Source: Metasolibacillus sp.
GTDB lineage: Bacteria; Bacillota; Bacilli; Bacillales_A; Planococcaceae
DNA: 63,075 bases
NCBI RefSeq assembly: GCF_025291715.1
Contig: NZ_JAMBIZ010000020.1
Coordinates: 1-63,075 of the forward strand
Direction: 5' to 3'
Below, piece by piece: positions 1-63,075 of the stretch. Within the stretch, counting starts at the first letter, position 1, and each line of letters starts with the position of its first letter. The notes beneath the pieces are model-generated. The model had not been told where the DNA came from. It was given only the letters and a program-made list of their open reading frames with translations, and did no database searches. A program made the position numbers and the translations under genes.

Positions 1-226
1 TTTTTTTATTCGAAGAATAGATTACAGAAAATTCAGTATTATTTACCGTGTTAAATTATTTTAATGCGACGCTTGTGATAGTATATGACTAAAAATAGGA
101 GTATGTAGGGTTATTAATAAGAGGGATTTTATAAAAAAATGATAGAAGATGGATAATATAGAGCAAGCTTAATAACTGTGTGACTAATAATACATAAAAA
201 TAGTTTTGATACGAGGAGGGCATATT
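1..226. other. Non-coding left edge, no gene seen
   Basis: AT-rich stretch before the first gene. No open frame with a ribosome binding site, tRNA or riboswitch core is visible. It presumably holds the promoter of the chemoreceptor gene, but I cannot point to a convincing -35/-10 pair or a sigma-D element. Confidence 0.5.
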
Positions 227-1909
227 ATGAAATTTAAAACATTACGTGCAAAAATTTTATTTGGTTTTAGCATCGTTTTATTAATTGTGGCAATCCAAAG
301 CATATATGTCGTATATGAAGGGATTAAAATGAACGATGAAATTGGTGAGATGATACAAACAGAGCTAGAGCTATCAATTTATGATCAACATTTAGCAAAT
401 TCTGTATCTGCACGTATTGCGGCGGCTAGAGGCTATGTGTTGTCTGGTGATCAAACATTTAAAGATCGTTTTCATGAGTATACAGAGCTATCATTAGCAA
501 ATGAGCAAGCTGCTCATCAAATTATGGCTTCTGAAAAATTAGAAGAATTTTCAGCAAGAGCGAAGGTGTGGCGTGAGCATGTGGAGAAAGATGTGTTTGC
601 GGTTTATGATAGCGGTGATGAGGAAAGGGCTATTGCCAATTTAATGAGCTCTGCTACAGCGGCACGAGAAATTCAATTAGGCTTTGAGGAATTGGCAGCT
701 GGACGTGAAGAAACTGTGCGCCAAACAGGAGCAGGACTTGAGCAAGATAATGCTAGAATTAATACAATAACTACTATCGCAGCAATCGTTGTCATTGCTT
801 TAGCTTTAGTCATTGCATTTTATACAGCAACGGTTATTTCTTCACCAGTAAAGCGCGTTTCGGAGCGTGTACAGCGCATTGCAGATGGCGATTTAACAGA
901 CGATGCTTTAAAGGTGTTATCACAGGATGAAGTTGGGCAGTTAACCGTAGCGACAAATGCCTTGAGTGAAAAATTACATAGTATGCTGCGTCAAATTCAA
1001 AGCGTTTCGAATGAAGTTGCTTCACAAAGTGAGGAATTGCTACAATCGGCTGTGGAAGTGAAAGAGGGAACAACACAAGTTGCTCTGACAATGAATGAAA
1101 TTGCAGAGGGTACAGAGGCACAGGCGAGCAATGCGAGCGATTTAGCAAGCCATATGGACGATTTTGTAGCGAGTGCCCGTGCAGCTGATAACAATGGTGA
1201 TGATGCCAAGGGACATTCAGATAGTGTGCTAGCATTAGCTACAGCAGGGCGTACATTAATGGAAGCTTCCACACAGCAAATGTCAAAAATTGATCATATT
1301 GTCCATGATGCAGTTGTAAAAGTGGAAGGGCTAAATAATAAAACACAGGCGATTTCACAGCTTGTACTAGTGATTAACGATATTGCTAATCAAACAAATT
1401 TATTAGCATTGAACGCGGCAATTGAAGCGGCACGCGCTGGTGAATTAGGAAAAGGTTTTGCGGTCGTGGCAGATGAAGTGCGCAAATTAGCTGAGCAAGT
1501 TTCTGTTTCAGTTGTTGATATTTCGCAAATTGTGGAAGAAATCGTAGAAGAAACAGGCGATGTAACAAATTCATTGAAATCTAGCTATGGTGAGGTACAA
1601 AGTGGTACAACAAAAATTGCAGAAACAAACGAAACATTCAATCATATTGAACAAGCGATTTCTGCGATGTCTGCTAATATAGCAACAGTTTCACAAAACC
1701 TAGAGCAAATCGTTGAAAACTCAACAAGTATTAATAAAGCCGTTGATGAAATCGCAGCGGTAGCAGAGCAATCGGCAGCAGGGGTGGAGCAAACATCTGC
1801 AACGATGCAGCAAACGACTTCAACAATGGAAGAAGTAGCAAACAGTTCTAACGAATTAGCAAAAATGGCTGAGGAGCTCAATAAACACATTCAACAATTT
1901 AAGCTTTAA
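227..1909 (+). CDS. Methyl-accepting chemotaxis protein
   Basis: Transmembrane chemoreceptor of 560 residues that would pass a ligand signal to CheA/CheW. The first membrane segment is at about residues 8-30, followed by an extracellular helical four-helix-bundle-like sensor region to about 185, a second membrane segment at about 188-210, and a HAMP domain ([19 protein letters not shown]). The long coiled cytoplasmic domain carries the conserved hairpin tip, with [20 protein letters not shown] followed by [18 protein letters not shown] 227 is chosen because GAGGAGGG lies at 213-220; a TTG at 206 is upstream of that site. The ligand cannot be read from sequence. It is a single gene followed by a weak terminator. 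Confidence 0.95.
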
Positions 1910-1927
1910 AACTAAATTACAGCTCTG

Positions 1928-1985
1928 AAAAGTCAGGCTATTAAGGCACACATCATGTGGTTTCTTAAATAGTTTGGCTTTTCAT
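1928..1985 (+). terminator. Possible terminator after the chemoreceptor
   Basis: Imperfect inverted repeat (1928-1942 with 1968-1982) ending in a T-rich run. The pairing has mismatches in the middle. Confidence 0.45.
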
Positions 1986-2028
1986 TTTACATGGCACATG
2001 GCATAATGCAGAAAAGGGTGATAAGTAA

Positions 2029-2694
2029 ATGAGAAAAATTTTAGTTGTGGATGATGATCCAAATATTTTACAGCTAGTGAAGCTACATTTACAGTCTTGG
2101 CATTATGATATCATTTGTGCTTCAAATGGAATCGAAGCATTACAGCAAATGACAGAGGCTGTTGATTTAGCAGTTGTTGATGTAATGATGCCGCAGATGG
2201 ATGGCTTACAATTAACGAAAAAGTTAAAGGAAGAATGGGAAATTCCAATTTTGCTGTTGACGGCTAAAGGGCAAATAGAGGATAAAAGAGAAGGTTTTAG
2301 CGTTGGGGCAGATGATTATGTCGTCAAGCCTTTTGAGCCAGATGAATTGTTATTCCGCATTCAAGCGATTTTACGGCGCTACGATAAACCAACAGAAACA
2401 GCCATTGAAATAGGAGATTTACTCATTGACAGGCGCACATTACAAGTAATCAAAGGGCAAATGAAGCTTGTTTTACCCCTTAAAGAGTTTGAGCTACTTG
2501 CTATTCTTGCAAGCAGGGCACAAATTTTTCAAAGAGATTATTTAATGGAGCAAATATGGGGATTAGATTATGAGAGTGATGATACGTTAAATACACATAT
2601 TAAACGCCTAAGAGAAAAGCTTGTACGGCTTGAAAGCACTGTACAAATTACGACGATACGCGGCGTAGGCTACAAGCTTGAGGTTATGCAATGA
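2029..2694 (+). CDS. OmpR/PhoB-type response regulator
   Basis: DNA-binding response regulator of 221 residues. The receiver domain (about 1-115) has the acidic pocket DDD near the start, the phospho-acceptor Asp in VVDVMMPQMDG, and the conserved Lys in VVKPFEPDEL. The C-terminal winged helix (about 125-221) ends in TIRGVGYKLE, typical of the OmpR class. The start follows AAAAGGGTGA. The stop codon overlaps the start of the histidine kinase gene (ATGA), so the two are translationally coupled and are surely partners. Which B. subtilis pair it corresponds to cannot be decided. Confidence 0.95.
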   Translation: MRKILVVDDDPNILQLVKLHLQSWHYDIICASNGIEALQQMTEAVDLAVVDVMMPQMDGLQLTKKLKEEWEIPILLLTAKGQIEDKREGFSVGADDYVVKPFEPDELLFRIQAILRRYDKPTETAIEIGDLLIDRRTLQVIKGQMKLVLPLKEFELLAILASRAQIFQRDYLMEQIWGLDYESDDTLNTHIKRLREKLVRLESTVQITTIRGVGYKLEVMQ

Positions 2695-4070
2695 AAATTT
2701 ACTCTACTTTATATTTCAAATATATTGTCGTGACATTGGCTATTATGTTTTTTAGTGGTGTACTCGCATTGCTTGCAACAAATGCCTATTATCATCGCGT
2801 TATTAAAGAGCAAAACGATGCGAAAAATGTGGCGATTGTGCAAAAGATGACACAATATATTATGGAAAATGAGCAGCTAAATTTAGATGCCTATTTGCAA
2901 ACATTGGCAAATGTCGGTTATCAGTTATATGTAGTTGATGGACAAGGACAGGATACCTTTTATGGTAGTGCTTTTCGCTTAACAGAGCTTGATGATAGCG
3001 TGAAGCATGCTGTTTTGGAGGGGCAGATTTATCATGGAATGCGCGATTATCCACGCCAGCTGTTTATTACAGGTTTTTTTGCCAACGATTTAACAAATTC
3101 TGTAGGTGTACCTTTTCATTATGATGAAGAAAAATATGCATTGTTTGTTCGTCCGGATATTCGTATGCTGTTCAGTGAAATGCATGTTGTACTTGGGAAT
3201 ATGATGCTGATTTCTTTAGTCGCAACGTTAATGGCTATTTTGCTTGCTGCTTGGTATTTAGTAAAGCCAATACGTGCTTTAACAAAAGCAACAAAGCAAA
3301 TAGCGAAGGAAGATTATGATGTGACAATTGAGATTGCACGTACAGATGAGCTTGGGCTATTGGCGAAAAGCTTTAATAAAATGGCGCAGGATTTAAAGCA
3401 GCAGGATGAGACACGCAAAAGCTTTATTCGCAACATTTCTCATGATTTGCAAACACCGTTACAAAATATAAATGGCTATGCGAATTTATTAAAAAGTAAA
3501 GAGCTAACAGACGAAAATCGCTTGCATTATGCGGACATTATCGAAGCAGAAACAGGTCGTCTCTCAAGCTTAACAAAGCAGCTCTTACTGCTGAATTCAC
3601 TAGACGAGCTTGCCTATAAAAGGCAGCAAACAGCTATTAATATATCTGAGCAAATTGAACGAATTGTCATGAAAAATCAATGGCTAATTGAGCAAAAAGA
3701 GCTTGCGATATGGCTACAATTGGACGCGGCGATATTTGATGGTGATGAAACATTGCTTGAAAACCTTTGGGAAAATCTTATTGCCAATGCGATTAAATAT
3801 AATCGTCAAGGTGGCGAAATTAATATTACAGTACAAAGCGATTCGGCTGTAATTACGATCGAGATTGCCGATACAGGTATCGGCATTGAACAGGAGCATC
3901 TCCCGCATATTTTCAAGCGCTTTTATCGCGTGGATGAAGCAAGACAAACGAAGGGAACAGGCTTAGGACTGGCGATTGTTCAAGAGATTATTCATTTTTA
4001 CAATGGCCAAATTACGATGAATAGCAAAGAAAATGCAGGAACAACAATAATCATTAAATTGCCTAAGTAG
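2691..4070 (+). CDS. Sensor histidine kinase
   Basis: Membrane sensor kinase of 459 residues. Membrane segments are at about 10-30 and 168-190, flanking an extracellular sensor region of about 135 residues. A HAMP domain follows, then a HisKA domain with the phospho-acceptor His251 in NISHDLQTPLQN, then the ATPase domain with the N box (NLIANAIKYN), G1 (DTGIGI), F box (FKRFYR) and G2 (GTGLGLAI). It overlaps the regulator gene by 4 nt. The stimulus is unknown; nothing in the sensor region resembles a named domain to me. Confidence 0.95.
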   Translation: MKIYSTLYFKYIVVTLAIMFFSGVLALLATNAYYHRVIKEQNDAKNVAIVQKMTQYIMENEQLNLDAYLQTLANVGYQLYVVDGQGQDTFYGSAFRLTELDDSVKHAVLEGQIYHGMRDYPRQLFITGFFANDLTNSVGVPFHYDEEKYALFVRPDIRMLFSEMHVVLGNMMLISLVATLMAILLAAWYLVKPIRALTKATKQIAKEDYDVTIEIARTDELGLLAKSFNKMAQDLKQQDETRKSFIRNISHDLQTPLQNINGYANLLKSKELTDENRLHYADIIEAETGRLSSLTKQLLLLNSLDELAYKRQQTAINISEQIERIVMKNQWLIEQKELAIWLQLDAAIFDGDETLLENLWENLIANAIKYNRQGGEINITVQSDSAVITIEIADTGIGIEQEHLPHIFKRFYRVDEARQTKGTGLGLAIVQEIIHFYNGQITMNSKENAGTTIIIKLPK

Positions 4071-4103
4071 TTCAGCTTGAGTTCAGATAGCGATATTACA
4101 ATA

Positions 4104-4134
4104 CTTCCATACACAATAGTATGGAGGTTTTTTT
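4104..4134 (+). terminator. Terminator hairpin that contains the next gene's RBS
   Basis: Nine-base-pair stem (4104-4112 with 4119-4127, one wobble), six-base loop and seven Ts, a typical intrinsic terminator for the two-component operon. The GGAGG in the 3' arm (4123-4127) is also the only ribosome binding site for the ATG at 4135. Confidence 0.75.
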
Positions 4135-4521
4135 ATGGAAAAAGTATGGAGTATACGTTTAATTCGTTTAGCAGCAATTTTTGGTTTAATAGGAGCAGTA
4201 TTAGGCTCTGATATGGCAGGTTCGGGCAACTACCAATTTAGAGCAATTCATGCACATATGCTTGTTGTAGGCTGGCTATCTGTTTTTGCATGGGGATTAT
4301 TTTATAAGATTTATCGTGTTCGTGTGAAAAAGTTGGTATCTTTACATGGTTGGATGACCGTGATAGGTTCAGTCGGTTTAACAATCGGCATGCTATTTTA
4401 CAATGTCAATCCACTGCACATGAATGAAGTGTTCACATTAATTACGTTTATTGCAGGAGGCACTGCCCTATTAGTAAGCTTTTCGTTGTTTATTGCAATT
4501 ACATTTTTGCTGGAGGAGTGA
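4135..4521 (+). CDS. Small four-helix membrane protein
   Basis: Hydrophobic protein of 128 residues with four predicted membrane helices. The second begins with the stretch IHAHMLVVGWLSVFAWG, which recalls helix sequences in subunit I of haem-copper oxidases and NO reductases (His-x-His before a Gly-Trp helix), but the protein is far too short to be an oxidase. The RBS is inside the terminator hairpin just upstream, so expression may depend on read-through from the two-component operon. Function unknown; it is confidently protein-coding but not identified. Confidence 0.75.
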   Translation: MEKVWSIRLIRLAAIFGLIGAVLGSDMAGSGNYQFRAIHAHMLVVGWLSVFAWGLFYKIYRVRVKKLVSLHGWMTVIGSVGLTIGMLFYNVNPLHMNEVFTLITFIAGGTALLVSFSLFIAITFLLEE

Positions 4522-4561
4522 ATTGTGTGAGAATTGTGTGTGTGCCTGGCACCCACACAAT
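4521..4561 (+). repeat. Dispersed palindromic repeat, copy A
   Basis: An AATTGTGTG unit (4521-4529) is followed by a 29-nt palindrome at 4533-4561: ATTGTGTG, t, GTGCC, t, GGCAC, c, CACACAAT. It lies 19 nt upstream of the menE ribosome binding site. It is the most complete of five copies in the window (the others are near 13.5, 25.55, 31.07 and 31.92 kb). Confidence 0.85.
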
Positions 4562-4596
4562 ATGCTACAATAATTCAATGAAGGAGGCGTTTAAAA

Positions 4597-6027
4597 TTGC
4601 AGCCAAATTGGATTAAACAGCGTGCCTATTTAACACCAAATCGCATTGGACTCCGCTTTGGAGGAGAGGGCTGGACTTTTCAGCAATTGCATGAGGAAGC
4701 ATTATATAAAGCAAGACAATTAGCCAAATTTGTTGGGCGAGGCGAGAGAGTAGCGATTTTTGCACCTTCTACCCCAGAGCTGATTAAAGTGATTTATGGA
4801 TGTATGCACCTACAGCTAGAAATGGTGCTTTTAAATGGGCGCTTGTCTACGGAGGAGCTTGCCTATCAAATTGAGGATGCACAGGTAGCGATGGTATTAG
4901 CCGCAGCTAGTGACGTACATAAGTTACCACAAAATATCGAAGTCATGACATTTGAGCAGCTAATAGAGACGGAAGCAATTGACATCAATATTGCGACAGA
5001 GTGGCAGGACAATCAAACGATTTCTATTATGTATACTTCTGGTACGACAGGATTTCCGAAAGGTGTACGCCAAACTGTGCAAAATCATAGTATGAGCGCG
5101 ATTAGCTCTGCATTGAATTTAGGCATTACAGAGCAGGATGTATGGCTTTGTACTGTACCAATTTTCCATATTAGCGGATTTTCCATTTTAATGCGGTCAT
5201 TGTTGTACGGAGCAACGGTTTGCTTATATGAGAAGTTCGATGAGCAGGCTTGTGTGCAGGAAATTGTAGCAGGACGTGTAACAACTATATCGCTCGTATC
5301 AGTTATGCTCGAGCGTGTTTTAAGTGAAATGGAGCGCTTGCAGGTGCAGGCACATCCTAATTTTAAAACAGTGCTTGCGGGCGGTGGCTCGATTCCAGTT
5401 GATTATTTACAGCGTGCAGCGAAAGTACAGCTACCTGTTGTGCAAACATATGGAATGACAGAAACGTCGTCGCAAACAGCAACCCTTGCTAGCACTGATG
5501 CATTGCGTAAAATTGGCTCAGCCGGAAAGCCGCTATTTTTTAATGAGGTACGCATTCAAGGTGCTGATGAGCCATTTGCTGAAGGAGAAATTTGCATTCG
5601 TGGCCCGCATGTCACACCAGGCTATATTGGTCGCTTTGCTGAGCGTGCAAGCACAGAAAATGGCTGGCTACTAACAGGGGATATTGGCTATTTAGATGAT
5701 GAGGGCTATTTGTATGTTGTGGACCGTCGTGCAGATTTAATTATTTCTGGTGGTGAAAACGTTTATCCAGCAGAAATTGAAAATGCCTTACTTGCACATC
5801 CAAGCGTATTAGAAGCCGGTGTCTGTGGTTTAATGGATGACAAATGGGGACAAGTACCGATTGCCTTTGTCGTTTTAAAGCAAGCGGTCACAGAGGCTGA
5901 GCTACAGGCATTTTGTCAGCAAAGGCTTGCGCGCTACAAGCTACCGAAGCAATTTTATTTCGTTGATAGCCTGCCACGCAATGGGGCAAATAAGCTGTTA
6001 AGAAGAAAATTAATCGAATTATTATAA
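4597..6027 (+). CDS. menE: 2-succinylbenzoate--CoA ligase
   Basis: Acyl-adenylate-forming enzyme of 476 residues that activates o-succinylbenzoate with ATP and CoA in menaquinone synthesis. The P-loop-like motif is IMYTSGTTGFPKGV at about residue 145, the A5 region is QTYGMTETS, and A7-A8 are LTGDIGYLDDEGYLYVVDRRADLI; the C-terminal catalytic Lys lies in RNGANKLLRRKL. The start is TTG 4597, nine bases after a perfect AAGGAGG (4581-4587). In B. subtilis menE also lies near ytkD. No other men gene is in the window. Menaquinone fits the cytochrome bd oxidase encoded further on. Confidence 0.93.
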   Translation: MQPNWIKQRAYLTPNRIGLRFGGEGWTFQQLHEEALYKARQLAKFVGRGERVAIFAPSTPELIKVIYGCMHLQLEMVLLNGRLSTEELAYQIEDAQVAMVLAAASDVHKLPQNIEVMTFEQLIETEAIDINIATEWQDNQTISIMYTSGTTGFPKGVRQTVQNHSMSAISSALNLGITEQDVWLCTVPIFHISGFSILMRSLLYGATVCLYEKFDEQACVQEIVAGRVTTISLVSVMLERVLSEMERLQVQAHPNFKTVLAGGGSIPVDYLQRAAKVQLPVVQTYGMTETSSQTATLASTDALRKIGSAGKPLFFNEVRIQGADEPFAEGEICIRGPHVTPGYIGRFAERASTENGWLLTGDIGYLDDEGYLYVVDRRADLIISGGENVYPAEIENALLAHPSVLEAGVCGLMDDKWGQVPIAFVVLKQAVTEAELQAFCQQRLARYKLPKQFYFVDSLPRNGANKLLRRKLIELL

Positions 6028-6030
6028 GAT

Positions 6031-6063
6031 AAAGCGCATGAAACCATAGATTTCATGCGCTTT
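6031..6063 (+). terminator. Terminator hairpin after menE
   Basis: Perfect 13-bp stem (6031-6043 with 6051-6063) and a seven-base loop between menE and the convergent znuA. It has A-rich and T-rich arms and probably serves both strands. Confidence 0.75.
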
Positions 6064-6134
6064 ACGTGTGAACATAAGCTGTTGTGTGCGAATTTCGCTT
6101 ACTTACGTGCGAATCATGCCATTCTACCTGTGAT

Positions 6135-7103
6135 TTATTGCAAAGCCTTTGCCAATTGCTCAATATTATGCTGCATTAATGTGAAATACGTTTCATTATT
6201 TTTAATATCATCCTTCGTTAATACGCTTAAATTATGCAATGTTAATGCTTCTGCTCCAACTTCCTTTTGAATGACAGATGTTAAATTAGAAGAAACATTT
6301 TGTTCAAAGAATATATATTGAATGTTTTCTGCCTTTGCTAAATCCACAATTTTAGCTAGCTGTTTTTGTGACGGCTCGCTTTGTGAGTTTAAGCCTGCAA
6401 CAGGTACTTGGTTAAAGCCGTAATGTCCTGCAATATAGCCGAATGCTGCGTGCGATACGAAAAATGTTTTCTTTGCTGTGCTAGCAGCCATTTCTTCAAA
6501 ATCAGCGTTCAATTGATCAAGCTCTTTTGTTAAAACCTCATAATTTTTTGTGAAGAAAGCCTCTTGTTCAGGCAATGTAGCGACTAACTCATCTTTAATT
6601 GCGAGCGCAAGCTCCTTTGAAAGAACAGGAGATAACCAAACATGTGTGTCATGCTCATGATGACCGTGTTCCTCATGCTCACCTTCATGGTCGTGATCAT
6701 GCTCTTCCTCATCCTCTGCATGCACGTGCCCTGTAGAAATATGGAATTGAGCCTCTGAAATATTGTTTGCAGTTGCAACTAATTTGACATGCTCATTTGC
6801 TAATGTTTTTTTAGCATTTTCTACAAAGCCCTCTAACCCTTGCCCAATATAAAAGAACATGTCAGCATCTGCTAGTGCCATCATATCCTTTTGTGTTGGT
6901 TCGAATGAGTGCTCATTTGCGCCAGCAGGGTAAATCGACTGAACATTCACGAATTCACCGCCAATACGCTCTGTAAAATATTGCAGTGGGTAAACAGTTG
7001 TATAAACAGAAATTGTATCCTCAGATGAATTTTGCTCCTCACTACCACATGCTGCTAGCAATGCGACGATAGCGAATAAAAAGAAATAAAAGGTTTTTTT
7101 CAT
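6135..7103 (-). CDS. znuA: Zinc-binding lipoprotein of an ABC importer
   Basis: Cluster A-I (ZnuA/AdcA type) solute-binding lipoprotein of 322 residues. The signal peptide ends in the lipobox LLAAC. A His/Asp/Glu-rich loop (about residues 125-155), characteristic of zinc rather than manganese binders, lies ahead of a metal-ligand His in DTHVWLSP; further ligands fall in FFVSHAAFGYIAGHYG and the late Glu/Asp region. Two Zur boxes precede the start, so it should be induced by zinc starvation. No permease or ATPase gene is adjacent, so the transporter partners must be elsewhere. Confidence 0.93.
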   Translation of the reverse strand: MKKTFYFFLFAIVALLAACGSEEQNSSEDTISVYTTVYPLQYFTERIGGEFVNVQSIYPAGANEHSFEPTQKDMMALADADMFFYIGQGLEGFVENAKKTLANEHVKLVATANNISEAQFHISTGHVHAEDEEEHDHDHEGEHEEHGHHEHDTHVWLSPVLSKELALAIKDELVATLPEQEAFFTKNYEVLTKELDQLNADFEEMAASTAKKTFFVSHAAFGYIAGHYGFNQVPVAGLNSQSEPSQKQLAKIVDLAKAENIQYIFFEQNVSSNLTSVIQKEVGAEALTLHNLSVLTKDDIKNNETYFTLMQHNIEQLAKALQ

Positions 7104-7117
7104 TGTTCAACTCTCCT

Positions 7118-7138
7118 AAATAGTAATTATTACGATTT
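7118..7138 (-). promoter_or_regulatory. Zur box, proximal to znuA
   Basis: Near-palindrome with core TAGTAATTATTACGA at 7121-7135, matching the Bacillus Zur consensus (TCGTAATnATTACGA) with one changed base. It starts about 15 bases upstream of the znuA ATG. Confidence 0.8.
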
Positions 7139-7163
7139 GAATAAATCAACAATTTTTATCATA

Positions 7164-7178
7164 TCGTAATCATTACGA
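7164..7178 (-). promoter_or_regulatory. Zur box, distal to znuA
   Basis: TCGTAATCATTACGA, a perfect 15-base match to the Bacillus Zur operator, about 60 bases upstream of the znuA start. Two operators suggest tight zinc repression. Confidence 0.88.
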
Positions 7179-7187
7179 AAAAACAAC

Positions 7188-7225
7188 AAAAAAAGCCTTC
7201 GAAAATTTATTTTTTTTTCGAAGGC
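7188..7225 (-). terminator. Terminator of yidD
   Basis: On the minus strand an 11-bp stem (7215-7225 with 7195-7205) is followed by seven Us. The stem overlaps the last codons of yidD. Confidence 0.8.
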
Positions 7226-7440
7226 CATTTTTCTGGCACTGGATCAAAGCCACCTGGATGCAGAGGATGGCATTTTAGTATGCGCGTTGTTGTTAAAATG
7301 AATCCTTTTATTGCCCCATGCTTTTGAAAGGCTTCCAATCCATAGCTTGAGCAAGTAGGGTGGAAGCGGCAGGTTGGCGGTGTCATAGGTGAAATATATT
7401 TGCGGTAAAATTGGATAATCCAAATAAAGGGATATTTCAT
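7207..7440 (-). CDS. yidD: Membrane protein insertion efficiency factor
   Basis: Short YidD-family protein of 77 residues associated with YidC-dependent membrane insertion. The family signature is clear: [20 protein letters not shown], then [12 protein letters not shown] and a closing HPGGFDPVP. The N-terminal amphipathic stretch would attach it to the inner leaflet. Its ATG overlaps the stop of a small membrane gene upstream (ATGA). Confidence 0.93.
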
Positions 7441-7589
7441 TTTCTATGGTGCTCGTCCTGTGATTTTGTAGGCATTGGATCAATCGTTTGTTTCGTTGAA
7501 AAATTATTTTGACGTGCAATCAATATAATAGCGATAGCGAATGTTGCCATTATAGCAATCACGATAATAAAAACTAATGGAAGACTCAT
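7437..7589 (-). CDS. Small single-span membrane protein upstream of yidD
   Basis: Unrecognised protein of 50 residues: an N-terminal hydrophobic helix (about residues 4-25, rich in Ile/Val/Ala) and a polar, charged tail ending DEHHRK. The start ATG follows GAGGTG at a good distance, and the stop overlaps the yidD start by 4 nt, which makes it a real translated gene coupled to yidD. Function unknown; a role near the membrane-insertion machinery is inference from position only. Confidence 0.72.
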
Positions 7590-7687
7590 CTAATTCACCT
7601 CATCATCATTATAGCAAATTCCATATATTTCGCTATATAATCGTTTGACAAAATGGGTATCATAAGAAAAATGAAAGGAGCATGGAA

Positions 7688-8002
7688 ATGAAAAAATGTC
7701 CGATGTATGTTTCGATAACGGATTTGACATGTAGCCATATCCCAAATTTATCGTCAAATGAATTTAAAGTAGAGCTAGAGCCTGCAATCGCCCGTATTTT
7801 TACAAAGCTATTTCATCAAATCAATGGTCTTGAAGGGCATAATTTATGGCGTGCCCATTTGCCTTATATACCGTACCATTATGATGCCTTAAATCATGAT
7901 ATTGATCGACGTCTACAAAAAATTTATGTCCTGCTGCATGAATTTGGTGATGAGCGTACGAAAAAGTTTGTTGAGCAATTGCCTTATTTTAAAGCTATAT
8001 AA
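7688..8002 (+). CDS. Conserved hypothetical protein, about 104 residues
   Basis: Soluble protein without membrane segments. It contains CPMYVSITDLTCSHIPN near the start and an aromatic/His stretch (NLWRAHLPYIPYHYDALNHD), ending FVEQLPYFKAI. I do not recognise the family. ATG 7688 is preferred over the in-frame ATG at 7682 because AAAGGAG (7674-7680) is then seven bases away rather than one. It is monocistronic, upstream of ytkD. Confidence 0.72.
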   Translation: MKKCPMYVSITDLTCSHIPNLSSNEFKVELEPAIARIFTKLFHQINGLEGHNLWRAHLPYIPYHYDALNHDIDRRLQKIYVLLHEFGDERTKKFVEQLPYFKAI

Positions 8003-8011
8003 TTGAACGCT

Positions 8012-8051
8012 GCCAGCTCCTTCGGTACACTAATAGCAAGAAGGAGTTGGC
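8012..8051 (+). promoter_or_regulatory. RBS-sequestering hairpin upstream of ytkD
   Basis: A 12-bp inverted repeat (8012-8023 with 8040-8051, one G-U) with a 16-base loop. The 3' arm holds the AAGGAG ribosome binding site (8041-8046) of the ATG at 8056. There is no T run, so it is not an intrinsic terminator. Confidence 0.6.
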
Positions 8052-8055
8052 TACT

Positions 8056-8529
8056 ATGTTTACGTTTATAGATGAAAATGGCTATAAAGTTGTTTTGCGC
8101 TTTGATCAAGGCCCTTTTGAAATTGAGCCTCGCCACGTTTTAGCACTTGTTCAGCATCAAGGGAAATGGCTGTGTGCAGTACATAGAGTGCGTGGAGTAG
8201 AATTTCCAGGGGGCAAGCAGGAAGAAGGCGAAACGCTGTTACAGGCAGCAGCACGTGAAGTTTATGAGGAAACGCAGGTACATATAAAAGATGTGGAATG
8301 GTTTGCTTATTATGTAGTACATACAGAAACGCCATTTTGCAAGGCAGTATTTACAGCAAAAGTGGAGGATATTGAAGCATTTGTAGGTGAATATGAAACG
8401 GCAGGGCGGCTATGGCTAACAACAGATGAGCTATTGCATCATCCGAATTTAAGCTTTTATATGCGCGATGCAGGCATGAAAAAGATGTTACAGGAAGTGA
8501 ACCGTGATGAAGAAAGATGGAATGATTGA
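8056..8529 (+). CDS. ytkD: NUDIX hydrolase, YtkD-like 8-oxo-dGTPase
   Basis: Nucleoside triphosphate pyrophosphohydrolase of 157 residues. The Nudix box is present as GGKQEEGETLLQAAAREV followed by YEETQV, with the usual Gly after EExT-like residues replaced by Gln. Flanking sequence (FDQGPFEIEPRHV at the start, SFYMRDAGMKKML at the end) matches the layout of B. subtilis YtkD, which removes oxidised dGTP and has RNA 5'-pyrophosphatase-like relatives. ATG 8056 is used; a TTG at 8047 sits on the RBS. It overlaps the next gene by 26 nt. Confidence 0.85.
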   Translation: MFTFIDENGYKVVLRFDQGPFEIEPRHVLALVQHQGKWLCAVHRVRGVEFPGGKQEEGETLLQAAAREVYEETQVHIKDVEWFAYYVVHTETPFCKAVFTAKVEDIEAFVGEYETAGRLWLTTDELLHHPNLSFYMRDAGMKKMLQEVNRDEERWND

Positions 8530-9292
8530 GGAAATTAGGCGTTATCCATCACCAAACGAGCAGGTGCGCTTAGATGAAATTATTTATTGGTCCAATGGTT
8601 TGCGCATCAAAGGCTTATTGGCAAGACCGAAGCAAGAAGGGCAGTATGAGGCACTGCTCTATTTACGAGGCGGCTTGCAATTTATCGGCATGGTGCGTCC
8701 TGCACGAATAGCACAATTTGCTGCACAGGGATTTGTCGTATTTGCCCCCTATTATCGTGGGAACAGAGGGGGAGAAGGGAAGGATGAATTTGCAGGTGAT
8801 GATCGTTATGATGCTGTTTATGCTGTAGATGTGCTTAAGCAATTTGCCGAAGTCAATCGAGTGCATCTATTTGGCTTTTCACGAGGTGGTATAATGGCAC
8901 TTTGGACAGCGATTTTACGAGATGATATTAGCTCAATTGTGACATGGGCAGGTGCAGCAGATGTAACAGCGACTTATTGGGAGCGCATCGATATGCGTCG
9001 AGGGTTAAAGCGCATTATCGGTGGGACACCAAATAAAGTGCCGGAGCGCTATAAAGAACGTACGCCACTGCATCAAATAGCGAGCATCCAAGCACCTGTA
9101 TTAATTATTCATGGTACAGAGGATGCGCATGTACGTATCGAGCATGCCTATAAGCTACAGCAAGCCTTGCAGAAGGTAAATAAAGCAGTGGAAACATGGT
9201 ACGCACACGGCATGCAGCATCATTATCCGCCACAGCTAAATCGTCAAACGGTTCGTCAGCTATGCATGTGGATGCAAAAGCAATCACTTTAA
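8504..9292 (+). CDS. Alpha/beta hydrolase, prolyl-oligopeptidase-like
   Basis: Serine hydrolase of about 262 residues. The nucleophile elbow is GFSRGG (about residue 127), the Asp candidate lies in IHGTEDAHV and the His in GMQHHYPP, so the triad looks complete. An oxyanion-type motif RGG occurs early (ALLYLRGGLQF). The start is GTG 8504 or ATG 8507; AGGAAG lies at 8492-8497 inside the end of ytkD, so the two are coupled. Substrate unknown: esterase or peptidase. The 3' end overlaps the convergent gerB-like gene by 9 bases. Confidence 0.85.
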   Translation: MMKKDGMIEEIRRYPSPNEQVRLDEIIYWSNGLRIKGLLARPKQEGQYEALLYLRGGLQFIGMVRPARIAQFAAQGFVVFAPYYRGNRGGEGKDEFAGDDRYDAVYAVDVLKQFAEVNRVHLFGFSRGGIMALWTAILRDDISSIVTWAGAADVTATYWERIDMRRGLKRIIGGTPNKVPERYKERTPLHQIASIQAPVLIIHGTEDAHVRIEHAYKLQQALQKVNKAVETWYAHGMQHHYPPQLNRQTVRQLCMWMQKQSL

Positions 9293-10375
9293 GCGTCTTA
9301 TTTTAGCAATAAGTAGTAGCAGAAGAGGCAAAACAATCGCAAATGTTGCAGAATAAGGTAGCCAAACGCCTTGATTGTAAACATTGGCATAAGTAATATT
9401 TGGATGAATGATTTGAGAAAGCCCGATAAGTAACAACATTAATGGGAAAAGAAGTGGCTTTGCATCTCGAATATGAAAAATTTGCTTTAGCCCAATAAAA
9501 GCTGCATAAAAATAAATAAAAGTACGAATATAAATCGTAATAATCCACATAAAGGTCATAATAACTTCAATTCTTTGAAAAAATTTGCCGAGGGAAACGC
9601 GCTGTGCAAGAATATAGCTCGGATAATTTTGAGAAGCGGTATTTACTACACCAAGCACTACTATACATAAAGTAATGAGTAAAATTAACACGACTCCACT
9701 TAGCAATGTGCCGATATAAAAGCCTTTGTTTGCGGAGTTGTTTTTATTAACAGTATAAGGAAAAATCATCAATAATATAATTGCTGGAAAAGAGAAAATG
9801 CTCATAAAATAAAGTATGCTTGCCACCATTGATCTCGGTGCAGTGTCCAATATAGGCTGTAAATTTTCAAATTGAATATTTGGTGTAATAAAAATCACTA
9901 AACATATAAATAAAAAAATAAATACTGGAAAAAAAATTTCAGCTGAGCGCGCAAAGGTTTCTAAACCTAAATAGCTCGCCATCATCACAATCACTATAAA
10001 TAATAGGACAAAGGCAAGATTTGGAGTTTCGGGCATAATTTCGATTTGCATAAAGCTACCGATAAAATAAAGCAATTCGGCTGCATTCATAAATGCAAAA
10101 AGTACAAATAAAAGAGCGATACCTCTTCCAAGCCATTTACCAAATACTTTTTCAATAATTTCTACAAAAGAATGCTGTGGCGCAATACGAGATACTTTAA
10201 TAAATAGCATCACTAGTAAAAGGCTAAAAACAACACCAATAATAGCAGCAATCCATGCATCCTGCTTAGACATTTCTGCTAAATAGGACGGGATAATTAA
10301 AATGGATGTGCCGATAAAAAATAGAAATGTAACAATCGTAAATTGCCGTGTACTAATCATTTGCTTATCGTTCAT
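9284..10375 (-). CDS. Spore germination receptor permease subunit (GerB type)
   Basis: Amino acid/polyamine/organocation-type permease of 363 residues with about ten membrane helices, the B subunit of a GerA-family germinant receptor in the spore inner membrane. The N-terminal helix GTSILIIPSYLAEMSKQDAW is typical of the family. ATG 10375 is chosen over 10384 because AAGGAG lies only two bases before the latter. It is the last gene of the operon A-C-D-B. The germinant cannot be predicted from sequence. Confidence 0.92.
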   Translation of the reverse strand: MNDKQMISTRQFTIVTFLFFIGTSILIIPSYLAEMSKQDAWIAAIIGVVFSLLLVMLFIKVSRIAPQHSFVEIIEKVFGKWLGRGIALLFVLFAFMNAAELLYFIGSFMQIEIMPETPNLAFVLLFIVIVMMASYLGLETFARSAEIFFPVFIFLFICLVIFITPNIQFENLQPILDTAPRSMVASILYFMSIFSFPAIILLMIFPYTVNKNNSANKGFYIGTLLSGVVLILLITLCIVVLGVVNTASQNYPSYILAQRVSLGKFFQRIEVIMTFMWIITIYIRTFIYFYAAFIGLKQIFHIRDAKPLLFPLMLLLIGLSQIIHPNITYANVYNQGVWLPYSATFAIVLPLLLLLIAKIRRLK

Positions 10376-10390
10376 AATATGCATCGCTCC

Positions 10391-10627
10391 TTAAATGTGA
10401 AGGAATGCTTCAATAACATTGCTTAAAGGTTGATAAATAAATGTCACTAATTGTACAGGACTAGGTATGCGAAGGTGGAAGCTTAATGCAATTGCTATTG
10501 CTGTTCCTAATAGCAATATGATAAAAAATAACCATGTCGTTGCAGGCTCTTGATTGTTACGCAGCGTAGTCCAATGTAAACAAATTATAATGACTACAAT
10601 AATGATAATTACGATAGAAAATATCAT
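10391..10627 (-). CDS. Small two-span protein of the germination operon (D-subunit-like)
   Basis: Protein of 78 residues with two hydrophobic helices (about 2-18 and 30-50), located between gerC- and gerB-type genes. Small two-helix D subunits are known in some Bacillus germinant receptor operons and modulate receptor function; size, topology and position match, but I have no sequence motif to prove the relationship. The start lies one base before the gerC-type gene's stop, so it is tightly coupled. Confidence 0.7.
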   Translation of the reverse strand: MIFSIVIIIIVVIIICLHWTTLRNNQEPATTWLFFIILLLGTAIAIALSFHLRIPSPVQLVTFIYQPLSNVIEAFLHI

Positions 10628-11830
10628 TTACTTTGACTCCTTTATTGGATAGAACGTGGAGTTTTGTATAGTGCCTGGTGTAATTGTATCTACCTTTACA
10701 TTGACAGTTACTTTGGCATTTTGAAAAAGCGTTGGCCATTGCTCTTTTATCTTGCGCCACTTTTTAGGCTCTTGGCGATGGAGCACTTGACCGAAATGTA
10801 CTACATCAGCATCATAGGTTTGCTGTAATGTGTGTAGTGTGTCTTCAATTTTTTTCGCAAGAGTAACAGATGTCTCATGATTAATATAATCCATCGTCTG
10901 CTTGGTTTGTAAATCAATCCTACATTTTACCTCACCTACATTTTGCTCTACATTAACTTTTATATCGAATGAAGGTACGTCATTCTCAATGGTTCCTTTA
11001 ATAGTTGTCTTAGTAGCAGTAATTTCAGTTGCTAAATTACCCTCCTCTGGACAAGCAACGATTTCAACAGTGCTTTTAATATTATTCATTAAAAAATTAT
11101 AGCTTTTGCTTTGTTCTTCTGTCAGTATGCCAATCATTTTTCCGTTTTTAATAACAGCTAACCCACTATATTGTAAAATGGCGGATATTGTAATCTGATC
11201 AACATTTGCTTGCGTCTTACCAATTTGCTTATTACCAAGCAATGTAATAGTAGATAACACAAGATTGTTATTGCCATCATGTAAAAAAGTGATTAAATCA
11301 TTCATTGTCATTGTGACAGTTGAGCCCCATGCCTTTTCAGAAGTTTTCAAAGAGCTTGTTATTTTATTTGCTGGTATTTTTTCAATAGGTGTTAAGACAC
11401 TGACAATATCTTTAGCAGTATCCTCATGTGCCACAATAATATTAAAATCATTGCGAAATTCATGATCACGCGATAAAAAATCTAAAACTGGACGAATATC
11501 CTTTGTGACAAGCTCCTTTCCTAATATAACCATTTGTAAATGTGCAAAATACGATTTACGTGGTGATTCCAATGTTACTTTTCGAATAGCTTCATATAAT
11601 GTTGAGCCTGTTGCCGAATAGGACGTTACGGGAGAGCGTCCACTCGTTGGCTGTTTAGAGGAAATTTCACCAGGATTAACAACTTGGACGGTTATTTCAT
11701 ATTCATCATCCACCTGATCAATACCTAATGCGACAACAATGGCAATCTCGTTTAGTTCTTTTTTGCTCCAGCAAGCACTGAGCAGAAGGCAGAGTATCGT
11801 GCATAGCAAAAGAGCCGCTATTTTCTTCAT
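10628..11830 (-). CDS. Germination receptor lipoprotein (Ger(x)C)
   Basis: C subunit of the germinant receptor, 400 residues. The signal peptide with lipobox LLLSAC gives a diacylglycerol-anchored protein. The early block WSKKELNEIAIVVALGID is characteristic of Ger(x)C. ATG 11830 is preferred: the frame extends to an ATG at 11851, but that codon sits directly on the AAGGAGG that serves 11830. It lies between the A subunit (upstream) and the small D-like gene. Confidence 0.93.
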   Translation of the reverse strand: MKKIAALLLCTILCLLLSACWSKKELNEIAIVVALGIDQVDDEYEITVQVVNPGEISSKQPTSGRSPVTSYSATGSTLYEAIRKVTLESPRKSYFAHLQMVILGKELVTKDIRPVLDFLSRDHEFRNDFNIIVAHEDTAKDIVSVLTPIEKIPANKITSSLKTSEKAWGSTVTMTMNDLITFLHDGNNNLVLSTITLLGNKQIGKTQANVDQITISAILQYSGLAVIKNGKMIGILTEEQSKSYNFLMNNIKSTVEIVACPEEGNLATEITATKTTIKGTIENDVPSFDIKVNVEQNVGEVKCRIDLQTKQTMDYINHETSVTLAKKIEDTLHTLQQTYDADVVHFGQVLHRQEPKKWRKIKEQWPTLFQNAKVTVNVKVDTITPGTIQNSTFYPIKESK

Positions 11831-11851
11831 AATCTCTACTGCCTCCTTCAT

Positions 11852-13405
11852 TTATCGTTTAAATGTTCTTTCATACTTTGTTGCTCTTGTTGGATTGCTT
11901 TGGCTAACTAAACGTGGACGCTTTGTTAAAAATTTGCGTGGAAATAGTAAAACAGCATCTTTTTGATCTTCAAGAATTAGCGGTGCAAATGGACTTAAAT
12001 AAGGAACGCCAAATGAACGTAAGCTACATAAATGTAAAACGAGTGCCAATGTAGCAATCATAACGCCAAATAAACCGAAGCCACCTGCGAGTAAAATAAA
12101 TGGGAATCGTAAAATCCGAATAGAATTGGATAATCCATATGATGGAAATAAAAAACTACAGATGGCAGTTAAAGCAACAATAATAACTGTTACTGCAGAT
12201 ACAACTCCTGCTTCAACAGCTGCTTGCCCGATAACCAATGTACCAACAATGGACACAGCTGGTCCGATTGTGCGGGGCATACGTAGCCCAGCTTCTCGCA
12301 AAATTTCAAAGGCAATTTCCATAATCAAGGCTTCGATAACAGCAGGGAAGGGCACACCTTCACGCTGAGAAGCAATACTAATGAGCATAGGTGTTGGCAA
12401 CATTTCATGATGAAATGTTGTAATAGCAACATAAAAGGACGGTGCAATTAATGAAATTCCGATAGCTACAATCCTTAATATGCGTATAAACGAGCTAACA
12501 AACACATTGGAATAATAATCTTCAGATGATTGTAGGAAGGAGGTAATTAAAGCAGGTACAATAAGAACAAAAGGTGTACCATCAACTAAAATTGCTACTT
12601 TTCCTTCAAGCAGCTCGGCAGCAATAACATCTGGCCGTTCGGTATTATACATTGTTGGAAACAGCGTAAATTGAGCATCTTGAATTAATGATTCAATATA
12701 GCCACCTTCTAAAATACCATCAATTTCAATTTTATCGAGGCGTGCTAGCACCTCTTTCACTACTTTGTCATTGACAATGCCATTAATATATACGATGGCT
12801 ACATCTGTTTGAGTGACAGAGCCAATCACTTTCGTTTGAATCCAGAGGTTAGGGTTTTTAATCTTTCGACGAATTAATGCTGTATTTGTACGCAATGTTT
12901 CCGTAAAAGCCTCGCGTGGCCCACGTATGACAGACTCAGCGGCAGGCTCCATGACGGGGCGATCTTTTGCATCCTTCATACTTGCGGCAAGTGCAACTGC
13001 TACTCCATCTAGTAAAATAATCGTACTGCCATTGAAAAGAGAGCGATAAAGTGCAGCGAAATCTTTAATTTCCTGTATGTCACCAATTGTTAAACAATAC
13101 TGTTTCAAATAGTCAGTCGTATTCTCCATATTGAGCTCAATTTCATCGGTAAATTGCCCTGTAAGGCGCTCTAGCAATGTATTCGTCAGCTCTTCTTTAT
13201 TTACTAAACCATCAATATAAATAAGGGCGATGGACTGTTTGGCAGATTTGCCAACCAATAATTGCCGTACCATCACATCATTGCTATGACCAGTAGCTTG
13301 TTTAAGCGCATCAATCGTTTTGGATAATGAAGTGAATAGCGGCTGCGGCTGTGCATTTGGTGATAACTCAGAATCAGCACGATGTGGTGTATTCGAACCC
13401 TTCAT
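11852..13405 (-). CDS. Germination receptor subunit A (GerA family)
   Basis: A subunit of a spore germinant receptor, 517 residues. Two soluble N-terminal lobes (about 30-280) with the repeated pattern SIALIYIDGLVNKE / DVAIVYINGIVNDK precede a membrane half with PTPMLISIASQREGVPFPA and the conserved run EILREAGLRMPRTIGPAVSI. ATG 13405 follows GGAGGAG; the frame extends upstream to 13453 without an RBS. First gene of the operon. It proves a spore-forming host. Repeat copy B lies about 90 bases upstream. Confidence 0.95.
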   Translation of the reverse strand: MKGSNTPHRADSELSPNAQPQPLFTSLSKTIDALKQATGHSNDVMVRQLLVGKSAKQSIALIYIDGLVNKEELTNTLLERLTGQFTDEIELNMENTTDYLKQYCLTIGDIQEIKDFAALYRSLFNGSTIILLDGVAVALAASMKDAKDRPVMEPAAESVIRGPREAFTETLRTNTALIRRKIKNPNLWIQTKVIGSVTQTDVAIVYINGIVNDKVVKEVLARLDKIEIDGILEGGYIESLIQDAQFTLFPTMYNTERPDVIAAELLEGKVAILVDGTPFVLIVPALITSFLQSSEDYYSNVFVSSFIRILRIVAIGISLIAPSFYVAITTFHHEMLPTPMLISIASQREGVPFPAVIEALIMEIAFEILREAGLRMPRTIGPAVSIVGTLVIGQAAVEAGVVSAVTVIIVALTAICSFLFPSYGLSNSIRILRFPFILLAGGFGLFGVMIATLALVLHLCSLRSFGVPYLSPFAPLILEDQKDAVLLFPRKFLTKRPRLVSQSNPTRATKYERTFKR

Positions 13406-13493
13406 TTTTATCTCCTCCAAACGACTTTCGTTGAATAAATTGAGGATGGGCAAAAAAAGGTCAATTTAAACAGCGAATGTGGAATTAATATTG

Positions 13494-13532
13494 AATTGTG
13501 TGAAAATTGTGTGTGTGCCTGGCACCGAAACA
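13494..13532 (+). repeat. Dispersed palindromic repeat, copy B
   Basis: AATTGTGTG, a short spacer, then ATTGTGTGTGTGCCTGGCAC, the same left half as copy A. The right arm is degenerate (CCGAAACAA rather than CCACACAAT). It is located between the germination operon and the pckA terminator. Confidence 0.8.
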
Positions 13533-13540
13533 AAAACAAG

Positions 13541-13586
13541 AATAAGCTGTCAGGGAAGTAGCGAACTACTTTCCTGACAGCTTATT
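13541..13586 (-). terminator. Terminator of pckA
   Basis: Long hairpin of 21 bp (13541-13561 with 13566-13586, one wobble) with a four-base loop, just past the pckA stop. The flanks are T-rich on both strands, so it may also block transcription from the other direction. Confidence 0.82.
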
Positions 13587-13597
13587 TTTTAAAATTA

Positions 13598-15184
13598 TTA
13601 AGCTAATGGGCCACCTTTTTTCGAAATTTCTTCCGAAACGTTAGCGAATTTTTTAAAGTTATCATTGAAAAGGCTTGCTAAATGTTTCGCCTTTTCATTA
13701 TATGCATCCTTATCAGCCCAAGCATCACGAGGGGTTAATACTTCGGATGGCACACCTTCGATTGCTGTTGGGATGTGTAGGCCGAATACATCGTCTTGCG
13801 TTGTTTCAACATCGTTTAGCTTGCCGTCAATGGCAGCGCGAACCATTGCACGTGTGTAAGAAAGCTTCATACGGCTACCTACACCATATTCGCCACCAGT
13901 CCAGCCTGTGTTAACTAAAAATACTTGAGAGCCATGCTCATCAATTTTCTTGCCTAGCATTTCTGCATAAACTGTTGCAGGAAGCGGTAAGAATGGAGAA
14001 CCGAAGCATGTTGAGAATACTGGCTCTGGCTCTGTTACACCACGTTCTGTACCTGCTAGCTTTGATGTGAAACCGCTTAAAAAATGATACATCGCTTGCT
14101 CTTTTGTTAATTTAGAGATTGGAGGCAATACCCCAAATGCATCTGCAGTTAAGAACACAATTGTTTGTGGGTGTCCTGCTACAGAAGGTTTTGCAATGTT
14201 TTCGATATAATCAATCGGGTAAGCAACACGTGTATTTTCTGTTAATGAACCATCATCATAGTTGCAAATACGTGTATTTTCATCAACTACAACGTTTTCT
14301 AAAACAGCGCCAAAGCGGATTGCGTTATAAATTTCAGGTTCTTTTTCTGCTGAAAGGTTAATTGTTTTTGCGTAGCAGCCACCTTCAATATTAAATACGC
14401 CGTTGTCTGACCAGCCATGCTCATCATCACCGATTAACTTGCGGTCGCTATCTGCTGATAAAGTTGTTTTACCTGTACCAGATAGACCGAAGAATAGTGC
14501 AACATCGCCTGCCTCACCAACATTTGCTGAACAGTGCATTGATAAAATACCTTGCTCAGGTAATAAGTAGTTCATAATACCGAAAATAGATTTTTTCATT
14601 TCACCAGCGTATTCTGTACCACCGATTAAAATAACTTTCTTTTCTAATGACACGATAATGAAAGTTTCAGAGTCTGTGCCATCCACAGCTGGATCTGCTT
14701 TGAAATTAGGAGCGGAAACAATTGTGAAGTCTGTTGTATGTGCAGTTAGCTCTTCAGCAGTTGGACGGATAAATAATTGGTGGCAGAATAAATTGTGCCA
14801 TGCATATTCATTAATTACTTTAATGCCGATTTGCGAATCTTTATCTGCTCCAGCAAAGCCATTAAAGACAAAAAGCTCATCGCGCTCTTTTAAATAATTA
14901 ACTACTTTTACATATAGTTTTTCAAACACTTCAGAAGAAATTGGACGGTTCACTTTGCCCCAATCAATTTTATCTTTTGTGCTTTCTTCCTCAACCGTAT
15001 ATTTATCTTTAGGAGAACGACCAGTATATTTGCCTGTCTCAGCGCGCAATGCACCATCAACAGTTAAAATTGCTTCTCCACGAGATGTTGCTTTTTCTAC
15101 TAACTGTGGAACAGAAAGTTGAACATGAACATTTGTACCATTTAATAAATCTTTCAGTTCGTTCGCAATTTCTACTGAATTCAT
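13598..15184 (-). CDS. pckA: Phosphoenolpyruvate carboxykinase (ATP)
   Basis: Gluconeogenic enzyme of 528 residues converting oxaloacetate and ATP to PEP, CO2 and ADP. The kinase-1 P-loop is [13 protein letters not shown], preceded by the substrate/metal region with [15 protein letters not shown] and followed by [20 protein letters not shown] and the PEPCK-specific [11 protein letters not shown]. Full length. It is divergent from metK, as in B. subtilis. A GGATGG precedes the ATG. A candidate -10 (TATACT, minus strand, near 15255-15260) is visible, with a poor -35. Confidence 0.97.
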
Positions 15185-15386
15185 CGTTTAAAACCATCCT
15201 TTTGTTTATAATATTCCCATTAATAAAGGGTATTTCTTTCTTTCGAATACAAAAAGTATAACACATTAAACGAAATAGTCTATACTAATCCGTTATAAAT
15301 TTATGAAATTTTATGGCGAATTCGTGTAACTGTATAAAACGGATGTCATAGGATGTAGTCCAACGAAAAATAAACGTATATAGCAT

Positions 15387-15415
15387 TTGACAGTAGAAAA
15401 AGAATTATGTATTAT
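15387..15415 (+). promoter_or_regulatory. Sigma-A promoter of the metK leader
   Basis: TTGACA (15387-15392), a 17-base spacer and TATTAT (15410-15415), placing the start of transcription just before the S-box aptamer. Confidence 0.8.
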
Positions 15416-15432
15416 ATGAAATTGAACGGATA

Positions 15433-15608
15433 CTCTTATCCCGAGCTGGTGGAGGGTCAGGCCCTATGAAGCCCGGCAACCTGCATGACTTTTCACATCA
15501 TGCGTTGGTGCCAACCTGATGCAAGGAGATTTCTCCTTGAACGATAAGAGTGAAAGGGAACGAACATACAATCCTTTCTCTCATACTATATGAGTGGAAG
15601 GTTTTTTT
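15433..15608 (+). ncRNA. SAM-I (S-box) riboswitch and terminator
   Basis: Classical S-box leader. The P1 stem pairs CTCTTATC (15433-15440) with GATAAGAG (15543-15550); the conserved core includes GGAGGGTCAGGCCCTATGAA then GCCCGGCAACC and the distal GTGCCAACCTGATGC. A terminator follows, 15573-15584 pairing with 15590-15601 and then seven Ts. SAM binding stabilises the aptamer and favours termination, so metK is repressed when SAM is plentiful. Confidence 0.96.
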
Positions 15609-15733
15609 ATTGCAAATTTGAACCATTACACCTTTCAAAATCCTCGTGTTAAGAAGCGATAGCGGCTTGAAATAAGCTTGACATGGGTAACGAGTACCGT
15701 ATCATATTCGCAGGAATTATAGGAGGAAATAAC

Positions 15734-16939
15734 ATGACAAACCGTAGATTATTTACATCAGAAAGTGTAACAGAAGGGCATCCAGATAAAATTTGTGACC
15801 AAATTTCAGATGCAATTTTAGATGCAATTTTAGCAGCAGATCCAAATGCGCGTGTAGCATGTGAAACAACTGTAACGACAGGTTTAGTATTAGTTGCAGG
15901 AGAGATTTCAACTTCAACTTATGTAGATATTAAAGGCATTGTACGTGATACTGTTGCAGAAATTGGCTATACACGTGGTAAATATGGCTTTGATGCAGAA
16001 AACTTAGCTGTTCTTGTAGCGATTGGCGAGCAATCGCCTGACATCGCACAAGGTGTAGACCAAGCGCTTGAAGCGCGTGAAGGCTCAATGACTGATGAAG
16101 CAATCGAGGCGATTGGCGCAGGTGACCAAGGTTTAATGTTTGGTTATGCATGTAACGAAACACCTGAGCTTATGCCGTTACCAATTAGCCTTGCACATAA
16201 GCTAGCACGTCGTTTAACTGAAGTACGTAAATCGGGTGAATTACAGTATTTACGTCCAGATGGTAAAACACAAGTAACAGTAGAATACGATGAAAATAAT
16301 GTACCAGTGCGTGTGGATACAATCGTTATTTCGACACAGCATGATGAGGAAGTAACATTAGAACAAATTCAAGCAGACTTGAAGCGTGTTGTCATTGCAC
16401 CAGTAGTGCCAGCAGAATTATTAGATGATGCAACAAAATACTTCATTAACCCAACAGGTCGCTTCGTTATCGGTGGACCAAAAGGGGATGCTGGCTTAAC
16501 GGGGCGTAAAATTATCGTAGACACATATGGCGGCTATGCACGTCATGGTGGTGGTGCATTCTCAGGGAAGGATGCAACGAAGGTTGACCGTTCAGCAGCT
16601 TATGCAGCGCGTTATGTAGCGAAAAATATTGTTGCAGCAGGCTTAGCAGAGCGTGCGGAAGTGCAGCTTGCTTATGCAATTGGTGTAGCACAGCCTGTAT
16701 CGATTGCTGTTGATACGTTCGGCACAGGAACAGTGTCATCATCACAAATTGTAGAATGGGTACGTGAGCTATTTGATTTACGTCCAGCAGGCATTATTAA
16801 AATGTTAGATTTACGCCGTCCAATTTACAAACAAACGGCAGCTTACGGACATTTTGGCCGCACGGACTTAAATGTTCCTTGGGAGCAAACAGATAAAGCG
16901 GAAGTATTAAAAGAAAAAGCAGCATTATTAGTGAAATAA
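15734..16939 (+). CDS. metK: S-adenosylmethionine synthetase
   Basis: Makes SAM from methionine and ATP; 401 residues, the usual length. Signatures are [13 protein letters not shown] at the N terminus, [12 protein letters not shown], the P-loop-like [20 protein letters not shown] and [22 protein letters not shown] 15734 follows AGGAGG (15721-15726); the open frame runs further upstream to 15683 without an RBS. It is controlled by the S-box leader, giving direct feedback by its product. Confidence 0.97.
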
Positions 16940-16951
16940 TAAAATGATAAA

Positions 16952-16998
16952 AGGCTGTCATGAAATGTAGGTCAATACCTTACTTTCTTGACAGCTAT
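16952..16998 (+). terminator. Terminator of metK
   Basis: Imperfect hairpin with an AGGCTGTCA-type left arm (from 16952) and a TTGACAGCT right arm (to 16995), followed by a T-rich run. Its arms resemble those of the pckA terminator (GCTGTCAnGAAAGTA in both). Confidence 0.7.
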
Positions 16999-17053
16999 TT
17001 ATTATTTATCTAGTGTAAGACTCCCACTTCAAAATAGTTAAGTGGGGTGTGGT

Positions 17054-17572
17054 TCACACATCTTCTTTTAATGATTTATAATATTGGCCTTTTTCTACAT
17101 ATTCACGGATGATGCGATCCATATCTTCGCGGTCCTCTGCGTTTACTTCGCGCACTACCTTTGCAGGACGTCCCATTGCGAGCATATTGGCAGGGATTTT
17201 TTTGCCTGGAGGAACGAGGCTTCCCGCACCAATAAAGGCACCTTCCCCAATTTCAGCACCATCAAGAATGATAGAGCCCATCCCAACTAATGCACGTTTG
17301 CGAATTGTACAGCCATGCAATGTTACTTGATGACCGATTGTTACTTCATCTTCAATCACCACGGGATTGTTTGGGCTTTGATGGATACAGCTTAAATCTT
17401 GTATGCTGACACGTTTACCGATAATGGTTGGTGCTACATCGCCGCGAATAACTGTATTAAACCATATTGTAGATTCCTCTCCAATTGTGACATCCCCTGT
17501 TATTGTAGCGAAATCTGCGATAAATGCAGTCGAATCAATTTTTGGCATTATCCCTTTATATGGGTAAATCAT
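17054..17572 (-). CDS. ytoA: Gamma-carbonic-anhydrase-like hexapeptide protein
   Basis: Left-handed beta-helix protein of 172 residues in the gamma-CA/YrdA/PaaY group. Hexapeptide repeats run from about residue 15 to 130 (DVTIGEESTIWFNTVIRGDV, then IGKRVSIQD and VTIGHQVTLHGCTIRKRALVG). The His residues that bind metal in the trimer are present (CIHQSP, IGHQVTLHGC). A homologue sits next to ytpA in B. subtilis. Enzymatic activity is not proven for this group. Confidence 0.9.
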   Translation of the reverse strand: MIYPYKGIMPKIDSTAFIADFATITGDVTIGEESTIWFNTVIRGDVAPTIIGKRVSIQDLSCIHQSPNNPVVIEDEVTIGHQVTLHGCTIRKRALVGMGSIILDGAEIGEGAFIGAGSLVPPGKKIPANMLAMGRPAKVVREVNAEDREDMDRIIREYVEKGQYYKSLKEDV

Positions 17573-17731
17573 GTTAAAAACGCTTCCTTTCTTTATGCAA
17601 ACTATGCAACCATCGTATCAAAAGTAGGGAAAAATAGAAAATAAAATTTAAACAATCGTATAAATACCGATTATAATAAAGGCATCTATTTCATGATAAA
17701 AAGAACAGGTTAAAATATAGGAGGGATTGCA

Positions 17732-18532
17732 ATGTGGAAATGGGAGGCTGAAGGACAGCCAAAAGCAGTTGTTGCAATTGTCCATGGAGCATATGAGCAT
17801 CATCGTTGGTATGCTTGGCTAATTGAAAAGCTGCGAAGCGCAGGATTTCACGTTGTAATGGGGGATTTACCAGGACACGGAGCACAGGCGAAAAATATCA
17901 ATTATCACGATGAGGATTTTTTTAAATATGAGGATTATGTAAAGCAATTAATAGAAATAGGCTTATCGGAAAATTTGCCTGTATTTGTTATAGGTAATGG
18001 TTTAGGTGCAACAGTATTAATGAATGTTTTACAAAAAAAGCAGCTGGAATGTGCAGGTGTAATCTTTATTTCACCATGGATGCACTTAAAGCTACTGCCT
18101 GGGAAAATGTCCAATGCCTTAACAAGTATTAGTGCATTAACGTCTAGTGTAAGGCTCAATCATGAAATTACGATGCAGCTGATGTCTCGAAATGCAGAGG
18201 TATATGAAGAGTTAAGAGATGACATACCGCATAATACAACTGTTACAGTGAAATGGTATAAAGATTTGCAACAGCTTTTAAAGCGCTTGAAAAATCCAGA
18301 AGTAAAATTTCACAATATGCCTGTTTTGATGATGACGGGTGAAAGAGATCAAATTACGGATATACAGGCAGCAAAAAGCTGGTTAATGCAGCAGCCATTA
18401 TCGCATTTTCAATATAAAGAATGGGCTGATTGTCGCCATAGTTTATATTTTGAAATGGAAAGAGAAGAAGTATATTTATACACAAAAGATTTTATGAATA
18501 ATGTGTTACGCTCACTAGGCTATATTATTTAA
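17732..18532 (+). CDS. ytpA: YtpA-like alpha/beta hydrolase lacking the nucleophile Ser
   Basis: Lysophospholipase-family protein of 266 residues, by neighbours and length the orthologue of B. subtilis YtpA (phospholipase, bacilysocin synthesis). The fold motifs are present: VHGAYEHHRWY, the HG-type oxyanion region, GDLPGHGAQ, Asp in MMTGERDQITD and His in DCRHSLYFE. The nucleophile elbow, however, reads VIGNGLGATV, so Gly replaces the Ser of GxSxG. The GGT codon is unambiguous, so it is probably inactive as an esterase or has another role. The start follows AGGAGG. Confidence 0.82.
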   Translation: MWKWEAEGQPKAVVAIVHGAYEHHRWYAWLIEKLRSAGFHVVMGDLPGHGAQAKNINYHDEDFFKYEDYVKQLIEIGLSENLPVFVIGNGLGATVLMNVLQKKQLECAGVIFISPWMHLKLLPGKMSNALTSISALTSSVRLNHEITMQLMSRNAEVYEELRDDIPHNTTVTVKWYKDLQQLLKRLKNPEVKFHNMPVLMMTGERDQITDIQAAKSWLMQQPLSHFQYKEWADCRHSLYFEMEREEVYLYTKDFMNNVLRSLGYII

Positions 18533-18673
18533 ACATATATACATTATGTTTGTTTAATAATAAATTTTAAAGTTTTGTCATAGTAAACCACTTTACACAA
18601 ATTGGCTTTTTTTGTTTGACAAATAAACAGTATAAGTCATAAGAATGCTTTAACCAATTAGTGAAGTAATAAC

Positions 18674-18713
18674 AAGAAAGGTATGTTAGAAATATTTCTA
18701 ACATACCTTTCTT
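18674..18713. repeat. Perfect 40-bp palindrome without loop
   Basis: The two 20-base halves (18674-18693 and 18694-18713) are exact reverse complements. It stands about 140 bases after ytpA and 143 bases before the symporter start, with no following T run. Confidence 0.85.
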
Positions 18714-18856
18714 AGTTTGAAAGCTGATAAAATCTATCTTTTTTAAAATTTCACAATGCGAAATATTTAGAATTTTTTAAAAATGTATTGCATAAAAAAT
18801 GCATATGTAATATAGTAAACTTCAAAATAATACATTATTTTCAAAGGGGGATTTTA

Positions 18857-20389
18857 ATGGATTCAATTGTAAGTTTTTTGAATGATATTTTATGGGGACC
18901 ATGGTTTATTTATGGCATTATGTTAATCGGACTATTTTTCTCAATTATTACTCGTTTTTTACAAGTACGCCATATTAAAGACATGTTTGTACTGATGTTC
19001 AAAGGGGAGAAATCGGAAAAAGGTATTTCGTCATTCCAAGCGATGTCGATTGCTTTATCAGGACGTGTTGGTACAGGTAATATCGCAGGTACAGCAACTG
19101 CGATTGGTATGGGGGGACCTGGTGCTGTATTTTGGATGTGGGCAATCGCCTTTATTGGTGCTGCTACTGCTTATGTAGAGTCAACATTGGCTCAAATTTA
19201 TAAAGAAGAGAGAGAAACTGAATATCGTGGTGGTCCAGCCTTTTATATTGAAAAAGGAACTGGTCAGAAATGGTTTGGGGCTTTATTTGCTGTCGTAGCT
19301 GTTATTGCGATGTTAATTTTAATGCCAGGTGTACAATCAAATGCGATTTCGGGTGCAGTTGAGAACGCTTTCGGTACAGCACCTTGGATTACTGGTATTA
19401 TTATTGTTGTTTTATTAGGTGCTATCATTATCGGTGGTGTTAAATCGATTGCAAATGCAGCACAAATTATCGTGCCATTTATGGCGGCTGCTTATATTAT
19501 TATGGCATTCATCATTATTGCAATGAATGCTAGTGAAATTCCTACAGTAATTGGCTTAATTTTCTCAAGTGCATTTGGTGCACAAGAAATTTTTGGTGGT
19601 ATCATTGGCTCTGCCATTGCATGGGGTGTTAAGCGTGGTATTTATTCAAATGAAGCTGGTCAAGGGACTGGGGCTCACCCTGCAGCAGCAGCGGAAGTAT
19701 CTCACCCTGCAAAGCAAGGAATTGTACAGGCAGCATCTGTTTATATTGATACATTATTAATTTGTTCAGCAACAGCATTTATGATTTTATTTACAGGTAT
19801 GTATAATGTACATGATGAAAAAGCAGATCCAGTTGTTGTAGAGCACGAATCAAAAGAGTATGAAATTAATCCAACGATTTTTGTTGGTGAATTTGGTAAA
19901 GGTGAATACACTGGTGATACGCAAATTTCCTTTGCACAATCAATTGAAGCAGGGGCTGCTTACACACAGCATGCTGTAAATAGTGCACTTCCAGGGTTCG
20001 GTGGACCGTTCGTAGCAATTGCATTATTCTTCTTCGCATTTACAACAATTATGGCTTATTACTATATTGCTGAAACGAATGTTTCATATTTATTCTCAGG
20101 CAAAGCTGAAAAAATCGGTATTTGGATAGCCAAGTTTGCCATTTTAATTGCAGCATTTATGGGAACAGTCCGCACATCTGGTTTAGCTTGGGCTATGGGG
20201 GATGTTGGATTAGGCCTAATGGTATGGGTGAACGTTATCGCTATTTTACTGGTGATGAAGCCAGCGATTGTTGCATTAAAGGATTATGAGAAGCAGAAAA
20301 AAGAGGGCAAAGACCCACAATTCAATCCTACTGAGCTCGGTATTAAAAATGCAGATTTCTGGGTTGAGCGTAGTAAAAAATTAAAGTAA
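18857..20389 (+). CDS. Alanine/glycine:cation symporter family protein
   Basis: AgcS-family (sodium:alanine/glycine or glutamine) symporter of 510 residues with about ten to eleven membrane helices. Family signatures: SIALSGRVGTGNIAGTATAI, GGPGAVFWMWAIAFIGAAT, the extracellular-gate region YRGGPAFYIEKG and GVKRGIYSNEAGQGTGAHPA. ATG 18857 follows AAAGGGGG; upstream in-frame codons to 18788 lack an RBS. Which amino acid is carried cannot be told (homologues: AlsT, GlnT). The long untranslated region includes the 40-bp palindrome. Confidence 0.93.
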   Translation: MDSIVSFLNDILWGPWFIYGIMLIGLFFSIITRFLQVRHIKDMFVLMFKGEKSEKGISSFQAMSIALSGRVGTGNIAGTATAIGMGGPGAVFWMWAIAFIGAATAYVESTLAQIYKEERETEYRGGPAFYIEKGTGQKWFGALFAVVAVIAMLILMPGVQSNAISGAVENAFGTAPWITGIIIVVLLGAIIIGGVKSIANAAQIIVPFMAAAYIIMAFIIIAMNASEIPTVIGLIFSSAFGAQEIFGGIIGSAIAWGVKRGIYSNEAGQGTGAHPAAAAEVSHPAKQGIVQAASVYIDTLLICSATAFMILFTGMYNVHDEKADPVVVEHESKEYEINPTIFVGEFGKGEYTGDTQISFAQSIEAGAAYTQHAVNSALPGFGGPFVAIALFFFAFTTIMAYYYIAETNVSYLFSGKAEKIGIWIAKFAILIAAFMGTVRTSGLAWAMGDVGLGLMVWVNVIAILLVMKPAIVALKDYEKQKKEGKDPQFNPTELGIKNADFWVERSKKLK

Positions 20390-20441
20390 GGCTGCATTCA
20401 ATGATAGTTCTACAATTCATTAATATGGGCTAAATAGAGAT

Positions 20442-20499
20442 AACAGGTGCTTGAAAAGCGTGTTAGTGCATGCTTTTCAGACACCTGTTTGCTGTTTTA
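20442..20499 (+). terminator. Terminator-like hairpin of a repeat family
   Basis: 18-bp inverted repeat (20442-20459 with 20472-20489, two mismatches) after the symporter gene. Sequence from TTTTCAGACA through the following GTTTGCT and T-run (20474-20499) is nearly the same as 46724-46749, 23 of 26 bases by hand count, which suggests a shared repeat origin. Confidence 0.7.
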
Positions 20500-20579
20500 A
20501 TGAGAAGAGATAAGCAGAAATTTTGTTGGTATTTTCCCCTCGTTCCACCAAATATGACTTTCCGTAGAGGAGAACATGA

Positions 20580-20894
20580 CGTGCTGTCCAACTTGTAAAA
20601 CTCTTTTTTGCTCTTGGTAGGATTACAAATAGTAAAGTAGTTGTAGATGATTTACCTGGTGTGAAGGATGAGGCAGGCGAGCTAATTGATGCAGCTAACA
20701 AAGGTGTTTGGAGCTTCGACGATATATATGGGGAGCTAGAACAGCTTGTTGCAGGTGAAAAAGTAGGACGTCAGCAACAAGAGGACATCACATTCTTTAA
20801 ATCGGTTGGAGCCTCTTATTATGATTTAGCTGTAGCACAAGGTGTTTATAAAAAAGCGTTAACACTGCAAATTGGGAAAACAGTAGAGCTTTAA
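20580..20894 (+). pseudogene. Ornithine cyclodeaminase / mu-crystallin remnant
   Basis: Only the last third of an OCD/mu-crystallin family protein remains. The frame open from about 20580 reads SKVVVDDLPGVKDEAGELID, then DIYGELEQLVAGEKVGR, then ITFFKSVGASYYDLAVAQGV and a terminal VEL, which is the characteristic C-terminus of the family. A TGA stands in frame at 20577, and no N-terminal Rossmann or catalytic region precedes it. An ATG at 20661 has no good RBS. I read this as a decayed gene, not a functional short protein. Confidence 0.78.
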
Positions 20895-20936
20895 AGGGGT
20901 GTTCCGAAGCGACTTAGGCTTCGGAAGCACCCCTTT
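20893..20936. terminator. Bidirectional terminator
   Basis: Strong GC-rich hairpin (20893-20910 with 20918-20936) flanked by A and T runs, between the OCD remnant and the convergent pbuE. Confidence 0.8.
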
Positions 20937-20943
20937 TGCTCTG

Positions 20944-22116
20944 CTAATTACTATGTTGCTCTGCTACTTGTGCAGAAGAAGAGCCTTTTAATGAAATGGC
21001 CGCACAGCCTAATGCTGCTAGCGCAAAAATAGCGCCAAAGATGGATAAATAAATAGCCGATGATGTAAAGGCGAATACAACACCACCAACTGCCGAGCCA
21101 ATGGAAATACCGATTTGTAGTGCAGCTGTATTTAAGCTTTGCTGAACGTCGGATGTTTTTGGGGCAATTTGAATTAAATATGCCTGTAATGGTGGTGTTA
21201 AAGCCCAGCTTAGTGCACCCCAAAATACAGTGATAATTAAAAATAACGGCAATGATACGATTGTAAATGGAATTAACAATAATACAATTGCAAATGCTGA
21301 CACAACAAATAAAATGGTTTTTTTCGTGCCAAGTTTCCCATTTAACCAGCTACCAAGCGCATTCCCGCTTACAGAGGAGACACCGAATAATAAATAACAA
21401 GCGCTAATCCATGAAGCGCTCATATCAAAGGCTTCAACTAAAAACGCAGTTAAATATGCATAGAGCATATAGTGCCCTGCTAGCATAAATAATGTTGTAA
21501 ATTGTGCGCTTAAAATTTTTACATCTGCTAATGATTTAATCTGCGCTTTTAATGGAAGTATTTCAGCAACAGGCATTCTTTCTAGGAAAATAATATTTAA
21601 AATAATCGATAAAACCGATAGTACCGCAATTCCTAAAAAGACGGAGCGCCAGCCGAATGATTCTGTAATAAAAATGCCAAGTGGCACACCGATAACAAGG
21701 GCTGAGCTGACACCGATAAAGACATAGCTCAATGCTTTTGCACGGTAGCGTGGCTCAACGATTTTCGCCGCAATTGTTAACGATAAAACAATAACAAGCG
21801 CTGTACTCATTGCAGAAACAATACGGGCAATCATAACGATTGTAAATGTCGGGCTGACATACATCATTAAATTACTTAAAGCAAAAATAACTAATGCAAT
21901 AATAAATAGCTGCTTTCGTTCAATTTTGGCTGTTAACGATAAAAGTATCGGCGCAGATAGGGCATAAATAAAGGCGAAAACAGTAATCAACTGTCCTGCT
22001 GTCGCAATGGATACGTTTAAATCCTCTGCAATGCTAGGCAAAATCCCTCCAACGATTAATTCAACTAAACCAACTGCAAATGCAGTGATGGACAGAATAT
22101 ATACTCTCCAATTCAT
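20944..22116 (-). CDS. pbuE: Purine base/nucleoside efflux pump
   Basis: Major facilitator (DHA1) exporter of 390 residues with twelve predicted helices. It follows B. subtilis PbuE closely from the start (VGLVELIVGGILPSIAEDL, then SAGQLI-type helix 2 and LTAKIERKQL) to FWGALSWALTPPLQAYLIQ near helix 10. PbuE exports hypoxanthine/adenine and related compounds. The identification is strengthened by the adenine riboswitch in its leader. ATG 22116 is chosen because AAGGAAGG is about ten bases upstream; the TTG at 22125 is too close to it. Confidence 0.9.
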   Translation of the reverse strand: MNWRVYILSITAFAVGLVELIVGGILPSIAEDLNVSIATAGQLITVFAFIYALSAPILLSLTAKIERKQLFIIALVIFALSNLMMYVSPTFTIVMIARIVSAMSTALVIVLSLTIAAKIVEPRYRAKALSYVFIGVSSALVIGVPLGIFITESFGWRSVFLGIAVLSVLSIILNIIFLERMPVAEILPLKAQIKSLADVKILSAQFTTLFMLAGHYMLYAYLTAFLVEAFDMSASWISACYLLFGVSSVSGNALGSWLNGKLGTKKTILFVVSAFAIVLLLIPFTIVSLPLFLIITVFWGALSWALTPPLQAYLIQIAPKTSDVQQSLNTAALQIGISIGSAVGGVVFAFTSSAIYLSIFGAIFALAALGCAAISLKGSSSAQVAEQHSN

Positions 22117-22147
22117 TTTTATCAATCCTTCCTTTCAAAATAAAAAA

Positions 22148-22236
22148 AACTTCCGATTACAAAAATAAAAATTTTTGTAATCAGAAGTTTACGGTTTCTG
22201 GTAGAGACCCTCAATCCATATTATTGAGGTTATACA
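22148..22236 (-). ncRNA. Adenine (purine) riboswitch with terminator
   Basis: Read on the minus strand. P1 is TGTA/TACA, P2 is CCTCAA...TTGAGG (22224-22229 and 22209-22214 on plus), J2/3 is GTCTCTACC, P3 is a hairpin closed by CAGAA...TTCTG, then GATTACA. The base equivalent to position 74 is U (22180), which selects adenine over guanine (C in GACTA). The 3' strand of P3 and P1 is shared with a terminator hairpin (22171-22189 with 22148-22166) ending in a U run, so adenine binding should prevent termination and switch pbuE on, as in B. subtilis. Confidence 0.92.
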
Positions 22237-22242
22237 TTTGTT

Positions 22243-22271
22243 ATCCTAGCATAAAGTGAGTCGTCTGACAA
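22243..22271 (-). promoter_or_regulatory. Promoter of pbuE
   Basis: On the minus strand TTGTCA (22266-22271), a 17-base spacer and TAGGAT (22243-22248), placed just before the purine aptamer. Confidence 0.7.
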
Positions 22272-22277
22272 CCCATT

Positions 22278-23909
22278 TTATTTTAGCTGCTGCATATGAT
22301 AAAAAATGCCCTGTTTTTTAATCAGCTCATCGTAATGGTCTGCTTCTACAAGCTGATGCTCGTAGATGACAAAAATGCGGTCAAAGAGGGCAAGGGCATC
22401 AAGCTTATGTGTAATACAAATAACCGTTTGTGGCAATGTGAGTAACAACTCCGTACAATGTGTTGTTAATGAGCCGTCTAAATGTGCAAATGGCTCATCC
22501 AATAAATAAATGGGCGCATCGCGCAGTAAGACGCGGGCAAGTGCTAGACGCTGCTGCTCCCCACCTGATAAATTGCGCGCATTTTCCAATACCTCTTGCT
22601 CAAGTGAAAAGGGGAGCTGCAATTGCTCTAACAGTTGCTCCATTTGTCCGGCCTCTTTCTCACTTAATAAATTTTCCTTAATTGTGCCGCTAAAGAAATG
22701 ATTATGCTGTAGCATAATGCCCATTTGACTCCATAGCTGTTCATGCTGAATTTGTGCAGTATTGTCCCCATTCCATAAAATTTCTCCATTGCTTGGCTGC
22801 AAATTTTGAATTAACAGTTGGAACAAGGTCGATTTTCCTGCACCGCTTGGCCCAACAATGGCAATTTTTTCACCAGCATTAATCGTAAATGAAATATCCT
22901 GCAATGCTTGAAAATCACTATTTGGGTAGCGATAGCTGACATTATTAGCTTGCACTGTTTGCAATTGTCCTTGCGGCAAAGCTTGTGTTGATATTGCTGC
23001 AGCATTAAATGCTGTTAAACGATCAAAGGCATCCTTTGCTTTTGCTTTATGCAAAGGGACTGTGCCAAGCGGGATTGCTACCTCAAAAACAGTTAATGCA
23101 ATTAATAGTAGCATCGCTAAATAAAGCCCGTCTAAAGCCCCAGTGGTTACAAAATAAGCACCGAGAATGACGACCGCAAAGGCGGTTGATAAGGCGGTTG
23201 CTTGATTGACAAGCTGTGACTTTAACGCCTGTTTTTCTTCGTTTTGTATATTTTGCTCAAAATCAAGGCTGAGCTGCTGTAGTGCTTGCTCTGCAGCAGG
23301 GCGTTTCCCTGCAACTGTTAAATCGGTTAAGCCGTAAAAATATTCCGTCAAGCTTTCTGTGTAGTGCTGCTGGCTTGTTATTTCTTTTGGCTTTTGCCAA
23401 AGCAACGGCAAAATTATGCTGCAGAGAATAACGCTAACAAGCAACAGCAATGTAATCCAAATTGAAAACCAAATAGTAAATAGCATTGTGCCGAAAAAAA
23501 CGAGCAATGCAACGAGCGGTGGATAGGCAACGCGTAAAAAATATTGCTGTAATGTATCAACATCCTTCGTCATACGCGTTAATAAATCGCCCCCTCGGTA
23601 GCTCGAAAGTAAAGAGTGTGCATATGGTTGCAAGCTTTGGAAAAAGCGGAGGCGAATTTTTTCTAGCAACGAAAAAGTAACACGATGTGAAATATAGCGC
23701 TCCGCATATTTGCTTGCCGATTTCGCCACACCAAACAATTTTAAAAAGGCGGTTAAAATTAAAATGATATAAAACGGTGGCAATAATGCTGCCTTGGAAA
23801 TTAGAAAGCCGCTTTGTGCAAAGAGTGCCACCGCTGTTAGGCCACTGATTGTGCCAGCTAAAAGGGCGAGTAAAAAGTCTCTTTTTTCACTTAAAATCAT
23901 TTGCCACAT
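22278..23909 (-). CDS. cydC: Thiol reductant ABC exporter subunit CydC
   Basis: Half-transporter of 543 residues: a six-helix membrane domain (about 1-300) and a nucleotide-binding domain (Walker A GPSGAGKST, signature LSGGEQQR, Walker B PIYLLDEP, switch His in ICITHK). With CydD it exports cysteine/glutathione and supports haem insertion during cytochrome bd assembly. Its start overlaps the cydD stop by 13 bases, after GAGGTG. It faces away from cydABS, unlike the cydABCD operon of B. subtilis. Confidence 0.92.
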   Translation of the reverse strand: MWQMILSEKRDFLLALLAGTISGLTAVALFAQSGFLISKAALLPPFYIILILTAFLKLFGVAKSASKYAERYISHRVTFSLLEKIRLRFFQSLQPYAHSLLSSYRGGDLLTRMTKDVDTLQQYFLRVAYPPLVALLVFFGTMLFTIWFSIWITLLLLVSVILCSIILPLLWQKPKEITSQQHYTESLTEYFYGLTDLTVAGKRPAAEQALQQLSLDFEQNIQNEEKQALKSQLVNQATALSTAFAVVILGAYFVTTGALDGLYLAMLLLIALTVFEVAIPLGTVPLHKAKAKDAFDRLTAFNAAAISTQALPQGQLQTVQANNVSYRYPNSDFQALQDISFTINAGEKIAIVGPSGAGKSTLFQLLIQNLQPSNGEILWNGDNTAQIQHEQLWSQMGIMLQHNHFFSGTIKENLLSEKEAGQMEQLLEQLQLPFSLEQEVLENARNLSGGEQQRLALARVLLRDAPIYLLDEPFAHLDGSLTTHCTELLLTLPQTVICITHKLDALALFDRIFVIYEHQLVEADHYDELIKKQGIFYHMQQLK

Positions 23910-25534
23910 GCTGCTTCACCTCTTTCCAGTTGACCGTTCCGTACTTCATAAATTGCATCTGCATGTGCAATGCTTTCATGACGATGTGCAACAATAATGA
24001 CGGTGCTACGATGATGGAACTGCTTAATAAGCTGATGAACGGCTTCGGCTGTTTGCACATCAAGTGCAGCAGTTGGTTCATCTAGCAATAAAATAGATGG
24101 CTGCTTTAACCATGCTCTTGCTAAAGCGATGCGCTGTTGCTCCCCACCTGATAAGCCAAGCCCACCTTCGCCAATTTTTGTGTCAAAGCCATTGGCAAGC
24201 TGCTTAAACCATGTTATTAACTGCACTTGCTGCAATGCTTCAAGCAACTGCTTCTCTGAATAATTGCCACCCATTTGTAAATTTTCTCGCAATGTCGTTG
24301 CAAATAAATACGGTTTTTGCGAAACGAGCATCATTTCTTGCCGCCATTGTTGCTCATCAACTGTTGATTGGGGCTTGCCGTTGATAAGTAGCTGTCCAGT
24401 ATCAGGCTTCATTAATGCTGCGAGCATATGCAAAATCGTCGTTTTTCCGTGTCCAGATGGTCCAACAATGGCGATTGTTTGTTTTGCTGGAATCATCAAG
24501 GTAATTGGACCAATTGCTTGCTGCTCGTATTGAATCAAAGCATCCTTTAATGCGAGGGAAGGTGCTTCAGAAAAAGCTTCTGTTCCCCATGTAGGTGCAC
24601 GCTTCGGCTCATGAAGTGCCTCCTGTAAAATTTCTGCCGCTGCTAGGCTACCACGTCCTGTGTGAAAGGCTGCGCCAAGCTCCTTCAATGCTTGGTAATA
24701 TTCAGGTGCTAATGTTAAAACGAAAAAGGCTGGTGCAAAGGCAAGCGTTTGGAAGACAATCATGCGAAAGCCGATTTCCAGTGCAACAAGGCCGATACCA
24801 AGCGTTGTAATCAGCTCAATAAACAATGTAGAGGCAAAGGCAATTTTTAAAACAGTTAGTGTTGCGGCTGAAAATTGCTTGTTATGCTCATTCAGCTTGA
24901 GCTCTTGCTCACGCGCTTTACCAAATAATTTTAATGTTTGTAGACCGTAGAGCATTTCTAAAAATGTGCTGGAAAAGCGATTCATTTTCGTTAGCTGTTG
25001 TTCCACTTTTGCCTTTGTTTGAATGCCAACTAAAATATACGTTAAAGGAATAAACGGTGCTGTAATTAACATAATAACAGCACTTGTTGGATGCACGAAA
25101 AACAATGAGATAACAATGATTGCAGGTAGCATCAACGTTTTAATAAATTGTGGGATATATTGCGCATAATAAGCATGCAGCTCCTGTACCGTATGCTGTA
25201 AAATAGCAATTTTTTCGCCAGCAGGCTTGGCAGATGGCGTAGACCAATGTGCCAATAATTGTTGACGCACCTTCGTTTTGACGCTTCCTGCATAGCGATT
25301 CGCAGCAAGCTGCATGAAAGCCTGTGTTGCAAGCCTCACGCAAATTGCGACAGCTAAAAGTGCCGCATAAGGCCATATCACTTCAAAGGATGCTTTGTTG
25401 ATAAAGACGCTATCCACAATTTTGACGATACTATACGCTTGCCCAATAATCGCACTAGCGAGCAGCAAGCTAAACAACATAAAAAGTGTAATATATTTTT
25501 TTTCTGAAAATGCGAGCTGCCTGAGCCAAGCCAT
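23897..25534 (-). CDS. cydD: Thiol reductant ABC exporter subunit CydD
   Basis: Half-transporter of 545 residues with an N-terminal membrane domain and a C-terminal ATPase (Walker A GPSGHGKTT, signature LSGGEQQRIAL, Walker B ILLLDEPTAALD, switch His in IIVAHRHE). The partner of CydC in cytochrome bd maturation. The AAGGAGG site is directly next to repeat copy C, so the repeat hairpin forms the end of its 5' untranslated region, 15 bases before the start codon. Confidence 0.92.
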   Translation of the reverse strand: MAWLRQLAFSEKKYITLFMLFSLLLASAIIGQAYSIVKIVDSVFINKASFEVIWPYAALLAVAICVRLATQAFMQLAANRYAGSVKTKVRQQLLAHWSTPSAKPAGEKIAILQHTVQELHAYYAQYIPQFIKTLMLPAIIVISLFFVHPTSAVIMLITAPFIPLTYILVGIQTKAKVEQQLTKMNRFSSTFLEMLYGLQTLKLFGKAREQELKLNEHNKQFSAATLTVLKIAFASTLFIELITTLGIGLVALEIGFRMIVFQTLAFAPAFFVLTLAPEYYQALKELGAAFHTGRGSLAAAEILQEALHEPKRAPTWGTEAFSEAPSLALKDALIQYEQQAIGPITLMIPAKQTIAIVGPSGHGKTTILHMLAALMKPDTGQLLINGKPQSTVDEQQWRQEMMLVSQKPYLFATTLRENLQMGGNYSEKQLLEALQQVQLITWFKQLANGFDTKIGEGGLGLSGGEQQRIALARAWLKQPSILLLDEPTAALDVQTAEAVHQLIKQFHHRSTVIIVAHRHESIAHADAIYEVRNGQLERGEAACGK

Positions 25535-25549
25535 GTTGTATCCTCCTTA

Positions 25550-25588
25550 ATTGTGTGGGTGCCAGGCACACACACAATTCTGACAATT
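25550..25588 (-). repeat. Dispersed palindromic repeat, copy C
   Basis: On the minus strand it reads AATTGTCAG (25588-25580), then a spacer base and the full 29-nt palindrome (25578-25550) identical to copy A. It occupies the divergent cydD/cydA promoter region. Confidence 0.85.
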
Positions 25589-25608
25589 AACTACTATTAA
25601 GGTATACT
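25580..25608 (+). promoter_or_regulatory. Candidate promoter of cydA
   Basis: CTGACA (25580-25585), a 17-base spacer and TATACT (25603-25608). The -35 hexamer lies inside the flank of repeat copy C. I saw no convincing Rex operator in the 175-base leader that follows. Confidence 0.6.
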
Positions 25609-25784
25609 AAGTTTGTGCTTTTTGAAAAGGAATACACTTGCAAGAATCAGCGTTTTTTGCGCTTTGTGACAAATTTCTGTATGTCGAATATGTGAATATG
25701 TACGGAAGCAAAGTAACGACAATAGATTACGCTTATATTTAATGCTACGATGAAGGAAAAATAGGCAATAAAGGAGTGAGGGAA

Positions 25785-27119
25785 GTGGATTCTGTTTTTT
25801 GGAGTAGGGCTTTAACGGAGCTGACGCTATCGTTCCATATTATTTTTGCAACAATTGGTGTCGGTGTGCCGTTAATGATTTTAATTGCACAATATGTAGG
25901 TTATAAGAAAAATGATATGCATTATACGATGATGGCTAGACGTTGGGCACGAGGCTTTACAATTACCGTAGCGGTTGGGGTTGTAACAGGTACGATTATT
26001 GGCTTGCAGCTATCGTTATTATGGCCACAGTTTATGGAAATGGCTGGGCAAGTGATTGCATTACCGTTATTCATGGAGACATTTGCATTCTTCTTTGAGG
26101 CGATTTTCCTTGGCATTTATTTATATACTTGGGACCGTTTTAAAAATCCAAAATATCATATGTTGCTGCTAATCCCTGTAAGTATTGGCGCTTCGATGTC
26201 CGCTCTTTTTATTACGATTGTTAACGCTTTTATGAATGCACCGCAAGGCTTTACGGTAAAGGGTGATGCATTAATCGATATTCAGCCGTTTATGGCGATG
26301 TTTACACCTGCGATGCCCACAAAGGTTGGGCATGTTTTAACGACAGGCTATATGACGGTTGCCTTTATTCTTGCAGCGATTGCTGCCTATAAATTATTGC
26401 GCGGTGAAAACCACGTCTATCATAAAAAAGCACTTGTTTTGACGATGAAGCTAGGCTTAATTTTTGCACTCGCTTCAGCAGTTGTTGGCGATTTTTCTGC
26501 AAAGTATTTAGCGGAGTACCAGCCTGAAAAACTAGCTGCGGCAGAATGGCATTTTGAAACAGAAGAGGGTGCCGACTTAATTTTATTCGGTGTGCTAGAT
26601 GACGGTGAAGTGAAATATGAAATTCGCTTACCGAAGCTGCTTAGCTTCTTATCGCATACCGATTTTAACGCAGAGGTAATTGGGCTCGACCAATATCCAA
26701 AGGATGAGCATCCACCCCTTATTATCCATTACTTCTTTGATACGATGGTAGGGATAGGTGTCTTTATGATTTTACTGTCTGCTGCCTTTGTGCTTGGCAA
26801 ATGGAGAAGCTGGTCATGGGTTGAAGCAAGGTGGTTTAGATGGCTTATCGTGTTAGGGGGACCGCTATCCGTTATCGCCATTGAAGCGGGCTGGTGGCTT
26901 GCTGAAATGGGGCGTCAGCCATGGATTTTATACGGCATTATGCGCACATCAGAAGGGGCAACAACCGCCACAGGTGTTGAATATTTATTTATCGCCTTTG
27001 CCGTTGTCTACTTTATTTTAGGTGTCGGCAGTGTCGTTATTTTACAGCGCATGTTCAAAAATAATCCGATTGAGAAGGAATTAAATTCAAGACAGGACGG
27101 TGAAGGCTCATGGCATTAG
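25785..27119 (+). CDS. cydA: Cytochrome bd menaquinol oxidase subunit I
   Basis: Haem-carrying subunit of cytochrome bd, 444 residues, about nine helices, with the short Q-loop type of Bacilli. Conserved histidines include that in LTLSFHIIFATIGVG near the N terminus (high-spin haem side) and H in KVGHVLTTGYMTV; quinol-loop residues surround KLLSFLSHTDFNAEVIGLDQ. It reduces O2 to water with electrons from menaquinol. The start is GTG 25785, eight bases after AAGGAG; an in-frame GTG at 25776 overlaps that site. It overlaps cydB. Confidence 0.95.
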   Translation: MDSVFWSRALTELTLSFHIIFATIGVGVPLMILIAQYVGYKKNDMHYTMMARRWARGFTITVAVGVVTGTIIGLQLSLLWPQFMEMAGQVIALPLFMETFAFFFEAIFLGIYLYTWDRFKNPKYHMLLLIPVSIGASMSALFITIVNAFMNAPQGFTVKGDALIDIQPFMAMFTPAMPTKVGHVLTTGYMTVAFILAAIAAYKLLRGENHVYHKKALVLTMKLGLIFALASAVVGDFSAKYLAEYQPEKLAAAEWHFETEEGADLILFGVLDDGEVKYEIRLPKLLSFLSHTDFNAEVIGLDQYPKDEHPPLIIHYFFDTMVGIGVFMILLSAAFVLGKWRSWSWVEARWFRWLIVLGGPLSVIAIEAGWWLAEMGRQPWILYGIMRTSEGATTATGVEYLFIAFAVVYFILGVGSVVILQRMFKNNPIEKELNSRQDGEGSWH

Positions 27120-28138
27120 AAATATTAGGTATATCTGTGTTGTGGCTGTTCTTGTTCGGCTATGTGATTGTAGCGTCCATCGATTTTGGCGCAGGCTTCT
27201 TCAACGCGTATAGTTTAATTAGAGGAAATCACCAAACATTAACGAAAATTATTAAGCGCTATTTATCACCAGTTTGGGAAATTACCAATGTCTTTTTAGT
27301 ATTTTTCTTTGTTGGAGTTGTTGGTTTTTTCCCGCAAACTGCTTACTATTATGGAAACGTCTTAATTGTACCTGCCTCAATCGCTTTAATTTTATTGGCA
27401 ATTCGAGGAAGCTATTACGCATTTGAAGCGTATAGCGGTGTTAGTGGGCATAAAGGCTATGCGCTTGCTTACGGTATTGCTGGGCTATTTATTCCTGCAG
27501 CTTTTTCGGTCGTTTTAACCATTTCAGAAGGTGGCTTTGTTAGTATGGACAGCGGGCATCCGAAGCTAGATTATGGTGCCTTATTCGCCAGCCCTTTATC
27601 TTGGTCGATTGTGGTGCTGTCAGTTGTTGCGGTGCTGTATATCTCCGCAGTCTTTTTAACATGGTATGCGCACAAGGCTGGAGAGCGTGAGGCAACTGAA
27701 GTAATGCGAAAATATGCCTTAATTTGGGCGGGACCATTAATTGTCAGCGCATTCGGTATTATTATCGAAATGCGTCAATTAAACAATTGGCATTATGAAA
27801 ATATGTTCGATGTGTGGTGGCTCTTTGCACTATCTGGCTTATTATTTGCGGGTACAGTTTATTTCATTTATAAGCGCATTCGCTATAATTGGGCGCTCGT
27901 TTTACTTATCGTCCAATTTGCGCTCGCCTTTTTCGCATATGGCGTTTCGCATTATCCATATTTACTCTATCCGTATTTAACGATTCACGATAGCTTTACG
28001 AGTGAGGCAATGGCGATTGCCTTAGTTGTCGTGTTTATTGCAGGGCTTGCATTACTATTGCCTTCGCTTTACTTAGTGTTCCGCTTATTCGTATTTAATA
28101 AAGAGTATGTATCAGGCAAATCTGATCACCATGTATAG
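27110..28138 (+). CDS. cydB: Cytochrome bd oxidase subunit II
   Basis: Integral membrane subunit of 342 residues with about eight to nine helices, the scaffold partner of CydA. The N-terminal ILGISVLWLFLFGYVIVASIDFGAGFF-type helix with Asp-Phe-Gly is characteristic of CydB. It starts within the last codons of cydA (overlap of 10 bases) and is followed after 11 bases by cydS. Confidence 0.93.
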   Translation: MALEILGISVLWLFLFGYVIVASIDFGAGFFNAYSLIRGNHQTLTKIIKRYLSPVWEITNVFLVFFFVGVVGFFPQTAYYYGNVLIVPASIALILLAIRGSYYAFEAYSGVSGHKGYALAYGIAGLFIPAAFSVVLTISEGGFVSMDSGHPKLDYGALFASPLSWSIVVLSVVAVLYISAVFLTWYAHKAGEREATEVMRKYALIWAGPLIVSAFGIIIEMRQLNNWHYENMFDVWWLFALSGLLFAGTVYFIYKRIRYNWALVLLIVQFALAFFAYGVSHYPYLLYPYLTIHDSFTSEAMAIALVVVFIAGLALLLPSLYLVFRLFVFNKEYVSGKSDHHV

Positions 28139-28149
28139 GAGGGCAAAAC

Positions 28150-28254
28150 ATGAGTAATTTTTTAATATTTGTCGCACCATTTCTCATTGTGATTGCATCG
28201 ATTGTCGCTGCTTTTTTCGTAGCGACACGCATGAGCTGGGTGGATGAGGAATAA
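28150..28254 (+). CDS. cydS: Cytochrome bd small subunit CydS
   Basis: Single-helix peptide of 34 residues beginning MSNFLIFVAPFLIVIASIVA and ending in the charged tail WVDEE. Length, one membrane span, the acidic C-terminus and position right behind cydB match the CydS subunit found in the Geobacillus bd oxidase structure, where it packs beside CydA. A perfect TAGGAGGG is at 28136-28143, seven bases before the ATG. Such a gene is easily missed by automatic calling. Confidence 0.88.
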   Translation: MSNFLIFVAPFLIVIASIVAAFFVATRMSWVDEE

Positions 28255-28259
28255 AAATG

Positions 28260-28283
28260 GGGGTGTTGGCTAGCCAACACCCC
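28260..28283. terminator. Convergent terminator between cydS and mnmM
   Basis: Perfect 24-nt palindrome (GGGGTGTTGGC with its complement). On the minus strand a short U run follows, ending mnmM; on the plus strand only weak T content follows. Confidence 0.7.
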
Positions 28284-28861
28284 TATTTGTTGCCCATTTC
28301 CTTGACCTTTTCAAGCGCCACCACAAACGGTGGGCTGTTTTGCTGATTTAAAAATTCATAGCGCAAAACATGCACATGCTTTTGTGGAAGGCTGCTAACA
28401 AAGCGTAGCACCTCATCGCGTTCCTCAGCGCCACCATCATGCCCATGATAAATGACTAAGACGATAATGCCGCCAACTTTTAATAATTGCAGCAAGGTTT
28501 CTAGTGCGGTAATCGTTGTGTTTGGCTTTGTAATAATGGAATGGTCACTGCCTGGTAAATAGCCGAGATTAAAAATTGCACCAGCTACAGGCTTTGTCAC
28601 ATATTTGGCGATGTTTTCATGCCCATCCTTTAAAACGAGAGCTCGGTGTTCAAGGGCATTGTCCAACAGACGATGCAAAGTTGCGTCAACCGCCTCTTTT
28701 TGTACATCGAAGGCATATACATAGCCATCGTCACCAACTAAATTGGCTAAAAATAATGTGTCATGCCCGTTACCAGCTGTTGCATCAACGGCGATATCGC
28801 CTTCTTGAATCGCGTCTGCTAAAAGGCTTTGAGCATATTGTAAAACGCGTTGTAATTTCAT
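28283..28861 (-). CDS. mnmM: tRNA U34 aminomethyl methyltransferase (YtqB/MnmM)
   Basis: Class I SAM-dependent methyltransferase of 192 residues. Motif I is VDATAGNGHDTLFLA, with AFDVQKEAVD as the acidic loop; IFNLGYLPGSDHSI is the YtqB-family signature (NLGYLPG). In B. subtilis YtqB is now known to do the last methylation in mnm5s2U34 formation in tRNA. Its ATG overlaps the ytqA stop (ATGA), as in other Bacilli. Confidence 0.87.
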   Translation of the reverse strand: MKLQRVLQYAQSLLADAIQEGDIAVDATAGNGHDTLFLANLVGDDGYVYAFDVQKEAVDATLHRLLDNALEHRALVLKDGHENIAKYVTKPVAGAIFNLGYLPGSDHSIITKPNTTITALETLLQLLKVGGIIVLVIYHGHDGGAEERDEVLRFVSSLPQKHVHVLRYEFLNQQNSPPFVVALEKVKEMGNK

Positions 28862-29802
28862 TTTTTCACCTCATAAAGTCTACTTTGCCATGTGTTGCGG
28901 CGTTCTAGCTCTGCATCAATACCGTTTAACACGCTCCATTTATTGACACTCCACATCGGCCCAATCATTAAATCAATCGGCCCATCGCCTGTAATACGCT
29001 GCACAACCATGTGTGGTGGTAACACTTCAAGCTGGTCAACAACGAGTTGAATATAATCTTCCTGTGTCATAAATTGCAGCAAGCCTTTTTCGTATTGCTT
29101 GACTAAAGGTGTACCTTTTAATAAATGCAGCAAATGAATTTTAATGCCTTGTACATCGAGCTTTGCTACTTCACGTGCTGTTTCGAGCATCATATCGTAT
29201 GTTTCTAAGGGCAAACCATTAATAATATGTGTGACGATGCGAATATTGTGACGACGCAGTTTTTCTACACCTTCTACATATGTTGCGTAGTCATGTGCAC
29301 GATTAATTAAATTTGCCGTTTTTTCATGCACCGTCTGTAAGCCAAGCTCCACCCATAAATAGGTACGCTCATTTAATTCAGCTAAATATTTCACGACATC
29401 GTCAGGCAGACAGTCAGGGCGCGTTGCAATACTAATCCCCATAACACCTTCACAGGCGAGTGCCGCTTCAAATTTTTCCTTTAATACGGCGAGGGGCGCA
29501 TGTGTATTTGTATAGGCTTGGAAATAAGCCATCGTTAAGCCATCTTTCCATTTATGCTGCATTTTTGCTTTGATTTTTTCGAATTGAACAGGAATCGGAT
29601 CCACTTTGTTACCAGCAAAATCACCGCTACCAGCAGCCGAGCAAAATGTGCAGCCTCCAAAAGCGACCGTGCCATCGCGATTTGGGCAATCAAAGCCCGC
29701 ATCTAAAGCTACTTTATAAACCTTTTGTCCAAATTCATTGCGTAAATAGCGATTCCATGTATAGTAACGCTTTTCGTCAGAAGGAAAAGGGAAATTTGTC
29801 AT
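28858..29802 (-). CDS. ytqA: TIGR01212-type radical SAM protein (YtqA)
   Basis: Radical SAM enzyme of 314 residues. The cluster-binding cysteines lie in FDCPNRDGTVAFGGCTFC, spaced as in the Elp3-related YtqA/YhcC group rather than plain CX3CX2C. Conserved further blocks: YFQAYTNTHAP and WVELGLQTVHEKT. It is coupled with mnmM, so a tRNA-modification role is plausible, though the reaction is not established to my knowledge. ATG 29802 follows GAGGAG; the frame is open for another 45 codons upstream without an RBS. Confidence 0.88.
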   Translation of the reverse strand: MTNFPFPSDEKRYYTWNRYLRNEFGQKVYKVALDAGFDCPNRDGTVAFGGCTFCSAAGSGDFAGNKVDPIPVQFEKIKAKMQHKWKDGLTMAYFQAYTNTHAPLAVLKEKFEAALACEGVMGISIATRPDCLPDDVVKYLAELNERTYLWVELGLQTVHEKTANLINRAHDYATYVEGVEKLRRHNIRIVTHIINGLPLETYDMMLETAREVAKLDVQGIKIHLLHLLKGTPLVKQYEKGLLQFMTQEDYIQLVVDQLEVLPPHMVVQRITGDGPIDLMIGPMWSVNKWSVLNGIDAELERRNTWQSRLYEVKK

Positions 29803-29930
29803 CGTTGTCACTCCTCTAAAAAATGATTGTAACACGCATTGACGTAGTGAAAAACTTTTTCTTGTATATTTTGCAAAAGAGGCATAGACTGATATTTTGA
29901 ATATCGAAGGAATTTGGAAGGAGAGAGGAT

Positions 29931-31103
29931 ATGCCAAGACAGGTATGGTATTTAGTCATCGGGATGTTTTTAAACACAGTAGGTAGCTCCTTTTTATGGC
30001 CTTTAAATGCTATATACATACACCATCATCTAGGAAAAACGTTGACGATTGCGGGTTTTGTGTTAATGCTTAATTCATTAGCGGCGGTCGTTGGTAATTT
30101 ATTAGGTGGCTATTTGTTTGATAAAATTGGTGGCTTTAAAACAATTGTGATTGGTGTCACATTAAATATAGGCGCATTAAGCTTATTGATGTTTTGGCAT
30201 GATTGGTGGCCTTACGTTATTTTGTTAACGGTTATCGGCTTTAGTGGAGGGGTAGTTTTTCCTGCAATGTATGCGTTGATAGGTGCTGCGTGGCCAGAAG
30301 GTGGGCGCAAAGCGTTCAATACGTTATTTTTATCGAATAATGTTGGGGTAGCGATTGGTCCTGCACTAGCAGGCTTTATCGCAGATATGAATTTTGAATA
30401 TGTTTTTAAAGCGAATTTCTTTACTTATTTAATTTTCTTCCTGCTTGTTGTCACAACATATAAACGCTTTGATACGAAAAGTATGGCACCGAAAAATGTA
30501 CTTGCAGAAAGAGGGGGCAAGGAGTCGAAGGCAGGACTTTATGCATTACTTACTTTGTGTCTCGCTTTAGTATTATGCTGGATGTCGTATTCACAATGGA
30601 GTGCGACGATTTCTTCTTACACACAAGGCTTAGGCATGTCGCTCTCACAATATAGTGTGATTTGGACGATCAACGGCTTGCTCGTTGTCGGTTTCCAGCC
30701 AGTCATTCGTCCACTCGTTCGACGTTGGGAGAAGAAGCTCAAGCATCAGCTCGCATTGGGACTTGTCTTAATGTCATTCTCCTTCTGTATCGTGGCGGTT
30801 GCAGAGGAATTCACAATGTTCGCGGCAGCAATGGTCATTTTAACATTAGGGGAAGTATTTTTCACACCTATTATTCCGACAATTGCTAATCAACTCGCCC
30901 CGAAAGGTCGACAAGGCTTTTACCAAGGCATTGTCAATAGTGCCACGACAATTGGACGAATGATTGGTCCACTCTTTGGTGGGATGATGGTCGATATATT
31001 TGATATGCAGACATTGATGTGGAGTGTCGTTGTGCTGCTGCTTGTAGCAATTATCCCTGCATGTGCCTGGCACACGAACAATAAAGAAAATTCAGAAAAC
31101 TAA
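29931..31103 (+). CDS. MFS drug/metabolite exporter
   Basis: Twelve-helix major facilitator transporter of 390 residues. The motif A region is GGYLFDKIGGFKT after helix 2, and GPALAGF belongs to the helix 5 motif C, typical of drug:H+ antiporters. Start after GGAGAGAGG. The last codons, from about 31062, coincide with a degenerate copy of the GTGCCTGGCAC repeat, so the hydrophilic tail ACAWHTNNKENSEN may be repeat-derived. Substrate unknown. Confidence 0.88.
   Translation: MPRQVWYLVIGMFLNTVGSSFLWPLNAIYIHHHLGKTLTIAGFVLMLNSLAAVVGNLLGGYLFDKIGGFKTIVIGVTLNIGALSLLMFWHDWWPYVILLTVIGFSGGVVFPAMYALIGAAWPEGGRKAFNTLFLSNNVGVAIGPALAGFIADMNFEYVFKANFFTYLIFFLLVVTTYKRFDTKSMAPKNVLAERGGKESKAGLYALLTLCLALVLCWMSYSQWSATISSYTQGLGMSLSQYSVIWTINGLLVVGFQPVIRPLVRRWEKKLKHQLALGLVLMSFSFCIVAVAEEFTMFAAAMVILTLGEVFFTPIIPTIANQLAPKGRQGFYQGIVNSATTIGRMIGPLFGGMMVDIFDMQTLMWSVVVLLLVAIIPACAWHTNNKENSEN
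31062..31093 (-). repeat. Dispersed palindromic repeat, copy E (degenerate)
   Basis: Contains the exact 11-base core GTGCCTGGCAC (31063-31073) followed by ACGAACAATAAAGAAAATT, which aligns with ACACACAATTCTGACAATT of copy C. It is therefore an inverted copy relative to copy D. It overlaps the end of the MFS gene, and the RAYT gene ends about 70 bases further on. Confidence 0.65.
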
Positions 31104-31117
31104 ATACAATTCAATCG

Positions 31118-31155
31118 AAAAGCTAGTGTCACAACGAGTGAGGACACTAGCTTTT
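31118..31155. terminator. Terminator of the MFS gene
   Basis: 13-bp perfect stem AAAAGCTAGTGTC/GACACTAGCTTTT (31118-31130 with 31143-31155), flanked by A- and T-rich sequence and shared with the convergent RAYT gene. Confidence 0.82.
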
Positions 31156-31163
31156 GTTATAGC

Positions 31164-31736
31164 TCAAGTCAATTGCAAATCATAATCATCCTCACAATGC
31201 ATTAAATAGAGCTCTAGGGTAGCGTATCTGGAATGAGGTAAATAGGATAGAAGTGAATTTTTATGCAAAAAATTAAATGGTGCTGGAACGTTATGGTAGT
31301 AATAATAGAAAGAGCTATAAGGATAAAGAGCTAGGGCCTCTACCAAGGGGATAGTGGTATTGATTGGATTACGGTGAATATAGCGGCTAACAGCGATAAT
31401 ATCGAGGGCTGAAGGAACAATATCTGAAAAAAACCTTTTTTCATAGAGGTGACCAGTGTAGTCATATCTCTTCTTGAAATAATCACTATAACGACGATTA
31501 ATCATCGCCATGATTTTGCTGTGGGAAGCATGAGAAGAGCGCAGTAATAAATGATAATGATTTGGCATAATGCAAAAAGCAATAATGGAAAATTGATATT
31601 TTTGATACGTGTACTCTAAAATTCGCAAGAAAGCTTGATAGTCAGCATGATGTAAAAAGATTGTTTGTCGATTATTTCCACGCATCACGATATGAAAATA
31701 GTGATGCGGCGACCAAAGACGATGTTTTCTAGGCAT
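31164..31736 (-). CDS. REP-associated tyrosine transposase (RAYT, Y1_Tnp)
   Basis: Single-strand DNA HUH transposase relative of 190 residues. The metal-binding HUH motif is HYH at 60-62 (IMPNHYHLLLRSS); the conserved start HHYFHIVMRGNNRQTIF and the segment RRYSDYFKKRYDYTGHLYEK with candidate catalytic tyrosines follow, and YIHRNPI is a further family block. RAYTs act on palindromic REP repeats instead of moving like classical IS200. ATG 31736 follows AAAGGAGGG; a longer frame to 31823 lacks an RBS. Repeat copies in inverted orientation lie on both sides (31.07 and 31.92 kb), and more are scattered through the window. Confidence 0.9.
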   Translation of the reverse strand: MPRKHRLWSPHHYFHIVMRGNNRQTIFLHHADYQAFLRILEYTYQKYQFSIIAFCIMPNHYHLLLRSSHASHSKIMAMINRRYSDYFKKRYDYTGHLYEKRFFSDIVPSALDIIAVSRYIHRNPINTTIPLVEALALYPYSSFYYYYHNVPAPFNFLHKNSLLSYLPHSRYATLELYLMHCEDDYDLQLT

Positions 31737-31909
31737 AGCAGCCCTCCTTTTATATGAATTGAATATAGTGTAAAAACAATGATAAATCTTGTCAAATGGC
31801 TCAAGAAAGCACTTATTGTGCAAAATGTTTGAAATTAGAAATTTGACTGTGAAAAACGAATGAAATTTGTCATTTGAATAGTAAAGTGCATAAAAAATTT
31901 TTTTTCATG

Positions 31910-31943
31910 AATTGTGTGGAAATTGTGTGTGTGCCTGGCACGC
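31910..31943 (+). repeat. Dispersed palindromic repeat, copy D
   Basis: AATTGTGTG, GA, then AATTGTGTGTGTGCCTGGCAC (core complete to 31941), with the right arm replaced by an A-run. It lies 174 bases upstream of the RAYT start and 11 bases before the -35 of the leuS leader. Confidence 0.8.
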
Positions 31944-31954
31944 AAAAAAAAAAC

Positions 31955-31983
31955 TTGTACTTTCAAGCTAATTCCTTTAGAAT
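31955..31983 (+). promoter_or_regulatory. Promoter of the leuS leader
   Basis: TTGTAC (31955-31960), a 17-base spacer and TAGAAT (31978-31983). Confidence 0.7.
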
Positions 31984-31989
31984 GAAGGC

Positions 31990-32226
31990 ATTATATACAA
32001 CGACTATGACAAGGAGTAGTAAATTTCGACACTTTTTAGAGAGTTAGCGGTTGGTGTAAGCTAACAGGTGAACAAATTGAACTCGCCTTTGAGTTTGCTT
32101 TTAGATACTAAAAGCCGTGTTTTCGCGTTAAGAAGCTGGAGCTGAGTGCAGTGTCACTAATTTGGGTGGTACCGCGGGAGTCAAATATACTCTCGTCCCT
32201 TTCTACGGAAGGGGGCGAGTTTTTTA
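31990..32226 (+). ncRNA. Leucine T-box riboswitch
   Basis: tRNA-sensing leader of leuS. The universal T-box sequence GGGTGGTACCGCGGG is at 32164-32178. A Leu specifier codon CTC is visible at 32082-32084, in GAACTCGCC. The terminator is CTCGTCCCTT paired with AAGGGGGCGAG (32192-32201 with 32209-32219), followed by seven Ts. Uncharged tRNA-Leu should stabilise the antiterminator and allow transcription. Confidence 0.95.
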
Positions 32227-32301
32227 TTTTTCTAAAAATTCAGTCACTTCGGTTTGGGCGATAGAAAACAAGTCGATACTATGATTTTGAGGAGGAGTAA
32301 T

Positions 32302-34716
32302 ATGAGTTTCAATCATCAAGAAATTGATAAAAAATGGCAGAAGTATTGGGCAGATAATAAAACATTTAAAACGGTGAACGACAACAGCAAGCCAAAATTT
32401 TTCGCGCTAGATATGTTTCCATATCCATCAGGTGCAGGCTTACACGTAGGGCACCCACTAGGCTATATTGCGACAGATATTTTAAGCTCATTTAAGCGTA
32501 TGCAAGGCTATAACGTGCTGCATCCAATGGGCTGGGATGCGTTCGGCTTACCAGCGGAGCAATATGCGTTAGATACAGGCAATGACCCAGCGGAATTTAC
32601 AGCGAAAAATATCGCAACATTTAAGCGTCAAATGAACGATTTAGGCTTTTCGTATGATTGGGATCGTGAAATTAATACGACAGACCCGAAATATTATAAA
32701 TGGACGCAATGGATTTTCATCCAATTATTCAATCGTGGCTTAGCATATGTTGATGAAGTGCCTGTCAACTGGTGTCCCGCATTAGGTACAGTGCTTGCTA
32801 ACGAGGAAGTAATCGATGGCTTATCAGAGCGTGGCGGACATCCTGTAGAGCGTCGCCCAATGCGTCAATGGATTTTACGCATTACGGAATACGCGGATCG
32901 TCTATTAGAAGATTTAGATGAGCTTGATTGGCCAGAAAGCTTAAAAGAAATGCAGCGTAATTGGATTGGGCGCTCTGAAGGTGCAGAAGTAACATTTAAA
33001 ATCGATGGTACAGAGCATACATTTGATGTCTTCACAACGCGTCCAGATACGCTATTTGGTGCAACGTATGCAGTATTAGCACCAGAGCATAAGCTAGTTG
33101 CTGAAATTACAACAGCAGAGCATCGTGCACAAGTAGATGCATATCTTGATAAAGTAAAAACAAAATCAGACCTTGAGCGTACAGATTTAGCGAAGGAAAA
33201 AACGGGTGTCTTCACAGGCGCATATGCAGTGAATCCAATTAACGGTGCCAAAATCCCTGTATGGATTGCGGACTATGTGTTAGCAACTTACGGTACAGGC
33301 GCGATTATGGCGGTTCCTGCTCACGATGAGCGCGACTATGAATTTGCTAAGCAATTTGGCTTAGAAATTAAAGCGGTGCTTGCTGGTGGTGATATTGAAA
33401 ATGAAGCATTCACTGGTGATGGCGAGCATATTAATTCTGATTTCTTAAACGGTTTAAATAAAGAGGATGGCATTGCTAAAGCGATTGCATGGCTAGAGGA
33501 AAACGGTGTCGGTGAGAAGAAAATTTCATACCGTCTACGTGATTGGCTATTCTCACGTCAACGCTATTGGGGTGAGCCAATTCCTGTTATTCATTGGGAA
33601 GATGGCACAATGACGACTGTTCCAGAGGAAGAGCTACCATTAATGCTGCCAAAAACAAATGATATTCGCCCAAGCGGTACAGGTGAATCACCACTTGCTA
33701 ATATTGAAGAGTGGGTAAATGTAGTAGACCCTGTGACAGGGAAAAAAGGTCGTCGTGAAACAAATACGATGCCGCAATGGGCTGGTAGCTGCTGGTACTA
33801 CCTACGCTATATCGACCCGAATAATGATGAAATGATTATCGATCCAGAGCTAGCAAAACGCTGGTTGCCTGTTGATATTTATGTTGGTGGTGCAGAGCAT
33901 GCGGTGCTGCATTTACTATACGCTCGCTTCTGGCACAAAGTGCTATATGATATCGGTGTTGTGCATTCAAAAGAGCCATTCCAAAAGCTATTTAACCAAG
34001 GAATGATTTTAGGTGAAAACAACGAAAAAATGTCAAAATCAAAAGGCAATGTGATCAACCCAGATGATATCGTTGAATCACACGGTGCAGACACGCTACG
34101 CCTTTATGAAATGTTTATGGGACCACTTGAAGCCTCAAAAGCATGGTCAACAAATGGCTTAGATGGCTCACGTCGCTTCCTAGAGCGCATTTGGCGTCTA
34201 TTTATTGATGATAATGGCACGGTAAGTAGCAAAATCGTGGACACAAATGACGGCAAGCTAGAGCTTGTTTATCATCAAACAGTGAAAAAGGTAACAGAAG
34301 ACTTTGAAGCAATGCGCTACAACACAGCGATTTCACAAATGATGGTATTCATTAACGAATGCTATAAGGTGGATGCTGTACCAAGAGAGTATGCAGAAGG
34401 CTTTGTCCAAATGATTTCACCAATCGCTCGTCATATTGCAGAGGAGCTTTGGCAAAAGCTTGGTCATGCTGAAACAATTACGTATTCTACATGGCCAACA
34501 TTCGACCCATCGAAGCTTGTAGAAGATGAAGTGGAAGTGGTTGTACAAGTACTAGGCAAAGTGCGTGCAAAAGTAAAAGTTGCAAAAGATATTTCAAAGG
34601 AAGACTTAGAAGCTGCTGCATTAGCAGACGAAAAAGTACAAGAATTTATCGCAGGTAAAGACGTTGTCAAAGTGATCGTTATTCCAGGTAAACTAGTGAA
34701 TATCGTTGTGAAGTAA
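32302..34716 (+). CDS. leuS: Leucyl-tRNA synthetase
   Basis: Class I aminoacyl-tRNA synthetase of 804 residues, full length. HIGH is present as HVGHPLGY after [10 protein letters not shown]; the CP1 editing domain carries the threonine-rich TTRPDTLFG; the catalytic loop KMSKSKGN is near residue 578; an anticodon-binding region and a C-terminal [14 protein letters not shown] domain follow. ATG 32302 follows GAGGAGGAG. It is regulated by the T-box leader. Confidence 0.98.
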
Positions 34717-34720
34717 TAAA

Positions 34721-34760
34721 AAAATCAGCCACCTCTCCATTATCGAGGTTGGCTGATTTT
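34721..34760 (+). terminator. Terminator of leuS
   Basis: Hairpin AAAATCAGCC-CCTC with GAGG-GGCTGATTTT (34721-34735 with 34745-34760) and T run; also suited to the convergent lipoprotein gene. Confidence 0.82.
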
Positions 34761-34773
34761 TAATATGTCGAAA

Positions 34774-35121
34774 TTAAGGTTCATTTAACCTTCTAGCAAC
34801 TTTGAATTTTTCATCGACTTTAACAGCCATCATCCCATCAAAGCTATGTGTAATTTCGATATCTTTTATTTTGTATAGCTCAGTACCGATAGGCAGTGCA
34901 AATCCTTCTCCATGACTAGATGGCAGCTCCGTCACTTTAGTAGTAGTTTCTCCTACTTTTTCCTCCACGTCAAATTCAGGTAAAGGCTCATTTGTTACAA
35001 CATAATTGGCTCCCTCCCAATTAAATATGGGATTAGACAAACCCTCCTTTTTATTACAGCCAACTAGCATAATAAGAACAAAGAGTAATGATACTACAAA
35101 AAATACCTTTTTGTTTCTCAT
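34774..35121 (-). CDS. Putative lipoprotein of unknown function
   Basis: 115 residues. The signal peptide is hydrophobic with lipobox IMLVGC, so the mature N-terminus would be lipid-anchored outside the cell. The remainder is acidic and contains SSHGEGFALPIGTELYKIKD, ending KVARRLNEP. No family recognised. ATG 35121 follows AGAGGTG, which also makes the in-frame GTG at 35130 a poor choice. It is the first of three small minus-strand exported or membrane genes between leuS and the rRNA methyltransferase. Confidence 0.75.
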   Translation of the reverse strand: MRNKKVFFVVSLLFVLIMLVGCNKKEGLSNPIFNWEGANYVVTNEPLPEFDVEEKVGETTTKVTELPSSHGEGFALPIGTELYKIKDIEITHSFDGMMAVKVDEKFKVARRLNEP

Positions 35122-35306
35122 AAACTTCACCTCTTTTCTGAATTAAATGGTAATATTTTGTTGAAATAGGCTTGTGAAATCCATAGTTTGTTTTTAGTGT
35201 AATATATATTTTTTTTACACGCTCAATTTTTCGTTAAAATACAGAAAATTAAATAATATATCAATGTGGGGTAAATCATAAAAGGGGCAAAAATACAAAT
35301 GAAATA

Positions 35307-35345
35307 ATGAAAGAGTGATAGATAGAATCATACCTCTCTTTCACT
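35307..35345 (-). terminator. Possible terminator of the 35.4 kb gene
   Basis: Short stem ATGAAAGAG/CTCTTTCACT (35307-35315 with 35336-35345) just after the stop of the small membrane gene. The U-rich tail is interrupted. Confidence 0.45.
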
Positions 35346-35349
35346 GTAT

Positions 35350-35550
35350 TTACTGGTGGTGTTGTTTTACAAGTAGAGATTCTATTTCATCTTGAGAAAG
35401 CATTTTTGGAGATGTAGTTTTAGTGGTTAAAGCTTTTCGCAAATTCAAGAGACTAACCAATAAACTAACCAATCCTAATATGGAAATAAATATCCATATT
35501 ATGGGGCTTATTAAAATGAAATAAGAATCTTTAAGATGTTTGCTTTTCAT
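35350..35550 (-). CDS. Small single-span membrane protein with LSQDEIESLL tail
   Basis: 66 residues: one long hydrophobic helix (about 11-34), a basic linker (NLRKALTTKTTSPK), then MLSQDEIESLLVKQHHQ. The tail is nearly the same as the conserved N-terminal peptide of the flagellar switch proteins FliM/FliY (LSQxEIDALL). The start follows AGGAG. The next gene upstream has the related LSKDEIDTLL. Function unknown. Confidence 0.7.
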   Translation of the reverse strand: MKSKHLKDSYFILISPIIWIFISILGLVSLLVSLLNLRKALTTKTTSPKMLSQDEIESLLVKQHHQ

Positions 35551-35623
35551 TTTATACTCCTAAATAATTTGAAATAAAAAAACTCCTACAAAATCCATTT
35601 ACTAAGAGCTAATGTTGAATTTA

Positions 35624-36313
35624 TTACTGAGAAAAACTACCGTTTGGATGACTTATAGCTCGATTGAATACACTTGTTGTTGCGCCACCATCATTCACGA
35701 TTGCTGAAATTTCGAATTTTGCATCTTTTTGGAAATGGGGTACAGATTTTACGCTTGTTACTACTATTAGACCATGTTTAACTTTTAATTCAGAAAAATA
35801 TGTACTATGTTGTAGCACATAAGCATTAGCGTTTGGTAAAATAGAGTAACCTCGTAGAAACCCGGCAATTTGATCAAGTGTTGTCAAAGGAAGAACATTT
35901 CGAACATGAGCTGCTGTTTCAAAGTTAAAGCTTGTACGTGAATAATTGGTAAAGCCAACTGAACCTATTCCAGCAGATGCTGAGCTAAAATAATTTACTT
36001 TATCAAATTCTTCTTGTTTTACAAATCCGATATCGTTTAAATCTAATTCTTCTAAAATTTCTTGTATATCTACCTCTTCATGTGGGTTTTCATTTGTTTT
36101 TTCATCTACCATCTGAGCTATTTGATTAAATTCATATTCTGTAGCAGGTCTAAAATTTTTGTCGGATTGATAGAATGGATTTTCAGAAAGTAATGTATCA
36201 ATCTCATCTTTGGACAATTCCCGCATTGAAGCTTCTGTGGAAATACTTGTGGAAATAAAAATAAATAAAATTAACGCTGTAAAAAACACTGAAAACCATC
36301 TTAATTGTTTCAT
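35624..36313 (-). CDS. Secreted protein of unknown function
   Basis: 229 residues with a Sec signal peptide (MKQLRWFSVFFTALILFIFI, likely cleavage near STEAS). Directly after the signal comes MRELSKDEIDTLLSENPFYQ, then an acidic linker (about 60-105) and a C-terminal region with FETAAHVRNVLPLTTLDQIA and ISAIVNDGGATTSVFNRAIS. No family recognised. RBS GAGGAGG. It lies 73 bases upstream of the small membrane gene that shares the LSxDEIxxLL motif; the two may form an operon. Confidence 0.75.
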   Translation of the reverse strand: MKQLRWFSVFFTALILFIFISTSISTEASMRELSKDEIDTLLSENPFYQSDKNFRPATEYEFNQIAQMVDEKTNENPHEEVDIQEILEELDLNDIGFVKQEEFDKVNYFSSASAGIGSVGFTNYSRTSFNFETAAHVRNVLPLTTLDQIAGFLRGYSILPNANAYVLQHSTYFSELKVKHGLIVVTSVKSVPHFQKDAKFEISAIVNDGGATTSVFNRAISHPNGSFSQ

Positions 36314-36777
36314 AAAATTCCTCCTCGTGTATGCCTTGGCAAATTAATAGCCGTACTTAATGATTCCTTTTGCGTAAGTGAGCTTGCCTAGTCAAATTGT
36401 GAAAATCATTCCTAAAAATAGAATTACATATCTTGCTTTTTATCCATTTTATAAGCTTGTATTTCATTATTTGTATACTGCAAAACACACATCAGTTGGT
36501 TTTATTACATAAAAACTAATTTTCGCAAATCTACCTTTTAAGTAAATATTATGTAATCCCTAGGTTATTTATAAAGTAACATGTATGCTTTATTTTCTCA
36601 ATACTAATATTCCGCCATTTTTTGTCGCTAACCGCCAATATTCCGCCAAAATGTAGAAAATCAAAAAATATAGCTACACTTTTTAATTCATTTCATTTAA
36701 AGAAATTTAATGATATTTTATTAGGTAACTAACGAATAAGTGTATAATAAAGAAATACCAAAACAAAGGATGACGAT
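36314..36777. other. AT-rich non-coding gap with a short direct repeat
   Basis: No gene found. AATATTCCGCCA occurs at about 36607-36618 and again at about 36633-36644. A GGCAA...TTGCC pairing is visible on the minus strand upstream of the secreted-protein gene. Confidence 0.5.
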
Positions 36778-37962
36778 ATGCTAACATTATTGATAAAAGA
36801 CAACTACGTAAAAGAATTGCAAAATGGCTATCCATTAATTTTAAAAGATGCGACAGAAAATGAGGATACTGCAATTGAAGAGGGGACGCTTGTACAATTA
36901 ATAGACAAGCAAGGGCAATACATCGCAACAGGCTATTATGGCGTGCAAAATAAAGGCATTGGCTGGGTACTCACACGCAAGGAAAATGAACAGATTGATG
37001 CGGCATTTTTTGCGAAGAAAATTCATGATGCTGTCACGCGCCGAGAAAGCTTTTTTGATGCGGAGGATACGACAGCTTTTCGCGTCTTCAATGGCGAAGG
37101 AGATGGCGTTGGTGGCTTAACGATTGACTTTTTTAACGGCTTTTATATGGTGAGCTGGTATAGTGAAGGTATTTATGCATTCCGAGAAGCTATTTATACA
37201 GCACTTGCAGAAGTAGTCAATGCCCGTGGCGTTTATGAGAAGAAGCGTTTTCATACGAATGGTCAGTATGTAGAGCAGGATGACTATGTGTCAGGCGAAA
37301 AGGGCGAGTTTCCAATTATTGTGCAAGAGAACGGCATGAATTATGCGGTTGACTTGAACGATGGAGCGATGACAGGTATTTTCCTTGATCAGCGTAATGT
37401 GCGTAAGGCATTGCGTGATTCGTATGCGGCAGGGAAAACGGTGCTCAATACTTTTTCATACACAGGGGCATTTTCGGTTGCGGCAGCACTTGGTGGTGCA
37501 GTGAAAACGACAAGTGTCGATTTAGCAAAGCGTAGTTTAGCAAAAACGATTGAGCAGTTTAGCGTCAACGCTATTGATTATGAAGCACAGGATATTAAGG
37601 TGATGAATGTCTTCGATTACTTTAGCTATGCAGCACGCCATCAATTAACGTTCGATGTTGTTGTACTTGATCCACCAAGCTTTGCGCGCACGAAAAAAAT
37701 GACATTTAGCACAGCAAAGGATTATCCAAAACTACTAAAAGATGCACTGGCAATTACGGCGGAAAACGGCGTTATCATTGCCTCAACAAATAATGCGAGC
37801 TTCAATATGAAAAAATTTAAAACCTTCATTGATAAGGCATTTAAAGATGCGAAAAAGCGCTATAAAATTTTAGAGCAGCATCAACTGCCAGAGGACTTCC
37901 AAGTTCCACATAATTACCCAGAATTCAATTATTTAAAGGTTGTCTTTATCCAAGTACTATAA
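36778..37962 (+). CDS. Class I rRNA large-subunit methyltransferase (RlmI-like)
   Basis: SAM-dependent methyltransferase of 394 residues. The N-terminal PUA-type domain (about 1-70) contains LIDKQGQYIATGYYG; the linker domain follows; the catalytic domain starts with DGAMTGIFLDQRNVRKAL and has motif I NTFSYTGAFSVAAALGGA and motif IV VVLDPPSFAR. The layout is that of RlmI (m5C1962 of 23S rRNA) and B. subtilis YwbD. The exact target base is inferred from the family. Confidence 0.88.
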   Translation: MLTLLIKDNYVKELQNGYPLILKDATENEDTAIEEGTLVQLIDKQGQYIATGYYGVQNKGIGWVLTRKENEQIDAAFFAKKIHDAVTRRESFFDAEDTTAFRVFNGEGDGVGGLTIDFFNGFYMVSWYSEGIYAFREAIYTALAEVVNARGVYEKKRFHTNGQYVEQDDYVSGEKGEFPIIVQENGMNYAVDLNDGAMTGIFLDQRNVRKALRDSYAAGKTVLNTFSYTGAFSVAAALGGAVKTTSVDLAKRSLAKTIEQFSVNAIDYEAQDIKVMNVFDYFSYAARHQLTFDVVVLDPPSFARTKKMTFSTAKDYPKLLKDALAITAENGVIIASTNNASFNMKKFKTFIDKAFKDAKKRYKILEQHQLPEDFQVPHNYPEFNYLKVVFIQVL

Positions 37963-37975
37963 GGAGGCAAAAGCC

Positions 37976-38164
37976 ATGAAATATAATAAAAATACAATGC
38001 TCAAGCTAATTAATGAGCATCGTGAGCTTCATGATGAGCTAAAGGCCATCAAAAAAGAGATGGGCTTAGATAAAACGGCTGCTGTTAAAGCGCTTTACCA
38101 TTCTGCTGTAGCAGATGGTGGACGCTTTATGCAGGATTATCAGGATTTAGAAAGAATAAGATAA
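37976..38164 (+). CDS. Small hypothetical protein
   Basis: 62 residues, highly charged, predicted helical (MLKLINEHRELHDELKAIKK then MGLDKTAAVKAL). No family recognised. ATG 37976 follows AAGGAGG (37962-37968) that overlaps the stop of the methyltransferase gene, so it is co-transcribed with it; a terminator follows directly. Confidence 0.75.
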   Translation: MKYNKNTMLKLINEHRELHDELKAIKKEMGLDKTAAVKALYHSAVADGGRFMQDYQDLERIR

Positions 38165-38171
38165 ATGAGCA

Positions 38172-38199
38172 AGCTGGCTGTTAAGGCCAGCTATTTTTT
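38172..38199 (+). terminator. Terminator after the small ORF
   Basis: AGCTGGC/GCCAGCT stem (38172-38178 with 38186-38192) and six Ts. Confidence 0.85.
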
Positions 38200-38216
38200 G
38201 TAAAGAGGCGATAATC

Positions 38217-39008
38217 ATGTGTCCAATAAAAATCGAAGAAATACCATATGAAATTCAAGCATATTTACAAAATATAAATTCTATGAAATTTCCAAGACAG
38301 GGTCACGCTTCTAACGTAGCTATCATTGAAAATAATCAAGGGCTGCATGTATTAAAAAGAGCAAAAGGTCAATTCTCTTCATGGTTAATGAAAGAAGTAG
38401 CTATAATCAATTGTTTAACAAGCAAAACGAATTTACCTATTCCACAAGTGAAGCTTGCGATTGAGCAAAAAGCTAGCAATGAATCATGGGCTCTTATTGA
38501 ATTTTTACAAGGAGAAACGATTAGAAGTGCTTTAGCTAATGAACGAAAGCAAGAAAAACGACAACAAATAATCTTTAATTTCGGGCAAATATTGCAGCGC
38601 ATTCATTCAACACCTTGTCCTAATGAGTTGAGGGGCGAGCAGCCTTGGCTCAAGCAAATGTTAAAGCAAGCACGCTATAATTTTAATAATAATCAAGCAG
38701 ATGGAACGCAAGAATTGCTGGAAAAAATTCAAGCAACTCAACCTTCATATGTTAAACAAACGCTTATTCATGGCGATTTCACAATTGATAACATTCTAGT
38801 TGAGAATGGTATTATTACAGGTATAATCGACTGGAGTGGAGGCGCGTTTGGAGATCCAAGATACGATTTGTCGCTAGCTATTCGTCCGAAACCAAATGCT
38901 TTTGACAATGACATGGACAAGCAAATCTTCTTTGAGGGATATGGGGAAAGGGGAATGGATGATGATATATACCATTATTTTGCGAAGGGCTTATATGAAT
39001 TTTTCTAA
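38217..39008 (+). CDS. APH-family phosphotransferase
   Basis: Aminoglycoside/choline-kinase-like protein of 263 residues. The catalytic loop is LIHGDFTIDNILVENG, and the metal-binding Asp lies in GIIDWSGGAFGDPRYDL. The N-lobe is short. Such proteins phosphorylate antibiotics, homoserine, choline or sugars; nothing here shows which, so a resistance role should not be assumed. RBS AGAGGCG; ATG 38217. Confidence 0.83.
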   Translation: MCPIKIEEIPYEIQAYLQNINSMKFPRQGHASNVAIIENNQGLHVLKRAKGQFSSWLMKEVAIINCLTSKTNLPIPQVKLAIEQKASNESWALIEFLQGETIRSALANERKQEKRQQIIFNFGQILQRIHSTPCPNELRGEQPWLKQMLKQARYNFNNNQADGTQELLEKIQATQPSYVKQTLIHGDFTIDNILVENGIITGIIDWSGGAFGDPRYDLSLAIRPKPNAFDNDMDKQIFFEGYGERGMDDDIYHYFAKGLYEFF

Positions 39009-39112
39009 TAAAACCTCTTGCAATCAAATTGTAACAATTGTCCGAAAGGTTGATATTATCAGTATTGTATTGCATTTTTCTCACATTTTTCAAAAAAACC
39101 TGCCTCATGTAA

Positions 39113-39141
39113 TTGACAAATAAAACGTCCATTGTTAAACT
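39113..39141 (+). promoter_or_regulatory. Promoter of the polyamine operon leader
   Basis: TTGACA (39113-39118), a 17-base spacer and TAAACT (39136-39141). Transcription from here would give a leader of about 465 nt before speA. Confidence 0.72.
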
Positions 39142-39148
39142 GAACGAG

Positions 39149-39527
39149 TTGTTAAATTGGAAAGCCAATATTCATGAAGGAGTCTTTCCAGCAAATACTT
39201 TTTGACCACTTTCGGTAAGCTTCATTTGCTGAGGAAAGTTAAGGCCATACGGACAGCCGGGTCAACTGCCGACTGGCAACGTCAAGTTGCTTTATTGATT
39301 GAGTTAGAAGCTCAAATTTTATAAGTTGGTTACTTTACAACCAGTGTAGAAATGCACATCAACTTGTGAAACGGTCAATAAGAGTGGTAAAAGTAATGAT
39401 TTGCTATATAGACTCTAAAAAAACCTATTCGGTTATGTATGAATATTGAAAAAGAACTCCTCCTAGCAGCGCTACGGGTCTATTTGTGCCCGCTGTAAAT
39501 GGAATTTTTTTCATAACGATACATACA
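39149..39527 (+). ncRNA. Long structured leader RNA of the polyamine operon
   Basis: No protein frame, but dense complementarity. Domain 1: TGGAAAG/CTTTCCA (39158-39164, 39184-39190), AGCAAAT/ATTTGCT (39190-39196, 39224-39230), helix CAAGTTG/CAACTTG (39283-39289, 39360-39366) enclosing three hairpins (TTGAG/CTCAA, TGGTT/AACCA and GTGTA-GAAA-TGCAC), and a possible long-range CTTTT..CCACT/AGTGGTAAAAG pairing (39198-39210 with 39383-39393). Domain 2: TATGTAT/ATACATA (39434-39440, 39519-39525) with GAAAAA/TTTTTC enclosing a CAGC..GGG/CCC..GCTG hairpin. It matches no riboswitch class that I know. Confidence 0.6.
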
Positions 39528-39568
39528 AAAGCAAGTGATGGTGCGTATACCATTCACTTGCTTTTTTT
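39528..39568 (+). terminator. Intrinsic terminator in the speA leader
   Basis: Strong stem AAAGCAAGTGA-TGG/CCA-TTCACTTGCTTT (39528-39541 with 39550-39564) and a run of Ts, 46 bases before the speA start. A terminator in this position implies attenuation control, or the end of a separate small RNA. Confidence 0.85.
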
Positions 39569-39614
39569 GCGTGAATGGGGATAAGCACTAAGTTTCAGTA
39601 AAGAGGTGAGAGAG

Positions 39615-41075
39615 ATGAGTACGCGATTGTCACAACATAATGCGCCAATCTATGAAGCGTTACAGCAATTTAAAAGTCAGCGCATTGTGCCATTTGATGT
39701 ACCAGGACATAAACGAGGACGCGGCAATCCTGAGTTGACAGCATTTTTAGGCGAGCAATGTGTGGGCATTGATGTCAATTCGATGAAGCCGCTCGATAAT
39801 CTATGTCACCCTGTGTCAGTCATTAAAGATGCGGAGGAGCTAGCTGCAGAAGCATTTGGTGCAGCCAATGCCTTTTTTATGGTGAACGGTACAACCTCAG
39901 CGGTACAATCAATGGTGTTAACTGCATGTAAGCGTGGAGAAAAAATTATTTTACCACGCAATGTGCATCGCAGTGTCATTAATGCACTCGTTGTTTGTGG
40001 AGCAGAGCCTGTTTATGTAAATCCAGATATGGATTATCAGCTTGGTATTTCACTTGGCATGAAAATTTCACAGGTGGAAAAAGCGATTAAGGAAAATCCT
40101 GATGCGAAGGCGATTTTAGTGAATAATCCAACGTATTATGGCATTTGCTCGGATTTACAAGGCATCGTTAACTTAGCACATGAGCATGGTATGCTTGTAC
40201 TTGTCGATGAAGCGCACGGCACACACTTTTATTTTGGTGAAAATATGCCGATTACAGCGATGGCGGCAGGTGCGGATATGGCGGCTGTTAGCATGCACAA
40301 ATCAGGTGGAAGCTTGACGCAAAGCTCATTTTTATTAATGGGGCCTGCGATTAACGCTGGCTATGCTCGCCAAATTGTTAACTTAACGCAAACGACAAGC
40401 GGTTCGTATTTATTATTATCTAGTTTAGATTTATCCCGTCGTAATTTAGCGTTAAATGGCAAAGGCATTTTCGAGCATGTCGTGCAGCTATCGCAATATG
40501 CGCGCGATGAAATTAATAAAATTGGTGACTACTATGCCTACTCCAGTGAGCTGATTAATGGTGATAGCATTTATGATTTTGATGCAACAAAGCTGTCGGT
40601 GCACACATTGGATATTGGCTTAGCTGGGATTGAAGTGTATGACATTTTGCGTGACGAATATGATATTCAAATCGAGTTTGGGGATATTGGCAATATTTTA
40701 GCCTACGTTTCTGTCGGTGATCGTAAGCGTGATGTCGAGCGTTTAGTGAGTGCATTAGCAGAAATCCGCCGCCGTTATAAAACGGATAAAGCGGGGTTAA
40801 TTACACAAGAATATATCGACCCACAAGTGATGACAACACCACAATATGCATTTTATGCAGAGAAGGAATTGCTGCCACTACGTGAAACGATTGGTCGCGT
40901 TTGTAGCGAGTTTGTTATGTGTTACCCGCCAGGCATTCCGATTTTGGCACCAGGTGAAAAAATTACCCAGGAAATTGTCGAATATATTGAATATGCAAAA
41001 GAAAAGGACTGCACAATTATCGGTCCTGAAGATGTGGAAATTGCACGACTCAACGTATTAACGGAGGTGCTGTGA
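39615..41075 (+). CDS. speA: Orn/Lys/Arg decarboxylase, arginine-decarboxylase type
   Basis: PLP-dependent fold-I decarboxylase of 486 residues, the same class and size as B. subtilis SpeA (arginine to agmatine). VPGHKRGRG is at the N terminus, DVNSMKPLDNL follows, VDEAHGTHFYF is the PLP-ring Asp/His region, and the Schiff-base Lys229 is in VSMHKSGGSLTQSS. ATG 39615 follows AGAGGTG; a GTG at 39606 sits on that site. First gene of a four-gene operon (1-base gap to speE). Arginine specificity is inferred from similarity; lysine or ornithine use is possible. Confidence 0.9.
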   Translation: MSTRLSQHNAPIYEALQQFKSQRIVPFDVPGHKRGRGNPELTAFLGEQCVGIDVNSMKPLDNLCHPVSVIKDAEELAAEAFGAANAFFMVNGTTSAVQSMVLTACKRGEKIILPRNVHRSVINALVVCGAEPVYVNPDMDYQLGISLGMKISQVEKAIKENPDAKAILVNNPTYYGICSDLQGIVNLAHEHGMLVLVDEAHGTHFYFGENMPITAMAAGADMAAVSMHKSGGSLTQSSFLLMGPAINAGYARQIVNLTQTTSGSYLLLSSLDLSRRNLALNGKGIFEHVVQLSQYARDEINKIGDYYAYSSELINGDSIYDFDATKLSVHTLDIGLAGIEVYDILRDEYDIQIEFGDIGNILAYVSVGDRKRDVERLVSALAEIRRRYKTDKAGLITQEYIDPQVMTTPQYAFYAEKELLPLRETIGRVCSEFVMCYPPGIPILAPGEKITQEIVEYIEYAKEKDCTIIGPEDVEIARLNVLTEVL

Positions 41076-41076
41076 A

Positions 41077-41943
41077 ATGGATTTATGGTTTAGCGAAAAT
41101 CATACACCGAATGTGCGGCTGTCGATTAACGTAGATAAACAGCTATATAGCGCACAAAGCGAATTCCAGCGAATCGATGTTTTTGAATCAAAGGAATTTG
41201 GACGCTTTCTCACATTAGATGGCTTTATGATGCTAACAGAGAAGGACGAATTTATTTACCATGAAATGATTACACATGTGCCAATGGCGGTGCACCCGAA
41301 TCCGAAAAAGGTATTAATTATCGGTGCAGGCGATGGTGGTGTTGTACGTGAGCTTGTGCAATATCAATCGGTTGAGCATATCGATTTAGTAGAAATTGAT
41401 GAAATGGTTATTGAGGCAGCGAAAACTTATTTGCCACAAACAGCAAGCAAGCTAGATGATCCGCGTGTCCATATTCATATTGAGGATGGCTTAAAATATG
41501 TACGTTTTTGTGAAAATGAATACGATATTATTATCGTTGATTCAACAGACCCATTTGGACCAGGCGAAGGGTTATTCACAAGAGAGTTTTATGGCAGCTG
41601 CTATAAAGCCTTAAAGGAAGACGGCATTATGGTTAATCAGCATGAGAGCCCGTTTTACGATGAGGATGTTGCTGCAATGCAGCGTGCACATCAGCGCATT
41701 ATCGAGTGCTTCCCAATTAGCCGCGTTTATCAAGCGCACATCCCAACATATCCGTCAGGGCATTGGCTTTTTGGCTTTGCCTCTAAAAAATATCATCCTG
41801 TGAAGGATATGAGTGCAAGTGTTTGGAAATCGAATAATATTCCAACAAAATATTATAATTCGAATTTGCATAAAGGTGCGTTCTATTTACCGAATTACGT
41901 ACAAAAACTACTAACAGAAGTTGAACATAAAGGAGACATGTAA
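41077..41943 (+). CDS. speE: Spermidine synthase (aminopropyltransferase)
   Basis: Aminopropyltransferase of 288 residues that moves the aminopropyl group of decarboxylated SAM to a diamine. The binding motif is IIGAGDGGVVRE, the catalytic Asp lies in IIVDSTDPFGPGEGLF, and MLTEKDEFIYHEMITHVP forms the gate region. It follows speA directly. No speD (SAM decarboxylase) or speB (agmatinase) is in the window. A SpeE next to the alternative dehydrogenase/decarboxylase pair is noteworthy: either it uses an unusual acceptor such as agmatine or the two routes run in parallel. Confidence 0.9.
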   Translation: MDLWFSENHTPNVRLSINVDKQLYSAQSEFQRIDVFESKEFGRFLTLDGFMMLTEKDEFIYHEMITHVPMAVHPNPKKVLIIGAGDGGVVRELVQYQSVEHIDLVEIDEMVIEAAKTYLPQTASKLDDPRVHIHIEDGLKYVRFCENEYDIIIVDSTDPFGPGEGLFTREFYGSCYKALKEDGIMVNQHESPFYDEDVAAMQRAHQRIIECFPISRVYQAHIPTYPSGHWLFGFASKKYHPVKDMSASVWKSNNIPTKYYNSNLHKGAFYLPNYVQKLLTEVEHKGDM

Positions 41944-41944
41944 A

Positions 41945-43144
41945 ATGGCAAAAGCATTAATTATCGGAGCAGGCGGCGTAGCGTCTGTAGCAGTTCATAA
42001 ATGTGTACAAAACAGCGAGGTATTTGAAGAAATTTGCATCGCAAGCCGTACAAAATCAAAATGTGATGACTTAAAAGCAAAATTAGATGGTCAAGGTACA
42101 AAAATTACAACAGCACAGGTTGATGCAGATAACGTAGAGGAGCTAATTGCGTTAATTAACGAAGTGAAGCCTGATATCGTGATGAACCTTGCATTACCAT
42201 ATCAAGACTTAACAATTATGGACGCATGTTTAGCAACAAAAACGCACTACATGGATACGGCAAACTATGAGCCAGAAGATACAGCAAAATTCGAATACAA
42301 ATGGCAGTGGGAATACCATGAGCGCTTTAAAGAAGCAGGCATTACAGCACTTTTAGGCTCAGGCTTCGACCCAGGTGTAACAGGTGTATTCACTGCACAT
42401 GCATTAAAGCATCATTTCGATGAAATCGAATATATCGACATTTTAGACTGCAACGGTGGCGACCATGGTTACCCATTCGCAACAAACTTCAACCCAGAAA
42501 TCAACATTCGTGAAGTATCAGCGAACGGTCGTTACTGGAAAGAGGGCGAATGGATTGAAACAAAGCCAATGGAAATTAAACGCGTCTACAACTTTGAAGA
42601 AGTTGGCGAAAAAGATATGTACTTGCTATACCATGAGGAGCTTGAGTCATTAGCGAAAAATGTGCCAGGCTTAAAGCAAATTCGCTTCTTCATGACATTC
42701 GGTCAAAGCTATTTAACACATTTACAATGCTTAGAAAATGTAGGGATGACTTCAATCGAGCCAATTATGTTTGAAGGCAAGGAAATTATTCCGCTACAAT
42801 TTTTAAAAGCGGTATTACCAGATCCAGCATCATTAGGACCACGCACTAAAGGGAAAACAAATATCGGCTGTATTTTCCGTGGTAAAAAAGATGGCGAAGA
42901 CAAAACATATTATGTTTACAATATTTGTGACCACGAAGCTTGCTACGCAGAGGTTGGTTCACAAGCGGTTTCTTACACAACAGGCGTACCTGCAATGATT
43001 GGTGCGATGCTAGTTGTCAATGGTGAGTGGAACAAGCCAGGCGTTTACAATGTAGAGGAATTCAACCCAGACCCATACATGGACGCATTAAACAAATGGG
43101 GCTTACCTTGGAAAGAAAGCTTCAATCCGGAGTTGGTTGACTAA
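41945..43144 (+). CDS. Carboxyspermidine-type dehydrogenase (saccharopine dehydrogenase family)
   Basis: NADPH-dependent reductive condensation enzyme of 399 residues. The Rossmann motif is ALIIGAGGVASVAVHKC, substrate-domain blocks are GSGFDPGVTGVFTAHALKHH and CNGGDHGYPFATNFNPEINI. Family members condense L-aspartate semialdehyde with putrescine (giving carboxyspermidine), diaminopropane, or in some bacteria agmatine. ATG 41945 follows AAAGGAGAC in the end of speE. The next gene overlaps its stop (TAATG). Confidence 0.88.
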   Translation: MAKALIIGAGGVASVAVHKCVQNSEVFEEICIASRTKSKCDDLKAKLDGQGTKITTAQVDADNVEELIALINEVKPDIVMNLALPYQDLTIMDACLATKTHYMDTANYEPEDTAKFEYKWQWEYHERFKEAGITALLGSGFDPGVTGVFTAHALKHHFDEIEYIDILDCNGGDHGYPFATNFNPEINIREVSANGRYWKEGEWIETKPMEIKRVYNFEEVGEKDMYLLYHEELESLAKNVPGLKQIRFFMTFGQSYLTHLQCLENVGMTSIEPIMFEGKEIIPLQFLKAVLPDPASLGPRTKGKTNIGCIFRGKKDGEDKTYYVYNICDHEACYAEVGSQAVSYTTGVPAMIGAMLVVNGEWNKPGVYNVEEFNPDPYMDALNKWGLPWKESFNPELVD

Positions 43145-44271
43145 TGAAATTCGAACAAGTACCAACACCGAGCTACGTTGTAGATGAAGTGTTGATTGAA
43201 AATAATTTAAAGATTTTACACGGTGTGATGGAACGCACAGGCTGTAAAATTATTTTGGCACAAAAAGCTTTCTCTATGTTTTCGTTGTATCCACTTATCG
43301 GCAAATATTTGAGTGGAACAGCGGCAAGCGGCTTGTATGAGGCGAAGCTTGGACGCGAGGAAATGGGTAAGGAAAATCACGTCTTTTCACCAGCATATCG
43401 TGAGGACGAAATCGATGAAATTATCGAGCTTTGCGACCATGTCGTCTTCAATTCCTTTGCACAGGTGGAGAAGTATGCTGACAAGGTACGAGCGGCAGGT
43501 AAAAGTGTTGGTTTGCGTATTAACCCTGAATGCTCGACACAGGAAGGGCAAGAAATTTATGACCCTTGTGCGCGTGGCTGTCGCTTTGGTGTGACATTAA
43601 AGCATTTTAAGCCAGAGCTTTTAGACAAAATCGATGGCATTCACTTCCACACTTTATGTGAGCAGGATTCAGACGCATTAGCAATTACGCTGGAAGCAGT
43701 GGAAGAGAAATTCGGTCAATGGCTGCCACAAATGAAATGGATTAATTTCGGTGGTGGGCATCATATTACACGCGATAGCTACAATATCGAGCTGCTGGAA
43801 TCTTGCATTACACGCATGCAAGAGAAGTATGGGCTTGAAGTGTATTTAGAGCCAGGTGAGGCGATTGCTTACAGAGCAGGCTTCTTAGTGACGACTGTTT
43901 TAGAAACGCTAGAAAACGGCATGGAGTTAGCAATTTTAGATACATCAGCCTCTTGCCATATGCCTGATGTACTAGAAATGCCATACCGTCCACCGCTTCA
44001 AAATTCGGGTGTTGTTGGCGAAAAGCCTTATGCTTATCGCTTAGGTGGACCTACTTGCTTAGCGGGTGATGTCATCGGTGATTACTCATTCGATCAGCCA
44101 TTAGCAGTAGGTGACCGTTTAGTATTTGAAGATATGGCGATTTACTCCATGGTTAAAAACAATACATTTAATGGCATGGCATTGCCTGCAATTGTTTTGC
44201 AGGATGCAAATGGTGACTGCCGCATTCAAAAACAATTTAGCTATGAGGACTTTAAAGGTCGACTTTCTTAA
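43144..44271 (+). CDS. nspC: Carboxynorspermidine/carboxyspermidine decarboxylase
   Basis: PLP-dependent, alanine-racemase-fold decarboxylase of 375 residues that removes the carboxyl group from the product of the dehydrogenase. The PLP Lys is in KIILAQKAFSM near the N terminus; GIHFHTLCEQ and NFGGGHHITRD bind the phosphate; GPTCLAGDVIGDY carries the conserved Cys of the second active-site face. Last gene of the operon, before a terminator. Confidence 0.92.
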   Translation: MKFEQVPTPSYVVDEVLIENNLKILHGVMERTGCKIILAQKAFSMFSLYPLIGKYLSGTAASGLYEAKLGREEMGKENHVFSPAYREDEIDEIIELCDHVVFNSFAQVEKYADKVRAAGKSVGLRINPECSTQEGQEIYDPCARGCRFGVTLKHFKPELLDKIDGIHFHTLCEQDSDALAITLEAVEEKFGQWLPQMKWINFGGGHHITRDSYNIELLESCITRMQEKYGLEVYLEPGEAIAYRAGFLVTTVLETLENGMELAILDTSASCHMPDVLEMPYRPPLQNSGVVGEKPYAYRLGGPTCLAGDVIGDYSFDQPLAVGDRLVFEDMAIYSMVKNNTFNGMALPAIVLQDANGDCRIQKQFSYEDFKGRLS

Positions 44272-44278
44272 TGTAAAG

Positions 44279-44318
44279 AACCCTGAAAATTTTTAATGCA
44301 AAATTTTCAGGGTTTTAT
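44279..44318 (+). terminator. Terminator of the polyamine operon
   Basis: 15-bp perfect stem AACCCTGAAAATTTT/AAAATTTTCAGGGTT (44279-44293 with 44300-44314) and T-rich tail. Confidence 0.87.
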
Positions 44319-44521
44319 CGTTTTAATAAGTATTTGTGCTTATTAAAATAGGTGAATTTACTTAACAATATCAGTTTGTACCTATTAACATATATAATCA
44401 TCTAGTAAACTTTTATCATGTTTGATTGCTACAAATTTATTATAAACAGTAACGAATAGGTGGTAGATATGATAAGATAACTGCAAGAGCGGAAACATGT
44501 TATTAAAGAGGAGAGCAATTT

Positions 44522-46684
44522 ATGAGAAAAATAGATGAGAAATTTCCTTATATTAAACATCCAACTAGGCTTTTTATCATAATTATTGCAGTATTAGTCA
44601 TAACACTATTGTTACAAGATCATTTATATGCTCTCTTCGGTGAACATAATTATATAATGGTTCATCTTATCGTTGAAATGTTTATTGTGGCAGCAACCGT
44701 TTCCATTGTTATGCAAGTGCTAACAAGTGCACATTATAAACTAACAAATAGGGCGGTGTATTTAATTGCGTTATTCGGTTCCATTACGCTTTTAGAAATT
44801 TTACATACATTATCATATGAAGGAATGCCCTTCCTTCTTTATGAAAGTGAGGCATATCGAGCAACTTGGCTCTATATGGTTATTAGAATACTGTTGCCGA
44901 TAGGTCTGATTTTTATTTTTTTAGTACCGTTAAAAATTGTTCAAAAAAGCTTTGCATTATTAGTTGGAGCTGGGGTTGCTATTGCTGTATTCGGAATTGC
45001 TTATACTGTGTATGCGCCAGTGAAAATATTGCCGCTACTTGCTAATGAACAAGGTCCAACTGCATTAAAAAATAGCTTACAAGCAACTGCTGCAGCTTTA
45101 CAATTTGTATTAATTATCATTATTTTAGGTGGTAAAAAAAGAGATACCAACTTGTATTATGTATTTGCCTCTATTTGTTTAATTTTTAGCGATATCTTAT
45201 TTATCTTTTTTGCAGATGTTCATAATATTAGTAATTTTTTAGGGCATATTTTTCATTTATTTGCTTTTTATTTATTTGTACAAGCGATTTACTATTCAGC
45301 TATTGAAAGACCTTATCGAGAAATTTCCAAGGCGAAAAAATCGCTGGAGCAATCTGAGCAAGCAATGTATAAAATGGCTTACTACGATGAGCTTACACAG
45401 CTCCCAAATGAGCGTTTCTTTATGGAGCAGCTCCATAAATTCACTAAAAATGAAGATACGAAAACGGTGTTGATTTTAGAACTAGGGCGACTGTCCATGA
45501 TTCAATCAACGTTAGGCTCTCATTATGCAGATCGTTTAAAATGTAGCGTAGCAGACCGCATACGTGAAATGTTGCCAAATAAGTATAGTATTTATTTTCT
45601 TGGGGAAGATCGCTTTGCTATTTTGATGCTAGATGATTTAGGCGATGAGACTATTTTAAATGTTGTTGATAGCTTGCAAAGCATTATGCAGAAGCCATTT
45701 CCAATTCAACATTTTTCATTGATGAGTCACTTTAATGTAGGAATCGCACAATATCCAAAGGATGCTATTGATAGTCAAACTTTATTTAAATATGCGGAGT
45801 TTGCCATGTATGAGGCAAGACAGCACCAAAAAAATGTATTATTTTATGAGCCTGTAATGTCGGAAAAGCGCTCAGCAAAGTTAGTGCTTGAAAACGATTT
45901 ACGTCAAGCAATTGCTAGAAATGAACTAATTGTAGAATATCAACCACAGCTCCATTTAGCATCAAGAGAAATTGAATCTGTTGAGGCATTAGTAAGATGG
46001 CAGCACGGTCAACTTGGTTTGATTTCACCAGCGAACTTTATTCCAATTGCTGAAGAAACGGGGCTTATTATACCGATAGGGCAGTGGGTATTGAAAGAAG
46101 CTTGTATGCAGGCGAAAAAATGGCAAGCACAAGGAATGTTTATCAAGGTGGCTGTAAATATATCATTAGGGCAATTGCTGCAAGATAATTTAACGCAATA
46201 TGTGCAGGATATTTTGGCTGAAACAGAGCTAGACGCACGTTATTTGCAGTTGGAAATAACGGAAAGTATGACGATGAATATTGAATCTATTACAACAGTT
46301 ATTCAAACATTGCAGGAATATGGTGTGACAATTGCAGTGGACGATTTTGGGACAGGCTATTCATCACTATCTTATTTAAAAGATTTTCCACTCGACTGTT
46401 TAAAAATAGATCGCAGCTTCATCTGGAATATGGACCAAAATACAGAAGGAGATGCGCTCGTTTTGATGATATTATCAATGGCGAAGCATTTAAAGTTAAA
46501 GGTCGTAGCAGAGGGGATTGAAACAGAGAAACAGCTAGTATACTTAACAAAGGCTTCTTGTGATACAATTCAAGGTTTTTTAATTAGCAAACCATTACCT
46601 GCTCAAGTATTAGAGGAAACGTTCAATGAAATTGAAAGTAAAGCACAGCGATTATTAGAAAAAATATATGAGGAAGCAAGATAG
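44522..46684 (+). CDS. MASE3-like sensor / degenerate GGDEF / EAL phosphodiesterase
   Basis: 720 residues. The N-terminal half of the protein is a seven-helix membrane sensor resembling MASE3 (EILHTLSYEGMPFL is typical). The GGDEF domain starts YYDELTQLPNERFF, but the signature is GEDRF, so cyclase activity is unlikely. The EAL domain appears complete: SVEALVRW, LEITES, VDDFGTGYSSL, KIDRSF, VVAEGIETE and QGFLISKPL. It probably hydrolyses c-di-GMP, with the GGDEF remnant perhaps sensing GTP. A close paralogue follows 350 bases downstream. Confidence 0.9.
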   Translation: MRKIDEKFPYIKHPTRLFIIIIAVLVITLLLQDHLYALFGEHNYIMVHLIVEMFIVAATVSIVMQVLTSAHYKLTNRAVYLIALFGSITLLEILHTLSYEGMPFLLYESEAYRATWLYMVIRILLPIGLIFIFLVPLKIVQKSFALLVGAGVAIAVFGIAYTVYAPVKILPLLANEQGPTALKNSLQATAAALQFVLIIIILGGKKRDTNLYYVFASICLIFSDILFIFFADVHNISNFLGHIFHLFAFYLFVQAIYYSAIERPYREISKAKKSLEQSEQAMYKMAYYDELTQLPNERFFMEQLHKFTKNEDTKTVLILELGRLSMIQSTLGSHYADRLKCSVADRIREMLPNKYSIYFLGEDRFAILMLDDLGDETILNVVDSLQSIMQKPFPIQHFSLMSHFNVGIAQYPKDAIDSQTLFKYAEFAMYEARQHQKNVLFYEPVMSEKRSAKLVLENDLRQAIARNELIVEYQPQLHLASREIESVEALVRWQHGQLGLISPANFIPIAEETGLIIPIGQWVLKEACMQAKKWQAQGMFIKVAVNISLGQLLQDNLTQYVQDILAETELDARYLQLEITESMTMNIESITTVIQTLQEYGVTIAVDDFGTGYSSLSYLKDFPLDCLKIDRSFIWNMDQNTEGDALVLMILSMAKHLKLKVVAEGIETEKQLVYLTKASCDTIQGFLISKPLPAQVLEETFNEIESKAQRLLEKIYEEAR

Positions 46685-46703
46685 GCATTTAATAATTTAA
46701 AGA

Positions 46704-46749
46704 GGTTGTTTGAGAATGCATCGTTTTCAGACAACCGTTTGCTATTTTA
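46704..46749 (+). terminator. Terminator-like hairpin of a repeat family
   Basis: GGTTGTTTGAGAA with TTTTCAGACAACC (46704-46716, 46724-46736), then GTTTGCT and a T run. Bases 46724-46749 are nearly the same as 20474-20499, including sequence beyond the stem. Confidence 0.7.
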
Positions 46750-47036
46750 TCCTGATTCAGTAGAAAGCATCCACCGCTGCAGGTGCAAGCTATAATTTTG
46801 GTTAATTTCTAAAATCTTAAATCAATTACGCCAAGACATAATTAATTTAAGGAAATAGTTGTAGAATTTGAATTTTTTAATCTATTAAAAATAAATTTCC
46901 TTTTTTGTTTTTATTATTTCATACCTCTGTTATAATTGACGATTATTTTTTATGAAAAGGAAACAAAGTAATCAATTTATGTTAAAATAACCTGTAGATA
47001 GCCATTTAAAGGAAATGACTGCAAAGGGATGAGACA

Positions 47037-49190
47037 ATGGGAACTAATGAAAGATTTATATATATTGAACACCCCATCCGTTTATTAATCATAATCATTT
47101 TGACCGTCATTATTTCTTTAGTCATGAATGATTATTTATATAGTATTTTTGGGATGAATAATTATGTAATTATCCACCTTATTTTAGAGTTGTTCATTAT
47201 TGCAATGGCGGTCTCCATTGTTATCCAAGTATTTATCTCTATGCGTTATAGCATAAGCAATCGTCTCACTTTTTTAGCAATGATTTTTTCGGCTGTGACA
47301 GTAGTAGAAATTTTACATACAATCTCTTATCCAGGGATGCCGTTTTTCTTTTATGAAAGTGATATGTCTCGAGCAACTTGGTTTTATTTATTTATGAGAA
47401 TCATTGTGGCAGTGGGTTTAAGTTCATTTTTAATGGTCCCATTCAAATATGTAGGCGTTCGATATGTCGTCGTTTTCGCTGCGGTTGTAACAAGTATCTT
47501 AAGCATTTTTACATTCCTTGTTTATTCAGGACAATTGCCACCGTTAATGGATGCGCAAGGAGCTACTCCTTTAAAGCATCTTTTACATGGAATCGTTATA
47601 TGTCTACAAATTATGTTTCTTGTTGTGACAGTGAAAAAAGGAACGAAACGAAAAAATTTATATTATATTTTTGCCTCTATTTGTTTTATTGTGAGCGATG
47701 TTTTATTTATTGCCTTTCCAGATGCGTTGAACATTAATAATTTCGTCGGTCATTTTTTTCAGCTTGTCGCTTATTTTTTAATTGTGCAAACGATTTATTA
47801 TTCAGGAATGGAGAAGCCATATCGGGAAATTTTAGAGGCGAAGGATTCCTTGGAGCAATCTGAGCGAGTTGCACATAAGCTAGCCTATTATGATGAACTG
47901 ACAGGGCTTCCAAATGAGCGTTATTTTAAAGAGCAATTAAATCATTCTTTAACGGTTGATCAGCGTGTGAAGACGGTGGTTGTCTTAGAAATAGATCGAC
48001 TATTAATGATTCGTTCAACGTTAGGTTCAAGCTATGCTGATATTTTTAAACAAAGCGTCGCACAAAAAATTGCGCAAATACTACCATCGCAATATTCGGT
48101 TTATTTATTGAGAGAAGAGCTTTTTGCTATATTTATAGAAGACTTAGATGATTGGCATGTATGCCGACTTGTTCAAGATTTGCAAAATATAATGAAAGAG
48201 CCATTTCAAATTCAACATTTTTCATTAAACAGTCATTTTAACGTTGGCATTGCACAATATCCAAAAGATGCAGAAGAGGCAGACGGACTATTAAAATATG
48301 CACAATTTGCTATGTATGAGGCACGGGAGGATAGCGGTAGTGTACTATTTTATGAAGAGAAAATGTCAGAGTCGCGTGCCAATCGCATTTTATTAGAGCA
48401 TGATTTGCGTCAAGCGATTGAAAGAAATGAACTATATATTGAGTATCAACCACAATTGAATTTGCAAACAGGTAAAATTTATTCTGTAGAAGCCTTAGTA
48501 AGGTGGCAGCATGGTAAACGAGGCTTTATCTCTCCTGGAGAGTTCATTCCACTTGCAGAGGAATCAGGGTTAATTATTCCAATTGGACAGTGGGTATTAG
48601 AGCAAGCATGTAAGCAAGCAAAAGCATGGCAAGCGCAAAATCGCTATTTAAAAGTTGCTGTTAATTTATCATTGGGACAACTATTACAAGATAACTTTGT
48701 TGAGCATGTTCAAGATATTTTAGACGAAACCGATCTTGATGCGAGCTATTTGCAGTTAGAAATTACCGAAAGCATGACGATTAATACGGATTCTGTTATG
48801 GCTGTTATTCAAAGCTTACAGGAGCAAGGAATTACAATAGCTGTCGACGATTTTGGAACAGGCTATTCCTCGCTATCCTATTTAAAGGATTTTCCTGTCA
48901 ATTGCTTGAAAATCGATCGAAGCTTCGTATGGAATATTGATAACAGTACAGAAGAGGATGCGATTGTGCTATTGATTTTATCGATGGCAAAGCATTTGAA
49001 GCTGAGCGTTGTTGCAGAAGGTATTGAAACAGAGCAGCAGCTGGCTTATTTAGAGCAGGCACAATGTGATTCCATTCAAGGTTTTTTAATTAGCAAGCCT
49101 TTACGAGGAACTGTGTTAGAGGAGCAATTTGAAGAAATTGAAAATAGGGCACAACAATTACTAGTAAAAATTAAGCCCCAGCCTATATAA
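47037..49190 (+). CDS. Second MASE3-like / degenerate GGDEF / EAL protein
   Basis: 717 residues, collinear with the preceding EAL protein and clearly a tandem duplicate. The membrane sensor has EILHTISYPGMPFFFYESD. The GGDEF signature has decayed to REELF, even further than in its paralogue. EAL residues are kept: SVEALVRW, LEITES, VDDFGTGYSSL, KIDRSF, VVAEGIETE and QGFLISKPL. Predicted c-di-GMP phosphodiesterase. Start ATG 47037, AAAGGGATGAG upstream. Confidence 0.9.
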   Translation: MGTNERFIYIEHPIRLLIIIILTVIISLVMNDYLYSIFGMNNYVIIHLILELFIIAMAVSIVIQVFISMRYSISNRLTFLAMIFSAVTVVEILHTISYPGMPFFFYESDMSRATWFYLFMRIIVAVGLSSFLMVPFKYVGVRYVVVFAAVVTSILSIFTFLVYSGQLPPLMDAQGATPLKHLLHGIVICLQIMFLVVTVKKGTKRKNLYYIFASICFIVSDVLFIAFPDALNINNFVGHFFQLVAYFLIVQTIYYSGMEKPYREILEAKDSLEQSERVAHKLAYYDELTGLPNERYFKEQLNHSLTVDQRVKTVVVLEIDRLLMIRSTLGSSYADIFKQSVAQKIAQILPSQYSVYLLREELFAIFIEDLDDWHVCRLVQDLQNIMKEPFQIQHFSLNSHFNVGIAQYPKDAEEADGLLKYAQFAMYEAREDSGSVLFYEEKMSESRANRILLEHDLRQAIERNELYIEYQPQLNLQTGKIYSVEALVRWQHGKRGFISPGEFIPLAEESGLIIPIGQWVLEQACKQAKAWQAQNRYLKVAVNLSLGQLLQDNFVEHVQDILDETDLDASYLQLEITESMTINTDSVMAVIQSLQEQGITIAVDDFGTGYSSLSYLKDFPVNCLKIDRSFVWNIDNSTEEDAIVLLILSMAKHLKLSVVAEGIETEQQLAYLEQAQCDSIQGFLISKPLRGTVLEEQFEEIENRAQQLLVKIKPQPI

Positions 49191-49231
49191 TGGTAGAGGT
49201 AATAACGATATAGAAGGAAAGTAGTGAAAAA

Positions 49232-49663
49232 ATGGCAACAGCATCACATTCAGTAACAATTCCTGTACCTGTTGAAACGGTATGGAAGTATGTAAGTAAA
49301 ATTGAGCATTGGGCAACATTGGTTCCTGCATATAAGGAACATGAGCAAATTGATGAACAAAAATCACTTTGGACATTTGAAGGTAATTTTAAAGGCTTGA
49401 AAAAGACAGTGAAAATGGAATTAAGCATTATTGAATTTAATGAGCCATCAAACATTAAATTCGAGCTAAAGGGCTTAACGGATAACTTTACAGGAAGCGG
49501 TAAATTTACGGCTGAAGAAGATGCTGGAAAAACAACGATGACAGGTATTCTCGAAGTAAACGCTGGCGGCTTGTCAGGTGCGGTTTTAACACCGGTTATT
49601 AAAATGGTGCTACCAAAAGTAACATCACGTTTGACAGAGAAAATCGCACGACAAATTAAATAA
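49232..49663 (+). CDS. SRPBCC/CoxG-like lipid- or ligand-binding protein
   Basis: 143 residues in the START-like helix-grip fold. The opening HSVTIPVPVETVWKYVSKIE is typical, and a final amphipathic helix (LTPVIKMVLPKVTSRLTEK) closes the cavity. Homologues include CoxG-type proteins and polyketide-cyclase-like proteins; the ligand is unknown. RBS AAGGAAAG. It lies 41 bases after the second EAL gene and may be co-transcribed. Confidence 0.78.
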   Translation: MATASHSVTIPVPVETVWKYVSKIEHWATLVPAYKEHEQIDEQKSLWTFEGNFKGLKKTVKMELSIIEFNEPSNIKFELKGLTDNFTGSGKFTAEEDAGKTTMTGILEVNAGGLSGAVLTPVIKMVLPKVTSRLTEKIARQIK

Positions 49664-49672
49664 TGTATGAGG

Positions 49673-49705
49673 GACTGTCTAAAAAATGGGCAGTCTTCTT
49701 TTTTT
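49673..49705 (+). terminator. Terminator after the SRPBCC gene
   Basis: GACTG/CAGTC stem (49673-49677 with 49691-49695) followed by a long T run. Confidence 0.75.
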
Positions 49706-49773
49706 ACGAAAAATATGAAACTTTTTTATAAGAGTGGCAGTCTAACTACAAATTGCTTTTAGGAGGTGAGTGT

Positions 49774-49911
49774 GTGAAAGGGCATGACGAGCAATTGCGG
49801 CAAGCAATGGAGGCATACGGAGATTATTTAGCAATACCTGTTAGCATGCAAGAAAGTGATGGACATTTTACCTTTCACTACTACGACCAACAAGGGAATT
49901 TGTTAGAGTAG
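49774..49911 (+). CDS. Small hypothetical protein, 45 residues
   Basis: GTG start five bases after a near-perfect AGGAGGTGAG (49761-49770). The product begins MKGHDEQLRQAMEAYGDYLA and ends QQGNLLE; it is acidic, soluble and contains an aromatic/His patch (HFTFHYYDQQ). No family recognised. The strong RBS and intact frame argue that it is translated. Confidence 0.6.
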   Translation: MKGHDEQLRQAMEAYGDYLAIPVSMQESDGHFTFHYYDQQGNLLE

Positions 49912-49978
49912 TTCAAAGGTAGTGATTCGCACATTAAACATTAAAATTCGCCCGTAAGATAGCAAAAAACTGCGGGAT

Positions 49979-51244
49979 TCAATGCCCCGCAGTTTTGCCG
50001 CCTGCGCTCATCCCCGCAATGCGTCCTGTGACAAGTGCTGACGTAATGTTATAGCCACCTGTGTAGCCATGGATATCTAAAATTTCGCCGCAGAAATAAA
50101 GTCCGTGCTTTTTCTTTGATGCCATCGTTTTTGGCTCAATTTCTTTCACTGAAACGCCGCCACCTGTGACGAATGCTTTTTCGAGTGGCTGTGTGCCATG
50201 TACATTCATTGTGAAGGCAATGAGCTCATGAGCAAGTGCACGAATTTTTTCTTGTGAAAGGTCTGCACCTGTTAGAGCGCTGTCAATGCCTGCTCGCTCT
50301 AATAAAAATAGTAGCCAACGTTCTGGCACAAGCGATTTCCATAAATTTTTGACTGCTTTTTTTGGCTCTGCTTTTATCGTTTGCATGAGCATTTGGAAGC
50401 AGCCTTCCTCGTTATAGGCAGGCAGCGATTGAATGCGAACCTGTACTGGTGCCCCGCCATTTTTTTTGCGTTCTTTGACGATAAATTGGCTACAGCGTAA
50501 AATCGCTGGGCCGCTTAAGCCGAAATGGGTGAAGAGCATATCCATCTGATGTGTCACAAGCGGCTTACCTTTTGCATTTAATACAGACACAGCAACGTTG
50601 CGTAATGCGAGTCCCTGTAGCTCACGTGAGGCGATGAATGGCTCCTTCGATAAAACAGGCACCTCTGTTGGATATAGCTCTGTGACAGTATGACCCGCAC
50701 GCTCTGCCCATGGGTAGCCATCTCCCGTGGAACCCGTTTGTGGAACAGCTTTGCCACCAACCGCAACGATAACGGCATTTGCGCGAATTTCAGTACCATC
50801 TTGCAAGCGTACACCAAAAACGCGTTCCTCATCGATTAGCAATTTTTGTACTGCGGTATGAAGACGGACTTCAACAGCTAATTTTTTGAGCTGTTTTTCA
50901 AGTGCGTCAACAACGTCCTGTGCACGGTCAGATACGGGAAACATGCGCCCGTGATCTTCTTCCTTTAATGCTACACCTAAGCCTTCGAAAAAGGCGATAA
51001 TGTCCTCGTTGTTGTAAACGGTAAAGGGGCTATATAAAAAGCGACCATTGCCAGGGATATGACGAATAATTTCCTCTGCGGGTAGGCGATTTGTCACATT
51101 GCAACGACCACCACCAGAAATGGCTAGCTTTTTACCGAGCTTGCCGCCTTTTTCGATTAATAATACTGTTTTTTTTTGCTCTGCCGCTGCAATGGCGGCC
51201 ATTAAGCCAGACGGACCACCGCCGATGACGATAATATCATACAT
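49979..51244 (-). CDS. ytfP: BaiN/HI0933-family flavoprotein
   Basis: NAD(P)/FAD-dependent oxidoreductase of 421 residues. The dinucleotide-binding motif is [20 protein letters not shown], followed by [16 protein letters not shown] (family signature) and, at the C-terminus, [18 protein letters not shown] and [20 protein letters not shown]. The cellular reaction of YtfP is not established; relatives reduce bile-acid enones. ATG 51244 begins the Rossmann strand; the frame is open to 51295 but lacks an RBS there, and the RBS of 51244 is only moderate. Confidence 0.87.
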
Positions 51245-51376
51245 AGTTATATGCTCACTTTCTAGTACAATTGATTTTTCTTTACCATTATACACAATTT
51301 GTTTGAGTTAATGGTCACATAGATGTAAACTTACAGGTAGGCTAATTTTAGATTGAGAAAAGATAGGAAGAATAAC

Positions 51377-52990
51377 ATGTCATCATTAATGAAGGGAACT
51401 GCGATTTTAACAATCGGGTTATTTTTATCAAAGCTTTTAGGTCTTGTGTACTTATTCCCATTTTATGCGATTGTTGGTGAAGAGAATATGGCTCTTTATC
51501 AGTATGCATACATACCTTATACGATTATGCTGTCGATTGCCATTTCTGGGCTGCCACTTGCGGTTTCAAAGTTTGTTGCCAAATATAATGCACTCGGCGA
51601 TTATAAGACGGGCGTACGTTTAATGAAATCAGGCACAATTGTCATGCTATTGACAGGCTTGGCATCATTTATTTTATTAAATTTACTGGCAACACCGCTT
51701 GCCAATATGGTCATTAAAGATGATGAGCAACTGTACAGTGTGGAGCAAATCGCTTCAGTCATCCGTTGGGTGAGCTATGCGTTACTTGTTGTCCCTTTGA
51801 TGAGCTTAATTCGCGGCTATTTCCAAGGCTACGGTCATTATATGCCAACGTCTGTTTCGCAGTTGATTGAGCAAATTGCGCGTATCGTTGTGTTGCTCGG
51901 CGGCTCGTTCGTTGTCGTTGTGCTGTTTGGTGGCTTGCCAGAAACAGCAATTAAATTTGCCGTATTTGCCGCATTTATTGGAGCGCTCGGTGGTTTATTT
52001 GTGTTATATCATTATTGGAAAAAGCTTAAACCTGAATTTCGGGTGCTACAAGCTAATTCCATTGCGAGCCAACAAGTATCCTATAGCGAAATTTATAAGG
52101 AAATTTTCACCTATTCGATTCCTATTATTTTCGTGGGCATTGCCAATCCACTATTCCAACTAGTGGATATGCTAACGTTTAATGGTGCAATGATTGCAAA
52201 AGGTGTCGATGCGAAGCTAACAGATATTTACTTTTTAATGCTCAATTTATTGACGCATAAAATCGTTATTATTCCTGTTATGCTAGCAACTGGTTTATCA
52301 ATGGCTTTAATTCCAACGATTACGAAATATTTTACACTTGGTCAGCTACATACATTGCGCAGTACGATGGATAAGATGTATCAAGTGTTATTGTTTGTGA
52401 CGATTCCAGCTGTTGTCGGCATTATGATTTTAGCGCCATCGTTGTACCATGTTTTATATGAACAAAGTGAAAATGGTGCGATGGTCTTAATGCATTACGC
52501 ACCAGCAGCAATTTTATTTGCCATCTTTTCTGTGACAGCTTCCTTGCTGCAAGGTATCAACTATCAAAAATGGATTATTTTTAGCTTGCTGACAGGGATT
52601 TTAGTAAAGCTTGTTTTGAATATTCCGCTCATTAAATGGTTGGAAGTAGATGGAGCAATTTTAGCGACGATGATTGGCTATGCGGTGACTTGTGTGATTA
52701 ATATTACTGTTATTCATCGTACGTTGCAATATAATGCTAAAGTGGCGATGCGTCGCATATTATTAATTTGCATTTTAACGATTGTAATGACGCTTGTCGT
52801 ATCAATTATTTATGCCGTTTTACAATGGATTGCGCCAGCTGATAGCAAAATGTTAGCACTTGTTTATTTATTAATTTGTGCAGCAGCAGGTGCAGGCGTA
52901 TATGGCTATTTATCGCTACGCCTTGGATTAGCGCAAAAGCTATTAGGTGCTAGAGTTAAAAAAATCGCCGATAAATTAGGCATGAATTAA
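51377..52990 (+). CDS. ytgP: MOP-superfamily lipid flippase (YtgP/MurJ-like)
   Basis: Polytopic protein of 537 residues with about fourteen helices, oligosaccharidyl-lipid flippase type. SKLLGLVYLFPFYAIVGEEN in the first helices and LIRGYFQGYGHYMPTSVSQ are typical of the YtgP/SpoVB group; B. subtilis YtgP (MurJ) flips lipid II. ATG 51377 follows AGGAAG; codons upstream to 51353 have no RBS. A 12-base gap leads to rsuA, so the two form an operon. Confidence 0.9.
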   Translation: MSSLMKGTAILTIGLFLSKLLGLVYLFPFYAIVGEENMALYQYAYIPYTIMLSIAISGLPLAVSKFVAKYNALGDYKTGVRLMKSGTIVMLLTGLASFILLNLLATPLANMVIKDDEQLYSVEQIASVIRWVSYALLVVPLMSLIRGYFQGYGHYMPTSVSQLIEQIARIVVLLGGSFVVVVLFGGLPETAIKFAVFAAFIGALGGLFVLYHYWKKLKPEFRVLQANSIASQQVSYSEIYKEIFTYSIPIIFVGIANPLFQLVDMLTFNGAMIAKGVDAKLTDIYFLMLNLLTHKIVIIPVMLATGLSMALIPTITKYFTLGQLHTLRSTMDKMYQVLLFVTIPAVVGIMILAPSLYHVLYEQSENGAMVLMHYAPAAILFAIFSVTASLLQGINYQKWIIFSLLTGILVKLVLNIPLIKWLEVDGAILATMIGYAVTCVINITVIHRTLQYNAKVAMRRILLICILTIVMTLVVSIIYAVLQWIAPADSKMLALVYLLICAAAGAGVYGYLSLRLGLAQKLLGARVKKIADKLGMN

Positions 52991-53002
52991 GGCGGAGGAA
53001 TT

Positions 53003-53716
53003 ATGCGTTTAGATAAATTATTAGCAAATATGGGCTATGGCTCCCGTAAAGAAGTAAAGCAATTATTGAAGCAAAAAGCTGTGACGATTGATGGTGCTGT
53101 GGCGAAGGATGCTGCAATGCAGGTTAATCCAGATGAGCAGCATGTGACAGTTTTCGGTGAGCGCGTGCATTATGTAGAATTTATTTACTTAATGATGAAT
53201 AAACCACAGGGGGTCATTTCCGCTACGGAGGATAATTATGATAAAACAGTTATTGACTTATTAGACCCGCTTGCTCAGCATTTTAAGCCTTTTCCAGTAG
53301 GACGTTTAGATAAAGATACGGAAGGTTTACTGTTAATTACCAATGACGGGCAGCTTGCACATAATTTATTGTCACCGAAAAAGCATGTACCAAAAACATA
53401 TTATGCAAAAGTAGACGGACAAGTAACAGAGGAAGATATCAAGGCATTTGCTGCAGGTGTTACATTGGATGATGGTTATGAAACAAAGCCAGGACATTTG
53501 GTCATTTTGAAATCTGATGCACTATCAGAAATTGAATTGACAATCCAGGAAGGTAAATTCCATCAAGTGAAGCGTATGTTTGAAGCTGTTGGGAAAAAGG
53601 TAACATATTTAAAACGCTTATCAATGGGCTCACTTTTATTAGATGAAAATTTAGCGTTAGGACAATATCGTGAAGTGACAGCAGAGGAATTAGAACTATT
53701 AATGAATAATAAATAA
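53003..53716 (+). CDS. rsuA: Pseudouridine synthase, RsuA/RluB family
   Basis: 237 residues. An N-terminal S4 RNA-binding domain (MRLDKLLANMGYGSRKEVKQ) is followed by the catalytic domain with the Asp of GRLDKDTEGLLLITNDG and the block KTYYAKVDG. It should isomerise a uridine in 16S rRNA (U516-type) by analogy. RBS GGCGGAGG. It ends before a clear terminator. Confidence 0.9.
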   Translation: MRLDKLLANMGYGSRKEVKQLLKQKAVTIDGAVAKDAAMQVNPDEQHVTVFGERVHYVEFIYLMMNKPQGVISATEDNYDKTVIDLLDPLAQHFKPFPVGRLDKDTEGLLLITNDGQLAHNLLSPKKHVPKTYYAKVDGQVTEEDIKAFAAGVTLDDGYETKPGHLVILKSDALSEIELTIQEGKFHQVKRMFEAVGKKVTYLKRLSMGSLLLDENLALGQYREVTAEELELLMNNK

Positions 53717-53747
53717 ATATTTTTTAACGAAAAATAGAATGAATACG

Positions 53748-53789
53748 AGTAACAATGGGAAAAAATTATTCCTTATTGTTACTTTTTTT
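53748..53789 (+). terminator. Terminator of rsuA
   Basis: AGTAACAAT/ATTGTTACT (53748-53756 with 53775-53783) with an inner GGA/TCC and seven Ts. Confidence 0.87.
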
Positions 53790-54220
53790 ATCTTCTTAGA
53801 TATATAGAACTAATATAATTTGATATTTATTCTAAAATAGTTAAGACTACTAGAAATATACATACTTTATAACTACATTATTAACTCATTTTTCCTTTTG
53901 ATAATATTTTACTCATGTTTTATAATAATTCAAAAAATATAAATTATTTTATAACCAATTTGTTAAGTTGCTGTAAAATATTTCATTTAATTTTAATGAA
54001 TAGTTTATTTTTTACTGTAATCTTATTTTGATAAGGGAAGTAAGGTGCTTGATATAAGCGGAAAAATTTATACATAGAATACAACTTCAATTTAGTAGGA
54101 GTTGTTCTCAAGTTTTAAAGTGGGTCGTTGCGCTCTTACAATTATTCATCGCATGTCCGTTAAATGCGAAATAAATAATTCATTTTGGTAATTCAATTTC
54201 AATGAGGGAACGTGTTTAAC
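53790..54220 (+). other. AT-rich leader region of the GGDEF gene
   Basis: About 430 bases without a gene. Two hairpins can be drawn: ACAACT/AGTTGT (about 54080-54105) and TCGCAT/ATGCGA with longer imperfect arms (about 54140-54180). No c-di-GMP riboswitch consensus is recognisable. Confidence 0.45.
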
Positions 54221-55705
54221 ATGAAAAATTTACATATTAAGCTTCTTTTATCTCTTATCATTTTTGCAGTGATTTTAGTAACTGTTGTAACGTTCACTAA
54301 TCGTAAGCTTGTACAAAATGATATTCAAGAACGGACAAAAGTCAATTGGTCATTAATTGAAAATCAAATTTTAGATAATTTAGAGGCGACTGATACTGTG
54401 CAATATCATTTAGAGCAAGACCTTTCGAAAACTGTAGAAACAGAGCTTCGTAAAATGGCGATGCTGTATAAGGAAAATCCGGATATATTGTCATGGGATT
54501 TAGAGAAAATGAAACAGCAACATGGTATGGAAATATTTATTATGGACAATACCAATACAATCGTTCATACAACATACCCACCGGATTTAGGTATGAATTT
54601 TAAAGAGTGCTGTGCAGAATTTGATCGTGTCCTTACACAAAGAAGATTGAGTGGGGAATTTTTCACAGAGGGAATAGATATTTCAACACAGCTGAATGAA
54701 ATGTGGAAATATAGCTATTTAGCAACCCCTGATCATGAATATTTAATGGAGCTAGGTATACGAGCAAAGGATGTTGCTTTGTTCAGTGATTTCAATTTTT
54801 TTGATATTGCGACAAAATTACCAAAAGAATATGATGATTTATTAGAAGTGAAAATCATTAACCGTGCAGGCAATTATTTAAGCAATTCAGAGGGGGAACA
54901 TGAATCTGTCAAAAGCAATGATACAGAGTTTCAGGCAGCTTTCCGACGCGCGCTTGAAACATCAAATATTATACAGTATGAAAGGCATATAGGGGATGGA
55001 ATTATCGAAACCTATCGCTTTTTACCTTATGATAATGTGCAAAATAGAAGCTACTCTACGAAGCGAGTAGTTTTTCTAAAATATAACAATGCATCAGAGC
55101 TAGCATGGCTGAAAAGAAATACACAGCAGTTTTATTTCATTTTAGCGGTCGCTATTTTTACATCGATTATCGCGCTCATTGTATTAAATTTAATTTTAAT
55201 GAAAACAATTCGACAGGCAGAACGTGATCCATTAACAGGTGTATACAATCGCGCAACTTATTTAGAGCAAGTAGAAAAGCTATTAAAACGACAACAGCGC
55301 AAAAAAATGGGCGTATTGTTATTTGATGTAGATAATTTTAAACAAGTAAATGACCAATATGGCCATATAAAGGGGGATATTGTTTTAGTAGAGCTTGCTA
55401 AAATGCTTGAGCAACTTGCTCGAAAGGAAGGCTTTGTCGTTCGATTTGGCGGAGATGAATTTGCTATCGTTATTAAAGATGCAACCATTGAAAAGTTAGA
55501 GCAAATCGCCAATCAAGCGATTGAGGAAATTACTCTAAAAAGGCAAGGAAGCGACTTAGCGTGGGCAGTGCTGTCATTAAGTATTGGTGGTACGTTGCAA
55601 GCCGATTTGCAAGAAACAGAACGAGACCTATATTCAAGAGCAGATGAGGCATTGTATATGTCAAAGCATGGTGGTAAAAATCGCTATTCGTTAAAAGTAT
55701 TATAA
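54221..55705 (+). CDS. Membrane-bound diguanylate cyclase with extracellular sensor
   Basis: 494 residues. A first helix (about 6-25), a large extracellular Cache-like sensor (about 30-310), a second helix (about 313-333) and a GGDEF domain. The cyclase site is intact (FVVRFGGDEFAIVIKD), with DPLTGVYNRATYLEQ and VDNFKQVNDQYGHIKGD before it. No RxxD inhibitory site is seen five residues upstream, so product inhibition may be lacking. ATG 54221 is chosen; a GTG at 54212 is an alternative. It opposes the two EAL proteins encoded nearby. Confidence 0.92.
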   Translation: MKNLHIKLLLSLIIFAVILVTVVTFTNRKLVQNDIQERTKVNWSLIENQILDNLEATDTVQYHLEQDLSKTVETELRKMAMLYKENPDILSWDLEKMKQQHGMEIFIMDNTNTIVHTTYPPDLGMNFKECCAEFDRVLTQRRLSGEFFTEGIDISTQLNEMWKYSYLATPDHEYLMELGIRAKDVALFSDFNFFDIATKLPKEYDDLLEVKIINRAGNYLSNSEGEHESVKSNDTEFQAAFRRALETSNIIQYERHIGDGIIETYRFLPYDNVQNRSYSTKRVVFLKYNNASELAWLKRNTQQFYFILAVAIFTSIIALIVLNLILMKTIRQAERDPLTGVYNRATYLEQVEKLLKRQQRKKMGVLLFDVDNFKQVNDQYGHIKGDIVLVELAKMLEQLARKEGFVVRFGGDEFAIVIKDATIEKLEQIANQAIEEITLKRQGSDLAWAVLSLSIGGTLQADLQETERDLYSRADEALYMSKHGGKNRYSLKVL

Positions 55706-55710
55706 TGCAG

Positions 55711-55748
55711 AAAAAGAATGCCCCCGACGAAAAGGGCATTCTTTTTGT
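55711..55748. terminator. Convergent terminator between the GGDEF gene and ytzE
   Basis: 13-bp perfect stem AAAAAGAATGCCC/GGGCATTCTTTTT (55711-55723 with 55734-55746). Confidence 0.87.
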
Positions 55749-55771
55749 TACGTTCACCTAACAAGGTGAAA

Positions 55772-55996
55772 CTAGGATGTCAGTTTTACTTTTTTCTTCG
55801 TCGTTGTCCATTTACCTCGACTTGGGCTCATAACCAAGTCGTTGAAGGCTAACACATTCAAATCTCTTTGAATGGTGCGAGGAGTGATGTTGAACTCTTC
55901 GACTAAATCCTGTGTAGACACTTCTCCTTTTGTAAGAATAAACATGTACACGTCTTTAATACGATTAAGCATTCTATCAGTAGTTGGTTTCATCAT
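55772..55996 (-). CDS. ytzE: DeoR-type HTH regulator (YtzE-like)
   Basis: 74-residue protein consisting only of a DeoR-family winged helix: DRMLNRIKDVYMFILTKGEV, then the HTH QDLVEEFNITPRTIQRDLNV. No effector domain is present, as in B. subtilis YtzE, so this length is normal. RBS AAGGAGTGG; an ATG at 55993 is an equal alternative start. Target unknown; its own promoter or neighbouring genes are candidates. Confidence 0.87.
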   Translation of the reverse strand: MMKPTTDRMLNRIKDVYMFILTKGEVSTQDLVEEFNITPRTIQRDLNVLAFNDLVMSPSRGKWTTTKKKVKLTS

Positions 55997-56028
55997 TAGT
56001 GAACCACTCCTTCGATCTTAATTCTCAT
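55996..56028 (-). other. Possible leader peptide coupled to ytzE
   Basis: An ATG at 56028 opens a ten-codon frame (MRIKIEGVVH) whose TAA overlaps the ytzE ATG (TAATG) and which contains the ytzE RBS. It has no clear RBS of its own, so translation is unproven. Confidence 0.3.
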
Positions 56029-56348
56029 GGCAAAGACTAGCGGACGACAATATGTGCGGAGTGCACGTAGGCTTTTCGTTGATGCCCCAGACAACCCCTT
56101 TTCAAAAGTAATCTATCAGAACAAATATTCTGATAATATGATTATAACGCATATTTGTAACAATTTCTATTAGTTTTAAATGATTTCATAAAAAATTTAC
56201 TTCTTATTTACATTTTTTATGCGCAATACCAATTCATTATGTCTTCGATATGAAGGGGTAGCATTTGCTTAAAAAAGTATAATATTTTCCGTTGTTTTTT
56301 CACGAAGAAGGCGTAAAATAGACGGTATTAGAAAATGAGGTGGAATAC
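56029..56348. other. Intergenic region between ytzE and pepV
   Basis: Divergent promoter region, about 320 bases, AT-rich toward pepV. No gene or named RNA element seen. Confidence 0.5.
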
Positions 56349-57734
56349 ATGAATTGGTTACAAATTGCGCAAAATCGTCAGGATGAATTGCTGACAGAAT
56401 TACAGCAGCTTATTCAAATTGAAAGCGTGCTAGATGAAAACAATGCAACGGCAGACAAGCCGTTCGGGCAAGGTCCACTTGATGCCCTCCGCTTTATGCT
56501 AACTAAAGGTGAGCATGCAGGAATGCAAGTGAAAAATATTGATAATATGGCTGGCCATATCGAGATGGGGGAAGGTCAGGAGTTACTCGGACTTTTATGT
56601 CATGTAGATGTAGTACCTGTTGGTGATGGTTGGACATATCCACCGTTTGAAGGACGCATTGTGGATGGCAAATTGTTTGGTCGTGGTGCGATTGACGATA
56701 AAGGACCAACAATGGCTGCATGGCTTGCGATGAAAATGGTGAAGGATAGCGGCATTCAGCTTAATAAACGAGTTCGTATGATTATCGGAACGGATGAGGA
56801 AAGTGGCTTCCGCTGTGTGACACGCTATTTTGAAAAAGAGGAAATGCCAACAATTGGCTTTGCACCAGATGCAGATTTCCCTCTAATTAATGCGGAAAAA
56901 GGTATCGCACATCTTATTTTTTCACAAAAAAATAAGGCAACTGAAAAAGATACACTCATCTCATTTAACGCAGGAAAACGAACGAATATGGTACCGGATT
57001 TTGCTGAGGCGAAATTAGTGACTATTTCCGCAGATGGAGCTACAAAATTCCAAGCATTTTTACAGGAAAATGGGGCGGAAGGTGCTTTAACAAAAGAACA
57101 AGACCACTATATAATAGCTGTTAAAGGAAAATCAGCACATGCAATGGAGCCTGAAAAAGGTATCAATGCAGCGGTATTACTAGCGCAATTTTTAACGACA
57201 GAGCTAGCAGGTAGCGGCTTGGCATTTGTACAGTTTATTGCAGATGTCTTTGGAGCAGATCATTTTGGTACAGCATTAGCGCTGAACTATCGTGATGAGA
57301 TGTCTGGAGAAACAACATTGAATCCAGGCATCCTTCGATTTGATGACAATGGTGGCACAATTGAAGTGAGCATGCGCTATGCTGTTACCTATTCATTTGA
57401 AGAGAAAATAACGGCTGCGCAGCAAGTGTTAGCGCAAACAGATTTCATATTAGATATCGCAAGTAATTCAGCGCCGCATTATGTACCTGAAGATGATGAG
57501 CTTGTTCAAACATTAGTAGGTGTTTACCAAAAGTATACAAATGATTTTTCGAAAGTGCTATCAACAGGCGGTGGCACATATGCTCGCGTATTAAATAAAG
57601 GGGTAGCATTTGGTATGTTATTCCCAGGTGAAGCAGATGTGGCACATCAAAAAGATGAGTTTGTGGACGTGGAAAATTTAATTAAGGCAGCAGCTATCTA
57701 TGCAGAGGCAATTGCTAAGCTAGCAAGTAAATAA
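56349..57734 (+). CDS. pepV: Dipeptidase PepV (M20 family)
   Basis: Zinc dipeptidase of 461 residues. Metal ligands: His in LLCHVDVVPVGDGW, Asp in GRGAIDDKGPTMAAW, Glu-Glu in GTDEESGFRC, Asp in GFAPDADFPLINAEKG, and the late His in EADVAHQKDEF. Lid-domain residue block: GKSAHAMEPEKGINAA. It hydrolyses dipeptides with an N-terminal beta-Ala or D-Ala, among others. ATG 56349 follows GAGGTG. It precedes dat by 21 bases, an arrangement that fits D-amino-acid recycling from cell-wall peptides. Confidence 0.92.
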   Translation: MNWLQIAQNRQDELLTELQQLIQIESVLDENNATADKPFGQGPLDALRFMLTKGEHAGMQVKNIDNMAGHIEMGEGQELLGLLCHVDVVPVGDGWTYPPFEGRIVDGKLFGRGAIDDKGPTMAAWLAMKMVKDSGIQLNKRVRMIIGTDEESGFRCVTRYFEKEEMPTIGFAPDADFPLINAEKGIAHLIFSQKNKATEKDTLISFNAGKRTNMVPDFAEAKLVTISADGATKFQAFLQENGAEGALTKEQDHYIIAVKGKSAHAMEPEKGINAAVLLAQFLTTELAGSGLAFVQFIADVFGADHFGTALALNYRDEMSGETTLNPGILRFDDNGGTIEVSMRYAVTYSFEEKITAAQQVLAQTDFILDIASNSAPHYVPEDDELVQTLVGVYQKYTNDFSKVLSTGGGTYARVLNKGVAFGMLFPGEADVAHQKDEFVDVENLIKAAAIYAEAIAKLASK

Positions 57735-57755
57735 AGATGAGAAGAGGAATGTATG

Positions 57756-58607
57756 ATGGGGTATAGTTTATTAAATGATCGCATTGTTGGAGATGAGCAA
57801 GTTGTTGTTAATAAAGAGGATCGCGGTTATCAGTTTGGTGACGGCGTTTATGAAGTAATCAAAGTGTATAATGGACAATTTTTTATGGCTGAGGAGCATA
57901 TCGATCGCTTCTATTTAAGCGCAGAAAAAATTCGTTTAACAATTCCATATACGAAGCATAAATTACATCAATTATTGCATGAGCTTGTAGAGGCAAATGA
58001 AATTCATACAGGACATGTATATTGCCAAATTACGCGTGGTGCGACAGCGCGCAATCATATTTTCCCAAGTGCAGATGTAACGCCTGTTTTAACAGGAACA
58101 GCAGTAGAAGCAGCAAGACCTGTTGCCAATTTAGAAAATGGGGTAAAGGCGACGTTTGTTGAAGATATTCGTTGGCTGCGCTGTGATATTAAATCATTAA
58201 ACTTATTAGGCGCAATATTAGCAAAGCAAGAAGCATTTGAAAAAGGCTGCTATGAAGCAATTTTACATCGTGGTGAAACAATTACAGAGGGCTCATCAAC
58301 GAATGTTTTCGGTGTGAAGGACGGCGTTTTATATACACATCCAGCAAATAATCTCATTTTAAAAGGTATTACGCGTGAAGCAATTTTAACATGTGCGGCG
58401 GAAATCGGTCTGCCAGTAAAGGAGCAGCCAATAACGAAAGAACAATTGCTTGCAATGGACGAAGTCATTGTTGCATCAACGACGTCGGAAGTTACACCAG
58501 TAATTGAAATTGATGGCAAGCAAATTAACGGCGCTCAAGTAGGTGAATGGACACGCAAATTGCAAGCGCAATTTGAAACGAAAATTCCAGCAGCGATTAC
58601 CATTTAA
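57756..58607 (+). CDS. dat: D-amino acid aminotransferase
   Basis: Fold-type IV PLP transaminase of 283 residues, interconverting D-alanine, D-glutamate and 2-oxo acids. MGYSLLNDRIV, EDRGYQFGDGVYEVIKVYNG and the catalytic Lys in DIKSLNLLGAILAKQEA match Bacillus D-AAT; RGETITEGSSTNVFGVKDG binds the cofactor phosphate. Start 57756 (an ATG at 57753 is adjacent). Operon with pepV. Confidence 0.93.
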   Translation: MGYSLLNDRIVGDEQVVVNKEDRGYQFGDGVYEVIKVYNGQFFMAEEHIDRFYLSAEKIRLTIPYTKHKLHQLLHELVEANEIHTGHVYCQITRGATARNHIFPSADVTPVLTGTAVEAARPVANLENGVKATFVEDIRWLRCDIKSLNLLGAILAKQEAFEKGCYEAILHRGETITEGSSTNVFGVKDGVLYTHPANNLILKGITREAILTCAAEIGLPVKEQPITKEQLLAMDEVIVASTTSEVTPVIEIDGKQINGAQVGEWTRKLQAQFETKIPAAITI

Positions 58608-58615
58608 TTGTAATA

Positions 58616-58660
58616 AAGCACAGGCAGCTCAGTTTAGGGTGCCTGTGCTTTTCATTTTGT
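58616..58660 (+). terminator. Terminator of pepV-dat
   Basis: 12-bp perfect stem AAAGCACAGGCA/TGCCTGTGCTTT (58616-58627 with 58641-58652) and T-rich tail. Confidence 0.87.
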
Positions 58661-58781
58661 ATCGAAAGTAAGGTGGCGTGTCATATATTTTGGCGGTATG
58701 TAACTTTCAATTGTATATTTTTTTACACATAATTCATGTACAATAGAAAGTATGAAGCTAGTAGATGGAGAGTGTTAGATC

Positions 58782-59765
58782 ATGGCACAATTAATAAAAA
58801 TACAAGACTATATATCTCGCTATGAGATTGACTTCACACGCTATCCTACACAATTTGTCAGATTGAAGAAGGTGCAGTGGGAGCGCATTAAGCATCAATG
58901 GGAAACGGGCGGTGAACTGAACCAGCAATGGGAGCATGTTGATACAACGGATGATATCGTTGAAGTAGCAAAGCCGAGGTTTTCCTTCTTGAAAAAAATA
59001 TTTCCATCAAAAAAGCAAGAAGTAGAAGCGCTTGTGGAAGATGAGGCAGAGGAAGATGAAGAAATTCTCGATGAGGAAACGACGCTATTTTTCGAGCCCA
59101 ATATCGTGTATAATCCGCAAAGCTTAGAAGAGCTCAAGCGCATGTTTATGGATCAATTTTTCCATTTTCAAATGAAATGGGCCAGCTCTACACTGCGTGA
59201 AAAATCATATGTCGATCCGAAATATATGCGTGACACATTGCTGCGTACACTATTGCAGGACTTACCTGATAATTACTTGCTGCTTTATTACCCGATTTTG
59301 CGAGTGAAAAAGGCACCAATTGAATTAGAGGTCATTATCATTACACCTGTTGAATGTATTTGCATTACGGTGGTGGAGGAAGAAAGTCAAGCTGTTTATG
59401 TTGGGAGCAGTGAACGTTTTTGGTTAAAAAAAGTAGGGAAACAAGATAAAAAGACGCTGAATCCATTTATTCGTTTGAACCGAATGGAAACATTAGTGAA
59501 GCAGCTATTTGAACAGGCAGAGGTTGAAATGCCGGTTCGCAAAGTACTGCTATCGCGCAATGGCTATTTTGATTATCCAGGCTCTGTTTATGGCGTGCAA
59601 TTTATTGATAAGCGCAACTATGCAGAATGGCTACAACAAATGAAACGCACAGTTTCACCAATGAAGCATATGCAAATTCGAGCAGCTCAATCCATTTTAG
59701 CAATTGGACAAACGACATCGTTCCATCGAGATATATGGAGCGAGCAGAAAAAGGATGACGAATGA
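58782..59765 (+). CDS. ytlQ: YtlQ-like protein, NERD-like
   Basis: 327 residues, no membrane segments. A strongly acidic linker (about 83-105) follows the basic KKIFPSKKQE. The core contains LLLYYPILRVKKAPIELEVI and ITPVECICITVVEEES, with alternating strands reminiscent of NERD/restriction-like folds, but a catalytic motif is not evident. Identification as YtlQ rests on position before ytlR and trmB, as in B. subtilis. Function unknown. Overlaps the next gene by 4 nt. Confidence 0.7.
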   Translation: MAQLIKIQDYISRYEIDFTRYPTQFVRLKKVQWERIKHQWETGGELNQQWEHVDTTDDIVEVAKPRFSFLKKIFPSKKQEVEALVEDEAEEDEEILDEETTLFFEPNIVYNPQSLEELKRMFMDQFFHFQMKWASSTLREKSYVDPKYMRDTLLRTLLQDLPDNYLLLYYPILRVKKAPIELEVIIITPVECICITVVEEESQAVYVGSSERFWLKKVGKQDKKTLNPFIRLNRMETLVKQLFEQAEVEMPVRKVLLSRNGYFDYPGSVYGVQFIDKRNYAEWLQQMKRTVSPMKHMQIRAAQSILAIGQTTSFHRDIWSEQKKDDE

Positions 59766-60682
59766 TGCAGCTGCATATTATTTTGAACGAACATGCAGGA
59801 AGCGGCAGGGGGATGAAGCGCTGGAAAAGTTGGCAGTCCTTATTAGAAATTCCTTATATACTTCATATAACAAAGTACAGAGGGCATGGATTGCAAATTG
59901 CTAAGCAAATTGCACAGGAGGCAGAGGAACAGAGAAGACCAGCATGTATCGTGATCATTGGAGGAGATGGAACGATACATGAAGTAATTAATGGTGTGCT
60001 TGCGAACGAATGGGTAACAATCGGTGTGATGGCTGGCGGCTCAGGCAATGATTATGCACGTACATATGATACATTTCATTCGGTAGAAGAGCTGCTTCAA
60101 TTTATACAGCAACCTACGAGAAAGCAGCAAGACTGTGGTATGGTCACATTGCAAGGACAGCATGCTTTTATGAATAACTGTGGCATTGGCTTTGATGCAG
60201 CTGTTGCTAAGGCTGCTAATGACTCTGCATTGAAAACAGTTCTAGGCAAATTAGGGTTCGGCAAACTAAGCTACATCTACTACTTAATTAAACAATTGTT
60301 TGTTTTTAAACCATTTGAGTTAACAGTGACGAAGGATGGAGAGCAGCATGTTTTTCATAATGTTTGGTTTGCAACAGTATGTAACCAGCCATATTTCGGC
60401 GGCGGTATGAAGCTCTCACCATCCTCTAAAACGGATGATCAAGTGCTTGAAGTGATTGTTGTACATAATCTATCAGCAATAAAATTACTATTTTTATTTA
60501 TGACGATATTTCCTGGTATGCATGTTCATTTAAAAGAAGTAACACAGCTAACAGGACAAAAATTTCAATTGACACATAATGCAGAGCTGCTTTGCCATGC
60601 AGATGGAGAAATATTGGCAAAGTCAAAGGAAGGGCTAACATTTTATGTGAATCCTTTAAGCTGGTATGCGACAAAAAAATAG
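59762..60682 (+). CDS. ytlR: Diacylglycerol kinase-like lipid kinase (YtlR)
   Basis: DAGK catalytic-domain protein of 306 residues. The nucleotide-binding motif is IIGGDGTIHEVINGVL, with MAGGSGNDYAR as the second glycine-rich loop and NNCGIGFDAAVAK in the substrate region. It would phosphorylate a membrane lipid or sphingosine-like substrate; DgkB-like activity is only inferred. Its start overlaps the previous stop (ATGA). Confidence 0.87.
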   Translation: MMQLHIILNEHAGSGRGMKRWKSWQSLLEIPYILHITKYRGHGLQIAKQIAQEAEEQRRPACIVIIGGDGTIHEVINGVLANEWVTIGVMAGGSGNDYARTYDTFHSVEELLQFIQQPTRKQQDCGMVTLQGQHAFMNNCGIGFDAAVAKAANDSALKTVLGKLGFGKLSYIYYLIKQLFVFKPFELTVTKDGEQHVFHNVWFATVCNQPYFGGGMKLSPSSKTDDQVLEVIVVHNLSAIKLLFLFMTIFPGMHVHLKEVTQLTGQKFQLTHNAELLCHADGEILAKSKEGLTFYVNPLSWYATKK

Positions 60683-60730
60683 TGAATCAGTTATACTAAA
60701 AAGATGTAAAAAAGAAATGAGGAAAAGTAA

Positions 60731-61372
60731 GTGAGATTAAGAAATAAACCATGGGCAGAGGAATTCATTAATGAGCATCCAGATGTGATTCTGCCAAACC
60801 CTGAGCAATGTAAAGGAAATTGGGCAACTGTATTTGGGAATGATCATCCTATCCATATTGAGGTTGGCACAGGAAAAGGTCAGTTCGTTTTAGGAATGGC
60901 ATTACAAAATCCTGATATTAATTATATTGGTATTGAGCTATATGATAGCGTAATTGTCAGTGCGCTAGAGCGTATTGTAGAAGCTAATAAGCCAGCTAAT
61001 TTGCGTTTATTAAAAGTAAATGGTGCGAAATTACAGGAATATTTTGCAAAGGGCGATGTCAGTCGCGTTTATTTGAACTTCTCTGATCCATGGCCAAAAG
61101 CGCGCCATGCGAAGCGCCGTTTAACACATGAAGGGTTTTTATCTATCTATGAAAGCGTGTTAATTGACCAAGGAGAAATTCATTTTAAAACGGATAATCG
61201 AGGTTTATTTGAATACTCTTTAGTGAGCATGAACGCCTATGGAATGGCATTAAACTATGTATCTCTTGACTTACATGCTAATATGCCAGAGGATAATGTG
61301 ATGACAGAGTATGAGGAGAAATTTTCAGCAAAAGGGCAGCCGATTTATCGCTTAGAGTGCCAATTTAAGTAA
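60731..61372 (+). CDS. trmB: tRNA (guanine-46-N7)-methyltransferase
   Basis: SAM-dependent enzyme of 213 residues making m7G46. Motif I region [28 protein letters not shown], and the TrmB-specific [20 protein letters not shown] and [13 protein letters not shown] are all present. GTG start at 60731 after GAGGAAAAG. Directly followed by ytnP. Confidence 0.96.
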
Positions 61373-61387
61373 TAGGGGGAGAAATGG

Positions 61388-62254
61388 ATGGATAACTATG
61401 TATTTCATGAAATGAAGCTTTTTTGGTTAAATGGTGGGGTAACTGCGCTAGATGGGGGAGCGATGTTCGGTGTTGTACCGAAGGCGTTATGGTCACGCAA
61501 ATACCCTGTCAATGACTTAAACCAAATTGAATTGGCATGTGAGCCAATTTTAATTCAATATGCAGGCAAAAATTATTTAATTGATACAGGTGTGGGCGCA
61601 GGCAAGCTCACAGAAAAGCAGCTGCGCAATTTCGGCGTATCAGAACAGTCTAGCATTGAAGCAAGCTTAGCGGAGCTTGACATGAAGCCTGAAAATATCG
61701 ATGCGATTTTAATGACGCATTTGCATTTCGACCATGCAGGTGGCTTAACGCGCTGGGAAGGTGACAAGCTTGTACCTGTCTTTCCAAATGCAACGATTTA
61801 TACGACGCAAATCGAATGGAATGAAATGTGCAACCCAAATATCCGTTCACGCAACACATACTGGAAGGAAAATTGGGAGCCTGTACAGCATCTAGTGAAA
61901 ACGTTTGAGGGTGAGCTAGAAATCGTACCTGGCTTGAAGATGGTACATACAGGTGGACATAGTGACGGGCATGCGGTCATTCGCTTAGAGCAAAATGGTG
62001 AGGTTTTGTTACATATGGCAGACATTATGCCAACACATGCCCATCAAAATCCACTATGGGTGTTAGCATATGACGATTACCCAATGACAAGCGTTTTTGC
62101 CAAGGAAAAGCTGATGAAGGAAGCTTTGGAAAATGGCTATAAATTTATTTTCTATCATGACGCATATTACCGCATGATTCAGTGGGACGCGACAGGCAAG
62201 GAAGTTGTTGATAGCTTAAAGCGCAGCAATGAGGCGGTTATTCAGTTTAAGTAA
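61388..62254 (+). CDS. ytnP: Metallo-beta-lactamase-fold hydrolase (YtnP-like)
   Basis: 288 residues. The two-zinc motif is [12 protein letters not shown]; further ligands are His in [15 protein letters not shown], Asp in [13 protein letters not shown], and His in [10 protein letters not shown]. subtilis YtnP is a lactonase acting on signalling lactones of Streptomyces and on acyl-homoserine lactones. Quorum quenching is therefore possible, but shown only for homologues. RBS AGGGGGAG. Confidence 0.88.
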
Positions 62255-62459
62255 TAAGGAGATTTGGAAAATTAAGAGAAATCACATGGTACATTCCTGT
62301 AATTTCTCTTAAGTTATTTATATCTTGATATATAACAAGAGAGTAATGGCAATTTGAAAAATACACAATTATAAATAAACCTTATTATAACATGTATGGT
62401 AAAAAAATTTAAAAATCTATACTTTATTTTTTTGAGAAATAACTTTATAGTATCTAATA
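62255..62459. other. AT-rich intergenic region with a weak hairpin
   Basis: AAGAGAAAT/ATTTCTCTTAA pairing (about 62274-62313) may act as terminator for ytnP. Nothing else is seen before the minus-strand gene. Confidence 0.4.
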
Positions 62460-63075
62460 TTAACTTTTATTTATGTATATTTCAATTTCCTCTTTCAATA
62501 TATTTATAATATTATCTTCTTCTATAGAAAATAAAATATCTAAGCCTCTATCAATCCAGTAAGTAGAATCATTTTTTGGGTTTATAATATGAGATGCTAT
62601 GATTCCTTTCCTTATATAAGATATCCCAAGTCTCAAATATTCCCCCAATTCTTTACTTAGATTAATACAAACATCTATATTTTCCATGGATTCTGGATAT
62701 TTTTCATATTTTAATAGTAATAGGCTGTAATTAATGAGGATATTTAATTTAATAGTTTCTAAATCCTTGTCTCCTTTATAATAGTCTATACTCTGAATTA
62801 AAAGATTTTTTATTGTGGGTATAGTTTGTAATGGAAAATAAAATAGAATGGAGTTCATTAGGTAAATATCAGCTATGTACAACTGATTTCTTTTACATAA
62901 AATCTCCCATACCTCATTTAAACCAATTTGTGCTTCTTTTAAATTATTCGTTTTTGTGAATATTAAGAGAGATTCGCATATTTTTTTTATGTGTTGAATC
63001 ACTAGTGTCGCATTAAAATAATTCAACGCTTTATAAAAATCTAAATTTTCAGTAATTTTATCTTTGCATAAAAAA
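62460..63075 (-). CDS. Partial TPR-like protein, possibly Rgg-type regulator C-terminus
   Basis: Frame open to the window edge, so the N-terminus is missing; about 204 residues are visible. The sequence is all-helical with TPR-like periodicity (ALNYFNATLVIQHIKKICES, then YLMNSILFYFPLQ, then LNILINYSLLLLKYEKYPES). Length and pattern recall the C-terminal half of Rgg/GadR/MutR peptide-responsive regulators, but without the HTH I cannot confirm this. Base composition is much more AT-rich than in neighbouring genes, suggesting transfer or the edge of an accessory region. Confidence 0.55.
   Translation of the reverse strand, partial: FLCKDKITENLDFYKALNYFNATLVIQHIKKICESLLIFTKTNNLKEAQIGLNEVWEILCKRNQLYIADIYLMNSILFYFPLQTIPTIKNLLIQSIDYYKGDKDLETIKLNILINYSLLLLKYEKYPESMENIDVCINLSKELGEYLRLGISYIRKGIIASHIINPKNDSTYWIDRGLDILFSIEEDNIINILKEEIEIYINKS

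Follow-up and report, generated by a model that had tools for sequence, protein, structure and literature searches.

The question raised by this locus is whether a gene for a RAYT protein in a member of the Bacillota and the two palindromic repeats beside it form a unit of the REP-RAYT-REP kind, which is best known from Proteobacteria. We analysed the window, that is, the whole stretch of 63,075 nucleotides, together with the genome from which it comes and the genomes of relatives. The original prediction had placed the gene between inverted copies of a new repeat, and had linked enzyme and repeat from their position. The locus is very probably a REP-RAYT-REP unit (REPtron) of Bacillota, in which a domesticated RAYT has its own REP family, and comparison of the sequences supports an extension of the REP-RAYT system to this phylum. 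The features of the window on which the argument is built are the following.

29931..31103, plus strand: ORF of an MFS-type transporter (assigned by us), with the downstream REP core within its 3′ end
31063..31095, minus strand: downstream REP, inverted, with its core at 31063-31073 and a degenerate guide at 31074-31095; overlaps the MFS ORF at its 3′ end
31164..31736, minus strand: RAYT (TnpA-REP-like Y1/HUH protein) of 190 aa, ATG at 31736, HUH motif NHYH, tyrosine motif YIHRNP
31910..31941, plus strand: upstream REP with its guide toward the gene; second AATTGTGTG 31910-31918, guide AATTGTGTGT 31921-31930, core GTGCCTGGCAC 31931-31941
31997..32203, plus strand: T-box leader of leuS, on the other side of the unit (Rfam RF00230, 125.5 bits)
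4521..4552, plus strand: dispersed REP copy
13494..13525, plus strand: dispersed REP copy
25559..25588, minus strand: dispersed REP copy

Both 11-mers of the predicted unit, at 31063-31073 and ending at 31941, were located, 90 bases from the end of the stop codon and 194 bases from the ATG, respectively. They are identical as read on the plus strand, the core being palindromic save at its centre, and their inverted orientation is revealed by the flanks, as had been proposed. Indeed, AATTGTGTGGAAATTGTGTGT lies on the gene-facing side of the upstream copy, and the downstream copy has a degenerate guide on the reverse strand, again on the side toward the gene. The layout is therefore the same on the two sides, with the hairpin distal and the guide toward the gene. 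The claim of two flanking copies stands as to their presence, but the copy at 31063 lies in coding sequence, in the last codons of the ORF at 29931-31103, and its guide is degenerate and without AATT. This ORF, named an MFS-type transporter from our reading of its sequence, and a gene that we take to be leuS on the same ground are the neighbours of the RAYT gene; no tnpB is found there. Within the window, five exact copies of the core give ten matches on the two strands (at most one mismatch) as compared to 0.61 expected, and none of 100 shuffled windows reached ten.

The identification of the protein as an HUH enzyme of the RAYT type was borne out. A profile search with Pfam Y1_Tnp matched the 190-aa protein at 1e-17 (64.8 bits). 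The NCBIfam model REP_Tyr_transpos (NF047646) gave 65.4 bits and missed it at the curated cut-off of 80, while matching 30 of 30 RAYT relatives at E ≤ 0.001. Searching the PDB by protein sequence gave no match. With an AlphaFold2 model (mean pLDDT 90.4), the top fold match in the PDB was 4ER8, a RAYT-REP complex (E 5.9e-7, TM 0.65/0.74), the protein of which we take to be the E. coli RAYT; the IS608 and ISDra2 transposases ranked after it. An alignment of the 30 relatives shows no variation at the two HUH histidines, at the tyrosine or in the NP dipeptide, and the window protein shows the class 2 feature, a Y1/HUH protein with Y---NP. The protein of Metasolibacillus meyeri is 86% identical to it. 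This gene alone matches Y1_Tnp in the genome (3.83 Mb, 83 contigs); two to four matches are found in some genomes of the family. The gene lies beside leuS in 4/4 Metasolibacillus genomes with a RAYT and in 8/8 full-gene genomes of a second genus, g8, possibly Lysinibacillus (adjacency by coordinates for all; six of the eight g8 loci were also read). Values of dN/dS were 0.05-0.18 in five of six pairs, the sixth being not computable, and the RAYT gene is under purifying selection. A single copy, a conserved position and purifying selection are thus found together in this gene.

The prediction relied on genome-wide enrichment of the repeat. As counted over the whole genome, GTGCCTGGCAC is present in 58 copies (31 and 27 by strand) whereas the reversed pattern is absent, so the flanking repeat is dispersed in many genomic copies. 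Aligning the copies showed an element longer than the palindrome, which makes up its 3′ end only. An AATT no more than 13 nt away, to one side or to both, accompanies 54/58 cores, as compared to 24% of 11,000 positions taken at random from these loci. On the 63 sides bearing a guide, the consensus AATTGTKTGN stands immediately 5′ of a GTGC-CWG-GCAC stem. These sides were picked for AATT and positions -10 to -7 are therefore selected for; positions -6, -5, -3 and -2, free of this selection, carry 1.5-1.9 bits each. A further AATTG is found upstream on 40 of the sides; the loop carries T in 49 cases and A in 14. The repeat lacks GT[AG]G, which is characteristic of classical REPs and occurs here at the hairpin foot on 4/63 sides, and so departs from the canonical GTAG REP. 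Guide-less cores number 4/58: the downstream window copy and three others (L014, L024, L028) that lie in open frames, have flanks that are not repeat-like and look like chance matches. Some elements are symmetric doublets, with two opposite-facing cores whose starts are 34 nt apart. No earlier description of this palindromic repeat, predicted to be new, was found among the literature matches listed.

As for the hairpin, a 5-bp stem is unable to close over 1 nt and was discarded; the folded form is a stem with a CTG or CAG triloop. Free-energy z-scores were -1.8 and -1.3, with 7 and 24 of 200 shuffles folding equally well. Because these values are weak, the case for the hairpin leans on covariation rather than on energy. 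Open frames of at least 400 nt contain 23/58 cores and 578/2200 random positions; in this test, blunt because frames ending at the hairpin were counted, no intergenic preference of the 58 cores was shown. By eye, several copies stand just before or after apparent gene ends.

To follow the element outside the window genome, we read the best-scoring 30 of the RAYT matches in 134 genomes, using a pattern that demands no pairing at the third and fourth stem positions. An element made of guide and hairpin was found near the gene at 25 of these 30 loci, at 10 of them on both sides, and none was found by this pattern at the remaining five. Upstream elements lie on the opposite strand in 33 of 39 cases and downstream elements on the sense strand in 10 of 13, so that most are inverted and have their guides toward the gene. 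Both variable stem pairs are Watson-Crick in 42/52 elements (shuffle mean 22.8, maximum 36 in 5000), which are not independent, several belonging to one locus, and do not amount to a count of events; a non-Watson-Crick variable pair occurs in the other ten. The stems at RAYT flanks are of the types GTGCC/GGCAC, GTACC/GGTAC and GTGAC/GTCAC, and the triloops are CTG (29), CAG (20) and CGG (3).

The dispersed copies show matching stems. Flanks of the GTACC type are found on five of six members of one RAYT clade (98/96 support). Among the places listed, GTACC stems dominate in the 117 dispersed copies of genome G233, and GTGAC stems dominate in G099 (9 copies) and G190 (10). Genomes G236, G237, G239, G246 and G249 have 52, 28, 27, 25 and 43 copies, these being counts without stem types. 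The repeat thus co-varies with its RAYT, and the stem variants appear to be largely compensatory and to track the RAYT clade. Stem pairing is favoured, not absolute, since both GTGCC and GTGAC types are present in G216 and since many listed copies in five g8 genomes (G043, G051, G057, G058, G060) are GTGACTGGCAC or similar, with the fourth pair mismatched. Overall, the largely compensatory changes at RAYT flanks and the matching dispersed copies in the genomes with listed places support the link between enzyme and repeat for which position had been the earlier argument.

Comparing copy number with and without the gene had been put forward as a check. The family survey covered 261 genomes, 134 with a RAYT match at E ≤ 0.001 (RAYT+) and 127 without (RAYT-); the order-level set consisted of the same 261 genomes, and five distant relatives were considered beyond the family. 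A strict pattern, guide plus hairpin, gave zeros in many RAYT+ genomes of distant genera. Reading these zeros as a failure of the link was abandoned because the flanks there carried other stems, and a generic pattern demanding no stem complementarity was added for that reason. At least ten strict copies were found in 21/134 RAYT+ genomes and in 0/127 RAYT- genomes; with the generic pattern the figures were 37/134 and 2/127, the two RAYT- exceptions being G175 (26 copies) and G256 (19). In the five g8 genomes with mismatched copies, the count rose from 59-168 (strict) to 152-274 (generic). The reversed-pattern control gave at most three copies per genome. Most RAYT+ genomes, 97/134, have fewer than ten generic copies, which, with the copies of the two RAYT- genomes, contradicts a simple one-to-one rule. 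The RAYTs of these low-copy genomes may have other repeats or none.

In the genus of the window (g1, Metasolibacillus), strict copies number 66, 62, 47 and 54 in the RAYT+ genomes, as compared to one in the RAYT- genome. In g8 (32 genomes), they range from 14 to 168 over the eight genomes that carry a full gene, and the rest have none, including G061 with its weak partial RAYT match; the exception is G035, with five. A Fisher comparison over these two closest genera (12/12 versus 0/25) gives values that look extreme. We did not rely on them because a leuS tree, built with 36 of the 37 genomes (G033 left out), groups the eight full-gene g8 genomes in one clade (90/81) and needs 3 changes only over the 36 genomes. 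The association in the two closest genera would thus rest on about three events. Across the relatives, the repeat tends to be present where the enzyme is, to change with it and to decay along with it.

The history of the gene was studied at its leuS place. Reading this place in 23 g8 loci without the gene showed it to be absent from all. One of these gene-less genomes, G035, has a lone GTGCCAGGCAC there, which we read as a scar of gene loss. In G004, the sole RAYT- congener, the gene is missing between the MFS ORF (89.7% identity over 389 aa) and leuS, and the sequence passes, a few bases after the MFS stop, to that preceding the leuS T-box. A missing unit running from hairpin to hairpin was rejected, as homology extends across the 31063 site and continues for about 35 nt in the MFS 3′ end. 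The block absent from G004 would therefore be about 31110-31943; as for the downstream core, it may have originated at its present site or been created there by conversion.

Of four repeat sites examined in G004, three are mutated. At two sites aligned with those of the congener G001 the cores are mutated, for example GTGCTAGACAT as compared to GTGCCAGGCAC in G001; at the first of them, one arm of the G001 copy is mutated too. The third copy is GTATCTGGCAC, and the fourth site, a doublet, has kept both cores. Small as it is, this sample says that G004 once had the repeats, and suggests that repeats decay without the gene. The mutated repeats of this gene-less congener also support the enzyme-repeat link.

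The tempo of spread was judged from closer genomes. The 58 cores of the window genome (G000) form 55 loci, and the comparison with G002 took in 48 cores and 7 further places out of its 57 cores. A G002 partner was found for 50 loci, with exact cores in 50/50 and alignment over at least 95% in 47. For two of the five remaining loci, L036 and L058, G002 has exact cores, and for L054 it has a one-base variant; L029 matches G002 only outside the repeat, and the L025 doublet has a transposon-like insert in its place. Three G002 loci were partnerless, two of them corresponding to a one-base core variant in G000 and one being unplaced. No recent movement was therefore seen between G000 and G002, nearly all sites being fixed. 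Out of 44 cores in G001, 20 regions were compared, and 13 share their flanks with a G000 REP locus. Across the five genomes of the genus, the copy at 25559 is present in the window genome, G002 and G003 and absent from G001 and G004. For the copy at 13494, no REP is found in the aligned stretch of G001, G003 and G004, where the flanks have diverged; such divergence also goes with the lack of a clean target-site junction at the aligned empty sites. Near-fixity within the species, together with shared and variable sites between species, indicates that the spread of the repeat is slow, as would be expected for a domesticated enzyme.

Slow spread bears on an alternative that we consider unlikely, according to which gene and repeats are relics of a former partnership: the enzyme would have spread the repeats in the past and would now have another host function, and the conservation of the repeats would reflect recent common descent only. 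The two strains of the species indeed show no movement save one replaced and one missing site, and the strong purifying selection on the gene would suit another function. Such a reading is at odds with the orthologous repeats, which are mutated in G004 and mostly intact in the RAYT+ sisters (few sites, with one G001 arm mutated), and with stems that change with the enzyme clade. Much less probable is that the locus is an IS200/IS605 insertion sequence, the gene being its transposase and the repeats its ends or MITE-like derivatives. IS608 and ISDra2, which follow 4ER8 among the fold matches, belong to the same HUH/Y1 fold superfamily and have subterminal hairpins with a 5′ guide (PMC8266576, in the part available), and hairpins flank the gene here as well. 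However, multiple mobile copies and Y---Q, as expected of that family, were not found: the genome has one match, fixed as a single copy at the same leuS-adjacent place in close relatives (4 Metasolibacillus and 8 full-gene g8 genomes), no tnpB stands alongside the MFS ORF and leuS, YIHRNP is of the Y---NP class and not Y---Q (motif classes from PMC6006769, in part), and the flanking repeats are inverted. The least probable reading, which we regard as very improbable, takes the repeats as host regulatory hairpins (terminators or RNA stabilisers) lying near the RAYT by coincidence: copies near apparent gene ends and the effect of REPs on transcripts elsewhere (PMC8266576, in part) would fit it, but two of 58 copies per 3.8 Mb should fall within ~200 nt of one gene with a chance that we estimate at ~1e-5, other genera have the arrangement too, RAYT- genomes have few copies, the copies examined in G004 are mostly mutated, and the guide is conserved and one-sided.

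For the favoured reading, a RAYT with its own REP family, the following mechanism can be proposed. A single-copy HUH/Y1 enzyme, staying beside leuS, would recognise the single-stranded GTGC-CWG-GCAC hairpin preceded by AATTGTKTGN, and its tyrosine would cut and rejoin DNA at the hairpin, the guide selecting the cleavage site. Acting in this way, the enzyme would slowly have spread copies through the genome and would keep the repeat family alive. We infer the strand-specific binding, cleavage and copying of the repeats, their mobilisation by the RAYT and the choice of the cleavage site by the guide. For proteobacterial enzymes, strand-specific cleavage is reported, with loop bases critical in group 3; the experiments described there concern two proteobacterial groups (PMC8266576, in part).

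The proteobacterial RAYT/REP/BIME/REPIN systems (E. coli, group 2; Stenotrophomonas and Pseudomonas, group 3) are the closest in plan, with the same usually single-copy Y1/HUH enzyme, Y---NP and 4ER8 fold. They share the inverted hairpins on either side of the gene, each with its guide at one foot, the dispersed copies and doublets, the orthologous gene position and changes that preserve palindromicity (PMC2817692 and PMC8266576, each in part). According to the available part of PMC2817692, RAYTs always lie between two inverted REPs, and orthologues keep their place while the REPs change yet stay palindromic, which is what the window system shows. In contrast with proteobacterial REPs, the guide here is AATTGTKTGN, GT[AG]G at the foot is confined to the 4/63 sides given above, the core stem has 4 bp with a CWG triloop, and the host belongs to the Bacillota; E. 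coli K12 has some six hundred REPs, as compared to the 58 cores here (PMC8266576, in part).

Other described families resemble the unit in part. TIRYTs are RAYT-like genes between terminal inverted repeats, which in some species form dispersed, moderately abundant repeat families (PMC3733652, in part). Like the window unit they have a Y1 gene between inverted non-GTAG repeats, mostly sharing GGGGWSAS (PMC3733652 and PMC6006769, each in part); this motif is not seen in the window elements, and the window repeat differs in having a hairpin and, at one foot of it, a guide. TnpA-Y1 subclass 2.1, or Bertels group 1, takes in 20 of 26 described TIRYTs (PMC3733652; PMC6006769) and has the same NH[YF]H, Y[IV]HLNP-like motif and SS in the tail (PMC6006769, Table 1). 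The likeness is by motif only: in the available part of that paper, the subclass has no REP-like sequences beside its genes, a median of 238 aa and an extra C-terminal domain, whereas the present unit has REP-like elements and a 190-aa protein. Subclass 2.6 and class 3 (mostly Bacteroidetes; Planctomycetes and others) have REP-like hairpins that are also without GT[AG]G (PMC6006769, in part), though in other phyla; they are likened here by description, not by alignment of hairpins. No paper on a RAYT-REP system of Bacillota was found among the literature matches listed, nor, by title, a bacterial repeat of this kind among the matches listed for the repeat sequence. The main text of PMC6006769 makes no mention of Firmicutes, Bacillus or Bacilli, and the main texts of PMC2817692 and PMC8049555, in the parts available, make none of Firmicutes or Bacillus.

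Taken together, these comparisons allow a broader reading, put forward tentatively and with rather less than even confidence. The group-1-like Y1 enzymes, reported as REP-less (some with dispersed terminal inverted repeats), may comprise, in Bacillota, a large lineage with REP families of its own, which the enzymes would recognise by a ten-base AATTGTKTGN guide and by a CWG triloop in place of GTAG; stems would drift largely by compensation, and loss of the enzyme would start a measurable decay of the repeats. If so, these genomes are a natural time series of the birth, upkeep and death of REPs. RAYT-REP is a clear bacterial case of a domesticated transposase keeping its substrates. In a Bacillota lineage whose guide is different, whose hairpin is minimal and whose stems vary naturally, recognition can be tested on matched enzyme-substrate pairs. 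The gene-less congener and, by parsimony, perhaps two more losses would test the need for the enzyme in repeat upkeep. As a last observation on the arrangement of copies, many of those listed in G233 stand in series, spaced 34, 44 or 45 nt.

At one site, the two strains of this species differ by the exchange of a REP doublet (two REP cores in opposite orientation). The doublet is found in the genome that contains the window (L025, G000:C20:12957-13001), and the second strain, G002, has an insert of about 1.78 kb in its place (L160:10545-12329). Comparison of the two strains showed that the replaced stretch has the same limits as the doublet, give or take 1-2 bases. The ends of the insert read AGGCTGGGACA and TGTCCCAGCCT; it contains an open frame of 587 amino acids, which resembles an IS1182-type transposase. 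At L029 (G000:C26:130), a site close to a contig end, similarity between the strains begins directly past the hairpin core, and the sequences upstream differ.

Inspected by eye, the hairpin apparently lies inside the last codons of a gene at window 31063-31103, where the downstream REP core is part of the 3′ end of an MFS ORF, and at L012, L034, L039, L045 and L051. In these copies the guide apparently supplies the stop codon. Taken together, these two features suggest that REP insertions may remodel C-termini. In the g8 genomes (a related genus) having the RAYT gene, the ORF preceding it seems to terminate within the repeat. One RNA feature of the window was matched in Rfam:

31997-32203, T-box leader of leuS (125.5 bits)

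Repeat series spaced by 34, 44 or 45 nt were observed in G233 (for example G233:C25:177082-177496) and resemble BIME arrays. Among the places listed for G043, G051, G057, G058 and G060, many copies carry a mismatched fourth stem pair, as in GTGACTGGCAC, and complementary-stem copies are present alongside them. The generic pattern, which does not demand stem complementarity, detected repeats in two genomes without a RAYT match (26 copies in G175, 19 in G256).
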